Part shown: positions 1-64,000 of the stretch, piece by piece
Layout: each line of letters begins with the position of its first letter
How positions within the stretch are numbered: position 1 is the first letter of the stretch
NCBI RefSeq assembly: GCF_003855255.1
Contig: NZ_CP034072.1
Coordinates: 4,583,208 to 4,647,207, forward strand
Direction of reading: 5' to 3'
DNA: 64,000 nucleotides
Origin: Mycolicibacterium nivoides
Lineage (GTDB): Bacteria > Actinomycetota > Actinomycetes > Mycobacteriales > Mycobacteriaceae
Notes under the pieces: generated by a model
Database searches by the model: none
What the model was told of the DNA's origin: nothing
What the model saw: only the letters and a program-made list of their open reading frames with translations
Position numbers and translations under genes: made by a program

Positions 1-33
1 AACCCATCCCGACGGTGCACGTCAACCTCAAAT

Positions 34-69
34 GCTGACGAACCGCGCCTGCGGCGAAAGGACGTCAGC
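34..69. terminator. Hairpin downstream of the XRE-cupin gene
   Basis: Arms GCTGACG (34-40) and CGTCAGC (63-69) are exact reverse complements and enclose a smaller CCGC-gcct-GCGG hairpin (43-54). It lies just past the stop codon of the minus-strand regulator at 72. There is no T-run, so it is a structural candidate for an intrinsic terminator only. The first 33 bases of the window hold nothing I can identify. Confidence 0.35.
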
Positions 70-71
70 CG

Positions 72-599
72 TCAGCGGTTGCGGCTGTACTCGGTGTGGG
101 TGATCACCAGAACCTCGCTGGGCGTGCTTCCCCGCTGCCGCAATTGGTGAGGCAAGGAGGCGTCGAAGTACGCGCAATCGCCGGCTTCCAAGGTGACCAA
201 CTCGTCCTGGTAGCGCAGCTCCACCACGCCTGCGTGGACGAACACCAACTCCTGCCCGGCGTGTTCTGGATGCGGGTGCTCGGCGAACTTGAGCGTTGGC
301 CGCACGATGAACGGTGACATCGACTTTCCGAGCATGCCGGCGGCCACGGCCTGATACCGGTTGTCCCCCCGCTCGCCGGCGCGGTCGATCGACAACGTCG
401 TGACCGCTGGATCCTCGGAAAACAGCTGTGCGACATCGACCTCGAGTGCACGGGCCACTTTCATCGCCACCGCGATCGACGGGGTGGATCGCTGCCGTTC
501 GACCTTGGACAGGTAGCTCTTGGTCAGTCCGGTCGCCTCGGCGAGTTCCTCGAGGGTCATGCCCCGCTGTTGACGCACAGCACGCAAGAGAGCGCTCAT
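72..599 (-). CDS. XRE-family regulator with C-terminal cupin domain
   Basis: The product has 175 aa. Residues about 4-60 form a lambda-repressor-type helix-turn-helix (GMTLEELAEATGLTKSYLSK). Residues about 98-170 form a small cupin barrel (EHAGQELVFVHAG, then LPHQLRQRG). This HTH-plus-cupin layout is common for cytosolic repressors that sense a small ligand or metal in the cupin; the ligand cannot be read here. The ATG at 599 follows a good AGGAGG ribosome binding site. The gene lies downstream of two acyl-CoA dehydrogenase genes on the same strand and could control them or itself. An inverted repeat at 620-652 sits in its promoter region. Confidence 0.85.
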   Translation of the reverse strand: MSALLRAVRQQRGMTLEELAEATGLTKSYLSKVERQRSTPSIAVAMKVARALEVDVAQLFSEDPAVTTLSIDRAGERGDNRYQAVAAGMLGKSMSPFIVRPTLKFAEHPHPEHAGQELVFVHAGVVELRYQDELVTLEAGDCAYFDASLPHQLRQRGSTPSEVLVITHTEYSRNR

Positions 600-619
600 A
601 ACACCTCCTGCTCACAACG

Positions 620-652
620 CCCGCTGTTCCCATGGTCCCATAGGACAGCGGG
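620..652. promoter_or_regulatory. Inverted repeat upstream of the XRE-cupin gene
   Basis: Arms CCCGCTGT (620-627) and ACAGCGGG (645-652) are perfect 8-bp reverse complements around 17 bases. The repeat lies between the stop of the upstream dehydrogenase (691) and the start of the regulator (599). It may be an autoregulatory operator or the terminator of the dehydrogenase transcript. The inner segment contains two near-identical ATGGGA hexamers on the minus strand. No T-run follows, which slightly favours an operator. Confidence 0.4.
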
Positions 653-690
653 TGTCATATCGTCGACATCCCGAATCGACGACGAGCCGA

Positions 691-1704
691 TCAGTTGCCG
701 GTGGCGGTGACCAACGCCCAGAGACCCTCCGCACCGGCGGCGGTGGCGTAGTCGGTGAGCACCTGGTCCCAGTGCGCGACCGAGCCGTACTCCGAGCGCC
801 AGGACAGCGCGGGCATCGTGAACTCGTGCAACCGGTGTTCAACCGTGGTGCCGATCGCACCGTGCACCTGGTGGCCGTTGCGCACCACGACCGAGGTGGC
901 ATGTCCGACGCACGAACGTGCCACAGCGACAAGGAAATCCAGGTGCGGCGAGGACCAATCTGATCGCAGCGCCTCGGCCAGGGCGCCGTCGGTTGCGGCC
1001 CGGGCCAGTGCCGATTCGGCGGCGATGTCGGCCACCAGATTCTGCACAGCCTGAAACTTGGCCAGCGGACGGCCGAACTGAGTGCGTTCGCGGACATGCG
1101 CCACCGACAGCTCCAGGATCCGGTCCAGCGCGGCGCACACCTGGACGGCACGCACCAGAGCAGCCCGCTGCGTGAACTGTTCGACCACATTGTCGGGCAC
1201 TGGGTTTCCGGTCAGGGCCCCGAGGTCCGCGCGGACCTCGTCGCGCGGCTCCCCCGCGTTGTTGTGTCCTGCAGTGACCGACAGCGACGCGGTGTCCGCA
1301 TCGGTCACGCGGTAGCCGGTGCCGTCGCGCCAGAGCAGCACCACCCGCACGGAGTCCGCCGCCCAGGGCACACCACGTGCGACACCGGCGTCGTCGAGCA
1401 GACACGCGGTGCGTCGCGCGTCATCGACCCCCAGCCCCGCCGTCTCCAACAGCCAGCAGGCCAGCAGATCATGTTCGGCCAGCGGGATTCTCACCCCGTG
1501 CGAGGCAGCCGCGCGCAGCAGCTCGACGGCCTCGGCCCAGCCGGCGCCACTGCCCCCGGACTCCTCGGACCCGGTGAGCCGGACCAGCCCGAGTTCCCCC
1601 AGCCGGCCCCACAATTCGGCGATGCCCTCACCGGGCTGATGCTGTTCGCGGTGCGCGGCGAAGACCGCCGACATCATCTCGGCCAGTTCGGCGTCGACAC
1701 TCAT
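691..1704 (-). CDS. Acyl-CoA dehydrogenase family protein (smaller partner of a pair)
   Basis: From the ATG at 1704 the product has 337 aa. The C-terminal half has the dehydrogenase signature RERTQFGRPLAKFQAVQ and a VHGAIGTTVEHRLHEF stretch typical of FadE proteins. It should be an FAD flavoprotein acting on an acyl-CoA, probably in complex with the 378-aa dehydrogenase encoded just upstream, as in the heteromeric FadE pairs of mycobacteria. The start was chosen because MSVDAELAEMM begins the recognisable helix and a GAGAAGG sequence lies before it. The frame stays open upstream through a tandem repeat (1715-1805), which would add copies of MGTDERLREEE. Substrate unknown. Confidence 0.85.
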   Translation of the reverse strand: MSVDAELAEMMSAVFAAHREQHQPGEGIAELWGRLGELGLVRLTGSEESGGSGAGWAEAVELLRAAASHGVRIPLAEHDLLACWLLETAGLGVDDARRTACLLDDAGVARGVPWAADSVRVVLLWRDGTGYRVTDADTASLSVTAGHNNAGEPRDEVRADLGALTGNPVPDNVVEQFTQRAALVRAVQVCAALDRILELSVAHVRERTQFGRPLAKFQAVQNLVADIAAESALARAATDGALAEALRSDWSSPHLDFLVAVARSCVGHATSVVVRNGHQVHGAIGTTVEHRLHEFTMPALSWRSEYGSVAHWDQVLTDYATAAGAEGLWALVTATGN

Positions 1705-1714
1705 CAGGACCTTC

Positions 1715-1805
1715 TCTTCTTCGCGCAAGCGCTCATCAGTGCCCATCTCTTCTTCGCGCAAGCGCTCATCAGTGCCCATCTCTTCTTCGCGCAAGCGCTC
1801 ATCAG
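1715..1805 (-). repeat. 33-bp tandem repeat, about 2.8 copies, between two dehydrogenase genes
   Basis: Two exact 33-base units (1715-1747, 1748-1780) and a third identical for its first 25 bases (1781-1805). On the minus strand each unit carries a TGATGA, a purine-rich GAAGAAGAG that can act as a ribosome binding site, then an ATG. The unit length is a multiple of three, so the frame of the downstream gene runs through all copies and reads MGTDERLREEE per unit. The stop codon of the upstream gene (1802-1804) lies inside the outermost copy. Confidence 0.9.
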
Positions 1806-2938
1806 CGCAACCCCAGTCCCCGCGCAATCACACCGCGCAGAACCTCGTTGGTACCGCCGCGCAGGGTGAATCCCGGACGTTGGACCACCGCATCAGCCAG
1901 CATGGACCGGTACCCCTCGTCATCGGTCTCACCGAGTACGTCGGCGAAATCGGCGATGTCACCTTCGGTGGAGGTGCCCAGCACCTTGACCACGGCCGCC
2001 GCGGTATCAGCCGGTTCGTGACGCTCCAGCGCACCGGCGACCGCCATCGACATCTGGTGCAGGCCGGTGATGCGGCCCAGATAGCGCCCCAGGTCGGTAT
2101 GGCGGGGCAGAGATCCGTCACGCATGTGCGTGGCCATGTCGGCCAGCAGCGGGAACGTCGACAGGAAGCGCTCGGGCCCACTGCGTTCGAAGCTCAGCTC
2201 CGAGGTCACCTGCTGCCAGCCGTTGCCGATCGTGCCGAACACCAGGGCGTCGGGCACGAACACCTCATCGAGGATCACCTCATTGAAATGATGCTTGCCG
2301 TTCATCGAGATGATCGGCCGGATGTCGACGCCCGGTGCCCGCAGATCGACGATGAACTGGCTCAGGCCCTCGTGCCGGTGCGCAGGATCCACCGGCGCAC
2401 TGCGGGCCAGGCAGATGAAGGCGTGCGCCAGATGCGCCCCGGACGTCCACACCTTGGCGCCGGTGATCGCCCAACCTCCGTCGACCTGGACCGCCTTGGT
2501 GCGCACGCTGGCCAGATCCGATCCGGAATCCGGCTCGCTCATCCCGATACCGAAGTAGCACTCGCCTTTGGCTATGGCGGGCAAGAACTTTCGCCGCTGT
2601 TCCTCGGTGCCGTACTTGAGCAACGACGGAACGATCTGACGGTCGGCGATCCAGTGCGCCCCGACCGGAGCCCCGGCGGCCAGCAGTTCCTCGGTGACCA
2701 CGAACCGCTCCTGGTGACTGCGCCCGTGCCCGCCGTAGGAGACCGGCACCGTCATCCCCAGCCAACCGCGGGCCGCCAGCGCCCGGCTGAAGTCCTCGTC
2801 CCAACCGGTCAGCCAACTGTCCGCGTACCGGCCGATCTTGCCGGCCCGCTGCTGCGCGGCGACAAACTCCCGCACCTGCAATCGCAACTCGTCGAGCGCA
2901 TGCGGGTCGCCGGCTACCGGCGGCACCAACCTGGTCAT
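1802..2938 (-). CDS. Acyl-CoA dehydrogenase (larger partner of the pair)
   Basis: The product has 378 aa, full length for the family. The flavin/substrate signature YFGIGMSEPDSGSDLASVR is near residue 138, the second-domain motif KVWTSGAHLAHAF follows, and the C-terminus LRGGTNEVLRGVIARGLGLR is typical of this family. It is predicted to oxidise an acyl-CoA in the cytosol and pass electrons to electron-transfer flavoprotein. It is the first gene of a two-gene unit with the 337-aa dehydrogenase. In M. tuberculosis the neighbour of mycoredoxin is uvrD2, so this pair marks a departure from that order. Substrate unknown. Confidence 0.9.
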   Translation of the reverse strand: MTRLVPPVAGDPHALDELRLQVREFVAAQQRAGKIGRYADSWLTGWDEDFSRALAARGWLGMTVPVSYGGHGRSHQERFVVTEELLAAGAPVGAHWIADRQIVPSLLKYGTEEQRRKFLPAIAKGECYFGIGMSEPDSGSDLASVRTKAVQVDGGWAITGAKVWTSGAHLAHAFICLARSAPVDPAHRHEGLSQFIVDLRAPGVDIRPIISMNGKHHFNEVILDEVFVPDALVFGTIGNGWQQVTSELSFERSGPERFLSTFPLLADMATHMRDGSLPRHTDLGRYLGRITGLHQMSMAVAGALERHEPADTAAAVVKVLGTSTEGDIADFADVLGETDDEGYRSMLADAVVQRPGFTLRGGTNEVLRGVIARGLGLR

Positions 2939-3038
2939 GTTCAGCTCCGTCCACTGCGGATTAGCAACTTACCGCCGCAGGCCGGAGACCTGCGTCACCG
3001 CGGGCATGGGACGGCGGTTCGGCTACGTTGTGTGCACT

Positions 3039-3287
3039 ATGACTGCTACACCGACTGCTCTGACCATGTACACCACCACCTGGTGCGGCTACTGCTCGCG
3101 GCTCAAGACCGCGCTGAAGTCCGAGGGCATCTCGTGGACCGAGGTCGACATCGAGCAGGATCCGGCTGCAGCCGAGTTCGTCGGCTCCGTCAACGGCGGC
3201 AACCATGTGGTGCCGACCGTGAAGTTCGCCGACGGGTCGACGCTGACCAACCCCACCATCAAGCAGGTCAAGGCCAAGCTCAGCTGA
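3039..3287 (+). CDS. mrx1: Mycoredoxin, glutaredoxin-like thiol oxidoreductase
   Basis: The product has 82 aa. The redox motif WCGYC is near residue 15 and the cis-proline region is HVVPTVKFADGSTLTNP, as in M. tuberculosis Mrx1 (Rv3198A). Members of this family reduce mycothiol mixed disulfides on proteins. The ATG at 3039 fits the family's N-terminus; a TACGTT hexamer at 3024-3029 would start transcription within about 3 nt of the ATG, so the mRNA is nearly leaderless. The gene ends 3 bases from the convergent nudC. It belongs functionally with the thiol-stress system encoded by sigH-rshA later in the window. Confidence 0.92.
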   Translation: MTATPTALTMYTTTWCGYCSRLKTALKSEGISWTEVDIEQDPAAAEFVGSVNGGNHVVPTVKFADGSTLTNPTIKQVKAKLS

Positions 3288-3290
3288 TCG

Positions 3291-4238
3291 TCAGTCCAGG
3301 GCCGCCCAGGACTCGATGATCTCGCGGGCAATGGAGATCGATCCGGGCAGCAGCAGCCTCGAAGGTGAATCGCCGTCAGCGGCGCTCCAGTCCCCCTGAG
3401 CGAGCGCCTCGCGGATCTCGGCCCGGGTGAACCAGTCGGCCTCGGCGATCTCGCCGTCGTTGAATGAGAACGGCTGTTCCGGGTCGCCGATGGCATGGAA
3501 GCCGACCATCAGCGACCGCGGGAACGGCCACGGCTGGCTGCCCAGGTACTGCACATCGGTCACCGTGAGGCCGACCTCCTCGGCGATCTCACGCGCCACA
3601 CAGGTCTCGAAGGATTCTCCGGCCTCGACGAATCCGGCCAGGATCGAGAACAACCGTTCGGGCCACGCCGTCTGCCGGGCCAGCACCGCACGGTCGTGGC
3701 CGTCATGGACCAGACAGATCACCGCCGGATCGATGCGGGGGAACTCCTCGTGCCCGCTGACCGGGTCGACCCGCGACCAGCCGCCTTTCGCCGACCTCGT
3801 CGCCGCACCGTCCACCGCACTGAACCGGGCCCGGTCATGCCAGTTCAGCAGCGCGGTGGCGGTCGCCACCAACTGCGCGCTGACGTCGTCGAAGACCTCA
3901 CCGGCCCGGCGTAGATCGAGCACCTCGGCGGCCGCATCGGGGTCGTCCGGCGCCTCCAGCGCACTGCGGACTCCCCAGACATGCCGCCCATCGCCCAGCC
4001 GGCCCAGGAACACCGCGTGTTCCGGCGGCTTGTCCGCACTCAGGCTCGAGGCCTTCCCGAGCACCACCTGGCCACCCGAGATCAGTACCTGGTTGCGTCG
4101 GTCGACCCGCAGCAACAGCGCGTCCTGCCAGCCCTCGGTTGCCGCATCGATATCGGTACGCAGCGCATCGGCACGATCGGCACCGACCCGCGAGAGCAGG
4201 GGGACGTTGCGCAGGCCGAAGGTGAGGCGTTCGGTCAT
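3291..4238 (-). CDS. nudC: NAD(H) diphosphatase NudC
   Basis: The product has 315 aa. The Nudix box is present (GFVEAGESFETCVAREIAEEVGL, with G, E, RE and EE in place), followed by SQPWPFPRS, the motif that marks NADH pyrophosphatases. It hydrolyses NAD(H) to NMN(H) and AMP; the M. tuberculosis homologue also attacks NAD-drug adducts. The zinc-ribbon cysteines of the E. coli enzyme are absent: the segment before DPAVICLVHDG has no CxxC pair. It overlaps the upstream channel gene by ATGA and is translationally coupled to it. Confidence 0.93.
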   Translation of the reverse strand: MTERLTFGLRNVPLLSRVGADRADALRTDIDAATEGWQDALLLRVDRRNQVLISGGQVVLGKASSLSADKPPEHAVFLGRLGDGRHVWGVRSALEAPDDPDAAAEVLDLRRAGEVFDDVSAQLVATATALLNWHDRARFSAVDGAATRSAKGGWSRVDPVSGHEEFPRIDPAVICLVHDGHDRAVLARQTAWPERLFSILAGFVEAGESFETCVAREIAEEVGLTVTDVQYLGSQPWPFPRSLMVGFHAIGDPEQPFSFNDGEIAEADWFTRAEIREALAQGDWSAADGDSPSRLLLPGSISIAREIIESWAALD

Positions 4239-5329
4239 CGCTCGGTGTCCGCACTGCGGATGTAGAGCAGCCGGTCCCCGGCCTCCAGCGCATCGACCTC
4301 CGGCGCATCGACCCGCACCAGACTGCCGTCACGCACCACACCCAGCACGATGTCGTGCAGGTGCCGTGGCGAGCCGCCCTCCTCCTTGGGCGTCACCTCA
4401 CGTTCGGCGATGGCGAAGCCGGCATCGGGAGTCAGCAGGTCCTCCATCATCTCCACCACGCTGGGGGTCTGCGTCGCGAGACCGAGCAACCGGCCGGCGG
4501 TCTCGGAGGACACCACCGTGGAGTCCGCACCTGACTGCTTGAGCAGATGCAGGTTGTCCGATTCCCGCACCGCCGCGATGATCTTGGCCTTGGGCGCCAA
4601 CTCACGGGCAGTCAGTGTGACCAGTACCGCACTGGCGTCATTGTCCGCCGCCACGATGATCGACTTGGCGTGCTGGGCCCCGGCCAGTCGCAGGACACCG
4701 GAATTGGTGGCGTCGCCGTGCACGGTCACCAGCCCGGCGGCCTTGGCGCGTTCCAGCGCGGCCGCGTTCTCGTCGACGACGACGATGTCGGCCGGGGAGA
4801 CCTCATCGCCGACCATCGCCGCGACCGCTGTGCGGCCCTTGGTGCCGTATCCGACGACGACGGTGTGGTTACGCACTTTGTTCCTCCATCGCTGAATCTT
4901 CAGCGCCTGCCGGGATTGGGTGGTCAGGGTTTCCACGGTGGTACCGATGAGAACGATCAGGAAGGCCACCCGCAGCGGCGTGATGACGATGACGTTGACC
5001 AGACGCGCCGAATCCGTATACGGCGTGATGTCGCCGTAGCCGGTCGTCGACAGTGACACCGTCGCGTAATAGAGACAGTCCAGGAACGAGAGCGGATTGT
5101 TGGCATCCGGGGCGCTGTCGTTGTCCCGGTAACCGTAACGATCCGCGTAGACGATGAGCACCGCCGCGAACAGCGCCCCCAGCGCGTACAGCACCCGCAT
5201 GAAGATCTTGCGCGCCGGACTGATGAACGGTTCGGGGATGCGCAACACATCCACGAGCGCGGCGTCCGGGCGCGAGGTCAGGTTCGAGTCCATCGCGGCG
5301 AGGCGGCGCCGCAGCCTGCCTTTAGCCAC
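4235..5329 (-). CDS. Two-TM potassium channel with RCK/TrkA-N domain
   Basis: The product has 364 aa. A first membrane helix lies at about 45-65, a pore loop with the K+ selectivity filter TTGYGD near residue 95, and a second helix around 110-130. A cytosolic Rossmann domain ([16 protein letters not shown]) and a C-terminal TrkA-C-like region ([18 protein letters not shown]) follow. This is the MthK-like design and the homologue of Rv3200c. It should be a ligand-gated K+ channel of the inner membrane. It shares ATGA with nudC; NAD(H) binding by the RCK domain could link the two, which is inference. Confidence 0.92.
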
Positions 5330-5404
5330 GCGACCCCATCATCGAGCAAAGCGCCCCGGGACGCGCCGGGATCAATCTGATCAGACGCACGCCACAATGT
5401 AACC

Positions 5405-5794
5405 ATGACCGCACCTCAGCCTCAGCGGATCTCCGCCGCACCCGCCGCCCAACGCATGGCAGCCCTGCTCCTGGGCATGGGCACGCTGCACTTCGTCGCG
5501 CCCAAACCGTTCGACTCCATCATCCCGGCCGAGCTGCCGGGCAGCGCCCGCTTCTACACCTATGCCTCCGGGGTGGGTGAGCTGGCCACCGGCGCCTTGC
5601 TGGCCGTGCCCCGCACCCGGCGGCTCGGCGCGCTGGCCGCCGTGGCGTTGTTCATCGCCGTGTTCCCCGGGAACGTGAACATGGTCCGGCTGTGGTGGGA
5701 CAAGCCGTGGCCCATGCGGATCGTGGCGATCGCCCGGTTGCCGCTGCAGATCCCGATGATCACCTGGGCCCTGCAGGTGTACCGCAACTCCTAG
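5405..5794 (+). CDS. DoxX-like four-helix membrane protein
   Basis: The product has 129 aa. It has four predicted hydrophobic segments (about 18-32, 52-70, 75-92, 105-122) and resembles the DoxX/MauE-like family of small quinone- or redox-associated membrane proteins. Function unknown. It is divergent from the channel gene, with 75 bases between. A CACAAT hexamer at 5393-5398 lies 6 nt before the ATG and there is no ribosome binding site, so the transcript is probably leaderless. Confidence 0.7.
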   Translation: MTAPQPQRISAAPAAQRMAALLLGMGTLHFVAPKPFDSIIPAELPGSARFYTYASGVGELATGALLAVPRTRRLGALAAVALFIAVFPGNVNMVRLWWDKPWPMRIVAIARLPLQIPMITWALQVYRNS

Positions 5795-5941
5795 TCACCC
5801 ACTCCTGGCCCACTGTGCGGCCAGAACACCTGGGCGGCAACCAGTTTCGTTGCCCGGATCGGGCCTGAGCCCCGCACAGGGCCAAGTTTGGCAAGGCTAT
5901 CGTTGCTGGTGGCGTGCGGTTTTCGCCGATATGGTCGGACC

Positions 5942-6655
5942 GTGACGAATCCCAGCCATCCGTCCGAGCCGCACGTGGGTTCACTGTCGTCGAGACTGAA
6001 CTGGCTGCGTGCCGGGGTTTTGGGCGCGAACGACGGCATCGTCTCCACGGCAGGCATCGTCGTGGGTGTGGCGGCCGCCACGGTGGAGAAGGCGCCGATC
6101 CTGACCGCCGGTATCGCCGGCCTGGCCGCGGGCGCGGTGTCGATGGCGCTGGGTGAGTACGTCTCGGTGAGCACGCAGCGTGACACCGAACGCGCATTGC
6201 TACGCAAGGAACGCCGCGAGTTGCGTGACGACCCCGCCGCCGAACTGGACGAGTTGACCGCGCTCTACCAGGCGAAGGGCCTGTCGACGACGACCGCGCG
6301 CACCGTGGCCGAGGAACTCACCGACCACGACGCGTTCGCCGCACACGCCGAGGTCGAATTGGGCATCGATCCCAAGGATCTGACGAATCCGTGGCAGGCC
6401 GCCGCGTCTTCTGCGCTGTCGTTCACCATCGGTGCGCTGTTGCCGTTGATCGCGATCCTGATTCCGCCAACGACGTGGCGCATCCCGGTGACCGTGGTGG
6501 CGGTGCTGCTGGCGCTGATGCTCACCGGGGCGGTGTCGGCCGGGCTGGGTGGAGCACCGAAGGGACGCGCGGTGCTGCGCAACGTGATCGGTGGCGGGCT
6601 GGCCCTGGTGATCACCTATCTGATCGGCCTGTTGGTGGGGACCGCCATCACCTGA
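5942..6655 (+). CDS. VIT1/CCC1-family iron/manganese transporter
   Basis: The product has 237 aa from the GTG at 5942. The hallmark N-terminal helix is present (RAGVLGANDGIVSTAGIVVGVAAA), then the second helix and ALGEYVSVSTQRD. An acidic cytosolic domain (about 80-140, with HAEVELGID) precedes three C-terminal helices. This family moves Fe2+ or Mn2+ across membranes. The GTG was preferred to an upstream TTG because TATGGT (5930-5935) lies 6 nt before it, a leaderless layout. A DUF2231-like gene follows after 35 bases. Confidence 0.87.
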   Translation: MTNPSHPSEPHVGSLSSRLNWLRAGVLGANDGIVSTAGIVVGVAAATVEKAPILTAGIAGLAAGAVSMALGEYVSVSTQRDTERALLRKERRELRDDPAAELDELTALYQAKGLSTTTARTVAEELTDHDAFAAHAEVELGIDPKDLTNPWQAAASSALSFTIGALLPLIAILIPPTTWRIPVTVVAVLLALMLTGAVSAGLGGAPKGRAVLRNVIGGGLALVITYLIGLLVGTAIT

Positions 6656-6690
6656 CCACTTCGCATCATCCCGACCAGCCAAGGAGTCCC

Positions 6691-7182
6691 GTGACAGTCT
6701 TCAATGGCCTGCCCGCCCACGTCCTACTCGTGCATGCGCTGGTGGTACTCGTGCCGCTGACCGCGGCGCTGGAGATACTCTGTGCGCTGTGGCCCGCCGC
6801 CCGCAGAGGTCACCTGTTGTGGCTCACTCTCGTCCTGGCCGTCGTGACAACGGTTTTGACACCGCTGACGACGTACGCCGGCGAATGGCTCTACGACCTG
6901 CGACCCGCTCACGAGGCGGTGCTGGAAGAGCACGCCGAGCGCGGCGACACAATGATCTACTTCTCGCTCGCGCTGCTGGTCGTCGCACTGGCACTGGTGG
7001 GATTGCATTTCGCCGAACGGCGCGACGACCGCCGACGGCTGACATACAACAGCGTTGTCGCGGTGATCGCCGTGCTGGTGGGAGTGACCTCGATCGTTCA
7101 GATCTACCGAATCGGCGATCTCGGAGCACAGGCGGTCTGGGGATCGGAGATCGCCAACCTGACCTCGGCCGGCGACGGCTAG
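6691..7182 (+). CDS. DUF2231-type four-helix membrane protein
   Basis: The product has 163 aa from the GTG at 6691, preceded by a clear AAGGAG at 6681-6686. It starts VTVFNGLPAHVLLVHALVVL, the conserved opening of DUF2231 proteins with paired histidines that could bind haem or metal. Four hydrophobic helices follow (about 10-30, 38-58, 92-112, 125-145). Function unknown; its position behind a metal transporter suggests a shared transcript. Its TAG stop overlaps the stop of the convergent adnB in a shared CTAG at 7179-7182. Confidence 0.75.
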   Translation: MTVFNGLPAHVLLVHALVVLVPLTAALEILCALWPAARRGHLLWLTLVLAVVTTVLTPLTTYAGEWLYDLRPAHEAVLEEHAERGDTMIYFSLALLVVALALVGLHFAERRDDRRRLTYNSVVAVIAVLVGVTSIVQIYRIGDLGAQAVWGSEIANLTSAGDG

Positions 7183-10100
7183 GACTCCTGCGCGAGATCC
7201 GGCGAAGCGGTCGTGGGGTCGGTCAGCAATGCCACGAGCTCGTCCTCGCCGGGCAGCGACTCGGGGCTGACGGTCTGCCCCGAACGTACGTAATGGAACG
7301 CGGCCCGCACCGATTCCGGCGGGCACCCGCGCAGTGACGCCCACGCCAGGCGGTAGACCGCGAGCTGAACTGCCGCCTGCGCCATGGCTTCCGGTGTGGC
7401 CGGGGGTTCGCCGGTCTTCCAGTCCACCACGGTGGTGGTGCCGTCCTCCTGCGCGAAAACCGCGTCGATGCGGCCACGCACGACGGTGGTCCGGTTGCGC
7501 CCGATCGCCATGTCGAACGGCACCTCCACCTCGATCGGGGTGCGTGCGGCCCACGACGACATGACGAAGGCGTCCTGCAGTTCGGACAATTCGGCCGCAC
7601 TGGCACGCCCGCTGTCGCCGTCCACCGCGCCCGGCAGGTCGTCGAGGTCGAAGAGCCGCTCGGAGTGGAAGAATCGCTGCACCCATTCGTGGAAGGCGGT
7701 GCCCAGCAGGGCATGTGGATCCGGGCGTTGGGGCAGCCGCCGGTGCAGCCGCTGCAAGGCGGCCTGCCGGTCGCGGCTGAGTTCCACCAAGGTGCTGACC
7801 GACAGCTGGCCGGGCAGTGCGGCCGGGGCGGCCTGCGGCGCGCGATCCCGTTCTGCCAGTAGCGCGTCGACGTCGGCGGCCCAGCCCTCCCCGTCGACCA
7901 CGTCGTCTTGCGCGCTGCCGTCGTGGCCACCGTCGCCGGCCAGCGCCTGCGCCACCAGCGCCGCGCCCCGGTCGACGTCAGAGGCCCTGGCCGGAGCCGC
8001 GGGCCAGATCGCTTCGACAGCCTTGTCCCGCAATGGGTTTATTTCACCGGCCGGCGGATCCGGAGCCCACTGCTCGATCTCACCACACGGGTGTCCCTGC
8101 GCGGCGGCATCCTCCACGATGGCCTTGATCTCGCACAGGAATTCCGATGGGCCGCGCGGCTTGCTCTCGGTCGCACCCCAGTGGTGCCCTGAGATCAGCA
8201 AGGTGTCCTCGGACCGGGTGATCGCGACGTAGAGCAGCCGACGCTCCTCGTCGACACGACGTTGTTCGAGGCTCCGCTTGTGATCGGAGATCTTGTCCGA
8301 CAGGATCTTCCGGTCGTTGATGTCCGAGGTGTCGAGGACCGGTACGCCGAGCTCTGATTCCGTCGCGCGATCGCCGCGCAGCAGCGGCGGCAGATCCGAC
8401 GGGTCCGTGAGCCACGTGCGGGCCGACGCCGTCGACGGGAAGACCCGGCCACTCAGATGCGGAACGGCCACCACCTGCCATTCCAGCCCCTTGGCGGCAT
8501 GCACGGTGAGGATCTGCACGCGGTCATGTGACACCGTCAATTCGGCAGGGGCCAGACCGTTCTCCACTTCGGCTGCCACATCCAGATAGGCGAGCAGCGC
8601 GAGCACCGACCCGCCCGGCCGGCCGGCGAAATCGGCCACGAGGTCACAGAACGTGTCGAGGTTCTCGGTCCCCGTCCAGCCCGCGGCCACGGGGCGCGCC
8701 GCGCGAGCCTCGGCGTCCAGGCCGGCGACGCGCCGCACCTCGGCCACCAACTCGGGCAGCGGGTGGCTCAGATGCGCACGCAGAGTGGTCAGCTCGCGCC
8801 CGAGTGCCTCGATCCGCCGATGACCGGCCGGCGAATAGTGTTCGGCGGCACCAGGATCGCAGATCGCGTCGGCCAGGCACGCCGAGTCGGCATCCGGGGC
8901 GGCCTGTGCCACGATCTCGGCCGGGCTGAGCTCCCCCACCGACCTGTCGTCCAATTCCCTGGCGCGCCGCCACAACGCGGCGATGTCCCGGGCCCCGAAC
9001 CTCCATCGCGGCCCGGTCAGCACCCGCATCACCGCCGACCCCGCGGCGGGGTCGGCCACCAGCCGCAGCATCGCGACCAGATCGGCCACCTCGGGCACGG
9101 CCAGCAGTCCGGCCACCCCGACCACCTCGACCGGTACCCCGCGGGCGCTCAGCGCTTCGGCCATCGGCGCGGCGTCGGCATTGCGTCGCACCAGCACCGC
9201 AGCGGTGGGTGTGGCCGCACCCTGAGCCAGTGCGCCGTGATAGGCACGGGCCAGATGGTCTGCCACCCAGTCACGTTCGGTCTCGACATCGGACAGCAGT
9301 GCGCACCGGATGGTGCCGGGCTCGGCGTCAGGCCGGGGCCGCAGCTCGTGCACCGTCACCGAACGGCGGCGGGCCTCCGCCGACACCGCATTGGCCAGAT
9401 GCAGGGCACTCGGCGGGTTGCGCCAGCTGGTCCGCAGTTCCAGGGTGGGGGCCGGCGTGCCGTCGGCGAGCGGAAAGTCCGTGGTGAACCGGGGCAGGTT
9501 CGTCGCCGACGCGCCCCGCCAACCGTAGATCGACTGGATCGGATCCCCCACCGCGGTGAGCGCCAGGCCATCGTCGACGCCGCCGCCGAACAGCGAGGAC
9601 AACGCCACCCGCTGCGCATGCCCGGTGTCCTGGTATTCGTCGAGCAGCACCACCCGGAAACGTTGGCGCAGTTGCTCACCGACCTGAGGGAACTTCGAGG
9701 CGAGCCGCGCCGCCGCGGACATCTGCATCCCGAAATCCATCACTTTGTCGCCGCGCATCCGCTGGTGCAGCGCATCGATCAACGGCACCAGTTCGGTGCG
9801 CTCCGTCTGGGTGGCCAGCATTTTCAGCAGCCACTGGCTGGGCCCGCTGTCACGTTGATACGGCCCGGCGGGCAGGGTGTGCACCAGGCGCTCCAACTCC
9901 ACATGGGTGTCACACAGCTGGTCGGTGTCGACCAGATGCTCGGCGAGCGCACCTGACAGGCGCAGAACCATGTCGGTGACGGCGGCCGGCGTCTTCTCGA
10001 TGGCCAACTCCCCCGGGTGCGCGCACACCACCTCGAACGCCAACTGCCACAGCTCCGTTTCGCTGAGCAGCCGTGTGTCCGGTTCGACCGGGAGCAGCAA

Positions 10101-10496
10101 CCCGTGCTCGCGCAGCAGCGTGCCGGCGAACGCGTGATAGGTGCTGACCGTCGCCGACTCCACCGACTCGTCGCCCGCCCCCTGTACCGGAGCCAGGCCG
10201 GCACCGGCGAGCCTGGCCAACCGGGTGCGGACCCGGCGCAACAACTGGCCGGCGGCCTTACGGGTGAAGGTCAACCCCAGCACCTGCGATGGCGTGGCAT
10301 AGCCGTTGGCCACCAACCAGACCACGCGGGCCGCCATGGTCTCGGTCTTACCGGCGCCCGCGCCGGCGATCACCACAACTGGCCCAGGCGGTGCGGCGAT
10401 CACAGCGGCCTGTTCCTCGGTCGGCGGGAACAGGCCCAGCGCGGTGGACAATTCGGCCGGGCTGTACCGCACGCCGGCCGGTGCGGTTTCCGTCAT
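7179..10496 (-). CDS. adnB: AdnB subunit of the AdnAB helicase-nuclease
   Basis: The product has 1105 aa. The UvrD-like motor has Walker A GAGAGKTE (near 45) and an intact Walker B/motif II LLDEYQDTGHAQ, then SIYGWRGA (motif III-like), VHAAKGLEW (motif V) and LLYVAITRS (motif VI). The RecB-type nuclease lies at the C-terminus: RGRIDAVF, VVDWKTG and QLAVYRLAW. With AdnA it forms the mycobacterial motor-nuclease that resects double-strand breaks. The ATG at 10496 overlaps the adnA stop as ATGA, so it is preferred to an upstream in-frame start. Homologue of Rv3201c. Confidence 0.95.
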   Translation of the reverse strand: MTETAPAGVRYSPAELSTALGLFPPTEEQAAVIAAPPGPVVVIAGAGAGKTETMAARVVWLVANGYATPSQVLGLTFTRKAAGQLLRRVRTRLARLAGAGLAPVQGAGDESVESATVSTYHAFAGTLLREHGLLLPVEPDTRLLSETELWQLAFEVVCAHPGELAIEKTPAAVTDMVLRLSGALAEHLVDTDQLCDTHVELERLVHTLPAGPYQRDSGPSQWLLKMLATQTERTELVPLIDALHQRMRGDKVMDFGMQMSAAARLASKFPQVGEQLRQRFRVVLLDEYQDTGHAQRVALSSLFGGGVDDGLALTAVGDPIQSIYGWRGASATNLPRFTTDFPLADGTPAPTLELRTSWRNPPSALHLANAVSAEARRRSVTVHELRPRPDAEPGTIRCALLSDVETERDWVADHLARAYHGALAQGAATPTAAVLVRRNADAAPMAEALSARGVPVEVVGVAGLLAVPEVADLVAMLRLVADPAAGSAVMRVLTGPRWRFGARDIAALWRRARELDDRSVGELSPAEIVAQAAPDADSACLADAICDPGAAEHYSPAGHRRIEALGRELTTLRAHLSHPLPELVAEVRRVAGLDAEARAARPVAAGWTGTENLDTFCDLVADFAGRPGGSVLALLAYLDVAAEVENGLAPAELTVSHDRVQILTVHAAKGLEWQVVAVPHLSGRVFPSTASARTWLTDPSDLPPLLRGDRATESELGVPVLDTSDINDRKILSDKISDHKRSLEQRRVDEERRLLYVAITRSEDTLLISGHHWGATESKPRGPSEFLCEIKAIVEDAAAQGHPCGEIEQWAPDPPAGEINPLRDKAVEAIWPAAPARASDVDRGAALVAQALAGDGGHDGSAQDDVVDGEGWAADVDALLAERDRAPQAAPAALPGQLSVSTLVELSRDRQAALQRLHRRLPQRPDPHALLGTAFHEWVQRFFHSERLFDLDDLPGAVDGDSGRASAAELSELQDAFVMSSWAARTPIEVEVPFDMAIGRNRTTVVRGRIDAVFAQEDGTTTVVDWKTGEPPATPEAMAQAAVQLAVYRLAWASLRGCPPESVRAAFHYVRSGQTVSPESLPGEDELVALLTDPTTASPDLAQES

Positions 10497-13400
10497 GACC
10501 GGTCCCCGACAGCCTGGGCCGGGCACGATGAACGCACCGGGCAGTTCGCGCAGCCGTCGTTGATCCGGGCCGCGAACTGCGGCCCGGCCGTTGCGGCCGC
10601 CGCATCGGCGACGGTGCCCAACCAGTCGGAACGGGAGTCAGCCGTCATCGGATCCTGTTCGCGTTCGGTGGCGCCGGCCGCCCCCGCCTTGCCCAGGTAT
10701 ACCAACCGGCCCCCGCCCGGCTCGTCGCCGTGCGGCAACAACCCCGCGGCCACCGCGAGCTGGTAGGTGGCCAGCTGGGCGTGCTTCTGCGCGTCGCCCT
10801 TGGTGACCGGGCTCTTGCCGGTCTTGAGGTCGACGACGACGAGCCGATCCGCCTGGTCGCGCTCGAGGCGGTCCAGCCGGCCCCGTACCTGAACGCCCGG
10901 CCCGTCAGGTCCCGGTTCGACGATCACGCCGTCGACGTCGATCTCGGTGGCGACCTCGGTCAACTGGTCCCGAGAGTCCGTGCGCCAGCGGGTGAAGGTC
11001 TCCAGCATCGCCCGGTGTCGCGACAACTCATTGTCCGAATACCACTTCGCCTCGAAAGGCAGGCCTTCCCAGACCTTTTGCAGGTCGTTGACCAGCTGGC
11101 TCTCGGTCTTGCCGGAGTCGGAGACCAACGCGTGCAGCAACGACCCGACCGTCGAGCGAACGTCGCGCCCGTCGCTGCCGCCGTGGCGCTCCAACAGCCA
11201 ACGCAGCGGACAGTCGGTGAGCATCTGCAGCGTCGACGGCGACAGCTTCACCACGTGTTCGGGGTCCGACCACAGCGGCTCCTCGGTGGACAGCGCGGTC
11301 ATGGTGTGCCACTGCGACGGGTCGGCCCCGGGCACCCCTGCGGCTGCCAGCCTGGCCAATTGAGTTGCCGCAGAAGACCGGGACTCGTCATCGACAGCCC
11401 CTTCCGGCGCGCACACCACCGCCCGCAGCCGACCGACCACCGCCGACGGCAGCAATACCCGCGGCGCGGCCAAGGGCGGCAGCGGTACGGATTCGGTCGC
11501 CACCTCGGCCAGTTCGGCACAGAACGGTGAGGGCAGCAGTGACTCGTCGCCACCGTCGCTGTCGACCGCGGTCACCAGCAGCCGGGTCCGGGCCCGGCCC
11601 ATGGCGGCCATCAACAACCGTCGCTCCTCGGCCAGCAGCGGCGCCCGGGTCGACACCGCGCGGTCGTCCGGGGCGGCCACCCCGTCGAGCACATCCACGA
11701 GATTCTGCGTGCCCAGGATGCCGCCACGCGGAACAGTGTTGGGCCACAACCCTTCCTGCACGCCGGCGATCACCACGAAGTCCCATTCCCGGCCGAGGGC
11801 GGCATGCGCGCTGAGCACCGCGACCGCCTCGGTCTGCGGGCTCGAATCCGAAGCCGACATCGACGTTCCCAACGTCGCCACGTGGTCCACGAGCCCGCGC
11901 AGTGACGCCCCCGCGGTGCGGCTCACGTATTGGTCGGCCACATCGAACAATGCCGTCACCGCGTCCAGGTCCCGATCCGCCTGCGCTCCGATGGTGCCGC
12001 CCCGCTCGCTGGCGGCCAGCCAGCGCGGCTGCAGCCGGCACGCGTTCCAGGCCTGCCACAGGGTGTACCGCGGATCGGCGCCGTCGCGCCGGCCGCGGCG
12101 GGCGGCGGCCAACACCGAGCGGAGCCGGCGCAGCGGCTTGACGTGTTCGGCCGACAAACCGGCCGGCTCCGTGTCGATCGCGGCGACCAGTAGATCGGCG
12201 AAATCCCGTGGTGGCGTGGAGCCATCGGCCCGGCGCAGCGCCCGGCGCAACTGCCGCAGGGTCACCGGGTCGACCCGGCCGATCGGACCAGTGAGCAGGC
12301 CGATCGCGCTGTCACCGTCCAGGTGCCCGGACGCCGTCACTTCCAACACCGTCAGCAGGGCGGCGACCGCGGGCTGTTGCGCGAGCCCGAGATCGGCGCC
12401 CGTCGACTGCACGGGCACGCCTGCCCCGCTCAGCGCCCGCGCCAGCCCCGCACCCACCCGTGGAATCGAGCGCACGACCACAGCCATCTCCGACCACGGC
12501 ACGCCGTCCATCAGGTGGGCGCGACGCAGGGCATCGGCGATGAAGGCGTTTTCGGCGTGCGGTGTGGCCGCCATCCGCAGCGTCACTTCACCGTGCCCGC
12601 GCTCCGGGTTGCCCTCCAGCACGCGGCCTGGCCCGACACCGGGCAGCCGGCGCGCGATACCCGAGATCGCCGACGCCACCGCGGGGGCACAGCGGTGCGA
12701 GTGCGTGAGGGTGATCGCCGGGGTGTCCTCGCCGCCGTGATCGCGCAACAACATCGGATCGGCGCCGCGATACCCGAACACCGACTGGTCGGGATCGCCG
12801 GCGATGACCGTCAGACCCGACCGGGCGGCCAACACCCGGACCAACAGGGCGGCCTGCGGGTCGAGGTGCTGAGCGTCGTCGACCAGCAGCAGGCTGATCC
12901 GCGCGCGCTCGGCGGCCAGCAGGTCGGCGTCGGTTCCGAGCGCTTCCAGCGCCGCACCGACGAGTTCGGCCGCACCCAGTGCCGGCACCGTGGCCTGCGG
13001 TGCGGCCATGCCCACCGCCGACCGCAGCAGCATGATCTGCTCATACGCCTGGGCAAACCGGCCCGCCGCCAACCATTCCGGACGCCCGGCCGAGCGGCCC
13101 AGCCGTTGCAGGGCACGCGGATCCACACCGCGCTCGGTGCAGCGAGCCAGCAGATCACGCAGTTCGGTGGCGAAACCCGCGGTGCTCAGCGCCGGCCACA
13201 GCTGCTCGGGCCAGCCCACGGGCGAGTCAGCACCGTCCTCCAGGTCGCCGGCCAGCAGCTCGCGGATGATGCCGTCCTGTTCGGCGGTGGTGATCAGCCG
13301 CGGCGGCGGATCACCGTTGCGCTGGGCCGCCAGCCTCAGCAGCGCGAAGGCATACGAGTGCACGGTGCGCACCAGCGGTTCCCGCACCACACCATGGGTC

Positions 13401-13648
13401 CCGGCCCCGAGCAGCCGCGCGGTGATGGCGGCCCTGGCCTCTGAGCGCAACCGGGCCGAACCGGTCAACAACAACACCGACTCGGGATCGGTGCCGGCCG
13501 CGATGTGCTCGACCGCGGTGCTGACCAACAGCGAGCTCTTCCCGGTGCCCGGGCCGCCCAGCACCCGCACCACACCGTCGCGCCCTGGTACCAGCAGCTC
13601 GGTGCCTTCCAGAGCGGGCTGGACGTGGTGTGCGGTCATGGAATGCAT
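10493..13648 (-). CDS. adnA: AdnA subunit of the AdnAB helicase-nuclease
   Basis: The product has 1051 aa. The motor has Walker A GGPGTGKSS near residue 32, but motif II reads LLLVDDAQHLD, so the catalytic Glu of DExx is replaced by Asp. The C-terminal nuclease has RGRLDRLE, VVVDLKTG and QLATYQLAV. Cysteines in CPLRW and in CANCPVRSSC near the C-terminus match an AddB-like iron-sulfur arrangement around the nuclease. It is the first gene of the adnA-adnB operon, coupled by ATGA. The start at 13648 is one of two close ATGs (the other is 13639), without a convincing ribosome binding site. Homologue of Rv3202c. Confidence 0.95.
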   Translation of the reverse strand: MHSMTAHHVQPALEGTELLVPGRDGVVRVLGGPGTGKSSLLVSTAVEHIAAGTDPESVLLLTGSARLRSEARAAITARLLGAGTHGVVREPLVRTVHSYAFALLRLAAQRNGDPPPRLITTAEQDGIIRELLAGDLEDGADSPVGWPEQLWPALSTAGFATELRDLLARCTERGVDPRALQRLGRSAGRPEWLAAGRFAQAYEQIMLLRSAVGMAAPQATVPALGAAELVGAALEALGTDADLLAAERARISLLLVDDAQHLDPQAALLVRVLAARSGLTVIAGDPDQSVFGYRGADPMLLRDHGGEDTPAITLTHSHRCAPAVASAISGIARRLPGVGPGRVLEGNPERGHGEVTLRMAATPHAENAFIADALRRAHLMDGVPWSEMAVVVRSIPRVGAGLARALSGAGVPVQSTGADLGLAQQPAVAALLTVLEVTASGHLDGDSAIGLLTGPIGRVDPVTLRQLRRALRRADGSTPPRDFADLLVAAIDTEPAGLSAEHVKPLRRLRSVLAAARRGRRDGADPRYTLWQAWNACRLQPRWLAASERGGTIGAQADRDLDAVTALFDVADQYVSRTAGASLRGLVDHVATLGTSMSASDSSPQTEAVAVLSAHAALGREWDFVVIAGVQEGLWPNTVPRGGILGTQNLVDVLDGVAAPDDRAVSTRAPLLAEERRLLMAAMGRARTRLLVTAVDSDGGDESLLPSPFCAELAEVATESVPLPPLAAPRVLLPSAVVGRLRAVVCAPEGAVDDESRSSAATQLARLAAAGVPGADPSQWHTMTALSTEEPLWSDPEHVVKLSPSTLQMLTDCPLRWLLERHGGSDGRDVRSTVGSLLHALVSDSGKTESQLVNDLQKVWEGLPFEAKWYSDNELSRHRAMLETFTRWRTDSRDQLTEVATEIDVDGVIVEPGPDGPGVQVRGRLDRLERDQADRLVVVDLKTGKSPVTKGDAQKHAQLATYQLAVAAGLLPHGDEPGGGRLVYLGKAGAAGATEREQDPMTADSRSDWLGTVADAAAATAGPQFAARINDGCANCPVRSSCPAQAVGDRS

Positions 13649-13703
13649 GACACCAGAAGGGACCGACAAGTAGCGGAGCGCGAGCTCTGGCAGCATCTAT
13701 GGA

Positions 13704-14477
13704 ATGTCAGCCGAGAAGTTGCACGTCTACCGCTACGGCCCCGACCAGCCGCCCCGGCTGTTGCTCATCCACGGTTTGACCGGGCATGGCCAACGTTGGA
13801 AGACTCTGGCCGAACAGCACCTGCCCGAGCTGGCGGTGCTCGCCCCCGATCTGCTCGGGCACGGCCACTCGTCGTGGGCTGCCCCGTGGACCCTCGACGC
13901 CAACGTCGAGGCCCTGGCCTCGCTACTGGACGGCCCCACCCTGGTGGCCGGGCATTCGTTCGGTGGTGCGGTGGCGCTCAATCTCGCTGCCGCACATCCG
14001 GATCTGGTCAGCGGACTGGTGTTGCTGGACCCAGCGGTGGAGCTCGACGGCGAATGGATGCGTGAGATCGCCGACAGCATGATTGCCTCGCCCGACTACC
14101 CCGACCGCGCCGAGGCACGCGCCGAGAAAGCCAACGGGTCGTGGGGCGAGGTGGCCCCGGAAGAGTTGGAGCGTGACCTCGACGAGCATCTCGTCGCACT
14201 TCCCGACGGCCGCTACGGGTGGCGGATCAGCATCCCGGCCATGATGTCCTACTGGAGCGAGTTGGCCCGCCCGGTTGCCCTGCCTCGCAAGGGCACTCCC
14301 ACGGTCCTGGTCCGCGCCACCCGCACCACTCCGCCGTACGCGAGCGACGGTCTCATCGGCGCGCTGAGCGGGCACCTCGGTTCGGATTTCACTCTGCTGG
14401 ACTGGGATTGCGACCATATGGTGGCCCAGGCCAAACCAGCCGAGACCGCGAAACTGATCCTCGAGCAATTGGGCTGA
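13704..14477 (+). CDS. lipV: Alpha/beta hydrolase, LipV-like
   Basis: The product has 257 aa, a compact alpha/beta hydrolase. The oxyanion motif LLIHGLTG is at about 20-27, the nucleophile elbow GHSFGG carries Ser85, and CDHMV near residue 237 carries the catalytic His. Homologues at this locus (Rv3203) are called lipases or esterases; the natural substrate is unclear. No signal peptide. The ATG at 13704 has CAGCAT 7 nt upstream and no ribosome binding site, so it is probably leaderless. It is divergent from adnA and followed one base later by the ATL gene, likely as an operon. Confidence 0.87.
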   Translation: MSAEKLHVYRYGPDQPPRLLLIHGLTGHGQRWKTLAEQHLPELAVLAPDLLGHGHSSWAAPWTLDANVEALASLLDGPTLVAGHSFGGAVALNLAAAHPDLVSGLVLLDPAVELDGEWMREIADSMIASPDYPDRAEARAEKANGSWGEVAPEELERDLDEHLVALPDGRYGWRISIPAMMSYWSELARPVALPRKGTPTVLVRATRTTPPYASDGLIGALSGHLGSDFTLLDWDCDHMVAQAKPAETAKLILEQLG

Positions 14478-14478
14478 C

Positions 14479-14775
14479 ATGCCTGCCGTGACCGAGGAAC
14501 AGGTGGAGACCGTGCGGGCGCTGGTCGCCGCGATCCCGTCCGGCAAGGTGTCGACCTATGGCGACATCGCCGATGCCGCACACCTTTCCAGCCCACGGAT
14601 CGTCGCCTGGATCATGCGTACCGATTCGTCGGACCTGCCCTGGCACCGGGTGATTCTCGCCTCGGGGCGTCCCGCACCGCACCTGGCGACCAGACAGTTG
14701 GAACGATTGCGCGCCGAGGGGGTGCTGGCCGTCGACGGGCGGATACGCCTGTCCGAGTACCGGCACCGGTTCTGA
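14479..14775 (+). CDS. Alkyltransferase-like (ATL) DNA-binding protein
   Basis: The product has 98 aa, the size of the C-terminal domain of O6-alkylguanine-DNA methyltransferase. It has the helix-turn-helix region (GKVSTYGDIADAAHLSSPRIVAWIM). The active-site PCHR is PWHR here, so the acceptor Cys is replaced by Trp. ATL proteins of this kind bind O6-alkylguanine without repairing it and hand the lesion to nucleotide excision repair. The start is an ATG one base after the lipV stop. Homologue of Rv3204. Confidence 0.9.
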   Translation: MPAVTEEQVETVRALVAAIPSGKVSTYGDIADAAHLSSPRIVAWIMRTDSSDLPWHRVILASGRPAPHLATRQLERLRAEGVLAVDGRIRLSEYRHRF

Positions 14776-14790
14776 CCGCGAGCAGGCGAG

Positions 14791-15645
14791 TTACAGGATC
14801 AGCCGCACGAGCGAGGCGGTACGCGCAAGGCCCGGGAAGGCCGCCGCGGTGGACCGTGGGTGCAGCGCGTGCACGGCCAGCCGGAACATCAACGCCCGCA
14901 ACAACATCTGCGGCCATTCCGGTAACGACTGCCATCGCTCGATCAAGCCGTCATCGGCATCGCCCCAGGACAACGCGTCGACCACCACCACGCCCGCGGC
15001 CCAAGGCGCCGGGCGCCAGTACGGCGTGATGTCGGTGATTCCGGGCGCCGCCGTCCCGGCGAAAAGCACTGTGCCGTAGAGGTCACCGTGAACCAGTTGA
15101 CTCGCACTCCTGGTCGGCCTGCGCAGACCGGCCAACTGATTGATCAGCTCCACAGAACGTTGGCCGTCAGACGAGCCGGGTGAAACCCTGGCACCGGGCG
15201 GCAACGAGTGCAGCGGCCGGTCCTCCCACGCCGCCCGATCCGCGGCGATGAACACGTCGACATCGGCCCACGGTGCGACCGGGGGCTGGGTGAGGAAGCG
15301 CGGCCGCTCCAACTTCGCCGTGGCCTCGTGCAATCGCACTGCCGCCGATACCACCTCGTCATGGCGGGGTTCGGGCGTGCCCGCGACGAAGGTGTCCGCC
15401 CGCCACCCGGCGACCACGTAACGACCGTCCGTCGAGCGCACCGGGCGGGCGAGCCGCACGCCGTCGATGAACAGCGACTCCCGCACCTTCGCCGACCACG
15501 CCGCACGGGCGTGCTCGGGCACCATCGACATCACAACCTCGCCGCAGCGCCAGCCACCCTCCCAGCTAGAGCCGAGCGGTACCGGGCGCACCCCGGACAG
15601 GCCGAACGCCGCCAGCACATGTTCCGGCGGCCGTTCCACACTCAC
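14791..15645 (-). CDS. Aminoglycoside-phosphotransferase-fold protein of actinobacteria
   Basis: The product has 284 aa, homologous to Rv3205c. The C-terminal half has the kinase-like pair LVHGDLYGTVLF (catalytic loop) and GITDITPYWRP in the place of the usual metal-binding DFD/DWE motif. The N-terminal half lacks a clear ATP-binding lysine motif. It may be a diverged small-molecule kinase or an inactive relative; I know of no assigned substrate. It lies downstream of moeZ on the same strand, 36 bases apart, and convergent to the ATL gene. Confidence 0.7.
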   Translation of the reverse strand: MSVERPPEHVLAAFGLSGVRPVPLGSSWEGGWRCGEVVMSMVPEHARAAWSAKVRESLFIDGVRLARPVRSTDGRYVVAGWRADTFVAGTPEPRHDEVVSAAVRLHEATAKLERPRFLTQPPVAPWADVDVFIAADRAAWEDRPLHSLPPGARVSPGSSDGQRSVELINQLAGLRRPTRSASQLVHGDLYGTVLFAGTAAPGITDITPYWRPAPWAAGVVVVDALSWGDADDGLIERWQSLPEWPQMLLRALMFRLAVHALHPRSTAAAFPGLARTASLVRLIL

Positions 15646-15681
15646 AGCCTCAGCCTAAGGTGTTGACCGGCAAACCAGCCG

Positions 15682-16872
15682 TCAGTACATCACCATGTCG
15701 GGCTCGAGTTGCTTGGCCCAGGCCACAATTCCGCCCTGCAGATGCAGCGCGTCGGAAAAACCGGCCTTCTTGACGATGGCGAGCACCTCGGCCGAACGGA
15801 TCCCGGTCTTGCAGTACAGCACCGGTGTCCGGTCCACCGCGAGTTTGGCCAACGCGTCACCGGACTCGAACGTCGGCTTCGGGATGAGCTCGGCACCCTC
15901 GATGTGATTGATATCCCACTCGACGGGTTCGCGGACATCGATCAGCGCCAACGGTTTCCCGGAGTCGATGAGTTCCTTCAGCTCCAGCGGGGTGATCGTG
16001 GAGTCGGCCGCAGCGGCCGCGGCCTCGTCGGAGACAACACCACAGAAGGCCTCGTAGTCGATGAGCTCGGTGATCTTCGGAGTGGCCGGATCCTTGCGGA
16101 TTCGGATGGTCCGGTACGACATCTCCAGTGCGTCGTACACCATGAGGCGGCCGAGCAGCGGTTCGCCGATGCCGGTGATGAGCTTGATGGCCTCGGTGCC
16201 CATCACCGACGCGATCGACGCGCAGAGTATGCCGAGCACCCCGCCCTCGGCGCACGAGGGCACCATGCCCGGTGGCGGCGGCTCGGGATAGAGGTCGCGG
16301 TAATTGAGGCCCAGCCCGTCGGGCGCGTCCTCCCAGAACACCGACACCTGGCCTTCGAACCGGTAGATCGAGCCCCATACGTAGGGCTTGCCGGCCAGCA
16401 CCGCAGCGTCGTTCACCAGGTAACGGGTGGCGAAGTTGTCGGTGCCGTCCAGGATCAGGTCGTACTGGCTGAACAGCTCCACCGCATTGTCCGGCTCCAA
16501 CCGGAACTCATGCAGGTTCACCGTCACCAGCGGGTTGATCTCCAGGACCGATTCCTTGGCGCTCTGCGCCTTGGAACGGCCGATGTCGGACTGGCCGTGG
16601 ATGATCTGCCGCTGCAGGTTGGACTCGTCGACCACGTCGAACTCGACGATGCCGATGGTGCCCACACCCGCCGCGGCCAGGTACAGCAGGGTCGGCGACC
16701 CCAGTCCCCCGGCCCCGATCACCAGGACCTTGGCGTTTTTCAGCCTCTTCTGCCCGATCACGCCGACGTCCGGGATGATCAGGTGCCGGCTGTAGCGCGT
16801 GACCTCTTCGCGTGTCAGCTCGGCGGCCGGCTTAACCAACGGCGGTAACGACACGTCCAAATTCGCGGACAC
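15682..16872 (-). CDS. moeZ: Sulfur-carrier adenylyl/sulfurtransferase MoeZ
   Basis: The product has 396 aa. Residues about 20-270 form a ThiF/MoeB E1-like domain with the ATP motif GAGGLGSP and LDGTDNFATRYLVND; residues about 295-395 form a rhodanese domain with the active Cys in LYCKTGIRS. It adenylates and thiocarboxylates small sulfur carriers; the M. tuberculosis enzyme serves MoaD proteins and CysO. The start is a GTG at 16872 after GAGGAG. A SigH-type promoter lies upstream (16926-16954), which fits a role in sulfur supply during thiol stress. Confidence 0.93.
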   Translation of the reverse strand: MSANLDVSLPPLVKPAAELTREEVTRYSRHLIIPDVGVIGQKRLKNAKVLVIGAGGLGSPTLLYLAAAGVGTIGIVEFDVVDESNLQRQIIHGQSDIGRSKAQSAKESVLEINPLVTVNLHEFRLEPDNAVELFSQYDLILDGTDNFATRYLVNDAAVLAGKPYVWGSIYRFEGQVSVFWEDAPDGLGLNYRDLYPEPPPPGMVPSCAEGGVLGILCASIASVMGTEAIKLITGIGEPLLGRLMVYDALEMSYRTIRIRKDPATPKITELIDYEAFCGVVSDEAAAAAADSTITPLELKELIDSGKPLALIDVREPVEWDINHIEGAELIPKPTFESGDALAKLAVDRTPVLYCKTGIRSAEVLAIVKKAGFSDALHLQGGIVAWAKQLEPDMVMY

Positions 16873-16925
16873 CGTATGTCTCCTCAGTTTTCCTGGTCAG
16901 TTCATCGTCCCAGCTGCTCGTATCC

Positions 16926-16954
16926 ACAACGGTAATCCGGTGCCCAAGCTTCCC
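16926..16954 (-). promoter_or_regulatory. SigH-type promoter of moeZ
   Basis: On the minus strand GGGAAG (16949-16954) and CGTTGT (16926-16931) are 17 nt apart. The mycobacterial SigH (actinobacterial SigR) consensus is GGGAAY with CGTT 16-18 nt away, so only the sixth base deviates. Transcription would begin about 46 nt before the moeZ GTG. This is a pattern match only. Confidence 0.6.
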
Positions 16955-17045
16955 GCCGTCCGGCCACCGCGACCGTGCACAAGACGCTTCGGGCCCGGGT
17001 CACGACGTCGGCACAGCGGAGAGGATCGCACCGCAGGCCCGGCGG

Positions 17046-18941
<1,896 letters not shown>

Positions 18942-18943
18942 TC

Positions 18944-19183
18944 TCAGGCGGATTCCGCTCCGACCCCGAAACCAACCCGGCGCACATCCGCGGCGCCGAT
19001 CTCGACGTAGGCGATCCGGCTGTTCTGCACCAGGAATCGCCGCCCCTTCTCATCGGTCAGCGCCAGCACACCCGAATCCTTGGCGAGTGCCTCGGTTACC
19101 TGCTGCTCCACCTCGGTGGGTGTCTGCGCGCTGTTGAAGGTGAGCTCGCGCGGGCTGTCCGTGACACCGATTTTGACCTCCAC
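18944..19183 (-). CDS. DUF3107 small conserved protein (TB9.4 type)
   Basis: The product has 79 aa from a GTG at 19183 preceded by AGAAGG. It starts VEVKIGVTDSPRELTF and corresponds to Rv3208A of M. tuberculosis. It is a small soluble alpha/beta protein with no known catalytic motif and no assigned function. The frame continues upstream to 19333, but the family length and ribosome binding site favour the GTG. It is convergent with fasR with almost no gap. Confidence 0.88.
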   Translation of the reverse strand: MEVKIGVTDSPRELTFNSAQTPTEVEQQVTEALAKDSGVLALTDEKGRRFLVQNSRIAYVEIGAADVRRVGFGVGAESA

Positions 19184-19413
19184 GCTGGACCCTTCTTTCT
19201 TTCTCGCGTCGTTTGTCGACTTCCCTGAGCAGGCTAGTGGACGGTGGGGACCCGCCGCCGCCAGCGGTCCGGCCCGGAGGTACGCCGTGCGCGAAACGCA
19301 GATACCGAACCGAGTCCGGACCGTGACCGACACGCACCGAGCTCAACCTCATCTGTCACTTCTGCCTCGATAGCATCAGTTCCGATATTGGACGAGACGA
19401 CTGGGGCACCCGC

Positions 19414-20181
19414 ATGACCAGGCATTATTCGCCGTACGACACCACCCCGACCGAGCGGTACGGGGACCGCCCGTATGAGCCGAGCGGGTACTCCGGCCAC
19501 ACCCCTGACTACAACACGGACTACTCGGCCGACGCCGAGACGGACTACGGGTACGACGCCGACTACGACGACGAGGTCACGTTCTACGAAGACCCCATCG
19601 ACCGGCGCTGGATCTGGGTGGCCGCCGTGGCCGGCGCGATCCTGCTGGTCGCGGTGATCTGCACCGTGGTGATCCTGGGCGGCGGCGACAGCGGCTCGGT
19701 ATCGGCCACGCTGACCTCGCCCTCGGCGCAGCCGACCCAGACCACCCAACCGGTCCAGGACGCCACCACGAAGCCGGTCCCGCCGCGGGCAGCGCCGACG
19801 GCGCCGCTGTCACCCGAGACCGTCACCACCTTGACGCCGGCACCCAGCGCGACGGCCGCACCCGCGCCCGCCGCGCCGCCCGAGGCGGCACCGCCCGCGG
19901 GCATGGCCACCCCGAACGCCGTCACCTACCGGGTGACCGGCAACCGCCAGCTCATCGACCTGGTGACCATCGTCTACACCGACGAACAGGGCGCGCTGCA
20001 GACCGACATCAACGTCGCGCTGCCCTGGGCCAAGACGGTGGTGCTCAACCCGGGTGTCACGCTCAAGTCGGTGACCGCGACGAGCGTCGCAGGGCAGCTC
20101 AACTGCTCGATCACCGACGCGTCCGGCGCCGTGCTCGTCGCCCAGGCCAACAACACCATGATCACCACCTGCACGCAGTAG
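19414..20181 (+). CDS. Single-pass membrane protein with MmpS-like C-terminal domain
   Basis: The product has 255 aa. Residues 1-65 are rich in Tyr, Asp and Thr and cytosolic; one helix lies at about 67-88 (IWVAAVAGAILLVAVICTVVIL); residues about 95-160 are a Pro/Thr/Ala-rich linker; residues about 168-255 form a compact domain (VTYRVTGNRQLIDLVTIVYTDEQG) with two Cys, resembling the MmpS fold. It occupies the Rv3209 position. It is probably an envelope accessory protein, but no MmpL transporter is nearby. A GATATT hexamer at 19384-19389 is a possible -10. Confidence 0.75.
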   Translation: MTRHYSPYDTTPTERYGDRPYEPSGYSGHTPDYNTDYSADAETDYGYDADYDDEVTFYEDPIDRRWIWVAAVAGAILLVAVICTVVILGGGDSGSVSATLTSPSAQPTQTTQPVQDATTKPVPPRAAPTAPLSPETVTTLTPAPSATAAPAPAAPPEAAPPAGMATPNAVTYRVTGNRQLIDLVTIVYTDEQGALQTDINVALPWAKTVVLNPGVTLKSVTATSVAGQLNCSITDASGAVLVAQANNTMITTCTQ

Positions 20182-20218
20182 CGACCGAACCGAGCAGTGC
20201 CGACTGGGTCTGGCGGAA

Positions 20219-20917
20219 CTACGCCAGGCCCAGTTCCTGCATCCGGGACTGGTGGGTGTTCTGCAGCCGGCTGAAGAACTCGGCCAGCTGCGTCAGGCCC
20301 TCACCGCTGGACATCACGAGGTCGACGAGTTCGTCGTGATCGGCCAGCACGAACTGGGCCTGGGTGACTGCCTCTCCGAGGAGGCGACGCGCCCACAGTG
20401 CGAGCCGGTGCCGCTGACGATCGCTGGCCGTCACCGCGGCACGCACCTCGGCGACCACGAACTGCGAATGTCCGGTTTCGGACAGCACCGCACGCACCAC
20501 CGTGGCCACCTGCTCGGGCAGTGCGTCGGCGATCTCCAGGTAGAAGTCCGCGGCGAGCGCGTCGCCGATGTAGGTCTTGACCAACGCCTCCAGCCACGTG
20601 CTCGGCGTGGTCATCCGGTGATAGTTCTCCAACGCCGAGGCGTACTTCGTCATCGCGGGAACGACGTCAACTCCCCTGTGCTCCAACGCATCCCGCAACA
20701 GCTCGTAATGGCCCATCTCAGCGGCGGCCATACTCGCCATGTTGATCCGGCCGCGCAGGTTCGGCGCCATGCGCGCTTCTTCGGTGAGCCGGTAGAACGC
20801 GGCGACCTCGCCGTAGGCCAGCACCGCGAACAATTCGTTGACCCCGGGATGATCCGCCGTCACGCCTGAGTCGACCGGTTCGACGATCTGGTCCGCGGCA
20901 GGCTGAGGCGAATTCAT
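20219..20917 (-). CDS. Ferritin-like protein related to MiaE
   Basis: The product has 232 aa, homologous to Rv3210c. It is mainly helical with the diiron carboxylate pattern: Glu in AYGEVAAFYRL, ExxH in AAAEMGHYEL, Glu in AADFYLEIAD and ExxH in SETGHSQF. The fold matches tRNA-(ms2io6A)-hydroxylase MiaE and related ferritin-like enzymes. Whether it hydroxylates tRNA is not known. The ATG at 20917 was chosen because upstream sequence in the frame runs into the divergent rhlE leader and gene. Confidence 0.82.
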   Translation of the reverse strand: MNSPQPAADQIVEPVDSGVTADHPGVNELFAVLAYGEVAAFYRLTEEARMAPNLRGRINMASMAAAEMGHYELLRDALEHRGVDVVPAMTKYASALENYHRMTTPSTWLEALVKTYIGDALAADFYLEIADALPEQVATVVRAVLSETGHSQFVVAEVRAAVTASDRQRHRLALWARRLLGEAVTQAQFVLADHDELVDLVMSSGEGLTQLAEFFSRLQNTHQSRMQELGLA

Positions 20918-20986
20918 GAGGCCAACTCTAGACGCCGTCGGGGCACCGTGATCTGCTGGCAAATGGGTCCAGATCCCGCGACCAGC

Positions 20987-20992
20987 TACAAT
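20987..20992 (+). promoter_or_regulatory. -10 element for the long rhlE leader
   Basis: TACAAT is close to the ideal SigA -10. Transcription would begin near 20999 and give a leader of about 210 nt before the rhlE ATG, unusually long for this window where many genes look leaderless. No clear -35 hexamer was seen. The region 20918-21211 otherwise holds the upstream ORF and stem listed next. Confidence 0.6.
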
Positions 20993-21050
20993 GGCATCTG
21001 GTAACGGCTTCGAGCCGACTGTTTCAGCGCCCGAACCGCTACCAGGAAAT

Positions 21051-21179
21051 GTGCGTGCACGCAGTTGGCCCGCCCTGTGGAGCTGGGCCCAACGGATCGG
21101 CAGCGCCGACGGATATGAACCGTATCCGGGCGAACCCGACCGTTTCACCGTCAAACTCGTGTGCGCTGGATGCCCATGA
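21051..21179 (+). CDS. Possible upstream ORF in the rhlE leader
   Basis: An open frame of 42 aa starts with GTG at 21051 behind AGGAA and ends at a TGA at 21177-21179. The frame is open further upstream to an ATG at 20991, but that ATG overlaps the -10. The peptide (VRARSWPALWSWAQRIG...) is Trp-rich and resembles nothing I know. The stop lies in the loop of a long stem that occludes the rhlE ribosome binding site, so its translation could control rhlE. It may not be translated at all. Confidence 0.35.
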   Translation: MRARSWPALWSWAQRIGSADGYEPYPGEPDRFTVKLVCAGCP

Positions 21180-21194
21180 GGTTTGACAGTGAAA
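21143..21194 (+). promoter_or_regulatory. Stem in the rhlE leader overlapping the ribosome binding site
   Basis: The arm TTTCACCGTCAAAC (21143-21156) pairs with GTTTGACAGTGAAA (21181-21194) at 13 of 14 positions around a 24-nt loop. The right arm covers the first four bases of GAAAGG (21191-21196), the only purine-rich ribosome binding site candidate before the rhlE ATG at 21212. The left arm lies within the upstream ORF and the loop contains its stop. This fits a temperature- or translation-dependent switch for a cold-shock-type helicase. Confidence 0.6.
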
Positions 21195-21211
21195 GGCCAC
21201 CTCCTCCAACC

Positions 21212-22717
21212 ATGACTCATGTAAATAAAACGTTTGCCGAGCTCGGCGTCCGCGACGAAATCGTCCGGGCACTCCGCGAAACCGGTATCGAACATCCCTT
21301 TGCCATCCAAGAACTGACGCTCCCGCTGGCGCTGGCCGGCGACGACCTGATCGGTCAGGCCCGCACCGGTATGGGCAAGACCTACGCCTTCGGTGTCCCG
21401 CTGCTGCATCGCATCTCCACCGACGAAGCCCGCCCGCTCAACGGCACCCCCCGGGCCTTGATCGTCGTGCCCACCCGTGAGCTCTGTATTCAGGTCTATG
21501 GCGACCTCGCCGGAGCAGCCAAGTATGTGACCACGGGCGACCGGAAATTCGCGGTGACCTCGATCTACGGCGGACGCCCGTACGAGCCCCAGATCGAAGC
21601 GCTGCGCAAGGGCGTCGACGTCGTCGTCGGCACCCCGGGCCGACTGCTTGACCTGGCACAGCAGGGACACCTGCAGCTGGGCGGTCTCTCCGTGCTGGTG
21701 CTCGACGAGGCCGACGAGATGCTCGACCTGGGCTTCCTGCCCGACATCGAGCGCATCTTGCGGCTGACCCCCGACGACCGGCAGTCGATGCTGTTCTCGG
21801 CCACCATGCCCGACCCGATCATCACGCTGGCCCGCACGTTCATGAACCAGCCGACCCACATCCGGGCCGAGGCCCCGCACTCGGCGGCGACCCACGACAC
21901 CACCGAGCAGTTCGCCTACCGGGCCCACGCCCTGGACAAGTCGGAGCTAGTCAGTCGCATCCTGCAGGCCGAGGGCCGCGGCGCCACGATGATCTTCACC
22001 CGCACCAAGCGCACCGCACAGAAGGTGTCCGACGAGCTCGCCGAGCGTGGGTTCAAGGTCGACGCCGTACACGGTGACCTAGGCCAGGGTGCCCGCGAGA
22101 AGGCCCTGAAGTCGTTCCGCACCGGCGCCGTCGACGTCCTGGTCGCAACGGATGTCGCGGCGCGCGGTATCGACATCGACGACGTCACGCACGTCATCAA
22201 CTACCAGTGCCCCGAGGACGAGCAGGCCTACGTGCACCGCATCGGACGCACCGGCCGCGCCGGCAAGACCGGTGTCGCGATCACCCTCGTCGACTGGGAC
22301 GAACTGGCCCGGTGGGAAACGATCGACAAGGCGCTGAGCCTGAATTGCCCCGATCCGGCAGAAACCTATTCCAGCTCACCGCACATCTACGAGGAGCTGG
22401 GCATCCCGAACGATGCCACCGGCCGGATCGGCGAACCGCTCAAGGCCAAGGCCAAGGCCAAGCGCAGCCCCGACGAGAAGCGCATCTCCTCGACGGACGA
22501 GGATCGTCCGGCCAGGACCAGGACCCGCAGCCGCCGGCGTACCCGCGGCGGCGAGTCGGCCACCGGGCATCCGGAGGGCACCACGGCTCCGGCGCAGGAC
22601 AGCGCCGATGCCGCACCGGTGACCGAGTCGGACGACACCGCGGGCGAAGCGTCGACCGCCGCACGTCGTCGTCGCCGGCGCCGTCCCCGGAAGGCCGAGA
22701 CCGCCACGGCCGGCTGA
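21212..22717 (+). CDS. rhlE: DEAD-box RNA helicase RhlE
   Basis: The product has 501 aa. The Q motif region is TFAELGVRDEIVRAL...HPFAIQE, motif I is ARTGMGKT, motif II is VLDEADEMLD, motif III is FSATM and motif VI is HRIGRTGRAG. The C-terminal tail from about 410 is very basic (RTRTRSRRRTRGG and a run of seven Arg near 490) and likely binds RNA. It unwinds RNA duplexes in the cytosol, with roles in ribosome assembly or RNA decay. The ATG at 21212 matches the start of Rv3211. Its long leader is described separately. Confidence 0.95.
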   Translation: MTHVNKTFAELGVRDEIVRALRETGIEHPFAIQELTLPLALAGDDLIGQARTGMGKTYAFGVPLLHRISTDEARPLNGTPRALIVVPTRELCIQVYGDLAGAAKYVTTGDRKFAVTSIYGGRPYEPQIEALRKGVDVVVGTPGRLLDLAQQGHLQLGGLSVLVLDEADEMLDLGFLPDIERILRLTPDDRQSMLFSATMPDPIITLARTFMNQPTHIRAEAPHSAATHDTTEQFAYRAHALDKSELVSRILQAEGRGATMIFTRTKRTAQKVSDELAERGFKVDAVHGDLGQGAREKALKSFRTGAVDVLVATDVAARGIDIDDVTHVINYQCPEDEQAYVHRIGRTGRAGKTGVAITLVDWDELARWETIDKALSLNCPDPAETYSSSPHIYEELGIPNDATGRIGEPLKAKAKAKRSPDEKRISSTDEDRPARTRTRSRRRTRGGESATGHPEGTTAPAQDSADAAPVTESDDTAGEASTAARRRRRRRPRKAETATAG

Positions 22718-22748
22718 CGCCGGAAGGAAGACCTGACGGCACCAGTCC

Positions 22749-23975
22749 ATGGTCAAACCCGAACGCCGCACCCGCGGCGACATGGCCGCCGCGGCGGCAA
22801 TCGTGGCGATCGTCGCGCTGGCGGCCGGCCTGATCTGGTGGACCAGTGATGCACGGGCCACCATCAGCCGGCCCGCCGCATCACCGGTTCCGTACCTGAC
22901 TCCGGCGCGCGAAGTGCCTGCCGGTCTGCAGGAGCTGTGGACCACCGCAAGTCCGAAGACCACCGAACCCGTGCTCGCCGGCGGGTCGGTGGTGACCGGC
23001 GACGGATCCACCGTCGAAGGCCGCGACCCCGTCACCGGAGCGGTGTTGTGGAGCTATGCCCGCGACCTCGAACTGTGCGGTGTGACAGCGGTGTACCAGT
23101 ACGCCGTCGCGGTGTATCCGGATGTCCGTGGCTGCGGACAGGTCAGCACCGTCGACGGCAAAACCGGCACGCGCGGGCCGGCCCGCACCGCCTACGCAGA
23201 CCCCGAGGTCCGGCTGTCCTCCGACGGCTCCACAGTGCTCTCTGCCGGGGACAGCCGCCTCGAGCTGTGGCGATCCGACATGGTCCGGATGCTGTCCTAC
23301 GGCGCGCTGGACGCGCGCATCAAGCCCGACGTACCGGCATCACCGGTGTGCCGCCAGTTGTCGGCGGCGGCGAGTTCCTCAGCGGTGTCGGTGCTGGAAT
23401 CCTGCCCGAAGAGCAAGTTCATCCGGCTGACGCTGCTGCGCCCGGCCGACGAAGAAGACACTCCCGACGTGCGCTACGTCGAGTTGCAGGACATCACCGA
23501 CGAATCCGGGGCCCAGGTGGTCGCGGTATCGGGCACCACCACCGCGGTGTACCTGCCCACCCCGAAGCCGATGGTGAACGTCATCGACGAAACCGGTAAG
23601 ACGCTCGCCAGCCTGCCGCTGGCCAAACCGGCCGCGCCGCAGTCGACCACCACCCGCGCCGGGGACCTGATCAGCTGGTGGACCGGCGACTCGGTACTGG
23701 TCTTCAGTACCACCGGGACGGCCGGCCTTCAGTACAAGTTCACCGTGACCCCATCCGGACCGCATTTCCCCGTCGGGCCTGCCACGGTGATGGCCGGGCA
23801 GCTCCTGGTTCCGGTCAACGACGGTTATGACGTCTTCGATCAGCAGACCGGCACCGGGCAGCGCCACATCGCACTGCCCCGCACGCCCAGTGTGTCGCCC
23901 GTGGTACCGGTGGTGGCCGGAGACACGGTGCTCGAACAGCGCGGCACGCAGCTGGTGGCACTGGGCCCTGAATGA
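22749..23975 (+). CDS. Membrane-anchored PQQ/beta-propeller-like protein (Rv3212 type)
   Basis: The product has 408 aa. One N-terminal membrane helix (about 12-32, AAAAAIVAIVALAAGLIWW) is followed by an extracytoplasmic domain with repeated beta-strand segments such as VTGDGSTVEGRDPVTGAVLWSYARD and VPVNDGYDVFDQQTGTGQ, as in PQQ-like propellers. It has paired cysteines (ELCGV, VRGCGQV, SPVCRQL, LESCPKS). It occupies the Rv3212 position directly after rhlE, 31 bases apart, so the two probably share a transcript. Function unknown to me. Confidence 0.78.
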   Translation: MVKPERRTRGDMAAAAAIVAIVALAAGLIWWTSDARATISRPAASPVPYLTPAREVPAGLQELWTTASPKTTEPVLAGGSVVTGDGSTVEGRDPVTGAVLWSYARDLELCGVTAVYQYAVAVYPDVRGCGQVSTVDGKTGTRGPARTAYADPEVRLSSDGSTVLSAGDSRLELWRSDMVRMLSYGALDARIKPDVPASPVCRQLSAAASSSAVSVLESCPKSKFIRLTLLRPADEEDTPDVRYVELQDITDESGAQVVAVSGTTTAVYLPTPKPMVNVIDETGKTLASLPLAKPAAPQSTTTRAGDLISWWTGDSVLVFSTTGTAGLQYKFTVTPSGPHFPVGPATVMAGQLLVPVNDGYDVFDQQTGTGQRHIALPRTPSVSPVVPVVAGDTVLEQRGTQLVALGPE

Positions 23976-23994
23976 GGCCCGGCCTGGCCCCGGC

Positions 23995-25071
23995 TCAGCC
24001 GATGTCGATCACGATCACGGTCGTGTTGTCGCTGCCGCCGGCATCGTTGGCCACCTGAACCAACCGCCGTGCGGCAACCTCGGGTTCGTCATCGACGGCG
24101 GCACCTGCGATGTCGGCGTCCTCGGCTCCGGCGAACAATCCGTCACTGCTGATCAGGAACCGGTCACCGGGACGGCAGTCGAGATCGAACAGATCGGGCC
24201 TGATGAAGGGGCCGATGCCCAGCGCCCGGGTCAGCAGGTGACGGTGCGGGTGGAAACGGGCCTCCTCCCGGGTGATCTCACCGGCCCGCACCAGCTCACC
24301 CGAGACGCTGTGATCGTCGGTGAGCTGACACATCACCCCGTCGCGAATCCGGTTCAGCGGCGAATCCCCGATGTTGACGGCCATCGGTCCGCCCTGCTCG
24401 TCGCCGAAAATCGCCACCACCGTGAGCGTTGCGCCCGAGCTGGTACCCGACGCGCTGACGTGTGCGAAGACCTGCTCGTTGGCCCGCTGCACCGCGCCGA
24501 TGAGCCCGTCGCGGTCAGGTGCGGCGGCGAATCCGGCGGCCAGTACCTCGACCGCGATCCGGCTCGCGTGCTCGCCGGCGGGCCCGAAACCGTCGGCGAC
24601 CGCATATAGGATGCCGTCGGCGAGCAGTGAATCCTGGTTGCTCTCCCGTACCGGGCCCTGATCGGTGGCCGTCGCGGACCGTAACACCGAAGCCATCCAG
24701 ATCGTCCTCTCGTCACTCCGGTGACCCCCTGCCACCAGAGAAGTGTGAGCGAGCAGCGCGCCGCGAGCCATCACGAGGGCCTCACGGCGGTGCGCATATT
24801 CATCATCGAGCGCCGTCCGCCAGGCAGCCAGTTGCTGCTCGGTGGGGTCCCGCAGGAATCCGGCGATCTCGGCGACCGGTATCCGGGCTCCACGGAGCAA
24901 CCCCACCGTCCGAGCCTGAGCAATCTGGCCCCGCGAGTAGTACCGATATCCCGTGAGTTCATCGACTGCGGCCGGCACCAATGCCCCCGACGCCGCATAC
25001 GAACGCAACATCTTCGCCGACAACCCGGTCCGGGCCGCGAACTCCCCGATGCTCAGCAGGTCTTCGTTCAT
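23995..25071 (-). CDS. MerR-type HTH fused to a PP2C protein phosphatase
   Basis: The product has 358 aa. Residues 5-75 are a MerR winged helix (LSIGEFAARTGLSAKMLRSYAASG, then GYRYYSRGQIAQARTV). A helical linker runs from about 78 to 115. Residues about 125-356 are a PP2C phosphatase with metal-binding motifs intact: ESNQDSLLADG, AVADGFGPAG, LISSDGLF and GGSDNTTVI. It should dephosphorylate Ser/Thr-phosphoproteins, or itself be controlled, while bound to DNA. It is not part of the M. tuberculosis order at this locus. The parA gene lies 45 bases downstream. The target operator is unknown. Confidence 0.9.
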   Translation of the reverse strand: MNEDLLSIGEFAARTGLSAKMLRSYAASGALVPAAVDELTGYRYYSRGQIAQARTVGLLRGARIPVAEIAGFLRDPTEQQLAAWRTALDDEYAHRREALVMARGALLAHTSLVAGGHRSDERTIWMASVLRSATATDQGPVRESNQDSLLADGILYAVADGFGPAGEHASRIAVEVLAAGFAAAPDRDGLIGAVQRANEQVFAHVSASGTSSGATLTVVAIFGDEQGGPMAVNIGDSPLNRIRDGVMCQLTDDHSVSGELVRAGEITREEARFHPHRHLLTRALGIGPFIRPDLFDLDCRPGDRFLISSDGLFAGAEDADIAGAAVDDEPEVAARRLVQVANDAGGSDNTTVIVIDIG

Positions 25072-25116
25072 GTCGTCAGCATCGGGTCTGCCCGTAGGAG
25101 AAGGTCAAATAGGGCC

Positions 25117-25914
25117 CTAGACCACCTCAGGCGTGAAAGTCGGAAGCTTCTTGCCGGACTTCCAGTGCTTGAGCAGGGCCTGGGCCAGCTCGCGGTAGGC
25201 CAGCCCGCCCTTGCTCTTACGCCCGGCCAGCACCGAGGACCCCGACGCGCTGGCCTCGGCGAACCGGACCGTACGCGGAATCGGCGGGGCCAAGACCGGC
25301 AGCTCGTACCGGTCCGCGACGTCCAGTAGCACGTCACGGCTGTGGGTGGTGCGGGAATCGTAGAGCGTCGGCAGCGCGCCCAGCAGCGCCAGCTCGGGAT
25401 TGGTGATCTGCTGCACGTCGGTGATGGTGCGCAGGAACTGGCCGACACCGCGGTGCGCCAAGGTCTCGCACTGCAACGGCACGATCACCTCGTCCGCGGC
25501 GGTCAGGCCGTTGAGTGTCAGCACGCCGAGCGACGGCGGACAGTCGATGATCACCACGTCGAAATCGGATGCGACCTTGGCCAGGGCCCGCTTGAGCGCA
25601 TACTCGCGCCCGGCCCGCATCAACAGCATGGCTTCGGAGCCCGCCAGGTCGATGTTGGCCGGCAGCAGCGTCATCCCCTCGGCCGTCTCGACCAGGGCCG
25701 CCCCCGGCTCGACGTCGCCGAGCAACACCTCGTGTACCGATACCGGCAGCTTGTCCGGGTCGTGTCCCAATGAAAACGTCAGACAGCCTTGCGGATCCAG
25801 ATCGACCAGCAGCACCCGCCGCCCCTGCTCGGACATCGCCGCACCCAGCGACGCCACCGTAGTCGTCTTGGCTACCCCACCCTTTTGATTGGCGACCGCT
25901 AATACTCGCGTCAC
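25117..25914 (-). CDS. ParA/Soj-family ATPase without a ParB partner
   Basis: The product has 265 aa from a GTG at 25914 (VTRVLAVANQKGGVAKTTT). It has the deviant Walker A KGGVAKTT, switch LLVDLDPQG and the Walker B-like VVIIDCPPSLGV, and is homologous to Rv3213c. ParA-type ATPases pattern on the nucleoid or pole to position cargo; no parB lies beside it, so it is an orphan with an unknown cargo. The frame is open upstream into the next gene's promoter, but the GTG matches the family. Confidence 0.9.
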   Translation of the reverse strand: MTRVLAVANQKGGVAKTTTVASLGAAMSEQGRRVLLVDLDPQGCLTFSLGHDPDKLPVSVHEVLLGDVEPGAALVETAEGMTLLPANIDLAGSEAMLLMRAGREYALKRALAKVASDFDVVIIDCPPSLGVLTLNGLTAADEVIVPLQCETLAHRGVGQFLRTITDVQQITNPELALLGALPTLYDSRTTHSRDVLLDVADRYELPVLAPPIPRTVRFAEASASGSSVLAGRKSKGGLAYRELAQALLKHWKSGKKLPTFTPEVV

Positions 25915-25972
25915 ACCTTCATCCAAGCACGCTCTCGGCGGCATTGCCGGAACGTGCGGCAGAATCGCCGTT

Positions 25973-26584
25973 GTGAGCGACCGCCTGCACCGCCTGATCC
26001 TGCTCCGCCACGGCGAGACCGAGTGGTCGGCGACCGGCAGGCACACCGGCCGCACCGAACTGGAACTCACCGAGACCGGGCGCGAGCAGGCCGTACTGGC
26101 CCGTCCCGCACTTGCCGAGCTGCAGCTGACCGACCCGCTGGTGATCAGCAGCCCGCGGCGCCGCGCGCTGGCCACCGCCGAGCTGGCCGGCCTGCACGTC
26201 GATGCGGTCGACCCCGTGCTGTCCGAGTGGGATTACGGCGACTACGAGGGACTGACCACGCAGGAGATCCGGCAGACCGTGCCCGATTGGCTGGTGTGGA
26301 CGCATGGCTGTCCCGGCGGGGAGACCGTCGCACAGGTCACTGAGCGTGCCGATCGGGCCGTGGCGACGGCGCTGGAGCATGTGCCCGACCGGGATGTGGT
26401 GTTCGTCGGGCACGGGCATTTCTCCCGCGCGATGTTGACCCGCTGGGTGGAACTGCCGGTGGCCGAAGGCATCCGGGTATCGATGGTGCCCGCTTCTCTC
26501 GCGGTGTGCGGTTTCGAGCACGGTGTACGCCAGATCACCGCGCTGGGTCTGGCCGGTCACCCCAACCCCTGCCTGTCGCAGTGA
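25973..26584 (+). CDS. gpm2: Histidine-phosphatase-superfamily acid phosphatase
   Basis: The product has 203 aa from a GTG at 25973. The catalytic motif is LLRHGETEWSATGRHTG, the acidic partner lies in LSEWDYGDYEG and the second His in VFVGHGHFSRA. Its M. tuberculosis homologue (Rv3214) is listed as gpm2 but behaves as an acid phosphatase rather than a phosphoglycerate mutase, and the sequence lacks the mutase-specific insertions. CAGAAT (25960-25965) is 7 nt before the GTG, a leaderless layout. It overlaps entC by GTGA. Confidence 0.88.
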   Translation: MSDRLHRLILLRHGETEWSATGRHTGRTELELTETGREQAVLARPALAELQLTDPLVISSPRRRALATAELAGLHVDAVDPVLSEWDYGDYEGLTTQEIRQTVPDWLVWTHGCPGGETVAQVTERADRAVATALEHVPDRDVVFVGHGHFSRAMLTRWVELPVAEGIRVSMVPASLAVCGFEHGVRQITALGLAGHPNPCLSQ

Positions 26585-27666
26585 ATCCGTCGTTCGTGTT
26601 GGCCGGTCCGTCCGGCGCCATCCTCGCCGAAGGTGTGCGCGCCGGATTCGCCGACATCACCGACGCCCAGGAAGCACTACGCGCTGGAACACCAATTGTG
26701 CTGGGCGCCTTGCCATTCGACCTGACATCGCCCGCTGCCCTCTACGAACCCGAGACGGTTCGGTTCACCGAGGCACTGCCGGGCTGGCACGCCAGCCCGC
26801 CTCCGGCAGTGGTGGATCGCGAAACCCTGCCGCCCGGCCCGGTGCACCGAGGGCGGGTGGCCGAGGCGATCCGTCAACTGCGCGACCCGCAGATCCCGAT
26901 CGACAAGGTGGTACTGGCCCGCGCGCTGCGGCTGACAGCGGACGCCCCGTGGGACGTGCGAAGTGTGCTGCGCAGGCTGGCCGACGCCGACCCGGCCGCC
27001 ACCGTCTACCTGGCGGATCTGTCCGCGGCCGGCGGTGCCCACACCGGCACCGCCCTGGTGGGTGCCAGTCCTGAGCTGTTGGTGGCGCGCGAGGGCGAGA
27101 AGGTGATCTGCCAACCGTTCGCCGGGTCGGCACCACGGTCGGCCGATCCGCAGATCGATGCGGCCAACGCGGCCGCGCTCGCCGCATCGGCCAAGAACCG
27201 CCATGAGCATCAGTTGGTGGTCGACGTCCTGCGCCAAGCTCTTGATCGGTTGTGCGTGGATCTGCGGATCGCCGAAGAGCCCGAGCTGCACGGCACCGAC
27301 GCACTGTGGCACCTGAGCACCCCGGTGGTGGGTAGGTTGCGCGAAAAGCAAACCACAGCAATCGATCTGGCGCTCGCGCTGCATCCCACTCCCGCCGTCG
27401 GCGGGGTTCCGGCCGACCGCGCCGCGGCCTTGATCGGCGAACTGGAGGGCGATCGCGGGTTCTACGCCGGCGCCGTCGGCTGGTGCGACAGCCAAGGAGA
27501 CGGGCGCTGGGTGGTCTCGATCCGCTGCGCGGTGTTGTCCGCGGACCGATACACGGCGCTGGCCAGTGCCGGCGGCGGTATCGTCGCCGAATCCGATCCA
27601 GATGACGAAGTCGACGAGACCACCACGAAATTCCGAACCATCCTGACTGGACTAGGGGCGACATGA
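26581..27666 (+). CDS. entC: Isochorismate synthase
   Basis: The product has 361 aa from a GTG at 26581 that overlaps the previous stop. Chorismate-enzyme motifs are present: IDKVVLARAL (catalytic Lys), TALVGASPELLV, the KNRHEHQLVV helix, HPTPAVGGVP and SIRCAVL...GGGIVAESDP. It converts chorismate to isochorismate for menaquinone or siderophore synthesis. It occupies the Rv3215 position. It lacks the extra N-terminal region of MbtI-type salicylate synthases. Middle gene of a three-gene coupled operon. Confidence 0.88.
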   Translation: MNPSFVLAGPSGAILAEGVRAGFADITDAQEALRAGTPIVLGALPFDLTSPAALYEPETVRFTEALPGWHASPPPAVVDRETLPPGPVHRGRVAEAIRQLRDPQIPIDKVVLARALRLTADAPWDVRSVLRRLADADPAATVYLADLSAAGGAHTGTALVGASPELLVAREGEKVICQPFAGSAPRSADPQIDAANAAALAASAKNRHEHQLVVDVLRQALDRLCVDLRIAEEPELHGTDALWHLSTPVVGRLREKQTTAIDLALALHPTPAVGGVPADRAAALIGELEGDRGFYAGAVGWCDSQGDGRWVVSIRCAVLSADRYTALASAGGGIVAESDPDDEVDETTTKFRTILTGLGAT

Positions 27667-28157
27667 GCGAGTTGATCCGCCGGGCGCGGCCCGGCGACGA
27701 GGTCGAGATCACCGCGATGATTCGCGAGCTGGCCGAGTTCGAACGGGCCGCAGACGAGTGCACGGTGACCGAAAAGCAGATGCACACAGCACTTTTCGGT
27801 GACCGCCCGGTGGCGTATGCGCACATGGTGGAGATCGACGGGCAGGTTGCCGCGACCGCGGTGTGGTTCCTGAACTTCTCCACCTGGGACGGCGTCGCCG
27901 GACTCTACCTGGAGGACCTCTACGTGCGTCCGGCATTCCGGCGTCGCGGACTGGCCCGGAAACTGTTGTCCACGTTGGCCGGTGAATGCATCGAGCAGGG
28001 TTACACCCGGATGACCTGGGCGGTGCTGAACTGGAACGTCAACGCCATCGCGCTGTACGACGCCGTCGGCGGCAAGCCGCAGACCGAGTGGACCACCTAC
28101 CGGGTCTCGGGACCCGAGCTTTCGTCACTGGCCGGAGAGAGTCGCGGGCCGCAGTAG
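27663..28157 (+). CDS. GNAT acetyltransferase, diamine acetyltransferase-like
   Basis: The product has 164 aa. The GNAT core is clear: LYLEDLYVRPAFRRRGLARKLL contains the acetyl-CoA binding RRxGxA turn, and AVLNWNVNAIALYDAVG is motif B. The FLNFSTWDGVAGLYLEDLYV segment resembles spermidine/thialysine acetyltransferases. It occupies the Rv3216 position and overlaps entC by ATGA, so it is the third gene of the phosphatase-entC operon. The substrate is not certain. It ends 3 bases from the convergent ilvD. Confidence 0.87.
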   Translation: MSELIRRARPGDEVEITAMIRELAEFERAADECTVTEKQMHTALFGDRPVAYAHMVEIDGQVAATAVWFLNFSTWDGVAGLYLEDLYVRPAFRRRGLARKLLSTLAGECIEQGYTRMTWAVLNWNVNAIALYDAVGGKPQTEWTTYRVSGPELSSLAGESRGPQ

Positions 28158-28160
28158 CCC

Positions 28161-30080
28161 TCAACATTGCGTTGTAGGCGCTCCCGTCGCTGCGAGCCGG
28201 ACCGGAGCCCCGGCCCGGCTCGCAGCCTCGATCAACGACACGTCCCGCACCGCACCCTGATCCGCCGAGAGAGCCATCGCGGCGTAGGCCCGCAGTGCCG
28301 GGGACACCTCGCGGTCCCGGCGCCTGGGCCAATACCCACCGCCCTGCTCCAGCCCGCGTCGGCGCTTGTCGAGTTCAGCCGCGTCGACCTGTAATTCGAT
28401 GCGGCGGGCCGGGATGTCGATGTCGATGCGGTCCCCGTCCTGCACCAGCGCGATGACGCCACCGGCCGCGGCTTCCGGGGAGATGTGCCCGATCGACAAG
28501 CCCGACGATCCGCCGGAGAACCGCCCGTCGGTGATCAACGCACACACCTTGTCGAGGCCCACGCCCTTGAGATACGAGGTGGGATAGAGCATTTCCTGCA
28601 TTCCCGGCCCTCCCCGCGGGCCTTCGTACCGCACCACGACGACGTCGCCGGGCCGCACCCGGCCGGTCAGGATGACGTCTTGCGCCTCCTCCTGGGATTC
28701 GACGACCACCGCGGGCCCGCTGAAGCGCAGGATCGACTCGTCGACGCCGGCCGTCTTGACCACGCACCCGGCCTCGGCGATGTTGCCCCGCAGGATCGCC
28801 AGCCCACCGTCCGCGGAATACGCATGCGCGACATCACGGATACAGCCCGACTCCGCATCGAGGTCGAGGCTCTCCCAGCGGCAGGACTGCGAGAACGCCG
28901 AACTCGACCGCACCCCACCGGGCGCGGCGTAGAACAGGTCGACGGCGTCGTCCGAGACCGTGGGCGATCGCAGATCCCACTCATCGAGCCACGCGGTGAG
29001 CGAACCAGAATGGACCGCATGCACATTGGTATCGAGCAGGCCCGCGCGCAACAGCTCGCCCATCACAGCGGGGATGCCGCCTGCCCGGTGCACGTCCTCC
29101 ATCAGATACCTGCCGTTGGGCGCGACCTTGCAGATACACGGAATTCGCGTCGAGAGGGCCTCGATGTCGGCGAGGTCGAAGTCAACCTCGGCCTCGCGTG
29201 CGGCGGCCAGCAGGTGCAGGATCGTATTCGTCGACCCACCCATGGCGATGTCGACCACCATGGCATTGGAAAAAGCTGCGGCAGAGGCGATGTTGCGCGG
29301 CAGAGCGCTCTCGTCGTTCTCGTCGTAGTAGCGCCTGGCCAGTTCCATGACCGTCGCACCGGCATCCTCGTAGAGCCGGCGGCGGGCGGTGTGGGTGGCC
29401 AGCGTCGTGCCGTTGCCCGGCAGCGCCAGCCCGATCGCCTCGGTGAGGCAGTTCATGGAGTTCGCGGTGAACATGCCCGAGCACGATCCACAGGTGGGGC
29501 ACGCCGCGGCCTCAACGCGCTCCAGATCGGCGTCGGAGACTCCGGGAGCGACCGCGTCGGCCATCGCCGAGATCAGGTGCAAGCCGGTGCGCACCGTGCC
29601 GTCGACGAGCGTCGCTGTGCCGCCCTCCATGGGTCCACCGGACACGAACACCGTGGGCACGTTCAACCGCAGCGCGGCCATCAGCATGCCGGGAGTGATC
29701 TTGTCGCAGTTGGAGATGCAGACCAGTGCGTCCGCCCGGTGGGCATTGACCATGTATTCGATCGAATCGGCGATCAGGTCGCGTGAGGGCAGCGAGTACA
29801 ACATCCCGCCGTGACCCATGGCGATCCCGTCGTCGACGGCGATCGTGTTGAATTCCCGCGCGATTCCGCCGGCTGCCTGCACAGCCTCGGACACAATGCG
29901 CCCTACCGGCTGCAAGTGCGTGTGGCCGGGCACAAACTCGGTGAAACTGTTGGCGATCGCGACGATCGGCTTGCCTATGTCGGCGCCGGACACACCGGCG
30001 GCGCGCAGCAAGGCCCGCGCGCCTGCCATGTTCCGGCCGTGGGTGACGGTCCTGGATCTCAATTCGGGCATGGCGCCCAT
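28161..30080 (-). CDS. ilvD: Dihydroxy-acid dehydratase, enterobacterial IlvD type
   Basis: The product has 639 aa. It closely matches E. coli Ilv[30 protein letters not shown], the iron-sulfur cysteines in CISNCDK and [15 protein letters not shown], then [14 protein letters not shown]. It makes branched-chain 2-keto acids from 2,3-dihydroxy acids. Mycobacteria normally carry a shorter IlvD elsewhere, so this may be a second enzyme. The ATG at 30080 has CAGTAT 8 nt upstream; the ATG at 30071 aligns with E. coli and is the alternative. The regulator divergent from it is a candidate controller. Confidence 0.93.
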
Positions 30081-30121
30081 GGTTGTGGATACTGCGCGCC
30101 GGGCGAAGACGGTCTTGGCTC

Positions 30122-30135
30122 TAGTACTGCCACTA
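30122..30135. promoter_or_regulatory. Short dyad between ilvD and the divergent regulator
   Basis: TAGT (30122-30125) and ACTA (30132-30135) form an inverted repeat with a 6-bp spacer in the 74-base divergent region. It lies upstream of the TAACAT -10 of the regulator gene and could be its operator. The arms are short and chance is a fair explanation. Confidence 0.25.
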
Positions 30136-30154
30136 CCCGTCCTAACATTGAGCG

Positions 30155-30994
30155 ATGTCCAATCAGGCCGCCCGCGCAGAACTGGGCGGGTTCCTGCGGA
30201 TACGCCGGGAGTCGGTGGACCGCTCTGAGCACGGTCTGCCACCGATCAGGGGCCGCCGCAACGGCTTACGCCGTGAGGAAGTGGCGTTCCTGTCGTCCAT
30301 CAGCGTCACCTGGTACACCTGGCTGGAACAGGGCCGAGACATCAACCCGTCGCGGCAGGTGCTCGACGCCATCGGGGAAACACTGCGGCTCTCCCCCGCC
30401 GATCAGACGTATCTGTTGTCACTGGCCGGGTTTTCGCCGAGTGGCGCACAATCGCCGCCCGACTCCGGCGAACCGCCAGAGCACCTGCACCGGTTGCTCG
30501 AGGCGTTCGGCCGTTCGCCGGCCTTCGCCATCGACCCGGATTGGGAGATCACCGCGTGGAACCGCGCATACGCGGCGCTGTATCCGAGGGTGCGCGCGGT
30601 GTCTCACGAGGACCGGAATTTGTTGTCACTGGTGTTCACCGATCCGTCGATCAGGGTGCTGATGCCCGATTGGGAGGTGGAGAGTCGACGGTTCGTCTCG
30701 GAGTTCCGTATCCAGAATGGCGGCCGACTCGGCGAACCCACCGTCGCCGGCCTGCTCGATCGGCTGCGCACGAGAAGTCCGGAATTCGATCGCATCTGGG
30801 ATGACCACACCATCGAGGGCTTTCAGACCCGGATCCGGCGCTTCGATCACTCGGTGACCGGCGAAATCGAACTGGAGTATCACCGGCTCACCCCGGCCGA
30901 CCTGCCGGACCTGAACATCGTCGTCTACACCCCTGCCGACGCTACCGCGGCCGGCCGGCTCGAGCGGCTCGTCGCCGCCGAAGGACAGGCGTGA
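30155..30994 (+). CDS. MmyB-like XRE regulator with ligand-binding domain
   Basis: The product has 279 aa. It has an N-terminal HTH ([34 protein letters not shown]) and a C-terminal MmyB-like PAS domain ([21 protein letters not shown]). In actinobacteria these are usually repressors or activators of a divergent metabolic gene and may bind a fatty-acid-like ligand; here the divergent gene is ilvD. TAACAT (30143-30148) lies 6 nt before the ATG and no ribosome binding site is seen, so the transcript is probably leaderless. Confidence 0.88.
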
Positions 30995-30997
30995 TGC

Positions 30998-31375
30998 TCA
31001 GTCGCGCCGGGTGATCCAGTCCACCGAGGACGGGCTGAACAGCAGACCCAGCGTCACCAGGGCGAGCAATCCGACCAGGACGCCGTACACGACGTGGTGC
31101 GAGGTGATCACGTACCAGGCCACGGGCAGCAACAGCAGGTTGGTCAGCACCGCGATCCCCCGGCCCCAGCGCCGAGCGGTGATCAGCGCCCAACCGCCGG
31201 CGAGCACCCCGGCACCGATCAGCGCGAACCAGATCGCGGTGCCGTAACCGCTCACGATGTGCTGGTCGGCACCGGCAACCGCGCGCACCAGGAGCACGAC
31301 CGCCATGATCAGCGCGGCGACCCCTTCGGCGGCGGTCAGAAATCCTGCGTACCGGATGGAGGGAGGCTGGATCAC
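30998..31375 (-). CDS. Small four-helix membrane protein (Rv3217c type)
   Basis: The product has 125 aa from a GTG at 31375. Four hydrophobic segments (about 10-30, 45-62, 70-88, 95-112) occupy most of the protein. It occupies the Rv3217c position. No catalytic or binding motif is visible, so I assign no function. It overlaps the upstream dehydroquinase gene by GTGA and depends on it for translation or transcription. It ends 3 bases from the convergent regulator gene. Confidence 0.75.
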
Positions 31376-31824
31376 GACTGCCGCTCCGCGAGGTAGCGCA
31401 CCGCGTATTCGTATCCGGCCGGACCCGCTCCGGCGATCACCACCTGCGCGACGGCCGACACGTACGAGTGGTGCCGGAACGGTTCCCGGGTGTGGATGTT
31501 GCTCAGGTGCACTTCCACGACCGGTAGTTCGGCGGCACTCAGCGCGTCGCGGATCGCCACCGAGGTGTGGCTGTAGGCCGCGGGATTGATGATGATGCCC
31601 GCGCAGTCACCACGGGCCGCCTGGATCGCGTCGACGAGCACGCCCTCGTGGTTGCTCTGCACCGCGCGGACCTCGAAGCCGAACCCGGCGGCCACCTCGG
31701 CCACCCGCTGCTCGATCTGAGCCAGGGTGGTGGACCCGTAGATCTCGGGCTGCCGGGTGCCGAGCATGTTGAGATTCGGTCCGTTGACGAGCAACAGACA
31801 AGGCTTCACAGGGCGTTCGGTCAC
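31372..31824 (-). CDS. aroQ: Type II 3-dehydroquinate dehydratase
   Basis: The product has 150 aa, normal for the family. Catalytic regions are intact: [17 protein letters not shown] (with the active Arg and Tyr), [16 protein letters not shown] (active His region), [18 protein letters not shown]. It converts 3-dehydroquinate to 3-dehydroshikimate. No other early shikimate gene is beside it; aroA is about 21 kb away. The start is a GTG at 31824 with TACCGT (31831-31836, minus) 6 nt upstream, a leaderless pattern. It may be a second copy or a catabolic enzyme. Confidence 0.93.
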
Positions 31825-31886
31825 CTCCGTACGGTACCGGCGCAGGGGTCCCCGCAGGCAAGACGCAGGCCTGCCACACTGACCGC

Positions 31887-32276
31887 GTGTCGAGCGTCAA
31901 CCTCTGCCCGTGCGGTACCGGCCGCGCCTACACCGACTGCTGCGGGCCGCTGCACGCCGGCGCCCGCCCGGCCCCGACTGCCGTCGCACTGATGCGGTCG
32001 CGGTTCAGCGCCTTCGCCGTGGGCGACGTCGACTATCTGCTGACCTCGTGGCATCCCGACACCCGTCCGGCCGATCTGACCCTCGACGGGACCATCACCT
32101 GGCGGCGATTACAGATCGTCGACACCGACGCGGGCGACGAGGCCGACGCCACCGGCGTGGTCGAGTTCCGCGCCCAATACGTTCACGGCGACGGCCGGCA
32201 CATCCTGCATGAACGCAGTCGTTTCGAGCGGGTGAAAGGTGAGTGGCGCTACGTGGACGGAGAGATCTTCGAATAA
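31887..32276 (+). CDS. YchJ-family protein with SEC-C zinc motif
   Basis: The product has 129 aa. It opens with a SEC-C-like zinc site ([19 protein letters not shown]), then an NTF2-like domain ([47 protein letters not shown]). This is the YchJ/UPF0225 family, with no firm function. The start is a GTG at 31887 with CACACT 6 nt upstream and no ribosome binding site. It is divergent from aroQ and 35 bases before the kinase-like gene. Confidence 0.87.
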
Positions 32277-32311
32277 CGGCGGGACACCTCGCCCGGTTAG
32301 GCTCATGCCCC

Positions 32312-33274
32312 GTGCGTGCCGTGCTGATCGTCAACCCGAACGCCACCTCGACCACCCCGGCGGGTCGTGACCTGCTCGCCCATGCGCTGGAAAGCCGGGT
32401 GACGCTGACCGTCGAACACACCAACCACCGAGGTCACGCCATCGAGATCGCCAGTGACGCCGCCCGTGACGGGGTGGATGTGCTGATCGTGCACGGCGGC
32501 GACGGCACGGTCAACGAGGTGGTCAACGGCGTGCTCGGGGACTGTGGAACCCGCCCCGATGCCGGCCTGGCCCCCGCGGTGGCCGTCGTCCCGGGAGGTT
32601 CGGCCAACGTCTTCGCCCGGGCGCTGGGCATCAGCCCCGATCCCATCGAGGCCACCAACCAACTCGTCGACCTGCTCGGCGGCTATCGGATGGGTCGTCC
32701 GTGGCGCCGGATCGGCCTGATGGACTGCGGCGAGCGCTGGGGCGTGTTCACCGCGGGCATGGGCGTGGACGGTGATGTGGTGGCGGCCGTCGAGGCCCAG
32801 CGCGAGAAGGGACGCAAGGTCACCGCATCGCGCTACATCCGGGTGGCCATACGCGAGTTCCTGGCCAGCGCCCGCAAGGAACCGACCCTGACGCTGCAGC
32901 TGCCGGGCGCCGACCCGGTCGGCGGGGTGCACTTCGCGTTCGTATCGAACTCCAGTCCGTGGACGTATGCGAACAGCCGCCCGGTGTGGACGAACCCCGA
33001 TACGACGTTCGACACCGGCCTGGGCGTGTTCGCGACCACGAGCATGAACGTCTGGGCGAATCTGCGACTGGTCCGGCAGATGGTGGCACGCAATCCGCGC
33101 CTGGAGGCCAAGCATCTGATCCGTGACGACAACGTCTCGTCGGTCACCGTGACGAGTAACACGCCTGCCGCGTGCCAGATTGACGGAGATTACATCGGCG
33201 AGCGCGAAACCATGACGTTCACGTCGGTCCCCGAGGCGCTGAGCGTCGTCGCACCGACGAAGAAAACTGATTGA
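32312..33274 (+). CDS. Diacylglycerol kinase-family lipid kinase
   Basis: The product has 320 aa from a GTG at 32312. The catalytic-domain motifs VLIVHGGDGTVNEVVNGVLG and VVPGGSANVFARALG are intact, and the C-terminal beta domain ends with CQIDGDYIGE. It should phosphorylate a lipid such as diacylglycerol or a sphingoid-like substrate at the membrane face. It occupies the Rv3218 position just before whiB1. TAGGCT (32298-32303) is 8 nt before the GTG, a leaderless pattern; upstream in-frame sequence is not conserved-looking. Confidence 0.9.
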   Translation: MRAVLIVNPNATSTTPAGRDLLAHALESRVTLTVEHTNHRGHAIEIASDAARDGVDVLIVHGGDGTVNEVVNGVLGDCGTRPDAGLAPAVAVVPGGSANVFARALGISPDPIEATNQLVDLLGGYRMGRPWRRIGLMDCGERWGVFTAGMGVDGDVVAAVEAQREKGRKVTASRYIRVAIREFLASARKEPTLTLQLPGADPVGGVHFAFVSNSSPWTYANSRPVWTNPDTTFDTGLGVFATTSMNVWANLRLVRQMVARNPRLEAKHLIRDDNVSSVTVTSNTPAACQIDGDYIGERETMTFTSVPEALSVVAPTKKTD

Positions 33275-33533
33275 CCTGCGCAAACACACCGTTTAAGGTG
33301 GAATTAGGGCGCAGCTAGTTTGGAAGTGTAGTACACAGGAGCGAGGGGCTGGGACACCGACCCCGCCAGTGACTTTGCCCACGTGTTAACTCAATGCTAT
33401 TGACATCTGTTCAGCCTGTGAAAGCATCAATGCAACAGTGCAGAAACATTCGTGTGCACGCGTTAACAGCCGAAGAAAATCTAGTGCGCTTCGCCGCGCA
33501 CGCATGACATGTCTAACGAGGAGTTTGATCATT
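33275..33533 (+). promoter_or_regulatory. whiB1 promoter and leader region
   Basis: This 259-base gap has no gene. TTGACA (33400-33405) and AAGCAT (33422-33427) with a 16-nt spacer form a plausible SigA promoter giving a leader of about 100 nt. Further upstream is a perfect dyad GTGTA-g-TACAC (33326-33336). Two near-identical ACGYGTTAAC decamers (33381-33390, 33459-33468 region) also occur. The ribosome binding site GAGGAG is at 33518-33523. The M. tuberculosis whiB1 promoter is controlled by Crp and by WhiB1 itself; a Crp site was not evident here. Confidence 0.6.
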
Positions 33534-33788
33534 ATGGATTGGCGCCACAAGGCCGTCTGTCGCGACGAAGATCCGGAGCTGTTCTTCCCCGTGGGAAACA
33601 GTGGCCCGGCGCTTGCTCAGATCGCTGACGCGAAGCTGGTGTGCAACCGTTGCCCCGTAACCACTGAGTGCCTCACCTGGGCCTTGGACTCCGGCCAGGA
33701 CGCCGGCGTGTGGGGCGGGATGAGCGAGGACGAGCGTCGTGCGCTCAAGCGTCGCAACGCCCGCACCAAGGCCCGCACCGGAGTCTGA
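33534..33788 (+). CDS. whiB1: WhiB1 iron-sulfur transcription factor
   Basis: The product has 84 aa. Four cluster-binding cysteines are placed as in all Wbl proteins (VCRDEDPELFF, then LVCNRCPVTTECL), followed by the GVWGGMSEDERR turn and a basic tail RRALKRRNARTKAR for DNA contact. WhiB1 is essential in M. tuberculosis, binds the major sigma factor and reacts with nitric oxide through its 4Fe-4S cluster. The ATG at 33534 follows GAGGAG. The gene is monocistronic, with a strong terminator at 33812-33847. Homologue of Rv3219. Confidence 0.97.
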   Translation: MDWRHKAVCRDEDPELFFPVGNSGPALAQIADAKLVCNRCPVTTECLTWALDSGQDAGVWGGMSEDERRALKRRNARTKARTGV

Positions 33789-33811
33789 CCCTTCGGTCCA
33801 GATCCCGACGC

Positions 33812-33847
33812 AAGCTATGGCCCCGACGAATGTCGGGGCCATAGCTT
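33812..33847. terminator. Strong terminator after whiB1
   Basis: A perfect 16-bp stem (33812-33827 with 33832-33847; arms begin AAGCTATGGCCCCGAC) closes on a GAAT loop and is followed by ATTTTGG. It lies 24 bases after the whiB1 stop, between convergent whiB1 and pdtaS, and could work in both directions. The next 100 bases (to about 33940) are notably AT-rich and hold no gene I can support. Confidence 0.9.
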
Positions 33848-33974
33848 ATTTTGGTGACAATTTCCGTAGCAAATTGCGTAATTGTCGTCACATTTCGTAT
33901 TGACGCAACTTCGTAATTACTTCAGTGGTACTGACGTCCCACTGTGGAGGTCCTGTGAACCCCGCCGGCCGGCC

Positions 33975-35474
33975 TCACTGAATCCCGCGTCCGCGCCGCC
34001 CGATGGGCACCCGCAGCACCACATCGGTTCCTCCGGAAGCGACGTCGTGCATGCCCAGCGAGCCGTCCAATTCCGCCGTCACCAGCGTGCGCACGATCTG
34101 CAGACCCAACCGGTCGGACTTCTCCAGGCTGAACCCGTCGGGCATTCCCCGCCCATCGTCGTGCACCACGACATCGAGCCAGCGGGCCGACCGCTCGGAC
34201 CTGATCGTCACGCACCCCTGCGGCGTATTGGCGTCGAAGGCGTGCTCGATGGCGTTCTGCACCAATTCGGTGATCACCATGATCAGCGCAGTCGCGCGAT
34301 CGGCATCGAGCACACCGAGCGCACCGTCGCGGTTGATCCGGATCGGGGTGTCCACCGAGGCGACATCGTTCATGATCGGCAGGATCCGGTCGATCACCTC
34401 ATCGAGGTTGACCTCCTCGTCGACCGACATCGACAACGCGTCGTGCACCAACGCGATCGAGGACACCCGCCGCACCGATTCGATCAGTGCCTCGCGGGCC
34501 TCCAGATTGTTGGTCCGGCGTGCCTGCAGCCGCAGCAGGGCCGCCACAGTCTGCAGATTGTTCTTCACCCGGTGATGGATCTCCCGGATGGTGGCGTCCT
34601 TGCTCAGCAACGCGCGGTCACGGCGTTTGACCTCGGTGACGTCGCGGATCAGGACAGCGGCACCGACCGCGTCGCCGTGCACGACCAGCGGCAGGGTCCG
34701 CAACAACACCGCCGCACCACCGGCGTCGACCTCCATACGCATGCTGGAACCGCCGGCCAGCGAGTCCCGCACGTGGTTGGCCAGTTCCTGGGCCTCGAAC
34801 GGGTCGGAGATCAACGGACGGGTAACGGTCACCAGATTGTGCCCGTCGAGTTCGGAGGCCAGCCCCATCCGGTGATAGGCCGAGATGGCGTTGGGGCTGG
34901 CGAACACCACGTCGCCGACCCCGTCGAGGCGGATGAACCCGTCGCCCACCCGCGGGCTGGAACGCGACATGGCCAGATCGCCGACATTGGGGAAGGTGCC
35001 CTCGGACAGCATGTGCAGCAGGTCGCTCGCACAGTCCAGGTAGGCGCCCTCCAGCGGGCTGGCCATCCGGCGGGTGGCCAACGCGGTCTGGTGGGTCAGC
35101 ACCGCCACCACGTGATCACGGTGCCGCACCGGCACCGCTTCCACGTTCAGACCGGGCAGATCGGGCGAATGTCGTTGTGTACCACCATTTCCCCGACCGA
35201 TCGCCCCGGACTCGAAAGCCGTGGTGACGACGGGGAGGTCTGCGGCCGCCGCGAGCGTGCCGACCGAGTCGGCGAGCAATACGGTGGGGGCGGTGTTGGG
35301 GCGCACCTGCGCGACACACACCAGGACGCCGTCGTCGCGGCGCACCCACATCAAGTAGTCGGCGAACGACAGGTCGGCCAACAGCTGCCACTCCCCGACC
35401 ACCGCATGCAGGTGGTCGACCGCGCTGCCGGGCAGCACGGTGTGCTCGGCGAGCAGGTCACCGAGAGTGGACAT
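33975..35474 (-). CDS. pdtaS: Soluble sensor histidine kinase PdtaS
   Basis: The product has 499 aa. It has an N-terminal GAF-like region (to about 150), a PAS domain (about 170-290, GDVVFASPNAISAYHRMG), a HisKA_2 phospho-acceptor helix REIHHRVKNNLQTVAALLRL near residue 305, then a HATPase domain (ITELVQNAIEHAF, VVHDDGRGMPDG, LGLQIVRTL). There is no membrane segment. It phosphorylates the RNA-binding antiterminator PdtaR, encoded elsewhere. Homologue of Rv3220c. It is convergent with whiB1, and the biotin-carrier gene lies 46 bases upstream on the same strand. Confidence 0.95.
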   Translation of the reverse strand: MSTLGDLLAEHTVLPGSAVDHLHAVVGEWQLLADLSFADYLMWVRRDDGVLVCVAQVRPNTAPTVLLADSVGTLAAAADLPVVTTAFESGAIGRGNGGTQRHSPDLPGLNVEAVPVRHRDHVVAVLTHQTALATRRMASPLEGAYLDCASDLLHMLSEGTFPNVGDLAMSRSSPRVGDGFIRLDGVGDVVFASPNAISAYHRMGLASELDGHNLVTVTRPLISDPFEAQELANHVRDSLAGGSSMRMEVDAGGAAVLLRTLPLVVHGDAVGAAVLIRDVTEVKRRDRALLSKDATIREIHHRVKNNLQTVAALLRLQARRTNNLEAREALIESVRRVSSIALVHDALSMSVDEEVNLDEVIDRILPIMNDVASVDTPIRINRDGALGVLDADRATALIMVITELVQNAIEHAFDANTPQGCVTIRSERSARWLDVVVHDDGRGMPDGFSLEKSDRLGLQIVRTLVTAELDGSLGMHDVASGGTDVVLRVPIGRRGRGIQ

Positions 35475-35520
35475 CAGCCACCGCGCACACGAGGAGCAGA
35501 ACTGGGCACCGTCTCGCGGG

Positions 35521-35736
35521 TCAGTCGATCACCGCGATGAGATCGCCGGCCTGGATCACGTCACCCTCGGCGACGTTGACCTTGGTCACAGTGCCCGCGA
35601 CCTCGGCGAGGACCGGGATCTCCATCTTCATCGACTCGAGCAGCACCAGGGTGTCCCCCGCACCGATCTGATCGCCCTCGTGAACCACGACCTCAAGCAC
35701 ACTGGCCACGATTTCGGCGCGAACGTCCTCGGCCAT
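35521..35736 (-). CDS. Small biotinylated protein, TB7.3 type
   Basis: The product has 71 aa and is a lone biotinyl/lipoyl carrier domain. The biotinylation motif ESMKMEIPV has the acceptor Lys near residue 37, and the flanking glycine turns (VVHEGDQIGAGD, VAEGDVIQAGD) are intact. It is homologous to Rv3221c. No carboxylase subunit is nearby, so the enzyme it serves is unclear. The ATG at 35736 gives the family length; a GTG two codons upstream is also open. It shares a strand with pdtaS and rshA-sigH. Confidence 0.92.
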   Translation of the reverse strand: MAEDVRAEIVASVLEVVVHEGDQIGAGDTLVLLESMKMEIPVLAEVAGTVTKVNVAEGDVIQAGDLIAVID

Positions 35737-35872
35737 CTTCACCCCACTTCACTACGGCTGCTAACCCGACTACTTCTGCGGCCTATATCGAACCACAACC
35801 CCGGGTGGTCAGCGCCGCCCCCGGGTCATGAGACACTAGGGAGCAAGCTCTTACACCATCTGGAGGATCATC

Positions 35873-35965
35873 ATGGCGAAGCGTGGCCGCAAGAAGCGGG
35901 ACCGCAAGCACTCGAAGGCGAACCACGGCAAGCGCCCCAACGCCGGTTCGAAGTCAGTGCGCTAG
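35873..35965 (+). CDS. Ribosomal protein bL37
   Basis: The product is a 30-aa very basic protein, MAKRGRKKRDRKHSKANHGK then RPNAGSKSVR. It matches the short mycobacterial large-subunit protein bL37, which was found in ribosome structures rather than by gene prediction. TGGAGG at 35861-35866 is a good ribosome binding site. It has its own terminator at 35985-36013. It is too short for most ORF finders and lies in a gap between the divergent biotin-carrier gene and rshA. Confidence 0.93.
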   Translation: MAKRGRKKRDRKHSKANHGKRPNAGSKSVR

Positions 35966-35984
35966 CCACTCAGGCTGACTGTGA

Positions 35985-36013
35985 CCGCCCGACTCCCTTC
36001 GGAGATCGGGCGG
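35985..36013. terminator. Terminator after bL37
   Basis: The arm CCGCCCGACTCC (35985-35996) pairs with GGAG-a-TCGGGCGG (36001-36013), with one bulged base around a CTTC loop, followed by TTTGTCG. It lies 19 bases after the bL37 stop and before the convergent rshA stop, so it may serve both transcripts. Confidence 0.85.
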
Positions 36014-36047
36014 TTTGTCGTCGGGCCACCCGGGGCTACGCGCCCCG

Positions 36048-36353
36048 TCAGCCCCGGATGATCGTGGTCTGGCTGATCTGGATGCGCAGCCGCTCCCGCA
36101 GCCCCTCAGGGGCCTTCTCACCGCTGCACTTGGACGCGATGAGCCGCTTCACCCGCTCCTCTACCCCGTAATGACGGAGGCAGGCCGGGCATTCTTCGAG
36201 GTGATGCTTGAGCTTGTCGCGGCTTTCCGCTGTGCATTCACCGTCGAGCAGCGTCCATACCTCGGCGATCACCGCGGCGCAGTCCGGGTGCTCGGGATCA
36301 ACGGGACCGATCGGCGGGGTCCAGCGTTCGTCCTCATCGTGCTTCTCGCTCAT
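36048..36353 (-). CDS. rshA: Zinc-binding anti-sigma factor RshA
   Basis: The product has 101 aa. It has the ZAS-family motif [14 protein letters not shown] (H-x3-C-x2-C), with another Cys in KCSGE. RshA binds SigH when reduced and releases it upon disulfide formation or phosphorylation. The ATG at 36353 overlaps the sigH stop as ATGA, so the two proteins are made together. Homologue of Rv3221A. Confidence 0.95.
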
Positions 36354-36994
36354 GACGACACCTCCTCCGGCGCACCAACCTGCTGACCTCGGATGAAGCC
36401 GCGATCCCTGGCCACGTCCGCCAGCAGTTCGCGCAGCTGCTTGCGGCCGCGGTGCAGTCGGGACATCACCGTCCCGATGGGAGTATCCATGATCTCGGCG
36501 ATCTCCTTGTAGGGGAAACCCTCGACGTCGGCGTAGTACACCGCCATCCGGAATTCCTCGGGCAATGCCTGCAACGCCGCCTTGATCTCGGTGTCGGGCA
36601 GCGCCTCGAGCGCCTCGACCTCCGCCGATCGCAGACCGGTCGACGAGTGCTCGGCGTTGGCTGCCAGCTGCCAGTCGGTGATCTCGTCGGTCGGGTATTC
36701 GGCGGGTTGGCGCTGCTTCTTGCGGTAGCTGTTGATGTAGGTGTTGGTCAGGATGCGGTACAGCCATGCCTTGAGGTTGGTGCCCTCGCGGAATGACCGG
36801 AAGCCGGCGTAGGCCTTGACCATGGTTTCCTGCAGCAGATCCTCGGCGTCGGCGGGGTTGCGGGTCATCCGCAGGGCGCCACCGTAGAGCTGGTCCAGCA
36901 GCGGGATGGCATCGCGTTCGAACCGGGCCGTCAGCTCGGCATCGGTTTCGGCAGGCTGCGGCGTGTCAGGCTCAGCCTGCTCGACGTCAGTCAT
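36350..36994 (-). CDS. sigH: ECF sigma factor SigH
   Basis: The product has 214 aa from the ATG at 36994. Region 2 is [38 protein letters not shown] with the [16 protein letters not shown] segment, and region 4 is [41 protein letters not shown]. It directs the heat and disulfide-stress response. It is nearly identical to M. tuberculosis SigH over this span. A second start (GTG 37087) with a stronger ribosome binding site would add 31 residues; see the next feature. Coupled to rshA; autoregulatory promoter at 37153-37183. Confidence 0.95.
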
Positions 36995-37087
36995 CGTGGG
37001 AAACACCTTCCCTTCTGTCACGGCGCCACCAAGAGCTCCGGAATACCACTGGGTATCCGGCGACCGTTCCAGGCATACGGTTGGCAC
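36995..37087 (-). other. Possible N-terminal extension of SigH (alternative start)
   Basis: In the sigH frame a GTG at 37087 follows a perfect AAGGAGG (37094-37100) with 6-nt spacing, better than the AAGGGAAGG before the usual ATG. It would add [20 protein letters not shown] plus 11 residues, including a Cys. An unstable, N-terminally extended isoform made from a stress-induced transcript is known for SigR of Streptomyces and has been proposed for SigH in mycobacteria. Both forms may exist here. Confidence 0.6.
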
Positions 37088-37152
37088 CAGAATCCTCCTT
37101 ACAGATCCTAGAGCGTGCTACCGACAAGTAGCGCTGAGCAGGTGTCGAGACC

Positions 37153-37183
37153 AATAACAGCATGCGGGGGCCATGATGTTCCC
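37153..37183 (-). promoter_or_regulatory. SigH autoregulatory promoter
   Basis: On the minus strand GGGAACA (37177-37183) and GTTATT (37153-37158) are separated by 18 nt. This matches the SigH/SigR consensus of GGGAAY with GTT about 18 nt away. Transcription would start near 37146, upstream of both possible sigH start codons. The -35 lies 17 bases from the start of the divergent deacylase gene. Confidence 0.75.
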
Positions 37184-37199
37184 GGCTACGCTGAGCGCC

Positions 37200-37691
37200 G
37201 TGGCACGTGCAGCGACACCCGCGATCGCCGCTCTGGTGGCGGCAGGCATCGACCACGAGGTGGTCTCCTACCAGCACGACCCTCGCAACGAGTCGTTCGG
37301 CGACGAGGCCGTGGCCCAGTTGGCGGCCGACGGCATAGTCGCAGAGCAGGTGTTCAAGACGCTCGTCATCGCCCTGCCCAAAGGTTTGGCGGTAGCGGTC
37401 GTGCCCGTACCGCAGAAGCTGTCTCTCAAAGCCGCAGCGGCCGCGTTGGGCGTTCCGAAGGCGGAAATGGCCGACCCGGCCGCCGCTCAGCGGTCCACCG
37501 GGTACGTCGTGGGCGGGATCTCCCCGCTGGGCCAGCGCAAGCGCCTGCCGACAGTCGTCGACACGTCGGCGCTGGCCTTCGACAAGGTGCTCTGCAGCGC
37601 AGGCAAACGCGGCCTGGACGTCGCGCTGTCACCGGAGGACCTGATCAGCGCGACATCGGCGGTGACAGCCGATATCGGCGTTCCCGCCTGA
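37200..37691 (+). CDS. ybaK: YbaK-type Cys-tRNA deacylase
   Basis: The product has 163 aa from a GTG at 37200. The family motif FKTLVIALPKGLAVAVVPV and STGYVVGGISPLGQRKRLPTVVD are typical of YbaK/EbsC trans-editing proteins, which hydrolyse mischarged Cys-tRNA(Pro). The corresponding M. tuberculosis locus (Rv3224A/B) is split; here it is intact. TACGCT (37187-37192) lies 7 nt before the GTG, a leaderless layout, and within the sigH divergent promoter region. Confidence 0.9.
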   Translation: MARAATPAIAALVAAGIDHEVVSYQHDPRNESFGDEAVAQLAADGIVAEQVFKTLVIALPKGLAVAVVPVPQKLSLKAAAAALGVPKAEMADPAAAQRSTGYVVGGISPLGQRKRLPTVVDTSALAFDKVLCSAGKRGLDVALSPEDLISATSAVTADIGVPA

Positions 37692-37703
37692 ACCGGCGAG
37701 ACC

Positions 37704-37721
37704 GCGACATTGGCATGTCGC
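37704..37721. terminator. Hairpin after the YbaK gene
   Basis: GCGACAT (37704-37710) and ATGTCGC (37715-37721) form a perfect 7-bp stem on a 4-base loop, 13 bases after the stop. There is no T-run. It separates the deacylase gene from the downstream acyl-CoA operon. Confidence 0.45.
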
Positions 37722-37808
37722 AATCGGAAACCTGTCGGTGTGCCGATCAGTGATTTACACCACGGCTCTGGCCGGATTGCATGGACCCGACGAGGAAGGC
37801 GGGTGCAC

Positions 37809-38924
37809 ATGACGATCAGCGTGGCCGAACGGGCGGAACTGGCCGCCGCGGTCTCCGAGTTGCTGCACGGCGAGTGCACCGAGCAGGACGTGCGCCGAGT
37901 GATCGGCACCGACGACGGTTTCGACCGCGATCTGTGGCGCAAGCTCGCCGCCCAGGGCGTCACCGGTCTCCTGGTCGACAGCGAGTACGGAGGGGTCGGC
38001 CTCGGTGCCCTCGAGCTCGAGGCCGTCGCCGAGGCGACCGGGGCTGCGCTGCTGCCTGCACCGTTCCTGTCCAGCGCGGTCCTGGCGTCGGCACTGATCG
38101 AGGCGGCGGGCACCGACGCCGACAAGCAGCGCCTGCTGCCCGGCCTGGTCGAAGGAACCTCGGTGGGGACCGTCGCGGTGACCGGTGCCCGCGGCACCTG
38201 GGCGCGGGAGGGCGTCGCGGTACGCGCCGCGGCCGCCGACGCCCCGGGCGACGCCGACTACACGCTGACCGGCAACGCCCACTACGTCATCCACGGACAG
38301 GTGGCCGACGTGATCCTGGTGGTGGCCCGCGTCAACGGAGACTTCGGCGTCTTTCAGATCGCACCCGACGCCGACGGCTTCGAGCGCACGGCCGCAACAG
38401 TTTTCGACCCGACCGTCCCCCTGTCGACGTACACGTTCGACGCCACCCCGGCCCGCCGGATCGGCACCGCCGGATGGGACGCGGTGCAGCAGGCCCTCGA
38501 CCTCGCGGTGATCGCGTTGGCCGGCGAACAGGTAGGCGGGGCACGGCAGATCTTCGACATCACCGTGGACTACCTCAAGACCCGGATCCAGTTCGGCCGC
38601 CCCATCGGCAGCTTCCAGGCCATCAAGCACATGGCGGCCGACCTGCTCGTGCAGGTGGAATCGGCCACCTCGGCCGCCCAGCACGCCGCGGCCGAGCAGG
38701 CGTCCGGTGGCGAAAAGGCCGGCGGTGCAATAGCTCTGGCCGGATTCGCGTGCGCGGAGGCCTACCACACGACGGCCTTGTCGGCGATCCAGATGCACGG
38801 CGGTATCGCCTTCACCTGGGAGCACCCGGCACACCTGTTCCTGCGCCGCGCCCGCACCGGCCTGCAACTGCTCGGCGGCTCCGGGCTGCACCGCGAGCGC
38901 TACCTCTCGGCGAAAGGCGCCTGA
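37809..38924 (+). CDS. Acyl-CoA dehydrogenase (smaller partner)
   Basis: The product has 371 aa. It has the signatures DYLKTRIQFGRPIGSFQAIKHMAADLL and IQMHGGIAFTWEHPAHLFLRRART, and the FAD fold extends over the whole length. It probably pairs with the 398-aa dehydrogenase two bases downstream in a heteromeric enzyme. The ATG at 37809 was chosen over an upstream extension because the MTISVAERAEL start fits the family and GGAAGGCGGG precedes it. First gene of an operon ending in a double CoA transferase. Substrate unknown. Confidence 0.9.
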   Translation: MTISVAERAELAAAVSELLHGECTEQDVRRVIGTDDGFDRDLWRKLAAQGVTGLLVDSEYGGVGLGALELEAVAEATGAALLPAPFLSSAVLASALIEAAGTDADKQRLLPGLVEGTSVGTVAVTGARGTWAREGVAVRAAAADAPGDADYTLTGNAHYVIHGQVADVILVVARVNGDFGVFQIAPDADGFERTAATVFDPTVPLSTYTFDATPARRIGTAGWDAVQQALDLAVIALAGEQVGGARQIFDITVDYLKTRIQFGRPIGSFQAIKHMAADLLVQVESATSAAQHAAAEQASGGEKAGGAIALAGFACAEAYHTTALSAIQMHGGIAFTWEHPAHLFLRRARTGLQLLGGSGLHRERYLSAKGA

Positions 38925-38926
38925 AG

Positions 38927-40123
38927 ATGACCGCCAACGACCTGCCCGGCGCCGACCAACTGCGCACCGAGGTGCGGGACTGGCTTGCCCAGAACTGGTC
39001 CGGGCTACCGAAATCCACCAATCCGTGGGTCAGCTCCCCTGAGCGGGTGGCCTGGCTGCAGAAGGTGCTCGACGCGGGCTACGCCGTGCCGACGTACCCC
39101 ACCCAGTGGTTCGGACGGGAGTACCCGAGTGCACTGGCCGCGGTCATCGAACAGGAATTCCGGGCGGTCAAGGCGCCCGGTGCGCGCCAGGACAAATACA
39201 GCATCCCGGCCAACACCGCGCTCAAGTTCGGCACCGAACAGCTCAAGAACGACCTGCTGCGCGACTTCCTGACCGAACAGGCCCGCACCTGTCTGCTCTA
39301 CAGCGAACCGGGCGCTGGATCGGATCTGGCGGCGGTGCGCACCACCGCGGTCCGCGACGGTGACGAGTGGGTGGTCAACGGCCAGAAGGTGTGGACGTCG
39401 GGTGCCACCACGTCGGAGTACGCGCTGCTGATCGCGCGCACCGACTGGGACGTGCCCAAGCACAAAGGCTTGAGCTTCTTCATGATTCCGATGCGTCAGC
39501 CCGGTATCGATGTCCGTCCGCTGGTCCAGATCACCGGCGAATCGCACTTCAACGAGGTGTTCATCACCGACGCGCGGGTGTCCGATGCCTACCTCCTGGG
39601 CGGCGAGGGCAACGGATGGCGGGTGCTGCAGACCGCGCTGGCCTACGAGCGGTCCATCATGGGCGACGGCGGGCGCGGCTCGCGCAACCGGACCCGGGCC
39701 GACGACCTCATCGGCCTGGCCCGCGAGCACGGCCGCCTGGAGGATCCGGCCGTCCGCAAGGAACTGGCGAACGTGATGGCGTTGCGTGAACTCAACTCCC
39801 TCAACAACGCCCGCGCCAAAGCCGCAGCGGCACAAGGTACTTCCAGCTCGATCATGTCGCTGGGCAAGCTGGCGATGTCGAACATCCTGCATGCCGAGGC
39901 ACGTCTCAAGACCGAGATCATCGGTGCGGAAGCACTTTTGGCGGGCCCCGACAACCCCGAAGCCGACGATATCAACTTCCTTACCCTCAACGCGTTCTTC
40001 ACGTCGATCGGCGGCGGCACCGACCAGATCCAGCGCAACATCATCGGCGAGCGGGTCCTCGGACTGGCCAAGGAACCCGAGGTCGATCGCGACATCCCGT
40101 TCCGCCAGGCCCGCCGGAGCTGA
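38927..40123 (+). CDS. Acyl-CoA dehydrogenase (larger partner)
   Basis: The product has 398 aa. It has the signature CLLYSEPGAGSDLAAVRTTAV and NGQKVWTSGA, and the end GGGTDQIQRNIIGERVLGLAKEP typical of this family. The ATG at 38927 is two bases after the previous stop, and the CoA transferase starts 5 bases after this gene. Together they suggest a pathway in which an acid is activated by CoA transfer and then desaturated. Substrate unknown. Confidence 0.92.
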   Translation: MTANDLPGADQLRTEVRDWLAQNWSGLPKSTNPWVSSPERVAWLQKVLDAGYAVPTYPTQWFGREYPSALAAVIEQEFRAVKAPGARQDKYSIPANTALKFGTEQLKNDLLRDFLTEQARTCLLYSEPGAGSDLAAVRTTAVRDGDEWVVNGQKVWTSGATTSEYALLIARTDWDVPKHKGLSFFMIPMRQPGIDVRPLVQITGESHFNEVFITDARVSDAYLLGGEGNGWRVLQTALAYERSIMGDGGRGSRNRTRADDLIGLAREHGRLEDPAVRKELANVMALRELNSLNNARAKAAAAQGTSSSIMSLGKLAMSNILHAEARLKTEIIGAEALLAGPDNPEADDINFLTLNAFFTSIGGGTDQIQRNIIGERVLGLAKEPEVDRDIPFRQARRS

Positions 40124-40128
40124 CACCG

Positions 40129-42549
40129 ATGGCCAACCCCGACGGCTACGACCCACCATTGGCCGAGGTTCGCATCCTCGACCTGTCGCGCGGCCCGATG
40201 ACGGCGGTGGGACGCCTGCTGGCCGACCTCGGCGCCGCGGTGACCCAGGTGCACCTGCCGGGCGTCACCGACGAACCCGCAGGCCCCATCGCCGAGGGCG
40301 CCGGAGTCGATCCCGAATCGGTGGGCGTCGCGATCAACCGACACGGAGTGGACACCGTCGTCGTCGATCTTTCGACCCGAGACGACCAAGGCCGATGGGT
40401 GCAACTGCTGGCCGGGGCCGACATCCTGATCGAGGACACCCGGCCCGGCTCGGACGCCGAAAAAGCCCTGGCGGCACGCAACATTCACGCTGAACACCCG
40501 GGCCTGGTGATCCTGTCCATCAGCGATTTCGGCCGGGACACCAGCTACCGCGGCTGGCACGCCACCACCCCGGTGCTGCACGCACTCACCAGTGAGCTGT
40601 CCCGCTCGGGCATCCCGGGACGCGAGCCCCTGGTGCCGCCCGCCGCGCAACTGCCCTATCACGTGGCGGCGGCGCAGGCCGCGGTATTGACCATGAGCGT
40701 GTACCTGGACCGATTGCGCACCGGTGACGGCGATTTCATCGACTTCTCGATCCTCGACGGGGCCATGCAGACTCTCGATCCGCCGTACGGGACGGCAGGC
40801 ACGGCCTCGGCCGGCGTGGCATTGAGCGCGCAGAGACGCGACTGGAACGCCGAACGCCTGCGGTACCCGATCATCGCGTGCAAGGACGGGCACGTGCGGA
40901 TCTGTCTGCTGGCAAAACGCCAGTGGCACGGCATGTTCGAGTGGATGGGCCGCCCCGTTCAGTTCGCCGATCCGTCGTTCGACCGGCTACGGGTGCGGTT
41001 CAGCTCGCCGGAGCTGATGTCTGAGATCGGGCGCTTCTGCGCCGGGCAGACCCGGGCCGAGCTGGAGGTCGCCGGCCAGCGGCACGGGGTGCCGACAGCG
41101 GCGGTGCTGACCCTGGCCGAAACCCTGGGCACCGAACAGGTCGAGAGCCGCGGGTACTTCCACGAGGTCGACCTGTCCCCCGGAATGTCGGCACCGGTGC
41201 CGGCGGGTGTCATCGCGATCGACGGGCACCGGGCCAACCCGCTGAACGCGTCCGAACACCCAAGGGGCGGCCACCCCCGCCGCATCGATGTCGCACCGCT
41301 GCTCAGCGGTCGTCGACGACGCGACGAGGGCCTTCCGCTGGAAGGTGTGCGCGTGCTGGACCTCGGCGTGATCGTTGTCGGGTCCGACACCGGACGACTG
41401 TTCGGCGATCTCGGCGCCGACGTCATCAAGATCGAGAACTCGGCGTTCCCGGACGGTCTGCGCGGCAATCTGGCCTCGATGTCGCAGACCTACGCCGCCG
41501 GCCACCGCAACAAGCGCTCGATCGGCATCGACCTGCGGACACCGCAGGGCCGGGCTCTGGCGCACAGGCTGGTCGCCCAGTCCGATGTCGTGCTGACCAA
41601 CTTCAAACCGGGCGTGGCCGACACGCTGGGAATGGACTTCCGGAGCTTGCGAGAGGTGAATCCGGGCATCGTGGTGGTCGACAGTTCGGCGTTCGGGCCC
41701 ACCGGGCCGTGGGCGAAGCGGATGGGTTACGGCCCGCTGGTGCGGGCGGCAGCGGGGTTCACGGACCTGTGGGTGTACCCCGGCGAACCGGAATCGTTCT
41801 GCGACACGGTCACCGTCTACCCCGATCACGTGGCCGCCCGGATCGGTGCACTGGGCGCGCTGGCCCTGCTGCTGCGCCGTGAACGCACAGGTGCCGGCGG
41901 CTCGGTCAGCGTCGCGCAATCGGAGGTGATGCTCAGCCACCTGGCGGGCGAGATCGCGGCCGAGGTCCTGGTGCGGCGCGGGCACGAAGCCTCGATCCGC
42001 CCGGTCCACGATGCGCCATGGGGGCTGTTCCCGGCCGCAGGCGAGGACCGGTGGCTCGCCGTGACGGTGCGCGACGACGCCGATTGGCACGCGCTGTGCG
42101 AGGTGATCGACCGTCCGGATCTCGGCGCCGATGCACAGCTGGCGACCCGGACCGGACGGGATGTCCACCGCGTCCGCGTCGACGAGGCCGTGCGTGCCTG
42201 GACGTCACAGCGCCCGGCGACCGAGGCGATGGATCTGCTGCAGGCGGCCGGTGTTCCGGCCGGTGCCGCTCTGCGTGCCGCCGAGGTCGCCGACTGGGAC
42301 TACTACGTGCAGCGCCGCGCCTTCCGCGAGGAACTGCACCCGCACGCCGACGAGCCGTTCACGATGGAGAACGTGCAGATCCATTCGGATCGCATCGCCG
42401 ATCCGCCACTGCTTCAGGCACCGCTGCTCGGTGAGCACACCCGCGAGATCGCCGCCGAATTGCTCGGTATGGACGACGCCGCGATCGATGACCTGATCGC
42501 CGCGGGGGTCCTCGAAGTTCCACAGACCGTGCAAGCGGCGGGACGCTGA
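40129..42549 (+). CDS. Double-length CaiB/BaiF (class III) CoA transferase
   Basis: The product has 806 aa, twice the usual 400. Two family III CoA transferase domains lie in tandem: residues about 10-395 (VRILDLSRGPMTAVGRLLADLGA) and about 402-790 (VRVLDLGVIVVGSDTGRLFGDLGADVIKIE). The N-terminal half has DFIDFSILDGAMQ, where the catalytic Asp is expected; the C-terminal half has SVSVAQSEVML with Glu at that position. Two halves in one chain can replace the interlocked homodimer of this family. It moves CoA between acids, likely to make the substrate of the two upstream dehydrogenases. Confidence 0.9.
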   Translation: MANPDGYDPPLAEVRILDLSRGPMTAVGRLLADLGAAVTQVHLPGVTDEPAGPIAEGAGVDPESVGVAINRHGVDTVVVDLSTRDDQGRWVQLLAGADILIEDTRPGSDAEKALAARNIHAEHPGLVILSISDFGRDTSYRGWHATTPVLHALTSELSRSGIPGREPLVPPAAQLPYHVAAAQAAVLTMSVYLDRLRTGDGDFIDFSILDGAMQTLDPPYGTAGTASAGVALSAQRRDWNAERLRYPIIACKDGHVRICLLAKRQWHGMFEWMGRPVQFADPSFDRLRVRFSSPELMSEIGRFCAGQTRAELEVAGQRHGVPTAAVLTLAETLGTEQVESRGYFHEVDLSPGMSAPVPAGVIAIDGHRANPLNASEHPRGGHPRRIDVAPLLSGRRRRDEGLPLEGVRVLDLGVIVVGSDTGRLFGDLGADVIKIENSAFPDGLRGNLASMSQTYAAGHRNKRSIGIDLRTPQGRALAHRLVAQSDVVLTNFKPGVADTLGMDFRSLREVNPGIVVVDSSAFGPTGPWAKRMGYGPLVRAAAGFTDLWVYPGEPESFCDTVTVYPDHVAARIGALGALALLLRRERTGAGGSVSVAQSEVMLSHLAGEIAAEVLVRRGHEASIRPVHDAPWGLFPAAGEDRWLAVTVRDDADWHALCEVIDRPDLGADAQLATRTGRDVHRVRVDEAVRAWTSQRPATEAMDLLQAAGVPAGAALRAAEVADWDYYVQRRAFREELHPHADEPFTMENVQIHSDRIADPPLLQAPLLGEHTREIAAELLGMDDAAIDDLIAAGVLEVPQTVQAAGR

Positions 42550-42619
42550 TCACGCGTCTCGTACGATTCGTGGATCACACCCCGTCGAATACCGCCCTCG
42601 CACAGCCGGAAATGACCGC

Positions 42620-43540
42620 ATGGACTTCACCAGACTCTCCTATTTCGTGGCGGTCGCCGAGGAACTGCACTTCAAGCGCGCCGCCGACCGGCTGATGATC
42701 ACGCCGCCGCCGCTGAGCAAGCAGATCAAGCTGCTGGAGAAGGAGCTCGGCGGGCAGCTCTTCGAGCGCAACTACCACGAGGTCCGCCTGACGCCGCTGG
42801 GTGCCAAACTGCTCGGTCCCGCCCGTGAGATCCTGCGCCAGGTCGACGAATTGAAGGCCACCGCCGTCCGGCTCACCGAGGGAGCAGCGACGATCCGGGT
42901 GGGGGCAACGGCCTATGCACCGTCGGATTTCGTGGCACAGGTCGAGACCGCCGTCGCCGGCCTGGCAGTGCCGACCGAATTCAGCGTCCCCGGCTCGGCC
43001 GCGGAGGTGACGGCCAAGCTGGTGTCCGGGCACCTCGACCTCGGGCTGATCCATCTGCCCACCTCCGACAAACGGCTGCAGTACCGCGTGGTGGCCACCT
43101 TCCAGGGCGGGGTGGCGGTGCGTTTCGACGATCCGCTGGCCGCCAAGGATCTGGTGTCGATCGAGGAACTGCGTGATCGCGACGTCGTGATCGACTTCGC
43201 CCGGCCCAATCCCGTCATGCTGGCCGGCCTGACCCGTGCGCTCAACGCTCGTGGCGTGACCCGCATCGTGCGCACCACCAACCAGTTCGGCGGCGAACTG
43301 GAGATGGCCGCCCAGGTGTCCAACCGACACCTCGTCGCGCTGGTGCCCTATGCACCCGAATCGTTGATCGGCAAGATCTTCTCCCCGCCGGATTTCACGC
43401 TGGTGCCCATCGACGAGAGCACCTGGTCACCGGCCCGGATCGCGTTGGCCTGGGTGCCCGATCGGCTGAAGAACCCGGCGGAGATCGAGGCGATAGTGGC
43501 TGAATTGGCGGTGGTATTGACCCGTGCGCGGGCGCAGTAA
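42620..43540 (+). CDS. LysR-family regulator
   Basis: The product has 306 aa. The N-terminal winged HTH reads MDFTRLSYFVAVAEELHFKR then ITPPPLSKQIKLLEKELG, and an effector-binding domain follows from about 90. It lies 70 bases after the CoA transferase on the same strand and probably controls that operon; effector unknown. The last codons overlap the -10 of the following peptidase gene. Confidence 0.92.
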   Translation: MDFTRLSYFVAVAEELHFKRAADRLMITPPPLSKQIKLLEKELGGQLFERNYHEVRLTPLGAKLLGPAREILRQVDELKATAVRLTEGAATIRVGATAYAPSDFVAQVETAVAGLAVPTEFSVPGSAAEVTAKLVSGHLDLGLIHLPTSDKRLQYRVVATFQGGVAVRFDDPLAAKDLVSIEELRDRDVVIDFARPNPVMLAGLTRALNARGVTRIVRTTNQFGGELEMAAQVSNRHLVALVPYAPESLIGKIFSPPDFTLVPIDESTWSPARIALAWVPDRLKNPAEIEAIVAELAVVLTRARAQ

Positions 43541-43550
43541 TGTGGTCCCG

Positions 43551-44105
43551 GTGATGCCGATGATGGTGGGGGCAAGTGTGGTCTCGAGCGTCGCCGCACT
43601 GGCGGCCCTGCTCGGCACGTCGGCACCCGCACCGCAGGTCCGTCTCGTCGACGACACCGTCCCGATGACCCAAGGCGACGGCTCACTGGCAGACGGGCAG
43701 GTCCTGACCCCGTTCGACGTGCAGAACCCGGCGATCGGCCGGCTGGATCCGCGGCTGCTGGCCGCCATCCAGAACGCCGCCAATGCCGCGGCTGCCGACG
43801 GCGTGACCATGACGATCAACTCGGGGTGGCGGTCGGCCGAATTCCAGCAGGCGCTGCTCGACCAGGGGGTGCAGACGTACGGCAGCCTCGCGGCCGCACG
43901 CCAATACGTCCAGACGCCGACTGCGTCCCGGCATGTGACCGGTGAGGCTGTCGACGTCGGCGGTCCGCAGGCCGATCACTGGTTGATCGCCAACGGTGCG
44001 CGCTTCGGGCTGTGCCAGATCTATGCCAACGAGTTGTGGCATTTCGAACTCGTCGCCGACCCGGCGGGCAACTGTCCCCCGCTGCAGCCCAACGCCGCGG
44101 GCTGA
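43551..44105 (+). CDS. Secreted VanY-like D-Ala-D-Ala carboxypeptidase
   Basis: The product has 184 aa from a GTG at 43551. A signal-peptide-like start (MMVGASVVSSVAALAALLG) precedes the domain. The zinc motif SRHVTGEAVDV and the catalytic/zinc end ELWHFEL match the VanY/peptidase M15B pattern. It should act on peptidoglycan stem peptides outside the membrane. TAATGT (43538-43543) is 7 nt before the GTG and shares bases with the LysR stop. It ends one base from the convergent mymT. Confidence 0.87.
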   Translation: MMPMMVGASVVSSVAALAALLGTSAPAPQVRLVDDTVPMTQGDGSLADGQVLTPFDVQNPAIGRLDPRLLAAIQNAANAAAADGVTMTINSGWRSAEFQQALLDQGVQTYGSLAAARQYVQTPTASRHVTGEAVDVGGPQADHWLIANGARFGLCQIYANELWHFELVADPAGNCPPLQPNAAG

Positions 44106-44106
44106 C

Positions 44107-44256
44107 CTATTCGGTGACCGGCACCATATCGGCGCCGCACGTGCACTTGTAGCTGCTTTCCGGGCCTTCGCAATGGCACTCGGTCTCGACGCGGATCCGG
44201 CACCCACACCCCTGGTGAGCACAGGTCAGCACCGTCCCTGCCGGGACAACGCTCAT
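44107..44256 (-). CDS. mymT: Copper-binding metallothionein MymT
   Basis: The product has 49 aa with seven Cys (12, 17, 19, 27, 29, 38, 40) in the order TCAHQGCGCR, ETECHCEG, YKCTCG. It aligns with M. tuberculosis MymT over the whole length. MymT binds several Cu(I) ions and protects against copper. The ATG at 44256 follows a strong GGAGGAG. No obvious RicR-type operator was seen upstream. It is a small gene easily missed by annotation. Confidence 0.92.
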   Translation of the reverse strand: MSVVPAGTVLTCAHQGCGCRIRVETECHCEGPESSYKCTCGADMVPVTE

Positions 44257-44360
44257 GTCTCCTCCAATTTGTCGGCGGCCGGCGGGCTGGTCCCATCGTC
44301 CTCGCTTTCCGTGCGGTGAACCGGCGAAATCAATACAAATCGGTCGCATATCGTGTGTCT

Positions 44361-45209
44361 ATGACTCTGTCCGGGAAGACCATGTTCATCTCCGGCGCCA
44401 GCCGCGGTATCGGCCTGGCCATCGCCAAGAAGGCCGCTGCCGACGGCGCCAACATCGCGCTGGTCGCCAAGACGGCCGAGCCCCATCCGAAGCTCGAAGG
44501 CACCGTCTACACCGCCGCCAAGGAGATCGAGGAGGCCGGCGGGCAGGCCCTGCCGATCGTCGGTGACGTCCGCGACGGCGACTCGGTGGCAGCCGCGGTC
44601 GCCAAGGCCGTCGAGCAGTTCGGCGGCATCGACCTCTGCGTCAACAATGCCTCGGCCATCAACCTCGGCTCGATCGAGGAAGTGCCGCTCAAGCGCTTCG
44701 ACCTGATGAACGGCATCCAGATCCGCGGCACCTACGCGGTGTCGCAGGCGTGTATCCCGCACATGAAGGGCCGTGAGAACCCGCACATCCTCACCCTGTC
44801 CCCGCCGATCCGGCTGGAGTCCGAGTGGCTCAAGCCGACCGCCTACATGATGGCGAAGTTCGGAATGACGTTGTGTGCGTTGGGTATCGCCGAAGAGATG
44901 CGCGAGGCCGGGATCGCTTCGAACACGCTGTGGCCGCGGACCCTGGTGGCCACCGCAGCGGTGCAGAACCTGCTCGGCGGTGACGAGGCGATGGGCCGGG
45001 CCCGCAAGCCCGACGTCTACGCCGATGCCGCCTACACGATCTTCAACAAGCCGGCGCGGGAGTACACCGGGCAGAGCCTGCTCTGTGAGGACGTGCTGCT
45101 CGACAACGGCGTGACCGATCTGTCCGTGTACGACTGCGTGCCCGGGTCGGACCTTGGCGTGGACCTGTGGGTGGACACCCCGAACCCGCCGGGATACGTT
45201 CAGCCGTAG
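44361..45209 (+). CDS. HSDL2-like short-chain dehydrogenase
   Basis: The product has 282 aa. The NAD(P) motif is FISGASRGIGLAIAKKAA, NNASAINLG follows, and YMMAKFGM holds the catalytic Tyr and Lys. It resembles Rv3224 and the HSDL2 dehydrogenase family, with the characteristic SPPIRLE after strand 5. The substrate is unknown. TATCGT (44349-44354) is 6 nt before the ATG and no ribosome binding site is seen, so it is probably leaderless. It is divergent from mymT. Confidence 0.9.
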   Translation: MTLSGKTMFISGASRGIGLAIAKKAAADGANIALVAKTAEPHPKLEGTVYTAAKEIEEAGGQALPIVGDVRDGDSVAAAVAKAVEQFGGIDLCVNNASAINLGSIEEVPLKRFDLMNGIQIRGTYAVSQACIPHMKGRENPHILTLSPPIRLESEWLKPTAYMMAKFGMTLCALGIAEEMREAGIASNTLWPRTLVATAAVQNLLGGDEAMGRARKPDVYADAAYTIFNKPAREYTGQSLLCEDVLLDNGVTDLSVYDCVPGSDLGVDLWVDTPNPPGYVQP

Positions 45210-45268
45210 CCAGGCGCGGCGCCTTCAGCGACCACCTGAAAAACGTTGCTGGCGTGCAGGTTCACGAC

Positions 45269-45289
45269 TATAATCGAACATGTGTTCGA
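45269..45289 (+). promoter_or_regulatory. TATAAT promoter with overlapping LexA SOS box
   Basis: TATAAT (45269-45274) is a perfect -10, 7 nt before the GTG start at 45282. TCGAAC-ATGT-GTTCGA (45274-45289) is an exact match to the mycobacterial LexA box TCGAAC-N4-GTTCGA and shares a base with the -10 while covering the start codon. LexA would block initiation here until DNA damage. Confidence 0.88.
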
Positions 45290-46823
45290 ATTGCTCGATC
45301 GGCAGGCGCTCGGTGAACTCACCGACGCCGCGCTGATCGATGCTGTCGAGCACCGCACCCGCGCCGAAGCGGTCGAGGCCGCCGGGCGGCTGGCCGTCAT
45401 CGCCGAGATCGTGGCCCGCCACTGCGACGACGAAGACGACGCGTCCGCCCACCGGACGATCGACGGCTGGGAAACCGCGACCGCCGCTGTCAGCGCGGCC
45501 TGCAACCTCAGTCGCGGCGCCGCGTCCGCCCAGATGCGCATCGCCCAGGCATTGCGCGAACGGCTCCCCAAAGTCGCCGCCGTCTTCGCCCGCGGAGACA
45601 TCTCGGCGAAAGTCGTCTCCACCATCACCTGGCGCACCCAGCTCGTCACCGACGATGACGCATTGGCACTGATCGACACCGCCCTGGCCGGCGCCGCCAC
45701 CACCTACGGTGCGCTGACCGCGACCAAAGCCGAACAAGCCATCGACGTATGGGTGGAGAAGTTCGACCCCGCCGCCGTGCGGAAAACCCGTACCGCCGCC
45801 CGCGAGCGTGACATCCACTTCGGCGACCCTGACGATCCCAACGGCACCGTCTCCATCTGGGGACGGCTGCTGGCCACCGACGCGGCCCTGATCAAAAACC
45901 TGCTCAACACCATGACCCGAGGAGTGTGCGACAACGACCCGCGCACCATCGGGCAACGCCGCTCCGACGCACTGGGCGCCATCGGCGCCGGAGCCGATCA
46001 CCTCACCTGCCAATGCGGCACCCCCGACTGCGAAGCCACCGGCATCGACCCCCGCTCCCGCGCTGTGGTGATCCACCTCCTCGCGGAAGTACTGCCCGAG
46101 TCCGCCACCAGCGCCCACAGCGATGAGGAGGCCCAGACACCCGCGGGCCCGGCACAACTACCCCGGGACCCACGCATCCACGGCAGACCCGACCCCAGCG
46201 ACTACCCCGCCGATCGCACACCAGCCGTATCCGGGAGTCCCGCAGTCATTCTCGGCGGCGGGGTCGTGCCCGTGCCTCTGCTCGCCGAACTGATCGCCAC
46301 CGGCGCCACCGTCAAACACGTCACCCACCCCGAGGACCTCACCGCCCAACCGCACTACCGGCCCTCGACAAAGCTGGCCACGTTCGTCCAAATGCGCGAC
46401 CTCGTGTGCATGTTCCCCGGCTGCGGAGTAGCAGCCCACAATTGCGACCTCGACCACACCACTCCCTGGCCTGCCGGAGCCACCCACCCCGGCAACCTCG
46501 GACCGAAATGCCGAACCCACCACCTGATCAAGACCTTTGAGACCGGCGAAAACGGCTGGGCCGATGTTCAACACCCTGACGGCAGCCACACCTGGACCGC
46601 GCCGACCGGACACACCTACCAGACCACACCCTTCAGCCAGATTCTGTTCCCCGGCAGGACCAGCCACACTCCGTCTCCACCCGCGAAGTCGACCCCCACG
46701 CCCACCGTCGACCGGCACATGAGAATGCCGGTCCGTCAACGCACGCGCCAACAATCCCGCACCCAACGCATCAACACCGAACGCCGACTCAACGCCGAGC
46801 TCGACAAACCCCCTCCGTACTAG
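45282..46823 (+). CDS. 13E12-family DUF222/HNH endonuclease protein
   Basis: The product has 513 aa from a GTG at 45282. An N-terminal DUF222 region runs to about 300 (AVEAAGRLAVIAEIVARHCD, ARGDISAKVVSTI). An HNH nuclease lies near 385-425: CMFPGCGVAAHNCDLDHTTPWPAG, then NLGPKCRTHHLIKTF. A Pro/Thr/Arg-rich tail follows. These 13E12 repeat-family proteins are multi-copy in mycobacteria and damage-inducible; the true role is unclear. The SOS box and -10 upstream give a leaderless, LexA-controlled transcript. The stop overlaps that of the next gene in CTAG. Confidence 0.93.
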   Translation: MFELLDRQALGELTDAALIDAVEHRTRAEAVEAAGRLAVIAEIVARHCDDEDDASAHRTIDGWETATAAVSAACNLSRGAASAQMRIAQALRERLPKVAAVFARGDISAKVVSTITWRTQLVTDDDALALIDTALAGAATTYGALTATKAEQAIDVWVEKFDPAAVRKTRTAARERDIHFGDPDDPNGTVSIWGRLLATDAALIKNLLNTMTRGVCDNDPRTIGQRRSDALGAIGAGADHLTCQCGTPDCEATGIDPRSRAVVIHLLAEVLPESATSAHSDEEAQTPAGPAQLPRDPRIHGRPDPSDYPADRTPAVSGSPAVILGGGVVPVPLLAELIATGATVKHVTHPEDLTAQPHYRPSTKLATFVQMRDLVCMFPGCGVAAHNCDLDHTTPWPAGATHPGNLGPKCRTHHLIKTFETGENGWADVQHPDGSHTWTAPTGHTYQTTPFSQILFPGRTSHTPSPPAKSTPTPTVDRHMRMPVRQRTRQQSRTQRINTERRLNAELDKPPPY

Positions 46824-48007
46824 TCGAACTCGATCACCCCGCGGATGTTGCGTCCCTCGCGCATGTCGGTGATCGCGTCGTTGATCTGATCGAGGCGATA
46901 CCGCCGGGTCACCAGTTCATCGAGCTTCAGGTGGCCGTTGCGGTACATGTCCAGCAGCATGGGCATGCTCGCGCGCGGGTTCATGCCGCCGTAGAGCGCA
47001 CCCTGAAGCCGCTTGTGCGACAAGGTCATCTCGGCGAGCACCAGGGGTACCATCACCTCGCCATTCGGGACCAGGCCGGTGAGCACGCAGGTCCCCCCCT
47101 TGCGGGTCAGCATCATCGCCGGAGCGAGCAGATCGACGTGCACGACGCCGGCGGTGATGATTACCCGATCGGCCATCACACCGCGGGTCAACTCCTGTAC
47201 CAGCGGGATGGCGGCCTCGACCGATTCGACGGTGTGGGTCGCACCGAATGACGGTGCCGCATCGCGCTTGAACTCGACCGGATCCACACCCACCACGTTC
47301 CCGGCACCGACCGCACGAGCACCTTGCAGGGCGTTCATGCCGACGCCGCCGGTGCCGATCACGACGACGGTGTCGCCGGGTTCCGTGCCTGCCGACACCG
47401 TGGCTGACCCCCAGCCCGTCGTGACCCCGCACGACACCAGCGACGCGGCGTGGAACGGGATCTCGTCATCGATAGGGATCAGCGATCGTTCGGGGCTGAC
47501 GATGTATTCGGCAAAGGTGCCGAGTTGGGCAATGGCCATGGGTATTTCGTCGCCGACGTGACGGCGCACCGTGCCGTCGGTGACCATCTCCTTGGCGTAT
47601 ATCGCGGCGCCCTGGTCACACAGATACGTCAGGCCGGACGCGCAGAACCGGCACGTTCCGCACGACGGAATCCATGAAACTCCCACCCGATCACCAGGTT
47701 TCAGAGATCGAACACCGGGCCCGACCTCCGCGACCACGCCGGCGCCCTCGTGGCCGCCGATGAGGGGAAAGAAATCGGGCACCGCAATCCCGTTGGCCTC
47801 CATCATTGCCACGAACTCCGGGGACGGGACGCTGTCCCCGGACGCGAAATGGTCGTCGGTATGGCAGATCCCCGACGCCGCCATCTTCACCAGGACCTCA
47901 CCCTCACGGGGTGGATCGAGCGTGACGTCGGTAATCTCCCAGTCCTGGCCGACGCCACGCAAGACTGCGGCCCGGCACGTCATCGGCTTTGTATGCGGCT
48001 CGGTCAT
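46820..48007 (-). CDS. NDMA-dependent-type zinc alcohol dehydrogenase
   Basis: The product has 395 aa. The catalytic zinc region is GICHTDDHF, the structural zinc cysteines are CGTCRFCASGLTYLC, and the Rossmann motif is VVVIGTGGVGMNALQGA. The insert with PDFFPLIGGHEGAG and the overall length match the actinobacterial NDMA-dependent alcohol/formaldehyde dehydrogenases, which keep tightly bound cofactor. Alcohol substrate unknown. It shares its stop codon bases with the convergent HNH gene. Confidence 0.88.
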   Translation of the reverse strand: MTEPHTKPMTCRAAVLRGVGQDWEITDVTLDPPREGEVLVKMAASGICHTDDHFASGDSVPSPEFVAMMEANGIAVPDFFPLIGGHEGAGVVAEVGPGVRSLKPGDRVGVSWIPSCGTCRFCASGLTYLCDQGAAIYAKEMVTDGTVRRHVGDEIPMAIAQLGTFAEYIVSPERSLIPIDDEIPFHAASLVSCGVTTGWGSATVSAGTEPGDTVVVIGTGGVGMNALQGARAVGAGNVVGVDPVEFKRDAAPSFGATHTVESVEAAIPLVQELTRGVMADRVIITAGVVHVDLLAPAMMLTRKGGTCVLTGLVPNGEVMVPLVLAEMTLSHKRLQGALYGGMNPRASMPMLLDMYRNGHLKLDELVTRRYRLDQINDAITDMREGRNIRGVIEFD

Positions 48008-48075
48008 TCACTCAGCATCCGCCCGCCGCCCGGGGAACGACAGCGTATCCGCATACCCCATCTAGGCTCGTCTGC

Positions 48076-48864
48076 ATGCCTGACCCACAAGTCACCAACT
48101 GGGCCGCCGGCCGCTACCAGGCCGTCGCCGAACGCATCGCAGTCATCGCCGATGAGGTCGTCGGCGCAGCAGATGGATTACGGCCGGTGCGTGACACCGC
48201 GGTCGTCGACCTGGCCTGCGGTACCGGAAGCGCGGCGCTGGCAGCCGCAGAAGCCGGCGCCCAGGTCACCGGCGTGGATCTCACCGCCGAGTTGATCGCC
48301 ATCGCCGCCGAGCGGCCCGGTGCTGACGCGGTGCAGTGGGTGGTCGCCGACGCCGCGCACACCGGCCTGCCCGACGGCGGGTTCAGCACGGTGGTGTCGA
48401 ACATGGGCATCATCTTCGTCGAGCCCACGAGCCTGGTCGCCGAGGTCACCCGGCTGCTGACCCCGGGCGGGGTGTTCGCGTTCTCCACCTGGGTCCGCGA
48501 TGAGGCGGGCAACCCGTTCTTCACCCCGATCGTCGAGACCCTGGGCCGGCCGCCGGCCGCTGTGTATTCGCCTGATCAGTGGGGCGACCTCGACGTCGTG
48601 CGGTCTCGGCTCGCCGCCGGGTTCGACGATGTGCAATTCGAGACCGGTTCACATACCTGGCAATTCGACTCCGTCGAGTCCGCGGCCCGCTTCATCGCAG
48701 ACGAATCACCGATGCATGTGGACCTGCTGAGTCGGCTGGACGAGCCGATGCGGGGCCGTCTGCTCGACGCGTTCACCGTCGCGCTGGGCGCACAGGCCGA
48801 CGATGAGGGCCGGGTGTCCTTCGACGCACCGTATGCCGTGGTCACCGCGCGCCGCAAGGCATGA
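48076..48864 (+). CDS. Class I SAM-dependent methyltransferase
   Basis: The product has 262 aa. SAM-binding motif I is VVDLACGTGSAAL, motif II follows (GVDLTAELIAIAAE), and VVADAAHTGLPDGGFSTVVSNM is the motif III region, as in UbiE/Methyltransf_11 proteins. The substrate is unknown. TAGGCT (48063-48068) is 7 nt before the ATG at 48076, so it is probably leaderless; an upstream frame extension overlaps the divergent alcohol dehydrogenase and was dismissed. A 65-base gap to the next convergent gene holds no obvious terminator. Confidence 0.88.
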   Translation: MPDPQVTNWAAGRYQAVAERIAVIADEVVGAADGLRPVRDTAVVDLACGTGSAALAAAEAGAQVTGVDLTAELIAIAAERPGADAVQWVVADAAHTGLPDGGFSTVVSNMGIIFVEPTSLVAEVTRLLTPGGVFAFSTWVRDEAGNPFFTPIVETLGRPPAAVYSPDQWGDLDVVRSRLAAGFDDVQFETGSHTWQFDSVESAARFIADESPMHVDLLSRLDEPMRGRLLDAFTVALGAQADDEGRVSFDAPYAVVTARRKA

Positions 48865-48929
48865 AACATGCTGCATGACAAAGAAACTCTCGGCCGCCTG
48901 CGCGACGCACGGGAACGACAACGGAGGGC

Positions 48930-49775
48930 CTAGCTCGGACGCGTCCCGCCGGACAACATGGTCTCGACACTGTCGGCGAAGGACGCGGTGGTGAAGCAGG
49001 TCGGTTCGGCGAACTCCTCGAGCGTGAGCGCATCGTTCCAACTGGCATCGGCCGCTGCGCGCAACAGGGGTTTGGCCATCGCGACCGCGTGCGGCGGCAG
49101 CGCAGCGACTCGCGAGCACCACACATCTGCGGTTTCGAGCAGCTTCTCGTGGGCGACGACCTCGTGCACCAGCCCCAGCCGCTGCGCGGTTTCGGCGTCG
49201 ATGTGCTCACCTTTGAGGTAGTAGGCAAGCGCGCCCTGATAGCCGAGCCGCCGAGTCAGCGCCCAGCTGGTGCCGACCTCCGGGATCAATCCGAGACGCG
49301 CGAAGGCGGGCACTATGACTGCCTTCTCACTGGCGATGGTCAGATCGCAGGTGAGCGCCCAGGCCAGCCCGACGCCGGCCGCGGGTCCGTTGAGGGCGGC
49401 CACGAAGATGGTGTCCGAACCCGCGATGAGCCGGGCGATGCCACCGAATTCACGCCGTATCCAGCGCCATACGTCCGCGGTGCCCTCCCCCTCATACCGG
49501 CTCTCGATGGCTGCCCGCATCATGCGCAGGTCGCCGCCCGCGCTGAAGCCCGGATCGGCGCCCGTCAGCACCACGGCGCGAATGTCGTTGTCGGCAGCCA
49601 GATCTTCCAGAGCCCGGCGCAACTGCCGGACCAGTGGTGCGGACAGTACGTTCAGCCGGTCGGGTTCATCGAGAGTCACCACCGCGCGATCACCGCCGCG
49701 GTCGACGAGAACCCGTTGTGGAGCGTCCGGGTCGTCCCCGTCGGCCACCATGCTGCGATACAAGGGCTTGTCCAT
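48930..49775 (-). CDS. Crotonase-family enoyl-CoA hydratase/isomerase
   Basis: The product has 281 aa. The crotonase fold is clear (FSAGGDLRMM oxyanion loop, NGPAAGVGLAWALTCD, IPEVGTSWALTRRLG). Both classic hydratase glutamates are replaced: the GGxCE-type position is Ala and the later QPE-type position is Phe. A Glu in LIPEVG sits where isomerases of the PaaG/ECI type keep an acidic residue, so isomerase activity is more likely. The start overlaps the tetR stop as TGATG, after GGAGG. Regulated together with the TetR gene. Confidence 0.85.
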   Translation of the reverse strand: MDKPLYRSMVADGDDPDAPQRVLVDRGGDRAVVTLDEPDRLNVLSAPLVRQLRRALEDLAADNDIRAVVLTGADPGFSAGGDLRMMRAAIESRYEGEGTADVWRWIRREFGGIARLIAGSDTIFVAALNGPAAGVGLAWALTCDLTIASEKAVIVPAFARLGLIPEVGTSWALTRRLGYQGALAYYLKGEHIDAETAQRLGLVHEVVAHEKLLETADVWCSRVAALPPHAVAMAKPLLRAAADASWNDALTLEEFAEPTCFTTASFADSVETMLSGGTRPS

Positions 49776-50365
49776 CACGAGACCTCCTCAACTGGTCTGG
49801 CCTGCAGTGCTTTCCATGCCGCATCGGCGAATGTCTCGACGACGTCGCTGTCCATGTCGGCGGTATCGCCGGCTACCCAGTAGCGGGCGTACTCCTGTGC
49901 GGGACCGAGCCACAGGGCGGCCGTGATACCCGGCCGCATGTCCACCAGCGCCCCGTAGGCGTGGTGCGGGCGCCACCAGTCCCGGATGGTCGCGAAGAAG
50001 TTCTGGTTGGCAACGCGCAGCTCCGGGCTGTCCAGCCGATCGCCCAGCAGAAGAGCCGCCTCACCGCGGTGGGCCGCCACCCAGTTCAGATGGTTGCGGA
50101 CACCGCCACGGATCCCGTCTTCGGCGGTGGCCTGTTCGCGCAGCATGGCCAGGAAACCCACCTGGTACTCGGCCATGAGCTGTGCGTAGACCGCCGCCGC
50201 CAATGCGGGCTTGTCGGGGAAGTGATGGTAGAGCGATCCGACGCTCACCTCGGCCTCACGCCGCACCTCATCCAGCGTCGGGGCGATTGTCCCCTCGGCC
50301 GCGAAACGTCGACGCGCAACCGATATCAATCGGTCTCGCGCACCTCGGGCCCTGGACGGCGGCAC
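49775..50365 (-). CDS. TetR-family regulator
   Basis: The product has 196 aa from a GTG at 50365. The HTH is at about 24-60 (APTLDEVRREAEVSVGSLYHHFPDKPAL), with the usual helical ligand domain after it. It is the first gene of a coupled pair with the crotonase and likely represses it. TAGAGT (minus, 50373-50378) lies 7 nt before the GTG, a leaderless pattern. Direct repeats overlapping this element (50374-50400) are a likely operator. Confidence 0.9.
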   Translation of the reverse strand: MPPSRARGARDRLISVARRRFAAEGTIAPTLDEVRREAEVSVGSLYHHFPDKPALAAAVYAQLMAEYQVGFLAMLREQATAEDGIRGGVRNHLNWVAAHRGEAALLLGDRLDSPELRVANQNFFATIRDWWRPHHAYGALVDMRPGITAALWLGPAQEYARYWVAGDTADMDSDVVETFADAAWKALQARPVEEVS

Positions 50366-50372
50366 GAGAAAT

Positions 50373-50400
50373 ACTCTAGCAAAACCGAGGAATTCTCTAG
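50373..50400. promoter_or_regulatory. Candidate TetR operator, direct CTCTAG repeats
   Basis: CTCTAG occurs at 50374-50379 and again at 50395-50400, 21 bp apart (two helical turns), each preceded by AATA or AATT. The first copy overlaps the -10 of the tetR gene. Placement suggests autoregulation; direct rather than inverted repeats are less usual for this family. Confidence 0.4.
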
Positions 50401-50407
50401 AACCCCG

Positions 50408-51922
50408 TCACTCCGCCTGGTAGAGGATTCCGCGACCGATCGCCTCACGGACCTCTGGCAGCGCGGCCTGCGCCAGGGCATCGGAATCCACCCCGTGATG
50501 GGCGGCGAGCAGCTCGATCAACGTGCCCAGCGGCACCTCGCCGCGACAACCGGCCAGCAGCGCCCGCAGCACCTCGTCGACCCCGATCACCGCGGCCGGG
50601 CCGCCCGGGCGGCGCACCGCGGCCCCGACCTCCTGCCAGCCCTCTGGTCCGGGGAGCGACTGCTCCTCCAGGAAAACCGGCGCCGTGGACAGCCGGGCCG
50701 CCAGCAGCGCGTCGTCGGTGGTGTCGCGCAGGTAGGCCCGCCGGGCGAAGAACGCGTCCACCTCCGGGCCGGTGAGCGCCTCGTCGGCGCCGGTGATCTC
50801 CTCGAGGATCTGCTCGGGCCGTTCCCCGTCACGCGGGACCCGCAGCGAGATCATGCCCATGCCGATACCGGCGATGCCCTGCTCGGTGAACCAGTCGAGC
50901 CATTGCCCGCCCCGCTGCGCCTGCCGTTCGAGATCCTCGCCGGCATCGGCCAGCCACAGCGACACATAGCTGACCGGGTCGGCCAGTTCCCGCTGCACCA
51001 CCCAGGCGTGCAGGCCGGTGCCGGCCAGCCAGCCAGAAACACGTTGGCGCCAGGTCTGGCCTTCTTTACCGTCCCGCACGATCCAGTTGGCCATGATGTG
51101 CGCGGTGCCGCCCGGCGACAGATGATCGCCGACCTGCTCGATGAGGCTCTGGCACAACGCATCCCCGGCAAGACCTGAGTCGCGGTAGATGTAGTCACGC
51201 GAACCGGAGCCCACCACGAACGGCGGGTTCGACACGATCAGGTCGAAACGCTCACCGGCCACCGGCTCGAACAGGCTGCCGTGCCGCAGATCCCACGACA
51301 TGCCGCCCAGCCGCGCGGTCATCGCGGCCAATGCCAGCGCCCGCTCGTTGGTGTCGGTCGCGACGATCTCGTCGCAGTGCGCGTTCAGATGCAGAGCCTG
51401 GATACCGCATCCGGTGCCGAGATCGAGCGCGCGGCCGACGGGATTACGCGTGACCGCACGGGCCAGTGACACCGATGCCCCGCCGATACCCAGCACATGA
51501 TCGTGGCGCAACGGCCCGCGCCGCACGGCGGCGTCCTGATCGGACACCACGTAGAAGTCGCGGACCCCGTCACTGTGCGGGCGGATGTCCAGGGCAGCCC
51601 GCACCTTGTCACCGTCGAACTCGAGAACCCCGTTGGCGGCCAGCGTCCGTAGGTCTGTCGACGGGAACGCCGCCTCGACCAGCTGCGGTGTTTCCCCGGT
51701 GCCCAACAGCAGCAGACGCACCAACACACCCAGCCGCTGACGACCGGCCGGCGCGGCGTGGGTCGCCCGCAGGGCCGGCCACCACACACCCCGGCTCAGC
51801 GCGGCGTTGGCATCGGCGCCCAGGAGTTCGGCCACGCCGTCGGTGGTGAAACCGGCCGAACGAAGGTCGGCACCGATCGCATCGACAAGGCCAGCGTCGA
51901 CGCCTCCCCCAGTCCCGCTCAA
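50408..51922 (-). CDS. NPPF-type class I methyltransferase with extra domains
   Basis: The product has 504 aa from a TTG at 51922, whose TTGA overlaps the stop of the SRAP gene. The central SAM domain (about 165-320) has ALDLGTGCGIQALHL and the catalytic SNPPFV motif of N6-adenine, N2-guanine or N5-glutamine methyltransferases. The N-terminal 140 and the C-terminal 170 residues are of a type I do not recognise. The target could be rRNA, DNA or protein. Cotranscribed with the SRAP gene. Confidence 0.83.
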   Translation of the reverse strand: MSGTGGGVDAGLVDAIGADLRSAGFTTDGVAELLGADANAALSRGVWWPALRATHAAPAGRQRLGVLVRLLLLGTGETPQLVEAAFPSTDLRTLAANGVLEFDGDKVRAALDIRPHSDGVRDFYVVSDQDAAVRRGPLRHDHVLGIGGASVSLARAVTRNPVGRALDLGTGCGIQALHLNAHCDEIVATDTNERALALAAMTARLGGMSWDLRHGSLFEPVAGERFDLIVSNPPFVVGSGSRDYIYRDSGLAGDALCQSLIEQVGDHLSPGGTAHIMANWIVRDGKEGQTWRQRVSGWLAGTGLHAWVVQRELADPVSYVSLWLADAGEDLERQAQRGGQWLDWFTEQGIAGIGMGMISLRVPRDGERPEQILEEITGADEALTGPEVDAFFARRAYLRDTTDDALLAARLSTAPVFLEEQSLPGPEGWQEVGAAVRRPGGPAAVIGVDEVLRALLAGCRGEVPLGTLIELLAAHHGVDSDALAQAALPEVREAIGRGILYQAE

Positions 51923-52710
51923 AACAGCCCCATCTCTTCGGGTTCGGCCGGCTCGATGAGCTCCGGGCCGTTGTTGCGGACGCTGTTGACCAAGCGCGAC
52001 ACCTCGCGGACCGCGATCCGGTCCAGATCGCCATGACCGCGCAGCAGGCCCTCGTCGATCGGGGCGTCGGGATCCATCCAGCGGTCCCAGTCCGGCGCGC
52101 TGATGGTCAGCGGCATCCGGTCGTGGATCTCGGCGAGCGGGCCCGCGGCGTCGGTGGTGATGATGGTGCAACTGAGCAGCGGCGGGGCGTCCTTCGGCGC
52201 ACCCTGGGGGCGCCACGTGGTCCACAGTCCGGCCATGAACAGCAGCTCACCGTCGGCGCCGTACATGTAGAACGGGGTCTTGGCAGTCTTCTTTCCGTCG
52301 CCACCGGGATTCGGTTTCCACTCGTACCAGCCGTCCATCGGGATCAGGCAGCGCTTGTTCTTCGCGGAGTTGCGGAATGCCGGCGACGTGGTGACCTTCT
52401 CGGCGCGCGCATTGATCAACAGCGGGCCCTTGGTGTCCGGGCCGCCGCCCTCGGCGGTTTTCACCCACGGCGGGATCAGTCCCCAGCGCATCGAGCGGAC
52501 CCGGCGCGTCGACTCGTCCTCGGGTTCGGCGTGCCGTTTGACGACGCTGCTGATGGTCGTGGTGGGTGCCACGTTGTAGTTCGGGGCGGAGTTGCCGCCC
52601 GCGACATCCTTGTCCCCAGAGCTCGCCGTGCTCGACGCGCTCTCGTCGATGGCCTGGATTTTCTGCGCCAGCAGCGCCGGATCGGTGGTCACCGCGAAAC
52701 GTCCACACAT
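51919..52710 (-). CDS. SRAP-domain protein (YedK/HMCES family)
   Basis: The product has 263 aa. It begins MCGRF, so removal of Met exposes catalytic Cys2, and has the other family motifs NYNVAPT, WGLIPPW, INARAEKV, RCLIPMDGWYEW and the histidine of EIHDRMP. SRAP proteins form a covalent thiazolidine link with abasic sites in single-stranded DNA to protect them. Homologue of Rv3226c. The ATG at 52710 is chosen over 52719 because Cys must be residue 2. Divergent from aroA. Confidence 0.94.
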   Translation of the reverse strand: MCGRFAVTTDPALLAQKIQAIDESASSTASSGDKDVAGGNSAPNYNVAPTTTISSVVKRHAEPEDESTRRVRSMRWGLIPPWVKTAEGGGPDTKGPLLINARAEKVTTSPAFRNSAKNKRCLIPMDGWYEWKPNPGGDGKKTAKTPFYMYGADGELLFMAGLWTTWRPQGAPKDAPPLLSCTIITTDAAGPLAEIHDRMPLTISAPDWDRWMDPDAPIDEGLLRGHGDLDRIAVREVSRLVNSVRNNGPELIEPAEPEEMGLF

Positions 52711-52755
52711 AGTGCCCATGGTTGCAGAGTCCGCGGACAAGGCAGGATGTAGAGC

Positions 52756-54078
52756 GTGAGCGGACGTCAGGAGCAATTGGAGCATTGGCCGGCGCCGTCG
52801 GCGACAACCCCGGTCGATGCCACGGTGACGGTGCCCGGTTCGAAGTCTCTGACCAACCGCGCGCTCGTGCTGGCCGCGCTGGCCACCCCGCAGGGCCCCT
52901 CGACGGTCCGGGGCGCGTTGCGCAGCCGCGACACCGATCTGATGATCGACGCCATCCGCGGCTTGGGCGTCACCGTGCAACCGGCCGAACACGACGACAC
53001 CGAGTTGACGGTCAGCGGCGGTATCGCGCCGGCGGCCGATGCCCGGATCGACTGCGGGCTGGCCGGCACGGTGCTGCGGTTCGTACCGCCGGTCGCCGCG
53101 CTGAGTACCACCTCGGTGACGTTCGACGGGGACGAGCAGGCCCGGTCCCGGCCCATCGCCCCGCTGCTCGACGCGTTGCGCGGCCTGGGCGTGGATGTCG
53201 ACGGTGACGCGCTGCCGTTCGCGGTGCGGGGCCGGGGCACCGTGGCCGGCGGCACGGTCGAGATCGACGCGTCGGGTTCGTCCCAGTTCGTCTCCGGGCT
53301 GTTGCTGTCCGGTGCGACATTCGCCGACGGGCTCACCATCGTGCACACCGGCACCTCGGTGCCCTCTGCCCCGCATGTGGCGATGACGGTGGCGATGCTG
53401 CGCGACGCCGGCGTGCAGGTCGACGACTCGGTCCCCAATCGCTGGCGGGTGTCCCCCGGCCCCGTCGCCGCACGGGACTGGAACATCGAACCGGATCTGT
53501 CCAACTCCACGCCGTTTCTGGCTGCCGCGATCGTCACCGGCGGAACGGTGCGGATCGCCGGCTGGCCGACGGTGAGCATCCAGCCGGCCGACACGATCCT
53601 CGACCTGCTCGCGAAGGTGAATGCGACTGTCCACCAGCGTGATTCACATCTGGAAGTCAGTGGCGCCGAAGGCTATGACGGGTTTGACGCCGATCTGCAC
53701 GATGTGGGCGAACTGGCCCCTACGGTCGCGGCACTGGCCGCCCTGGCCCGCGACGGCGCGACATCGCGGCTGCGGGGCATCGCGCATCTGCGCGGGCACG
53801 AGACCGACCGGCTGGCGGCGCTGACCACCGAGATCAACGGGCTCGGCGGCGATTGCGCCGAAACCGAGGACGGCCTGCTCATCACGGCGCGGCCGCTGCA
53901 CGGCGGGACCTGGCGCTCGTATGCCGATCATCGGATGGCCACTGCCGGGGCGATCATCGGTCTGCGGGTGCCCGGTGTGGAGGTGGAGAACGTCGAGACC
54001 ACCGCCAAGACCCTTCCCGATTTCCCATTGATGTGGGTGCAGATGCTGGCGGGCGACGCCCAGGCGAGGGGGAAGTAA
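52756..54078 (+). CDS. aroA: 3-phosphoshikimate 1-carboxyvinyltransferase (EPSP synthase)
   Basis: The product has 440 aa. Signature motifs are [16 protein letters not shown] at about 27-42, RSRDTDLM, and the catalytic D of [15 protein letters not shown]. It adds enolpyruvate to shikimate-3-phosphate in chorismate synthesis. The start is a GTG at 52756; CAGGAT (52743-52748) is 7 nt upstream and no ribosome binding site is seen. The rsgA gene begins 6 bases after its stop, so the two are one operon. Homologue of Rv3227. Confidence 0.96.
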
Positions 54079-54084
54079 ACCACC

Positions 54085-55065
54085 TTGGGAGCGCGGGAGT
54101 ACGACGAGTCCGACGTCCGGATCAGGCCGGGTAAAGGCTCGCGCCCGCGCACCAAGACCCGCCCCGACCACGCCGACGCCCAGTCGGCGATGGTGGTGAC
54201 CGTCGACCGCGGCCGCTGGGGCTGTGCGCTCGACCGCGACCCGCATCACCGCGTGGTCGCGATGCGGGCCCGCGAGCTGGGCCGCACCCCGATCGTGGTC
54301 GGCGACGACGTCGACATCGTCGGCGACCTGTCCGGGCGGCCCGATACCCTGGCCCGCATCGTGCGCCGGGGCGAGCGCCGAACCGTGTTGCGCCGCACCG
54401 CCGATGACACCGATCCCACCGAACGCGTCGTGGTCGCCAACGCCGATCAGCTGTTGATCGTGGTGGCGCTGGCCGACCCACCCCCGCGCACCGGATTCGT
54501 CGAGCGCACCTTGATCGCTGCCTACGCCGGTGGACTGAAACCCATTCTGTGCCTGACGAAGTCGGACCTGGCCGCCCCCGAGCCGTTCGCCGCGCAGTTC
54601 GAGGATCTGGACCTGACCATCGTCACCGCCGGCCGGGAAGATCCCCTGGAGGCAGTCGCTCCGCTGCTGAGCGATCAGGTCACCGTGCTCCTCGGCCATT
54701 CCGGGGTTGGCAAGTCCACCCTGGTGAATCGTCTTGTCCCAGAAGCAGACCGGGCAACGGGCGAGGTTTCCGGAGTGGGCAAGGGCAAGCACACCTCCAC
54801 CCAGTCGGTGGCGCTGCCGCTGGACGGATCCGGCTGGGTGATCGATACCCCCGGGATCCGCTCGTTCGGCCTGGCCCACATCCAACCGGACGACGTGATC
54901 ATGGCGTTCTCGGATCTGGCGGAGACCATCGAAGACTGTCCGCGCGGCTGCGGCCACATGGGGCCGCCCGCCGACCCGGAGTGCGCCCTGGATACGTTGT
55001 CCGGCCCGGCGGCCGGCCGCGTCGGCGCGGCTCGCCGCCTGTTGGCGGTCCTGCACGAAAGCTGA
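54085..55065 (+). CDS. rsgA: Ribosome small-subunit GTPase RsgA
   Basis: The product has 326 aa. Its GTPase motifs are circularly permuted: LTKSD (G4) precedes GHSGVGKST (G1) and DTPGIRSFGL (G3). An N-terminal OB-like domain and a C-terminal zinc knuckle (CPRGCGHMGPPADPEC) flank it. RsgA checks late 30S maturation. The likely start is a TTG at 54085, immediately after aroA, giving the family length; GGGGGAAG precedes it. Homologue of Rv3228. Confidence 0.94.
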   Translation: MGAREYDESDVRIRPGKGSRPRTKTRPDHADAQSAMVVTVDRGRWGCALDRDPHHRVVAMRARELGRTPIVVGDDVDIVGDLSGRPDTLARIVRRGERRTVLRRTADDTDPTERVVVANADQLLIVVALADPPPRTGFVERTLIAAYAGGLKPILCLTKSDLAAPEPFAAQFEDLDLTIVTAGREDPLEAVAPLLSDQVTVLLGHSGVGKSTLVNRLVPEADRATGEVSGVGKGKHTSTQSVALPLDGSGWVIDTPGIRSFGLAHIQPDDVIMAFSDLAETIEDCPRGCGHMGPPADPECALDTLSGPAAGRVGAARRLLAVLHES

Positions 55066-55136
55066 CCGCCTACCCGCGTACCGCTGGGCGGCACATCGCG
55101 TCGTTCGGCGACCGCGCGGCGCTATGGTCGCTGATT

Positions 55137-55943
55137 GTGGCTACTTATGTTCTCACCGGCAGCGCCTCGGGACTCGGCGCTGCGACCAAGAAGCGGCTGG
55201 AGTCCGACGGACATCGGGTGATCGGCGTCGACCTGCGCGATGCCGACGTGAACGTGGACCTGAGCACACCGGACGGGCGCGCCGAGGCGATCGCGAAGGT
55301 CACCGAGCTGGCTGACGGCGGTATCGACGGTTTCGTCCCGTTCGCCGGACTGGCCGCCGCGACCGGCCGTCCGGCGCATCTGCTGATCGCCGTCAACTAC
55401 TTCGCCGCGATCGAGCTGCTGGAAGGCCTGCGCCCGCTTCTGGCCAACCGCGAGAACGCGTCGGTCGTGCTGATCAGCTCGAATTCGACCACCACTCAGC
55501 CCAATTGGCCGGCCGAGCTGGCGGACGCGTGCCTGGCCGGCGACGAGGTGGGCGCCAACACCGTCGCCTCCACCTACGGCGACTTCGCGGCACTGCAGGC
55601 CTACCCGGCGACGAAGGCCGCGCTGGCGTACTACGCCCGCACCAAGTCCGCGGAGTACATCGCCGAGGGCATCCGGCTCAACGCGATCGCACCGGGGCTC
55701 ATCGACACTCCGATGACCCAGGAGGGCCGCAAGGACCCGTTGACCGGCGCGGGGATGGAGCAATTCCTCAAGACCATTCCCGCCGGGCGCGGCGGGCGGC
55801 CCGAAGAGGTGGCCGCACTGGTGGCATTCCTGCTGGGCCCCGAGGCGAGCTACTTCGTGGGGTCGGTCATCTTCGTCGACGGCGGGATCGACGCAGCGGT
55901 CCGCGGCAGGGACTGGCCGAAGGTCTGGGAGCTGAACATGTGA
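55137..55943 (+). CDS. Short-chain dehydrogenase (3-alpha-HSD-like)
   Basis: The product has 268 aa from a GTG at 55137. The cofactor motif is LTGSASGLGAATKKRL, the catalytic Ser lies in VVLISSNS and YPATKAALAYYARTKS holds Tyr-x3-Lys; the end VIFVDGGIDAA is typical. It resembles 3-alpha-hydroxysteroid dehydrogenase-type SDRs. TATGGT (55123-55128) is 8 nt before the GTG. Upstream in-frame sequence is antisense-type extension within rsgA. Substrate not known. Confidence 0.9.
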   Translation: MATYVLTGSASGLGAATKKRLESDGHRVIGVDLRDADVNVDLSTPDGRAEAIAKVTELADGGIDGFVPFAGLAAATGRPAHLLIAVNYFAAIELLEGLRPLLANRENASVVLISSNSTTTQPNWPAELADACLAGDEVGANTVASTYGDFAALQAYPATKAALAYYARTKSAEYIAEGIRLNAIAPGLIDTPMTQEGRKDPLTGAGMEQFLKTIPAGRGGRPEEVAALVAFLLGPEASYFVGSVIFVDGGIDAAVRGRDWPKVWELNM

Positions 55944-55952
55944 CGCGCAGCG

Positions 55953-56375
55953 TCAGTGCTTGGCCTTGGCCTGATCGGCCTCTGCCTGCTGTTGCTCTTC
56001 CTCGGCCTGCTGCTTGGCCGCTGCGATGGCGGCGCGTCCCTCTGGGCTGGCCGCCGAATTACCCGGCGTCTTGGCCGAGGCCACGCCTGCGCTGCAGTTG
56101 AGGTTGAGCAGCACGGTGTCGGTGACCGGCGAGAAGTTGTCGCCCTTGAGCCACGGCGCCTTCTCGGAGCTGGTGACGACGCAGTCGTCGTCGGCCTCCG
56201 AGTCGCCGGAGCGGGTCGCCACGACACCCTTCATCCCGGCGTCAGCCAATGCCGATTGCGCATCCGAGTACTTCTGCCCGGCGTAGTCGTCAGCCGCCGC
56301 GACACCGGTGGCCAACGCCCCGACCGGGACGGCGGAAGCGCCGAGCACCATGGCCGCCGCGAGCAGCTTCCTCAT
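55953..56375 (-). CDS. Secreted PASTA-like small protein
   Basis: The product has 140 aa. A signal peptide (residues 1-27, LLAAAMVLGASAVPVGALA) ends near VAAADD. One PASTA-like unit follows (YAGQKYSDAQSALADAGMKG), with two Cys (DDCVV, LNCSA) that could form a disulfide, and a Gln/Glu/Ala-rich helical tail ending QAKAKH. It is a small exported protein of unknown role. The ATG at 56375 follows GGAGG. It ends nine bases from the convergent SDR gene. Confidence 0.83.
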   Translation of the reverse strand: MRKLLAAAMVLGASAVPVGALATGVAAADDYAGQKYSDAQSALADAGMKGVVATRSGDSEADDDCVVTSSEKAPWLKGDNFSPVTDTVLLNLNCSAGVASAKTPGNSAASPEGRAAIAAAKQQAEEEQQQAEADQAKAKH

Positions 56376-56489
56376 AACAACCTCCGATTCGCCTGTCCCC
56401 GCCCTGTGAGCCAGAAGGTTATTGGCGGCGTCTGCGAGGACCCTGGGAGTACGGCGGGTGGTTGCTTGGAATTTGGGCGATCGGGCCAT

Positions 56490-56553
56490 GAACGAATGTG
56501 GGCTTGTGTTCTCAGATCTCGGCAGATCCTCGGACACAAGCCCACATTCGTTC
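56490..56553. repeat. Perfect 20-bp inverted repeat with a 24-base loop
   Basis: The arms 56490-56509 (beginning GAACGAATGTGGGC) and 56534-56553 (ending GCCCACATTCGTTC) are exact reverse complements. The loop 56510-56533 contains a near-direct repeat CAGATCTCGG / CAGATCCTCGG. It lies 17 bases beyond the desaturase stop, between two minus-strand genes, with no gene of its own in 56376-56569. It may be a terminator without a T-run, or a member of a dispersed mycobacterial intergenic hairpin family. Confidence 0.92.
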
Positions 56554-56569
56554 GATAACCCAGTTGAAA

Positions 56570-57808
56570 CTACTTGCGGCGCCAGCCTCGCACCGTCTCG
56601 ATGGCCGTCTTCAGGCCACGACGACGCCCGGTCGCGGGATCGGTGACCCCGTACCCTTCGAGCTCGGTGAACATCCGCTCGCTGCGGGTCTCGGGTGCGT
56701 TGTCGGCCGTGTCCTTCAGGAACTTGTCAGGCAGCGACAACTTGGCGATGGTGCGCCACGTCTTGCCGTACTGCACCAGGAACGGTCCCGTGGTGTAGGG
56801 CAGGTCGTACTTGGCGCACAGCGCCCGCACCCGGACCGCGATCTCGGCGTACCGATTGCTCGGCAGATCCGGGAACAGGTGATGCTCGATCTGGTAGCTC
56901 AGGTTGCCGCTCATGAAGGCCAGCGCCGGACCCGAGTTGAAGTTGGCACTGCCCAGCATCTGCCGCAGGTACCACTGGCCGCGGCTCTCACCGACCATGT
57001 CGGTCTTGGTGAATTTCTCTGCGCCATCAGGGAAATGGCCGCAGAAGATCACCGCGTTGGCCCACACGTTGCGGATCACGTTGGCGACCGCATTGGCCTT
57101 CAAGGTGGACTTGAAGGTCGCTCCCGGCGACAGCGCCGTCAGCGCCGGCCACACCACGTAGTCCTTGGCCAGCTGATGCCCGGCCTTGACGCCGAACTCG
57201 CGCACGCGGACGAGCGTGGCGTTGCGGTCGTCGCGGCCCTTGAAGATCTTGCCGAGCTCCAGGTGCTGCAGCCCCACGCCCCACTCGAAACCGATCGCGA
57301 GGAGGGTGTTGAACAGCAGGTTGCCGTAGAGGTTGAACGGCTTCCACCTGGCATCCCGGGTGACGCGGATGACGCCGTAGCCCACGTCGTCGTCCATGCC
57401 GAGGATGTTCGTGTACTTGTGGTGCATGAAGTTGTGGGTGAACCGCCAGTGCTTGGACGCCCCGCTCATATCCCACTCCCACGACGAGGAGTGAATCTCG
57501 GGATCGTTCATCCAGTCCCACTGGCCGTGCATGACGTTGTGGCCGATCTCCATGTTCTCGATGATCTTGGCCACGCCCAGGGTTACGGTGCCCGCCCACC
57601 ACGCGGAGCGCTTGGAGCTCGCCGCGAGCATGACGCGGCCGGCTACGTCGAGCGCACGCTGCGCCGCGATGGTGCGGCGGATGTAGCGCGCGTCGCGCTC
57701 ACCGCGGGAGTCTTCGATGTCCTGCCGGATCGCGTCGAGCTCGATGCCCAGGTTCTCGATATCGGCATCGGTGAGATGCGCGAATGCGGGAACGTCGGTA
57801 ACTGCCAT
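56570..57808 (-). CDS. desA3: Membrane acyl-CoA desaturase, DesA3-like
   Basis: The product has 412 aa. Three histidine boxes are present: GHNVMHGQW, HWRFTHNFMHHKY and NLSYQIEHHLFPD, as in membrane fatty acyl-CoA desaturases. It should introduce the delta-9 double bond in stearoyl-CoA with electrons from the oxidoreductase encoded just upstream; the M. tuberculosis pair Rv3229c/Rv3230c works this way. The ATG at 57808 follows GGAGG. Palindromic operator sequences upstream match the one before the reductase gene. The protein is shorter by about 15 residues than I recall for Rv3229c. Confidence 0.94.
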   Translation of the reverse strand: MAVTDVPAFAHLTDADIENLGIELDAIRQDIEDSRGERDARYIRRTIAAQRALDVAGRVMLAASSKRSAWWAGTVTLGVAKIIENMEIGHNVMHGQWDWMNDPEIHSSSWEWDMSGASKHWRFTHNFMHHKYTNILGMDDDVGYGVIRVTRDARWKPFNLYGNLLFNTLLAIGFEWGVGLQHLELGKIFKGRDDRNATLVRVREFGVKAGHQLAKDYVVWPALTALSPGATFKSTLKANAVANVIRNVWANAVIFCGHFPDGAEKFTKTDMVGESRGQWYLRQMLGSANFNSGPALAFMSGNLSYQIEHHLFPDLPSNRYAEIAVRVRALCAKYDLPYTTGPFLVQYGKTWRTIAKLSLPDKFLKDTADNAPETRSERMFTELEGYGVTDPATGRRRGLKTAIETVRGWRRK

Positions 57809-57827
57809 CGTCAGCCTCCTCTCGATT

Positions 57828-57862
57828 ACCTACGGTAGCGTAACCTACGATCCCGTAGGTTA
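57828..57862. promoter_or_regulatory. Operators upstream of desA3
   Basis: TAACCTACG-N4-CGTAGGTTA (57841-57862) is a palindrome with 9-bp arms. Next to it, ACCTACGGTAGCGTAACC (57828-57845) is a second partial copy with a perfect core TACG-GTAG-CGTA. Both share the CCTACG/CGTAGG half sites with the operator before the reductase gene. They occupy the 68-base gap before desA3 and should bind a TetR-type regulator; which one is unknown. Confidence 0.8.
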
Positions 57863-57876
57863 CCAGCCAGTAAAGT

Positions 57877-59025
57877 TTATACGTCCAGAACACAGTCGCC
57901 GGAAGCGGCCGAAACACACGTCTGGATCCGGGTGCCCGGGTCGTGCTCGACGCCGGTGCGCAGATCGCGCACGTGCCCGTCGACCAGGCCCACCACACAC
58001 GACTGACAGATCCCCATCCGGCAGCCGAACGGCATCCGGATCCCGACCTGCTCCCCCGCGTCCATCAACGGCGTCGCGCCGTCGACCGTGACCTCCTTGC
58101 CGCTGCGCTCGAATGTCACCGTGCCCCCGGCGCCGTGCGGGGCAGCCCGCGACACCGCGAACCGTTCCAGGTGCAGGCTGTCGGCGATACCCGCGCCCGC
58201 CCACACCCGTTCGGCGTCATCGAGCATGCCTTCCGGCCCGCATGCCCAGGCTTGACGCTCACGCCAATCCGGGACTACGTCGCCGATGTGCGCCAGATCC
58301 AGCCTGCCTTCGGTCCGGGTGCTGCGCAACAGCAGCCGGTAGCCGGGATGCTCGTCGTGCAGCGCGGCCAGCTCCTGGCCGAACATCACGTCGGATTCCG
58401 TTGGCGCGGAATGCACATGCACGATGTCGGTGATCTGGTCGCGGCGCACCAGGGTACGCAGCATCGACATCACCGGAGTTATCCCCGAACCGGCCGTCAC
58501 GAACAACACCGTCGCGGGCGCCGGATCGGGCATGACGAAGTTGCCCTGTGGGGCCGCCAACCGCACCACGGTCCCCGGCCGCAGACCATCGACCAGATGC
58601 GTCGACAAGAACCCCTCGGGCATCGCCTTGACCGTGATCGCGATGGTGCGCGCACCAGCCGCAGAGGCCTTCTCCGGTGTCGAGGTGAGCGAATACGACC
58701 GCCAGCGCCAGCGCCCGTCGATCAGCACCCCGATGCCGACGTACTGGCCGGGTTCGTAGTCGAACGAGAATCCCCAGCCCGGTTTGATCACCAGCGTCGC
58801 CGAGTCAGCCGTTTCCCGCCGAACCTCCACCACCCGGCCGCGCAACTCCCGCGCCGACCACAACGGGTTGGCCAGTTTGAGGTAGTCATCGGGCAGCAGC
58901 GGGGTGGTCACCTGGCCGACGATTCGGCGGACAACATTCCACGCGGGACGCCGTTCGGCGCCGGCGACGGCGGGACGGAGCGTGTCGGCCACATTGGCCG
59001 AGACCTTGATATCGTTCTTGGCCAT
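57877..59025 (-). CDS. Ferredoxin-type oxidoreductase supplying DesA3
   Basis: The product has 382 aa. A flavin domain ([11 protein letters not shown], about 105-120), an NAD(P)H domain ([16 protein letters not shown]) and a C-terminal 2Fe-2S domain ([16 protein letters not shown] and a later C in IQTCVSA) lie in that order. It carries electrons from NAD(P)H to the desaturase, as Rv3230c does. The ATG at 59025 has TACCGT (59032-59037, minus) 6 nt upstream, inside the palindromic operator at 59027-59046. It precedes desA3 on the same strand by 68 bases. Confidence 0.94.
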
Positions 59026-59026
59026 G

Positions 59027-59046
59027 AACCTACGGTACCGTAGGTT
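59027..59046. promoter_or_regulatory. Perfect 20-bp operator palindrome at the reductase start
   Basis: AACCTACGGTACCGTAGGTT reads the same on both strands. It abuts the ATG of the reductase (one base between) and contains the -10 TACCGT (59032-59037, minus), so binding must block initiation. The half site CCTACG is shared with the desA3 operators, which suggests one regulator for both genes. Confidence 0.92.
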
Positions 59047-59083
59047 ACTGCCACGTAGCTAGTCGCACGACGGCTGTCGCAGG

Positions 59084-60508
59084 TCAGGAAGCCAAAGTGT
59101 TCTTGAAAGTTTTCCCGTCCTTCATGATCACTTTGAAGTTTCGTTCCGGATCGGCGACCAGGTCCAGCCGTGCCAACGGGTCGCCGTCGACCAGCAGCAG
59201 ATCCGCGAGCGCACCCTCCTGAACCACACCCAGCTTGCCGGCGTACGGGTTGCGCTTGCCCGACATCGCCAGCAGTTCGGCATTGGTTCCGGTGGCCATC
59301 GTCAACGTCTCGGCGGGCGAGAACCACCTGCCGAGCCCCGCCAGCAGCGCCCCCTGTTTCGGTGCCAGCTGCGGCGAGAACAGGATGTCCGTGCCGAAGG
59401 CCGTCTTGAGCTTGTACTTGCGGGCCAACTGGTAGACGTTGTTGACGCCGTCGACGATCTCCTTGGCCTTGGCGGCCTCGTCGGAGCCCGGCGGGAACGC
59501 ACCGATCATCTCGGCCGGGATCGGCTGCGTGCTCAGCCAGATGTTCTTGTCCGCCATCTGCTTTGCCGTCGCCTCGTCCATCAGATGAGCGTGCTCGATA
59601 CACGTGACGCCGGCGCGGATCGCCTGCTGGATCGTCTGCGGGGTGTAGGCATGCACCGTCACATACGTGCCCCAGTTGCCCGCGGCTTCGGTGGCCGCCC
59701 GCAATTCGGACTCGGTGAAGGTGGTGACGTCGAGCGGGCTGTGCGGGGAGGACACCCCGCCCCCTGCGGTCAGCTTGATCTGCGACGCGCCCTGGAACAA
59801 CTGCTCGCGGGCGCGCACCCGCACCTCGTCGGGGCTGTCGGCGACCATGGCGGCGCCGAGCTCCTCCTGGCGCGACGGCGGGCCACCCGGATTGCGCGGA
59901 AGGTCCGCGGGCGTACGGAAGTCACCGTGGCCGCTGGTCACCGTGATGATCGCGCCGGACGGGTAGATGCGCGGTCCGTCGATGACGCCTTCGTCGATGG
60001 CCTGCTTGAGACCGAAGCTCGGGCCGCCGAGATCGCGCACCGTGGTGAACCCGCGCATCAGGGTGTCGTTGGCCTCGGCGCCGGCCAGCAGGTTGAGGTA
60101 CCCCGGATCCAAGGTCGTCAACTGTGTCACCGGCGGCCTCACCAGCATCGTGTGCCAGTGGTTGTCGATCAGGCCCGGCATCAACGTCCGGCCGCCGCCG
60201 TCGATCACCGTCGCCCCCGGCTCGTCCGGCAACGCCTCGGTGGAGATCCGCTCGATCCGGTTGCCCTTGACCCGCACGTTCGACGGTGCCGACAGCCGAT
60301 CACTGTGGCCGTCAAAGATTTTGACGTTGCGGAAGTCCGTGGTGGCCACCCCGTCGGCAGGAGGTGCCGGAGGCGGCGGGGCCTGCGCGGAGTCCGCGGG
60401 GCGGCCCGGCTCTGAAGATCCGGCCGATGAGGTGTCTCCGTCACCGGCCGAACACGACACACTGGCCAGGATCACAGCCAACGACGCCAACAGCCCGAAT
60501 GCGCGCAT
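59084..60508 (-). CDS. Probable lipoprotein amidohydrolase
   Basis: The product has 474 aa. A hydrophobic leader (LLASLAVILASVSCSAGDGD) with a lipobox-like SVSC is followed by a Ser/Pro-rich linker and then a metal-dependent amidohydrolase: PGLIDNHWHTML (HxH), IKLTAGGGVSS, YVTVHAYT, CIEHAHLMD and KTAFGTDILFS (final Asp). It belongs with imidazolonepropionase/prolidase-like enzymes and would act outside the membrane. The -3 residue of the lipobox is Ser rather than Leu, so lipid attachment is uncertain. Substrate unknown. Confidence 0.85.
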   Translation of the reverse strand: MRAFGLLASLAVILASVSCSAGDGDTSSAGSSEPGRPADSAQAPPPPAPPADGVATTDFRNVKIFDGHSDRLSAPSNVRVKGNRIERISTEALPDEPGATVIDGGGRTLMPGLIDNHWHTMLVRPPVTQLTTLDPGYLNLLAGAEANDTLMRGFTTVRDLGGPSFGLKQAIDEGVIDGPRIYPSGAIITVTSGHGDFRTPADLPRNPGGPPSRQEELGAAMVADSPDEVRVRAREQLFQGASQIKLTAGGGVSSPHSPLDVTTFTESELRAATEAAGNWGTYVTVHAYTPQTIQQAIRAGVTCIEHAHLMDEATAKQMADKNIWLSTQPIPAEMIGAFPPGSDEAAKAKEIVDGVNNVYQLARKYKLKTAFGTDILFSPQLAPKQGALLAGLGRWFSPAETLTMATGTNAELLAMSGKRNPYAGKLGVVQEGALADLLLVDGDPLARLDLVADPERNFKVIMKDGKTFKNTLAS

Positions 60509-60528
60509 CAAGATCCTTGTCTGGTCGG

Positions 60529-61044
60529 TCAGAGCAGTTCGAGCAGGAACGGCAATTCTTGCGGCGCATACCACGCGAGGTCGTGATCCTGGGCGTCGCC
60601 CACCGTGAGTTCGGCGTCCTCGTCCCCCAGATCCGCGTCGTCGATGGCGTCGACAGCGGCCAGCACCGCCGGCTCCGCGTCTGCGTTGTCGACGTACACC
60701 GCGACGACCGTGTCGATCGGCAACGGCCCCGACAACCGCACTACGGCGTCGTCGAGGTCGGGCCGCACGGTGACTTCGACATCGGCCCCCGTATCGGCCA
60801 CCACCACGGCACGGCGCGGCGGCAGGCCGGAACCCGGCTGCAGATCCGTACCCCCGAGCAAGCGCAGCGAGGCCAGTGCGGCCTCACGCAACGCCACCTC
60901 GGCGAGTTCGTCGTCGTCGCCCTCGGCGTAGGCCTCCCGCAGCGTCGGGGTGACCGCGAAGGCGGTCCCGTTCACGACGAGCAGGTGGCGGTCGGCGACA
61001 AGCTGTTGCAGGGCGACCAGAGTCGTCGGGATGTAGACGCGCAC
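60529..61044 (-). CDS. Conserved hypothetical protein (Rv3231c type)
   Basis: The product has 171 aa from a GTG at 61044. It starts VRVYIPTTLVALQQLVADRHLLVVNGTAFAVTP and has a strongly acidic C-terminal half (DAIDDADLGDEDAELT). It corresponds to Rv3231c. No motif, signal or membrane segment is visible and I assign no function. It lies between the BCCT transporter and the amidohydrolase genes on the same strand. Confidence 0.8.
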   Translation of the reverse strand: MRVYIPTTLVALQQLVADRHLLVVNGTAFAVTPTLREAYAEGDDDELAEVALREAALASLRLLGGTDLQPGSGLPPRRAVVVADTGADVEVTVRPDLDDAVVRLSGPLPIDTVVAVYVDNADAEPAVLAAVDAIDDADLGDEDAELTVGDAQDHDLAWYAPQELPFLLELL

Positions 61045-61053
61045 ACCGCGAGA

Positions 61054-62859
61054 TTAATCGGCTTCGGCGTCCTTTTCGGCGTCGGCCTGTTTCTCGTCGG
61101 CTTGCGGGTCCTTCTCCACCGAGATCACGAAGTCGTCGCCGTGCTGGATGACACCGCTGACCACGGCACTGCTCACCGCCTCCACCGCGTACTGCCGACG
61201 AACCACCAACGGATCCTGCCGGAGGTCGCGGACCAGTGCCACCGCGAGACCGATCATCACCAGCACGAACGGCACCGCGACGATGATGGTGATCGACTGC
61301 AGACCATTGAGGGCGTCGGCACCACCGACCAGCAGCATCACCGCCGCGACCGCACCGGTGGCGACACCCCAGAAGATCACCGTCGGGCGGGTCGGCTTGA
61401 TGGTGCCGCGCTCGGACAGCGAACCCATCACGATCGACGCGGCGTCGGCGCCCGACACGAAGAAGATGGCCACCAGCACCATCACCACGACGCTGGTGAC
61501 GGTTGCGATCGGATACTCACCGAGCAGGCTGAACAGCTGTCGCTCCTGGCTGCCCATTCCGGCCAGGTCCACACCGTTCTGCTGCTCGAAGATGGCCGCA
61601 CCGCCGAACACACAGAACCAGACCAGCGACACCACGCTGGGCACCAGCAGCACCCCGGTCACGAATTGCCGGATGGTGCGGCCCCGCGAGATCCGGGCGA
61701 TGAACATACCGACGAACGGGGTCCAGGAGATCCACCACGCCCAGTAGAAGATGGTCCAGTCCTGGAGCCAGGCGCTGACCTCGGGACCTTCCGCGCCGGT
61801 CCGGGCCGCCATCTGCGGGAGGTCTCCCACGTAACTGCCGATCGCCGTCGGGATCATGTTCAGCATGAACATCGTCGGACCGACCAGGAAGATGAACAAG
61901 GCCATCGCCACCGCCAGCACCATGTTGGTGTTGGACAGCCACTGAATCCCGCGTGCGACGCCTGACACCGCCGACAGGACGAACGCGATGGTCAGGACCG
62001 TGATGATGATGATCAAGATGGCATTGCCGGTTTCACCGATCCCGGCGACGATGTGCAGCCCGCTGCGGATCTGCAGCGCGCCGAGCCCCAGGGACGCGGC
62101 CGACCCGAACAGCGTGGCGAAGATCGCCAGCATGTCGATCACCTTGCCCCACGGCCCGTTGGCACGTTTGCCCAGCAGAGGCTCGAACGCCGCACTGACC
62201 AACTGCAACCTGCCCTTGCGGTACACGCCGTAGGCGATGGTCAGGCCGACGACCGCGTAGATCGCCCACGGATGCAGGGTCCAGTGGAACATCGTGGTCG
62301 CCATCGCGGTCTGCGCGGCCTCGGGATTGCCGGGTTCGCCGGTGCCCGGTGGCGGGGATGCGTAATGCGACAGCGGCTCGGAGACCCCGAAGAACATCAG
62401 ACCGATGCCCATGCCGGCGCTGAACATCATCGCCACCCAGGACACCGTGCGGAACTCCGGTTCATCGTCGTCACGACCCAACGGGATGTTGCCGTAACGG
62501 CTCATGGCCAGCCAGATCACAAAGACCACGAACCCGGACGCTGTCAGGACGAACAGCCAACCGACATCGGCCATCACCCAACTGAGCGCGTTCGACGACG
62601 CCGTGGCGAGCGAATCCGTGCTGACGAATCCCCAGACCAGGAATGCGAGCGCGATGGCGGCGGTGACTCCGAAGACCACCCAGTCAACACCGGCTCGGCG
62701 GGTATAGGCCTTCTGCTCCACCGGAATGTCGAGCGCCGGATGGTGCGGCACCACATCGGTGACGCGCGACTTGAGCGCGCCCTGCGTTTTCTTTACTGCG
62801 GTTTCGTCGGCTTCTTGCGTGTTCTTGTCAGATCTACTTTTTCGTATCTCAGCTGGCAT
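61054..62859 (-). CDS. BCCT-family betaine/choline transporter
   Basis: The product has 601 aa. Twelve hydrophobic segments are spread between about 50 and 530. The family signature is present (TIFYWAWWISWTPFVGMFIARISRG), with the Trp-rich box for quaternary ammonium binding and the glycine stretch FSAGMGIGLMFFGVSEP. The charged C-terminal tail (ISVEKDPQADEKQADAEKDA) resembles osmosensing tails. It probably imports glycine betaine or related compounds with Na+. The ATG at 62859 gives MPAEIRKSRSDK; upstream in-frame sequence is not family-like. Confidence 0.92.
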   Translation of the reverse strand: MPAEIRKSRSDKNTQEADETAVKKTQGALKSRVTDVVPHHPALDIPVEQKAYTRRAGVDWVVFGVTAAIALAFLVWGFVSTDSLATASSNALSWVMADVGWLFVLTASGFVVFVIWLAMSRYGNIPLGRDDDEPEFRTVSWVAMMFSAGMGIGLMFFGVSEPLSHYASPPPGTGEPGNPEAAQTAMATTMFHWTLHPWAIYAVVGLTIAYGVYRKGRLQLVSAAFEPLLGKRANGPWGKVIDMLAIFATLFGSAASLGLGALQIRSGLHIVAGIGETGNAILIIIITVLTIAFVLSAVSGVARGIQWLSNTNMVLAVAMALFIFLVGPTMFMLNMIPTAIGSYVGDLPQMAARTGAEGPEVSAWLQDWTIFYWAWWISWTPFVGMFIARISRGRTIRQFVTGVLLVPSVVSLVWFCVFGGAAIFEQQNGVDLAGMGSQERQLFSLLGEYPIATVTSVVVMVLVAIFFVSGADAASIVMGSLSERGTIKPTRPTVIFWGVATGAVAAVMLLVGGADALNGLQSITIIVAVPFVLVMIGLAVALVRDLRQDPLVVRRQYAVEAVSSAVVSGVIQHGDDFVISVEKDPQADEKQADAEKDAEAD

Positions 62860-62920
62860 GATCAATTCATCAGACCGCGAATTGCAGCTCAGGTCAAACA
62901 CGTCACGCGTTTTGCCAGGT

Positions 62921-64000
62921 CTACTTGGCGGCCTCGAGCAACTCATCCAGAGATTCACGGAACAGGCTCGGCAGGACGTCGACGTCGCTCATCGCGTCCC
63001 GGTCGGCGTTGATCCCGAAATACAACATGCCGTCGTATGACGTGACCCCGATGGCCAGAACCTGGTTCTGCAGCAACGGCGGCACCGCGTAGGTCTCCAG
63101 CAACTTGGTGCCCGCGATGTACATCTGTTTCTGGGCCCCGGGCACGTTGGTGATCAACAGATTGAACAGCCGGGCCGAAAACCCTGTCGCCACGCGAATA
63201 CCCATGGCGTGCAACGTCGGCGGCGCGAACCCGGACAGCGTCACGATGGTGCGCGCGTCGACCAGGCTGGCCGCGGTGGAGTGCGATTCGGTGGCATGGG
63301 CGATCTGCGACAGCCGCACCACCGGGTTACCCTCTCCGACCGGGAGATCGACCAGGAACGGCGAAACCTCGCTGATGGCCTGCCCCGGGCCCGAAGAGTC
63401 CAGTTCGGCGTCCGGATACACCGACATCGGCGCCATCGCCCGCACAGTGGTGGTCGGGGTCACCGGCTCCCCACGCGACAGCAACCAGTTGCGCAGAGCG
63501 CCGGCCACCACGGCCAGCACGACGTCGTTGATGTCGCAGTTGTAGCGGGCCCGCACCAGCCGGTAGTCGTCCAGCCGGTGCTGGTCCACCGAGAACCTGC
63601 GGTTGCGCGAGACGGTCGTGTTCAGTGGGCTGCTCGGTGCCGTGCCACGCGCCACCGTGCGCGCCACATCGGCGACCCGCCGGCCCACCGCGGCCAGTTC
63701 GGTGGCGCTGGTGGCCACCTCGGTCACCGTGTCCCGCAGTGCGGTCAGCTGGCTGGTCGGCCGGGTGATCCACTCCCCGATCGCGCCGAGCATCAACTGG
63801 CGGTCGCTGGGTTCGCGGGCCGGAATCCAGATGTCCTCGCCGAACTCCGGCGGCTTCTGCGCGCGGTCGACGATCACATGCCCGATCTCGAGTGCGGTCA
63901 TGCCGTTGACCAGAGCCTGGTGGGTCTTGGTGTAGATCGCGAGGCGATTCTTGGTCAGCCCTTCGACCAGGTACATCTCCCACAGCGGCCGGGTCCGGTC
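62921..64000 (-). CDS. tgs3: Wax ester synthase/diacylglycerol acyltransferase, truncated at the window edge
   Basis: The C-terminal 359 codons are present; the gene runs past 64000 (frame continues DRTRPLWEMYLVEGL). The family motif HHxxxDG reads HQALVNG here, so the second, catalytic His is Gln and the Asp is Asn. Conserved NDVVLAVVAGALR and LITNVPG blocks remain. The position after Rv3231c matches tgs3 (Rv3234c/Rv3233c). The family makes triacylglycerol or wax esters; this member may be inactive or act differently. About 100 N-terminal residues are missing from the window. Confidence 0.85.
   Translation of the reverse strand, partial: DRTRPLWEMYLVEGLTKNRLAIYTKTHQALVNGMTALEIGHVIVDRAQKPPEFGEDIWIPAREPSDRQLMLGAIGEWITRPTSQLTALRDTVTEVATSATELAAVGRRVADVARTVARGTAPSSPLNTTVSRNRRFSVDQHRLDDYRLVRARYNCDINDVVLAVVAGALRNWLLSRGEPVTPTTTVRAMAPMSVYPDAELDSSGPGQAISEVSPFLVDLPVGEGNPVVRLSQIAHATESHSTAASLVDARTIVTLSGFAPPTLHAMGIRVATGFSARLFNLLITNVPGAQKQMYIAGTKLLETYAVPPLLQNQVLAIGVTSYDGMLYFGINADRDAMSDVDVLPSLFRESLDELLEAAK

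Follow-up and report, generated by a model that had tools for sequence, protein, structure and literature searches.

The mRNA leader of an rhlE-type DEAD-box RNA helicase gene in Mycolicibacterium nivoides is a larger folded RNA that contains the stem described in an earlier reading of this DNA (hereafter the original prediction). Comparison of related leaders showed that two predicted hairpins, P1 at the 5' end and P4, which holds the ribosome binding site, are kept by matched changes in both arms, and that a predicted long-range helix, P2, joining the 5'-proximal element e1 to a second element, e2, is kept with some matched changes. We give an about even chance to the reading that the leader is a cis-acting RNA controlling helicase translation via P4 and P2, possibly with feedback by the helicase.

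Materials and Methods

The sequence examined was a 64,000-nt stretch of M. nivoides DNA, referred to as the window (GCF_003855255.1, NZ_CP034072.1, 4,583,208 to 4,647,207, forward strand). Coordinates are window positions, and the helicase leader and gene lie within 20,987 to 22,717. The first locus set comprised the best 80 loci of a longer list and therefore leans to near relatives. From 109 Mycobacterium loci (L001-L080 and L082-L110), 98 leaders were obtained after removal of L072 and L100, which had no usable promoter match, and of 9 duplicates. From 94 loci of other genera, 8 without the binding-site pattern (L168, L173, L174, L176, L177, L234, L235, and L236) and those without e1 within 2 mismatches (L159, L209, L224, L227, L231, and L232) were left out; the remaining 80 are thus defined by the detection of e1. 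A further ortholog, G229, lay outside the 94-locus set. Own arms were compared with arms swapped between leaders in 2000 permutations; the local-fold, binding-site, and upper-P4 arm tests used distinct arm pairs only. The P2 tests used the inner 8 pairs.

Results

The features of the leader and the gene are listed in Table 1. None of 200 dinucleotide shuffles of the segment 20987-21240 folded as well as the segment itself (z -3.42). A promoter block with at most 3 mismatches was present in 80 of the 98 Mycobacterium leaders, and TANNNT was found at the -10 place in 97 of the 98, a count that leans to yes as the search favoured TA...T. The conserved -10 element places the predicted start near 21000, giving a predicted leader of 212 nt up to ATG 21212, in agreement with the original estimate of about 210 nt. 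The predicted start lies well upstream of 21143, the first position of the originally predicted stem.

Table 1: Positions of the leader elements and the helicase gene in the window.
Feature	Position	Strand	Basis or remark
-10 element TACAAT of the predicted promoter (GACCAGCTACAATGG)	20987..20992	+	conserved; transcription start expected at about 21000
P1, hairpin at the predicted 5' end	21000..21043 (arms 21000-21007 / 21036-21043)	+	own versus swapped arms
e1, near-invariant AAUGUGCGUGCAC, includes ATG 21049 and GTG 21051	21048..21060	+	conservation across leaders
P2, predicted long-range helix	21053..21166; 21053-21061 (e1 and one more base) with 21158-21166 (e2)	+	pair counts, compensated changes
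P3, GGCCC/GGGCC hairpin	21067..21089 (arms 21067-21071 / 21085-21089)	+	alignment pairing
P4, predicted hairpin pairing the ribosome binding site, includes the originally predicted stem	21140..21196 (arms 21140-21161 / 21175-21196)	+	folds, own versus swapped arms
e2, CUCGUGUGCGCUGG (consensus CUCGUGCGCGCGUG)	21156..21169	+	common to P2 and upper P4
GAAAGG, ribosome binding site candidate	21191..21196	+	15 nt before ATG 21212
rhlE-type DEAD-box RNA helicase, 501 aa	21212..22717	+	Pfam DEAD 5.6e-44, Helicase_C 2e-33

The name rhlE comes from the original prediction; the NCBIfam RhlE cut-off was not reached by the helicase (335.9 bits versus 743). In the window, as in 94 of the 98 Mycobacterium leaders, the binding site is followed after 11-19 nt by ATG as the first start-like codon found, and CTG or ATC occupies the helicase start position in other genera. 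We take MSMEG_1930 to be the M. smegmatis ortholog of the window helicase. Passages of PMC10454040 describe MSMEG_1930 as rising sharply early in cold and then declining (5.01-fold at 2 h, 2.52-fold at 5 h), and according to passages of PMC12709188, this gene is repressed by CrsL, which associates with its promoter.

The originally predicted stem, 21143-21156 (TTTCACCGTCAAAC) with 21181-21194 (GTTTGACAGTGAAA), was confirmed with 13 of 14 pairs. In the local fold of L001, a leader near-identical to that of the window, the P4 pairs were 21140-21141/21195-21196, 21143-21148/21189-21194, 21150-21155/21182-21187, and 21156-21161/21175-21180; the part from 21143 to 21194 was also present in whole-leader folds. 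Because the predicted hairpin is larger than the original stem, GAAAGG is wholly paired: the earlier view that the stem hides the binding site stands, and its extent grows from part of the motif to all of it. All 109 Mycobacterium loci examined carried GAAAGG, GGAAGG, or GAGAGG behind e2 (77, 18, and 3, respectively, in the 98 distinct leaders).

P4 exceeded a probability of 0.5 in 94 of 98 whole Mycobacterium leaders and, in local folds, in 96 of 98 Mycobacterium leaders and 68 of 80 from other genera. Its own arms paired better than swapped arms in the 98 Mycobacterium leaders, where no permutation out of 2000 came up to the own value, and likewise in 82 Mycobacterium and 64 other-genera distinct arm pairs. 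The same result (0/2000) was obtained with arms including the binding site, both in Mycobacterium (-12.38 versus -9.15 swapped, 88 arm pairs) and in other genera (-8.94 versus -7.52, 64 arm pairs), and with upper P4 alone in both groups. The hairpin also follows the binding site: in L151, 11 pairs cover CACGAGGAAGG, and in L222, 9 cover CACGAAAGG. As aligned, the lower P4 pairs were formed in just 62.7% of cells. The search for paired compensatory changes thus found the P4 stem conserved, with matching changes in both arms. A binding site paired in a conserved hairpin, as found here, is a mark of a translational switch that hides its binding site.

The model paired the binding site at growth temperature, as would an RNA thermometer that melts on warming. 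Against such melting, the computed openness in the window rose only from 0.07 (10 C) through 0.25 (37 C) and 0.32 (45 C) to 0.39 (55 C), and the presumed ortholog MSMEG_1930 is described in passages of PMC10454040 as cold-induced. A thermometer therefore seems extremely unlikely, and the temperature-responsive part of the original prediction, understood as melting, was not borne out.

In M. nivoides, P1 contains a single A-C mismatch. Its own arms gave -11.79 kcal/mol versus -8.73 kcal/mol for swapped arms, and no permutation among 2000 did as well as the own arms (98 leaders; this test covered Mycobacterium only). The pairing probability was above 0.5 in 70 of the 98 leaders and 0.24 in L001. 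P1 arms matched each other despite quite different sequence, for example, in L068, L101, and L045. P3 was paired in 92.1% of cells among 28 aligned sequences. Such matching arms at the predicted +1 would suit an element of stability or processing, in which mRNA half-life would depend on the 5' hairpin and leader folding through 5'-end protection or access of RNase E or RNase III, binding-site hiding being secondary. Stability alone would not need P4 to track the binding site itself, as it does in L151 and L222, and we consider this explanation quite unlikely.

The elements e1 and e2 are separated by approximately 100 nt, and in most loci of other genera e1 reads UGUGCGCGCAC. Each of the 8 P2 pairs was formed in 173-178 of 178 leaders, with e2 placed by consensus, which is off register in L053, L058, and L189. 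A full complement of the e1 8-mer lay in the 75 nt preceding the binding site for 96 of the 98 Mycobacterium leaders and for 70 of the 80 from other genera, compared with averages of 3.5 and 2.1 leaders for dinucleotide shuffles; with e1 reversed, a full partner was still present in 70 and 42 of these leaders, respectively. Two-sided changes accompanied this pairing. In genera g15 and g18, e1 GCGCGUAC occurred with e2 GUACGCGC, and in g6, e1 GUGCGCAC with e2 GUGCGUAC, each forming all 8 pairs, compared with 7 for the consensus e1. Two further combinations, e1 GCGUACAC with e2 GUGUGCGC in L028 and Mycolicibacter, and e1 ending in CAU with e2 beginning with AUG in L058, can also be paired by the consensus e1 through wobble or another register. 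The e1 variants would pair fully, wobble allowed, with most foreign regions (GCGCGUAC 164/175, GUGCGCAC 161/176, and GCGUGCAU 160/177), so that these changes are informative on their e2 side alone. Changes without compensation occurred in L017, L150, L153, L162, L210, L170, and L233, among others. The own-versus-swapped test, in which 90 of 2000 permutations reached the own value in the 98 Mycobacterium leaders, is weak for P2 owing to the small variation of e1 and e2. In a 29-sequence set, RNAalifold reported no change on both sides of P2, and P2 was rarely the predicted ground state (probability above 0.5 in 2 of 98 Mycobacterium leaders). Besides the paired binding site, the leader thus has an alternative conserved pairing of one P4 arm, P2, supported by matched changes with exceptions.

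With P2 forced, the binding site became more open in the model, rising from 0.29 to 0.62 in Mycobacterium (up in 83 of 96 leaders, down in 6) and from 0.35 to 0.62 in other genera (up in 61 of 77, down in 2), the samples being the loci with at least 7 of 8 P2 pairs (96 of 98 and 77 of 80). This opening arises because the nested model forbids lower P4 alongside P2; a real pseudoknot would allow both. Blocking e2 alone gave no opening of the binding site in the model (+0.01, n 178). The latter result fits a lock in which P2 and lower P4 form together, e1 pairs with the P4 loop and stabilises the closed state, and control acts by breaking this contact. By inspection, e1 GCGUGC can indeed pair with P4 loop bases while lower P4 stays intact, and P4 dominates the predicted ensembles. 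However, two P2 pairs, 12:5 (formed in 173 of 178 leaders) and 13:4 (formed in 174), which show joint changes in L058 and part of g4, occupy e2 bases that the kept upper P4 also uses, which points to alternative pairings rather than one fold. We regard the lock as unlikely, if a serious contender.

Since e1 is near-palindromic (GTGCGCGCAC palindromic), e1 and e2 could also be sites for a regulator on DNA, and the repression by CrsL at the MSMEG_1930 promoter described in passages of PMC12709188 would agree with such an operator. In contrast, P2 tolerates wobble, with pair 9:8 being U:G in 96 of 98 Mycobacterium leaders and pair 8:9 being G:U in 32 of 80 leaders of other genera; this tolerance, the e2 changes that match e1, and the matching of the hairpin arms to one another and to the binding site are signatures of RNA. 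An operator is therefore very unlikely.

The small frame of the original prediction exists, from GTG 21051 to the stop TGA at 21177-21179; its stop falls within the 3' arm of P4 rather than in the loop, and the AGGAA upstream is present but ends just 2 nt before the GTG. A ribosome on this frame, or on one from ATG 21049, might open the stem or occupy e1. Among the 98 Mycobacterium leaders, 96 have ATG at e1 and the same number have GTG at e1+3, and most of the other genera may retain a start codon (ATG 49, TTG 23, CTG 6, and GTG 2 of 80 loci, the TG being fixed by the way e1 was found). The conserved start-codon block of e1 is also required for P2. The frames themselves fared differently. The distance from e1 to e2 fell into all three frames (modulo 3, 28/32/38 over the 98 Mycobacterium leaders; 7, 4, and 4 for 0, 1, and 2 in the 15 closest loci), and upstream frames ended anywhere from before the hairpin to past it. 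The stop of the GTG frame lay in the 3' arm in 31 and directly after e2 in 9 of the 98 leaders, and that of the third frame in 19 and 11, respectively. The conserved frame and stop position expected of a uORF or leader peptide were not found in Mycobacterium leaders. A uORF from ATG 21049 (M-C-V-H...), whose third codon positions seemed variable, was set aside, as several of those changes were matched in e2 and the frame was unconserved. Such matched departures from the consensus within e1 are explained by RNA pairing. With neither frame nor stop kept in Mycobacterium and the stops widely spread, the idea that the end of a translated upstream frame opens the stem found no support; the small reading frame is probably not part of leader control, and action by an upstream ribosome is as improbable as the DNA operator.

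A covariance model gave one match per genome in 135 of the 148 genomes of the genus, not every match being confirmed as lying before the helicase gene, and no second match elsewhere in its own genome. Beyond the genus, 80 of 94 loci, from 25 genera, carried e1 upstream of the orthologous gene. Model R1, under strict filters, matched its own genus only (21 of 251 genomes of the family) and left at least one same-genus genome (G373) without a match. Direct inspection showed that leaders of other genera hold e1, e2, and P4, and we therefore take R1 to be probably too close to Mycobacterium. At the order level, 25 of 36 genomes of other families were matched, and e1-like sequences were seen by eye in families f3, f4, f7, f8, f10, and f11. 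P2 was set aside at this level, as its own pairing was not clearly above swapped (26.0 versus 24.7) in the 21 of 25 loci that remained after leaving out 4 without a binding site or start by pattern.

Discussion

In the mechanism that we propose, P4 would be the closed state and P2 would compete with at least upper P4 for e2. Because of this competition, the leader would be able to take two foldings that differ in the openness of the binding site. The signal would most likely be the RNA-unwinding capacity of the cell, that is, RhlE itself, together with cold, which slows refolding. With little helicase, a newly made leader would stay in the P2 form and be translated; with enough helicase, it would reach the more stable P4 form and be closed. 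The outcome would be negative feedback on a cold-induced helicase. MSMEG_1930 follows a transient course in cold in the passages of PMC10454040, and feedback could yield such a course. Regulation of the leader by RhlE, its sign, and its trigger are purely what we infer.

Helicase autoregulation is compatible with the literature. The crhR gene of Synechocystis is an autoregulated RNA helicase gene linked to low temperature, and the abstract of PMC3485376 refers to transcript and protein half-life. It resembles the present case in encoding an RNA helicase, in autoregulation (proposed here), and in the low-temperature link; it differs in that its abstract describes no leader hairpin over the binding site and in belonging to an unrelated lineage. 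The pe20 Mbox is, like the helicase leader, a folded mycobacterial leader with a translational expression platform (proposed for the helicase leader); according to the abstract of PMC12810186, it senses Mg2+ and controls a conserved uORF, whereas the helicase leader has no Rfam match and no conserved uORF frame.

The leader looks like an undescribed control of this enzyme. Rfam 15 families at or above the gathering threshold gave no match in the window or in 11 related loci, a search of the leader at E up to 1 gave none, and neither a description of the leader nor expression data for it turned up in open-licence literature (titles, abstracts, and text passages). Rather doubtfully, we suggest a new class of cis-acting RNA of the Mycobacterium family (in the GTDB sense), possibly older, in which P2 and P4 would compete for one element and the encoded helicase would shift the balance, sensing RNA-unwinding capacity, combined with a rare CUG or AUC start in most other sampled genera. 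If this is true, two layers of initiation control would act on one helicase. A rare start codon makes the start region of the IF3 gene (infC) its own control point; other genera resemble it in carrying CTG or ATC at the helicase start position, whereas the window and 94 of the 98 Mycobacterium leaders have ATG. Like the helicase gene, whose presumed ortholog is cold-induced, the cspA-type cold-shock mRNAs have a long structured leader on a cold-induced RNA-remodelling gene; the conserved features of the helicase leader are the long-range e1:e2 helix and the hairpin over the binding site.

The leader would add a structured RNA that is absent from Rfam 15 as searched. With a model match in 135 of 148 genomes of the genus, and recognisable in 25 other genera, it offers short, concrete elements (e1, e2, and the P4 arms) for laboratory testing, and control of the RNA helicase level bears on bacterial cold adaptation and RNA decay.

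Locus and distribution

The window genome belongs to Mycobacterium (GTDB genus), and its closest named relative among the matches listed was Mycolicibacterium septicum (locus L001, 98% protein identity). The gene behind the leader was called rhlE in the original prediction; its protein scored under the NCBIfam RhlE cut-offs, and six more helicase-like matches to it were found in the same genome. We take MSMEG_1930 of M. smegmatis to be its ortholog. The divergent neighbour of the helicase gene was MiaE-like (20219-20917, minus strand; Pfam MiaE_2, 1.2e-61).

Features of the helicase leader and gene
Feature	Coordinates	Strand	Description
P1	21000-21043	+	hairpin at predicted +1
e1	21048-21060	+	AAUGUGCGUGCAC, inside conserved block 21036-21074
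e2	21156-21169	+	second conserved block, consensus CUCGUGCGCGCGUG
DEAD-box RNA helicase gene	21212-22717	+	Pfam DEAD and Helicase_C

At the DNA level, 102 of the 148 genomes searched in the genus gave a match, and most of the distant matches were reduced to the short block around the 5'-proximal element e1. This element lay upstream of the gene in 80/80 of the best 80 loci listed when single-base departures were allowed, and its 13-mer had a single mismatch-free occurrence in its own genome. The covariance model of the leader (R1) matched once per genome in 135/148 genomes under strict filters and gave no match in the other 13; in the window genome it found nothing beyond this locus, even at E 10. 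Rfam 15 gave no match. Within the family, e1 was found within 2 mismatches in 80/94 loci of other genera (25 genera), mostly as UGUGCGCGCAC together with GUGCGYGC at the second element, e2. The binding-site pattern required by the search was absent from 5/5 loci examined in genus g3, both in g8, and the one in g5. Among the 98 distinct Mycobacterium leaders, e2 started 34-38 nt ahead of the binding site in 66 and 46-47 nt ahead of it in 14; the remaining 18 had other spacings, from 33 to 116 nt. Elsewhere in the order, sequences resembling e1 (UGUGCGCGGACC and similar) were seen by eye ahead of the ortholog in further families (L237-L261), where an unbiased e1 pairing test was not significant.

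A conserved hairpin contains the ribosome binding site

The region 20987-21240 folded better than 200/200 dinucleotide shuffles (z -3.42). The stem originally proposed, 21143-21156 with 21181-21194, was recovered exactly with 13/14 pairs, and the binding site was paired, as claimed; rather than part of it, however, all six GAAAGG bases lay in a larger predicted hairpin, P4 (local fold of L001). In some other genera, such as at L151 and L222, the hairpin included the entire binding site.

Conservation was assessed by comparing the pairing of each locus's own two arms with that of arms exchanged between loci, helix by helix. For P4, own arms gave -15.08 vs -12.53 kcal/mol for swapped arms in the 98 Mycobacterium leaders, and own arms again paired better than swapped ones in the two groups taken separately (-8.83 vs -7.75, 82 distinct Mycobacterium; -6.65 vs -5.57, 64 distinct from other genera) and when the 3' arm was taken to include the binding site (-12.38 vs -9.15, 88 Mycobacterium; -8.94 vs -7.52, 64 from other genera). 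None of 2000 permutations reached the own value in any of these tests, nor for the upper P4 6-mer by itself in either group. Lower P4 without e2 also paired better on average with its own partner (0/2000), yet only 45/98 loci did better than their own swapped mean. In single-sequence folding, P4 had a probability above 0.5 in 94/98 whole Mycobacterium leaders, and in local folds in 96/98 Mycobacterium and 68/80 other loci. The 28-sequence alignment is a weaker test than the arm tests: 88.7% of cells were paired (lower P4 in only 62.7%), the covariation score was reached by 4/500 shuffles, and the count of both-sided changes by 54/500. These results show that an RNA structure containing the binding site is conserved.

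At the other end of the leader, a -10 of the form TAYNAT within a GACCAGC context places the predicted transcript start near 21000, where the P1 hairpin begins. P1 own arms gave -11.79 vs -8.73 kcal/mol for swapped arms, a value reached by 0/2000 permutations (98 Mycobacterium leaders), and P1 is a possible 5'-end protection element. Its arms differed between species yet matched each other, for example at L045, L068, and L101.

A long-range helix between e1 and e2

In 96/98 Mycobacterium and 70/80 other leaders, the 75 nt preceding the binding site included a full complement of the e1 8-mer, against averages of 3.5 and 2.1 in shuffled regions; because e2 is repetitive, reversed e1 likewise found one in 70 and 42. 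Of 178 leaders, between 173 and 178 formed each of the eight pairs of the resulting helix, P2, a figure that leans towards pairing since e2 was placed by a consensus itself complementary. Matched departures are better evidence than pair counts. Paired changes were e1 GCGCGUAC with e2 GUACGCGC at L143 (g15), L211, and L213 (g18), and GUGCGCAC with GUGCGUAC at L151 and L189 (g6); at all five loci consensus e1 would lose one pair. The e1 form GCGUACAC occurred together with e2 GUGUGCGC at L028, L053, L071, and L079 and found a full partner in only 27/174 foreign regions, and L058 carried CAU at the end of e1 and AUG at the start of e2; at these five loci consensus e1 also gives 8/8, via wobble or another register. 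The variants GCGCGUAC, GUGCGCAC, and GCGUGCAU fitted most foreign regions (164/175, 161/176, and 160/177), so that there the e2 change depends on the e1 change. In genus g4, pair 12:5 became G:C or C:G in some members and was lost in others, and no locus reached 8/8; exceptions to P2 also include L017, L150, L153, L162, L170, L210, and L233. RNAalifold on 29 sequences picked exactly P2, with zero both-sided changes in it, and the own-vs-swapped signal was weak in Mycobacterium (own value reached by 90/2000 permutations).

P2 and upper P4 use the same e2 bases and both are kept, which suggests that they are alternative states. When P2 was forced in nested folding, openness of the binding site went from 0.29 to 0.62 in 96 Mycobacterium leaders, rising in 83 and falling in 6, and from 0.35 to 0.62 in 77 leaders of other genera, where it rose in 61 and fell in 2. 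The median energy penalty of forcing P2 was 5.8 kcal/mol in the first group and 2.6 kcal/mol in the second. Blocking the eight e2 bases in 178 leaders left the site equally closed (+0.01) because lower P4 could still form; the computed opening thus depends on P2 excluding lower P4. Nested models impose that exclusion, whereas real RNA need not obey it. We give a fairly low probability to a pseudoknot in which e1 would pair with the P4 loop.

Upstream frame and possible regulation

An upstream frame (GTG 21051, stop 21177) ending in the stem had also been proposed. ATG at e1 and GTG at e1+3 were each present in 96/98 Mycobacterium leaders, a constancy expected of an invariant block. The frame itself was not conserved: e1-to-e2 distances modulo 3 were 28/32/38 over 98 leaders (7/4/4 in the 15 closest loci), and GTG-frame stops were scattered. 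Ten preceded the hairpin, 6 lay in its 5' arm, 9 followed e2, 31 fell within the 3' arm, and 42 came beyond the binding site; the corresponding counts for the third frame were 13/5/11/19/50. In other genera the ATG site read ATG in 49/80, TTG in 23, CTG in 6, and GTG in 2; judged from sequence, a start codon at e1 could persist.

We infer that the leader regulates, and likewise the manner of regulation. The helicase context suggests possible feedback on the helicase, by analogy with crhR of Synechocystis, described as autoregulated and temperature-linked (PMC3485376). From the predicted folds, a warming-type thermometer appears unlikely. MSMEG_1930 was up 5.01-fold at 2 h and 2.52-fold at 5 h in the cold (PMC10454040); repression by CrsL at its promoter is also described (PMC12709188), implying transcriptional control too.

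Start codon in other genera

The 80 loci of other genera were scanned from 4 to 13 nt downstream of the binding site for the first in-frame ATG, GTG, TTG, CTG, ATC, ATT, or ATA. It was CTG in 61 (19 genera), lying 7-8 nt behind the site in 51/61, and otherwise ATC (11), ATG (4), TTG (1), GTG (1), or none (2). In Mycobacterium, the motif stood 14-15 nt before the ATG in 80/98 leaders (21191-21212 in the window), a longer spacing. Near-cognate starts behind the binding site of an rhlE-type gene were noted across L139-L166 and L182-L233, and families f7, f8, f10, and f13 each included loci with CTG at the same place. ATG, GTG, and TTG were absent in frame between the last stop and the aligned protein start in 8/80 loci. 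Among the CTG loci, one of these codons lay upstream in the open frame in 50/61 and between CTG and the aligned start in 35/61, so other starts are possible there. The sequence pattern suggests that a rare start codon may be conserved in other genera, which could add a second level of control over initiation.
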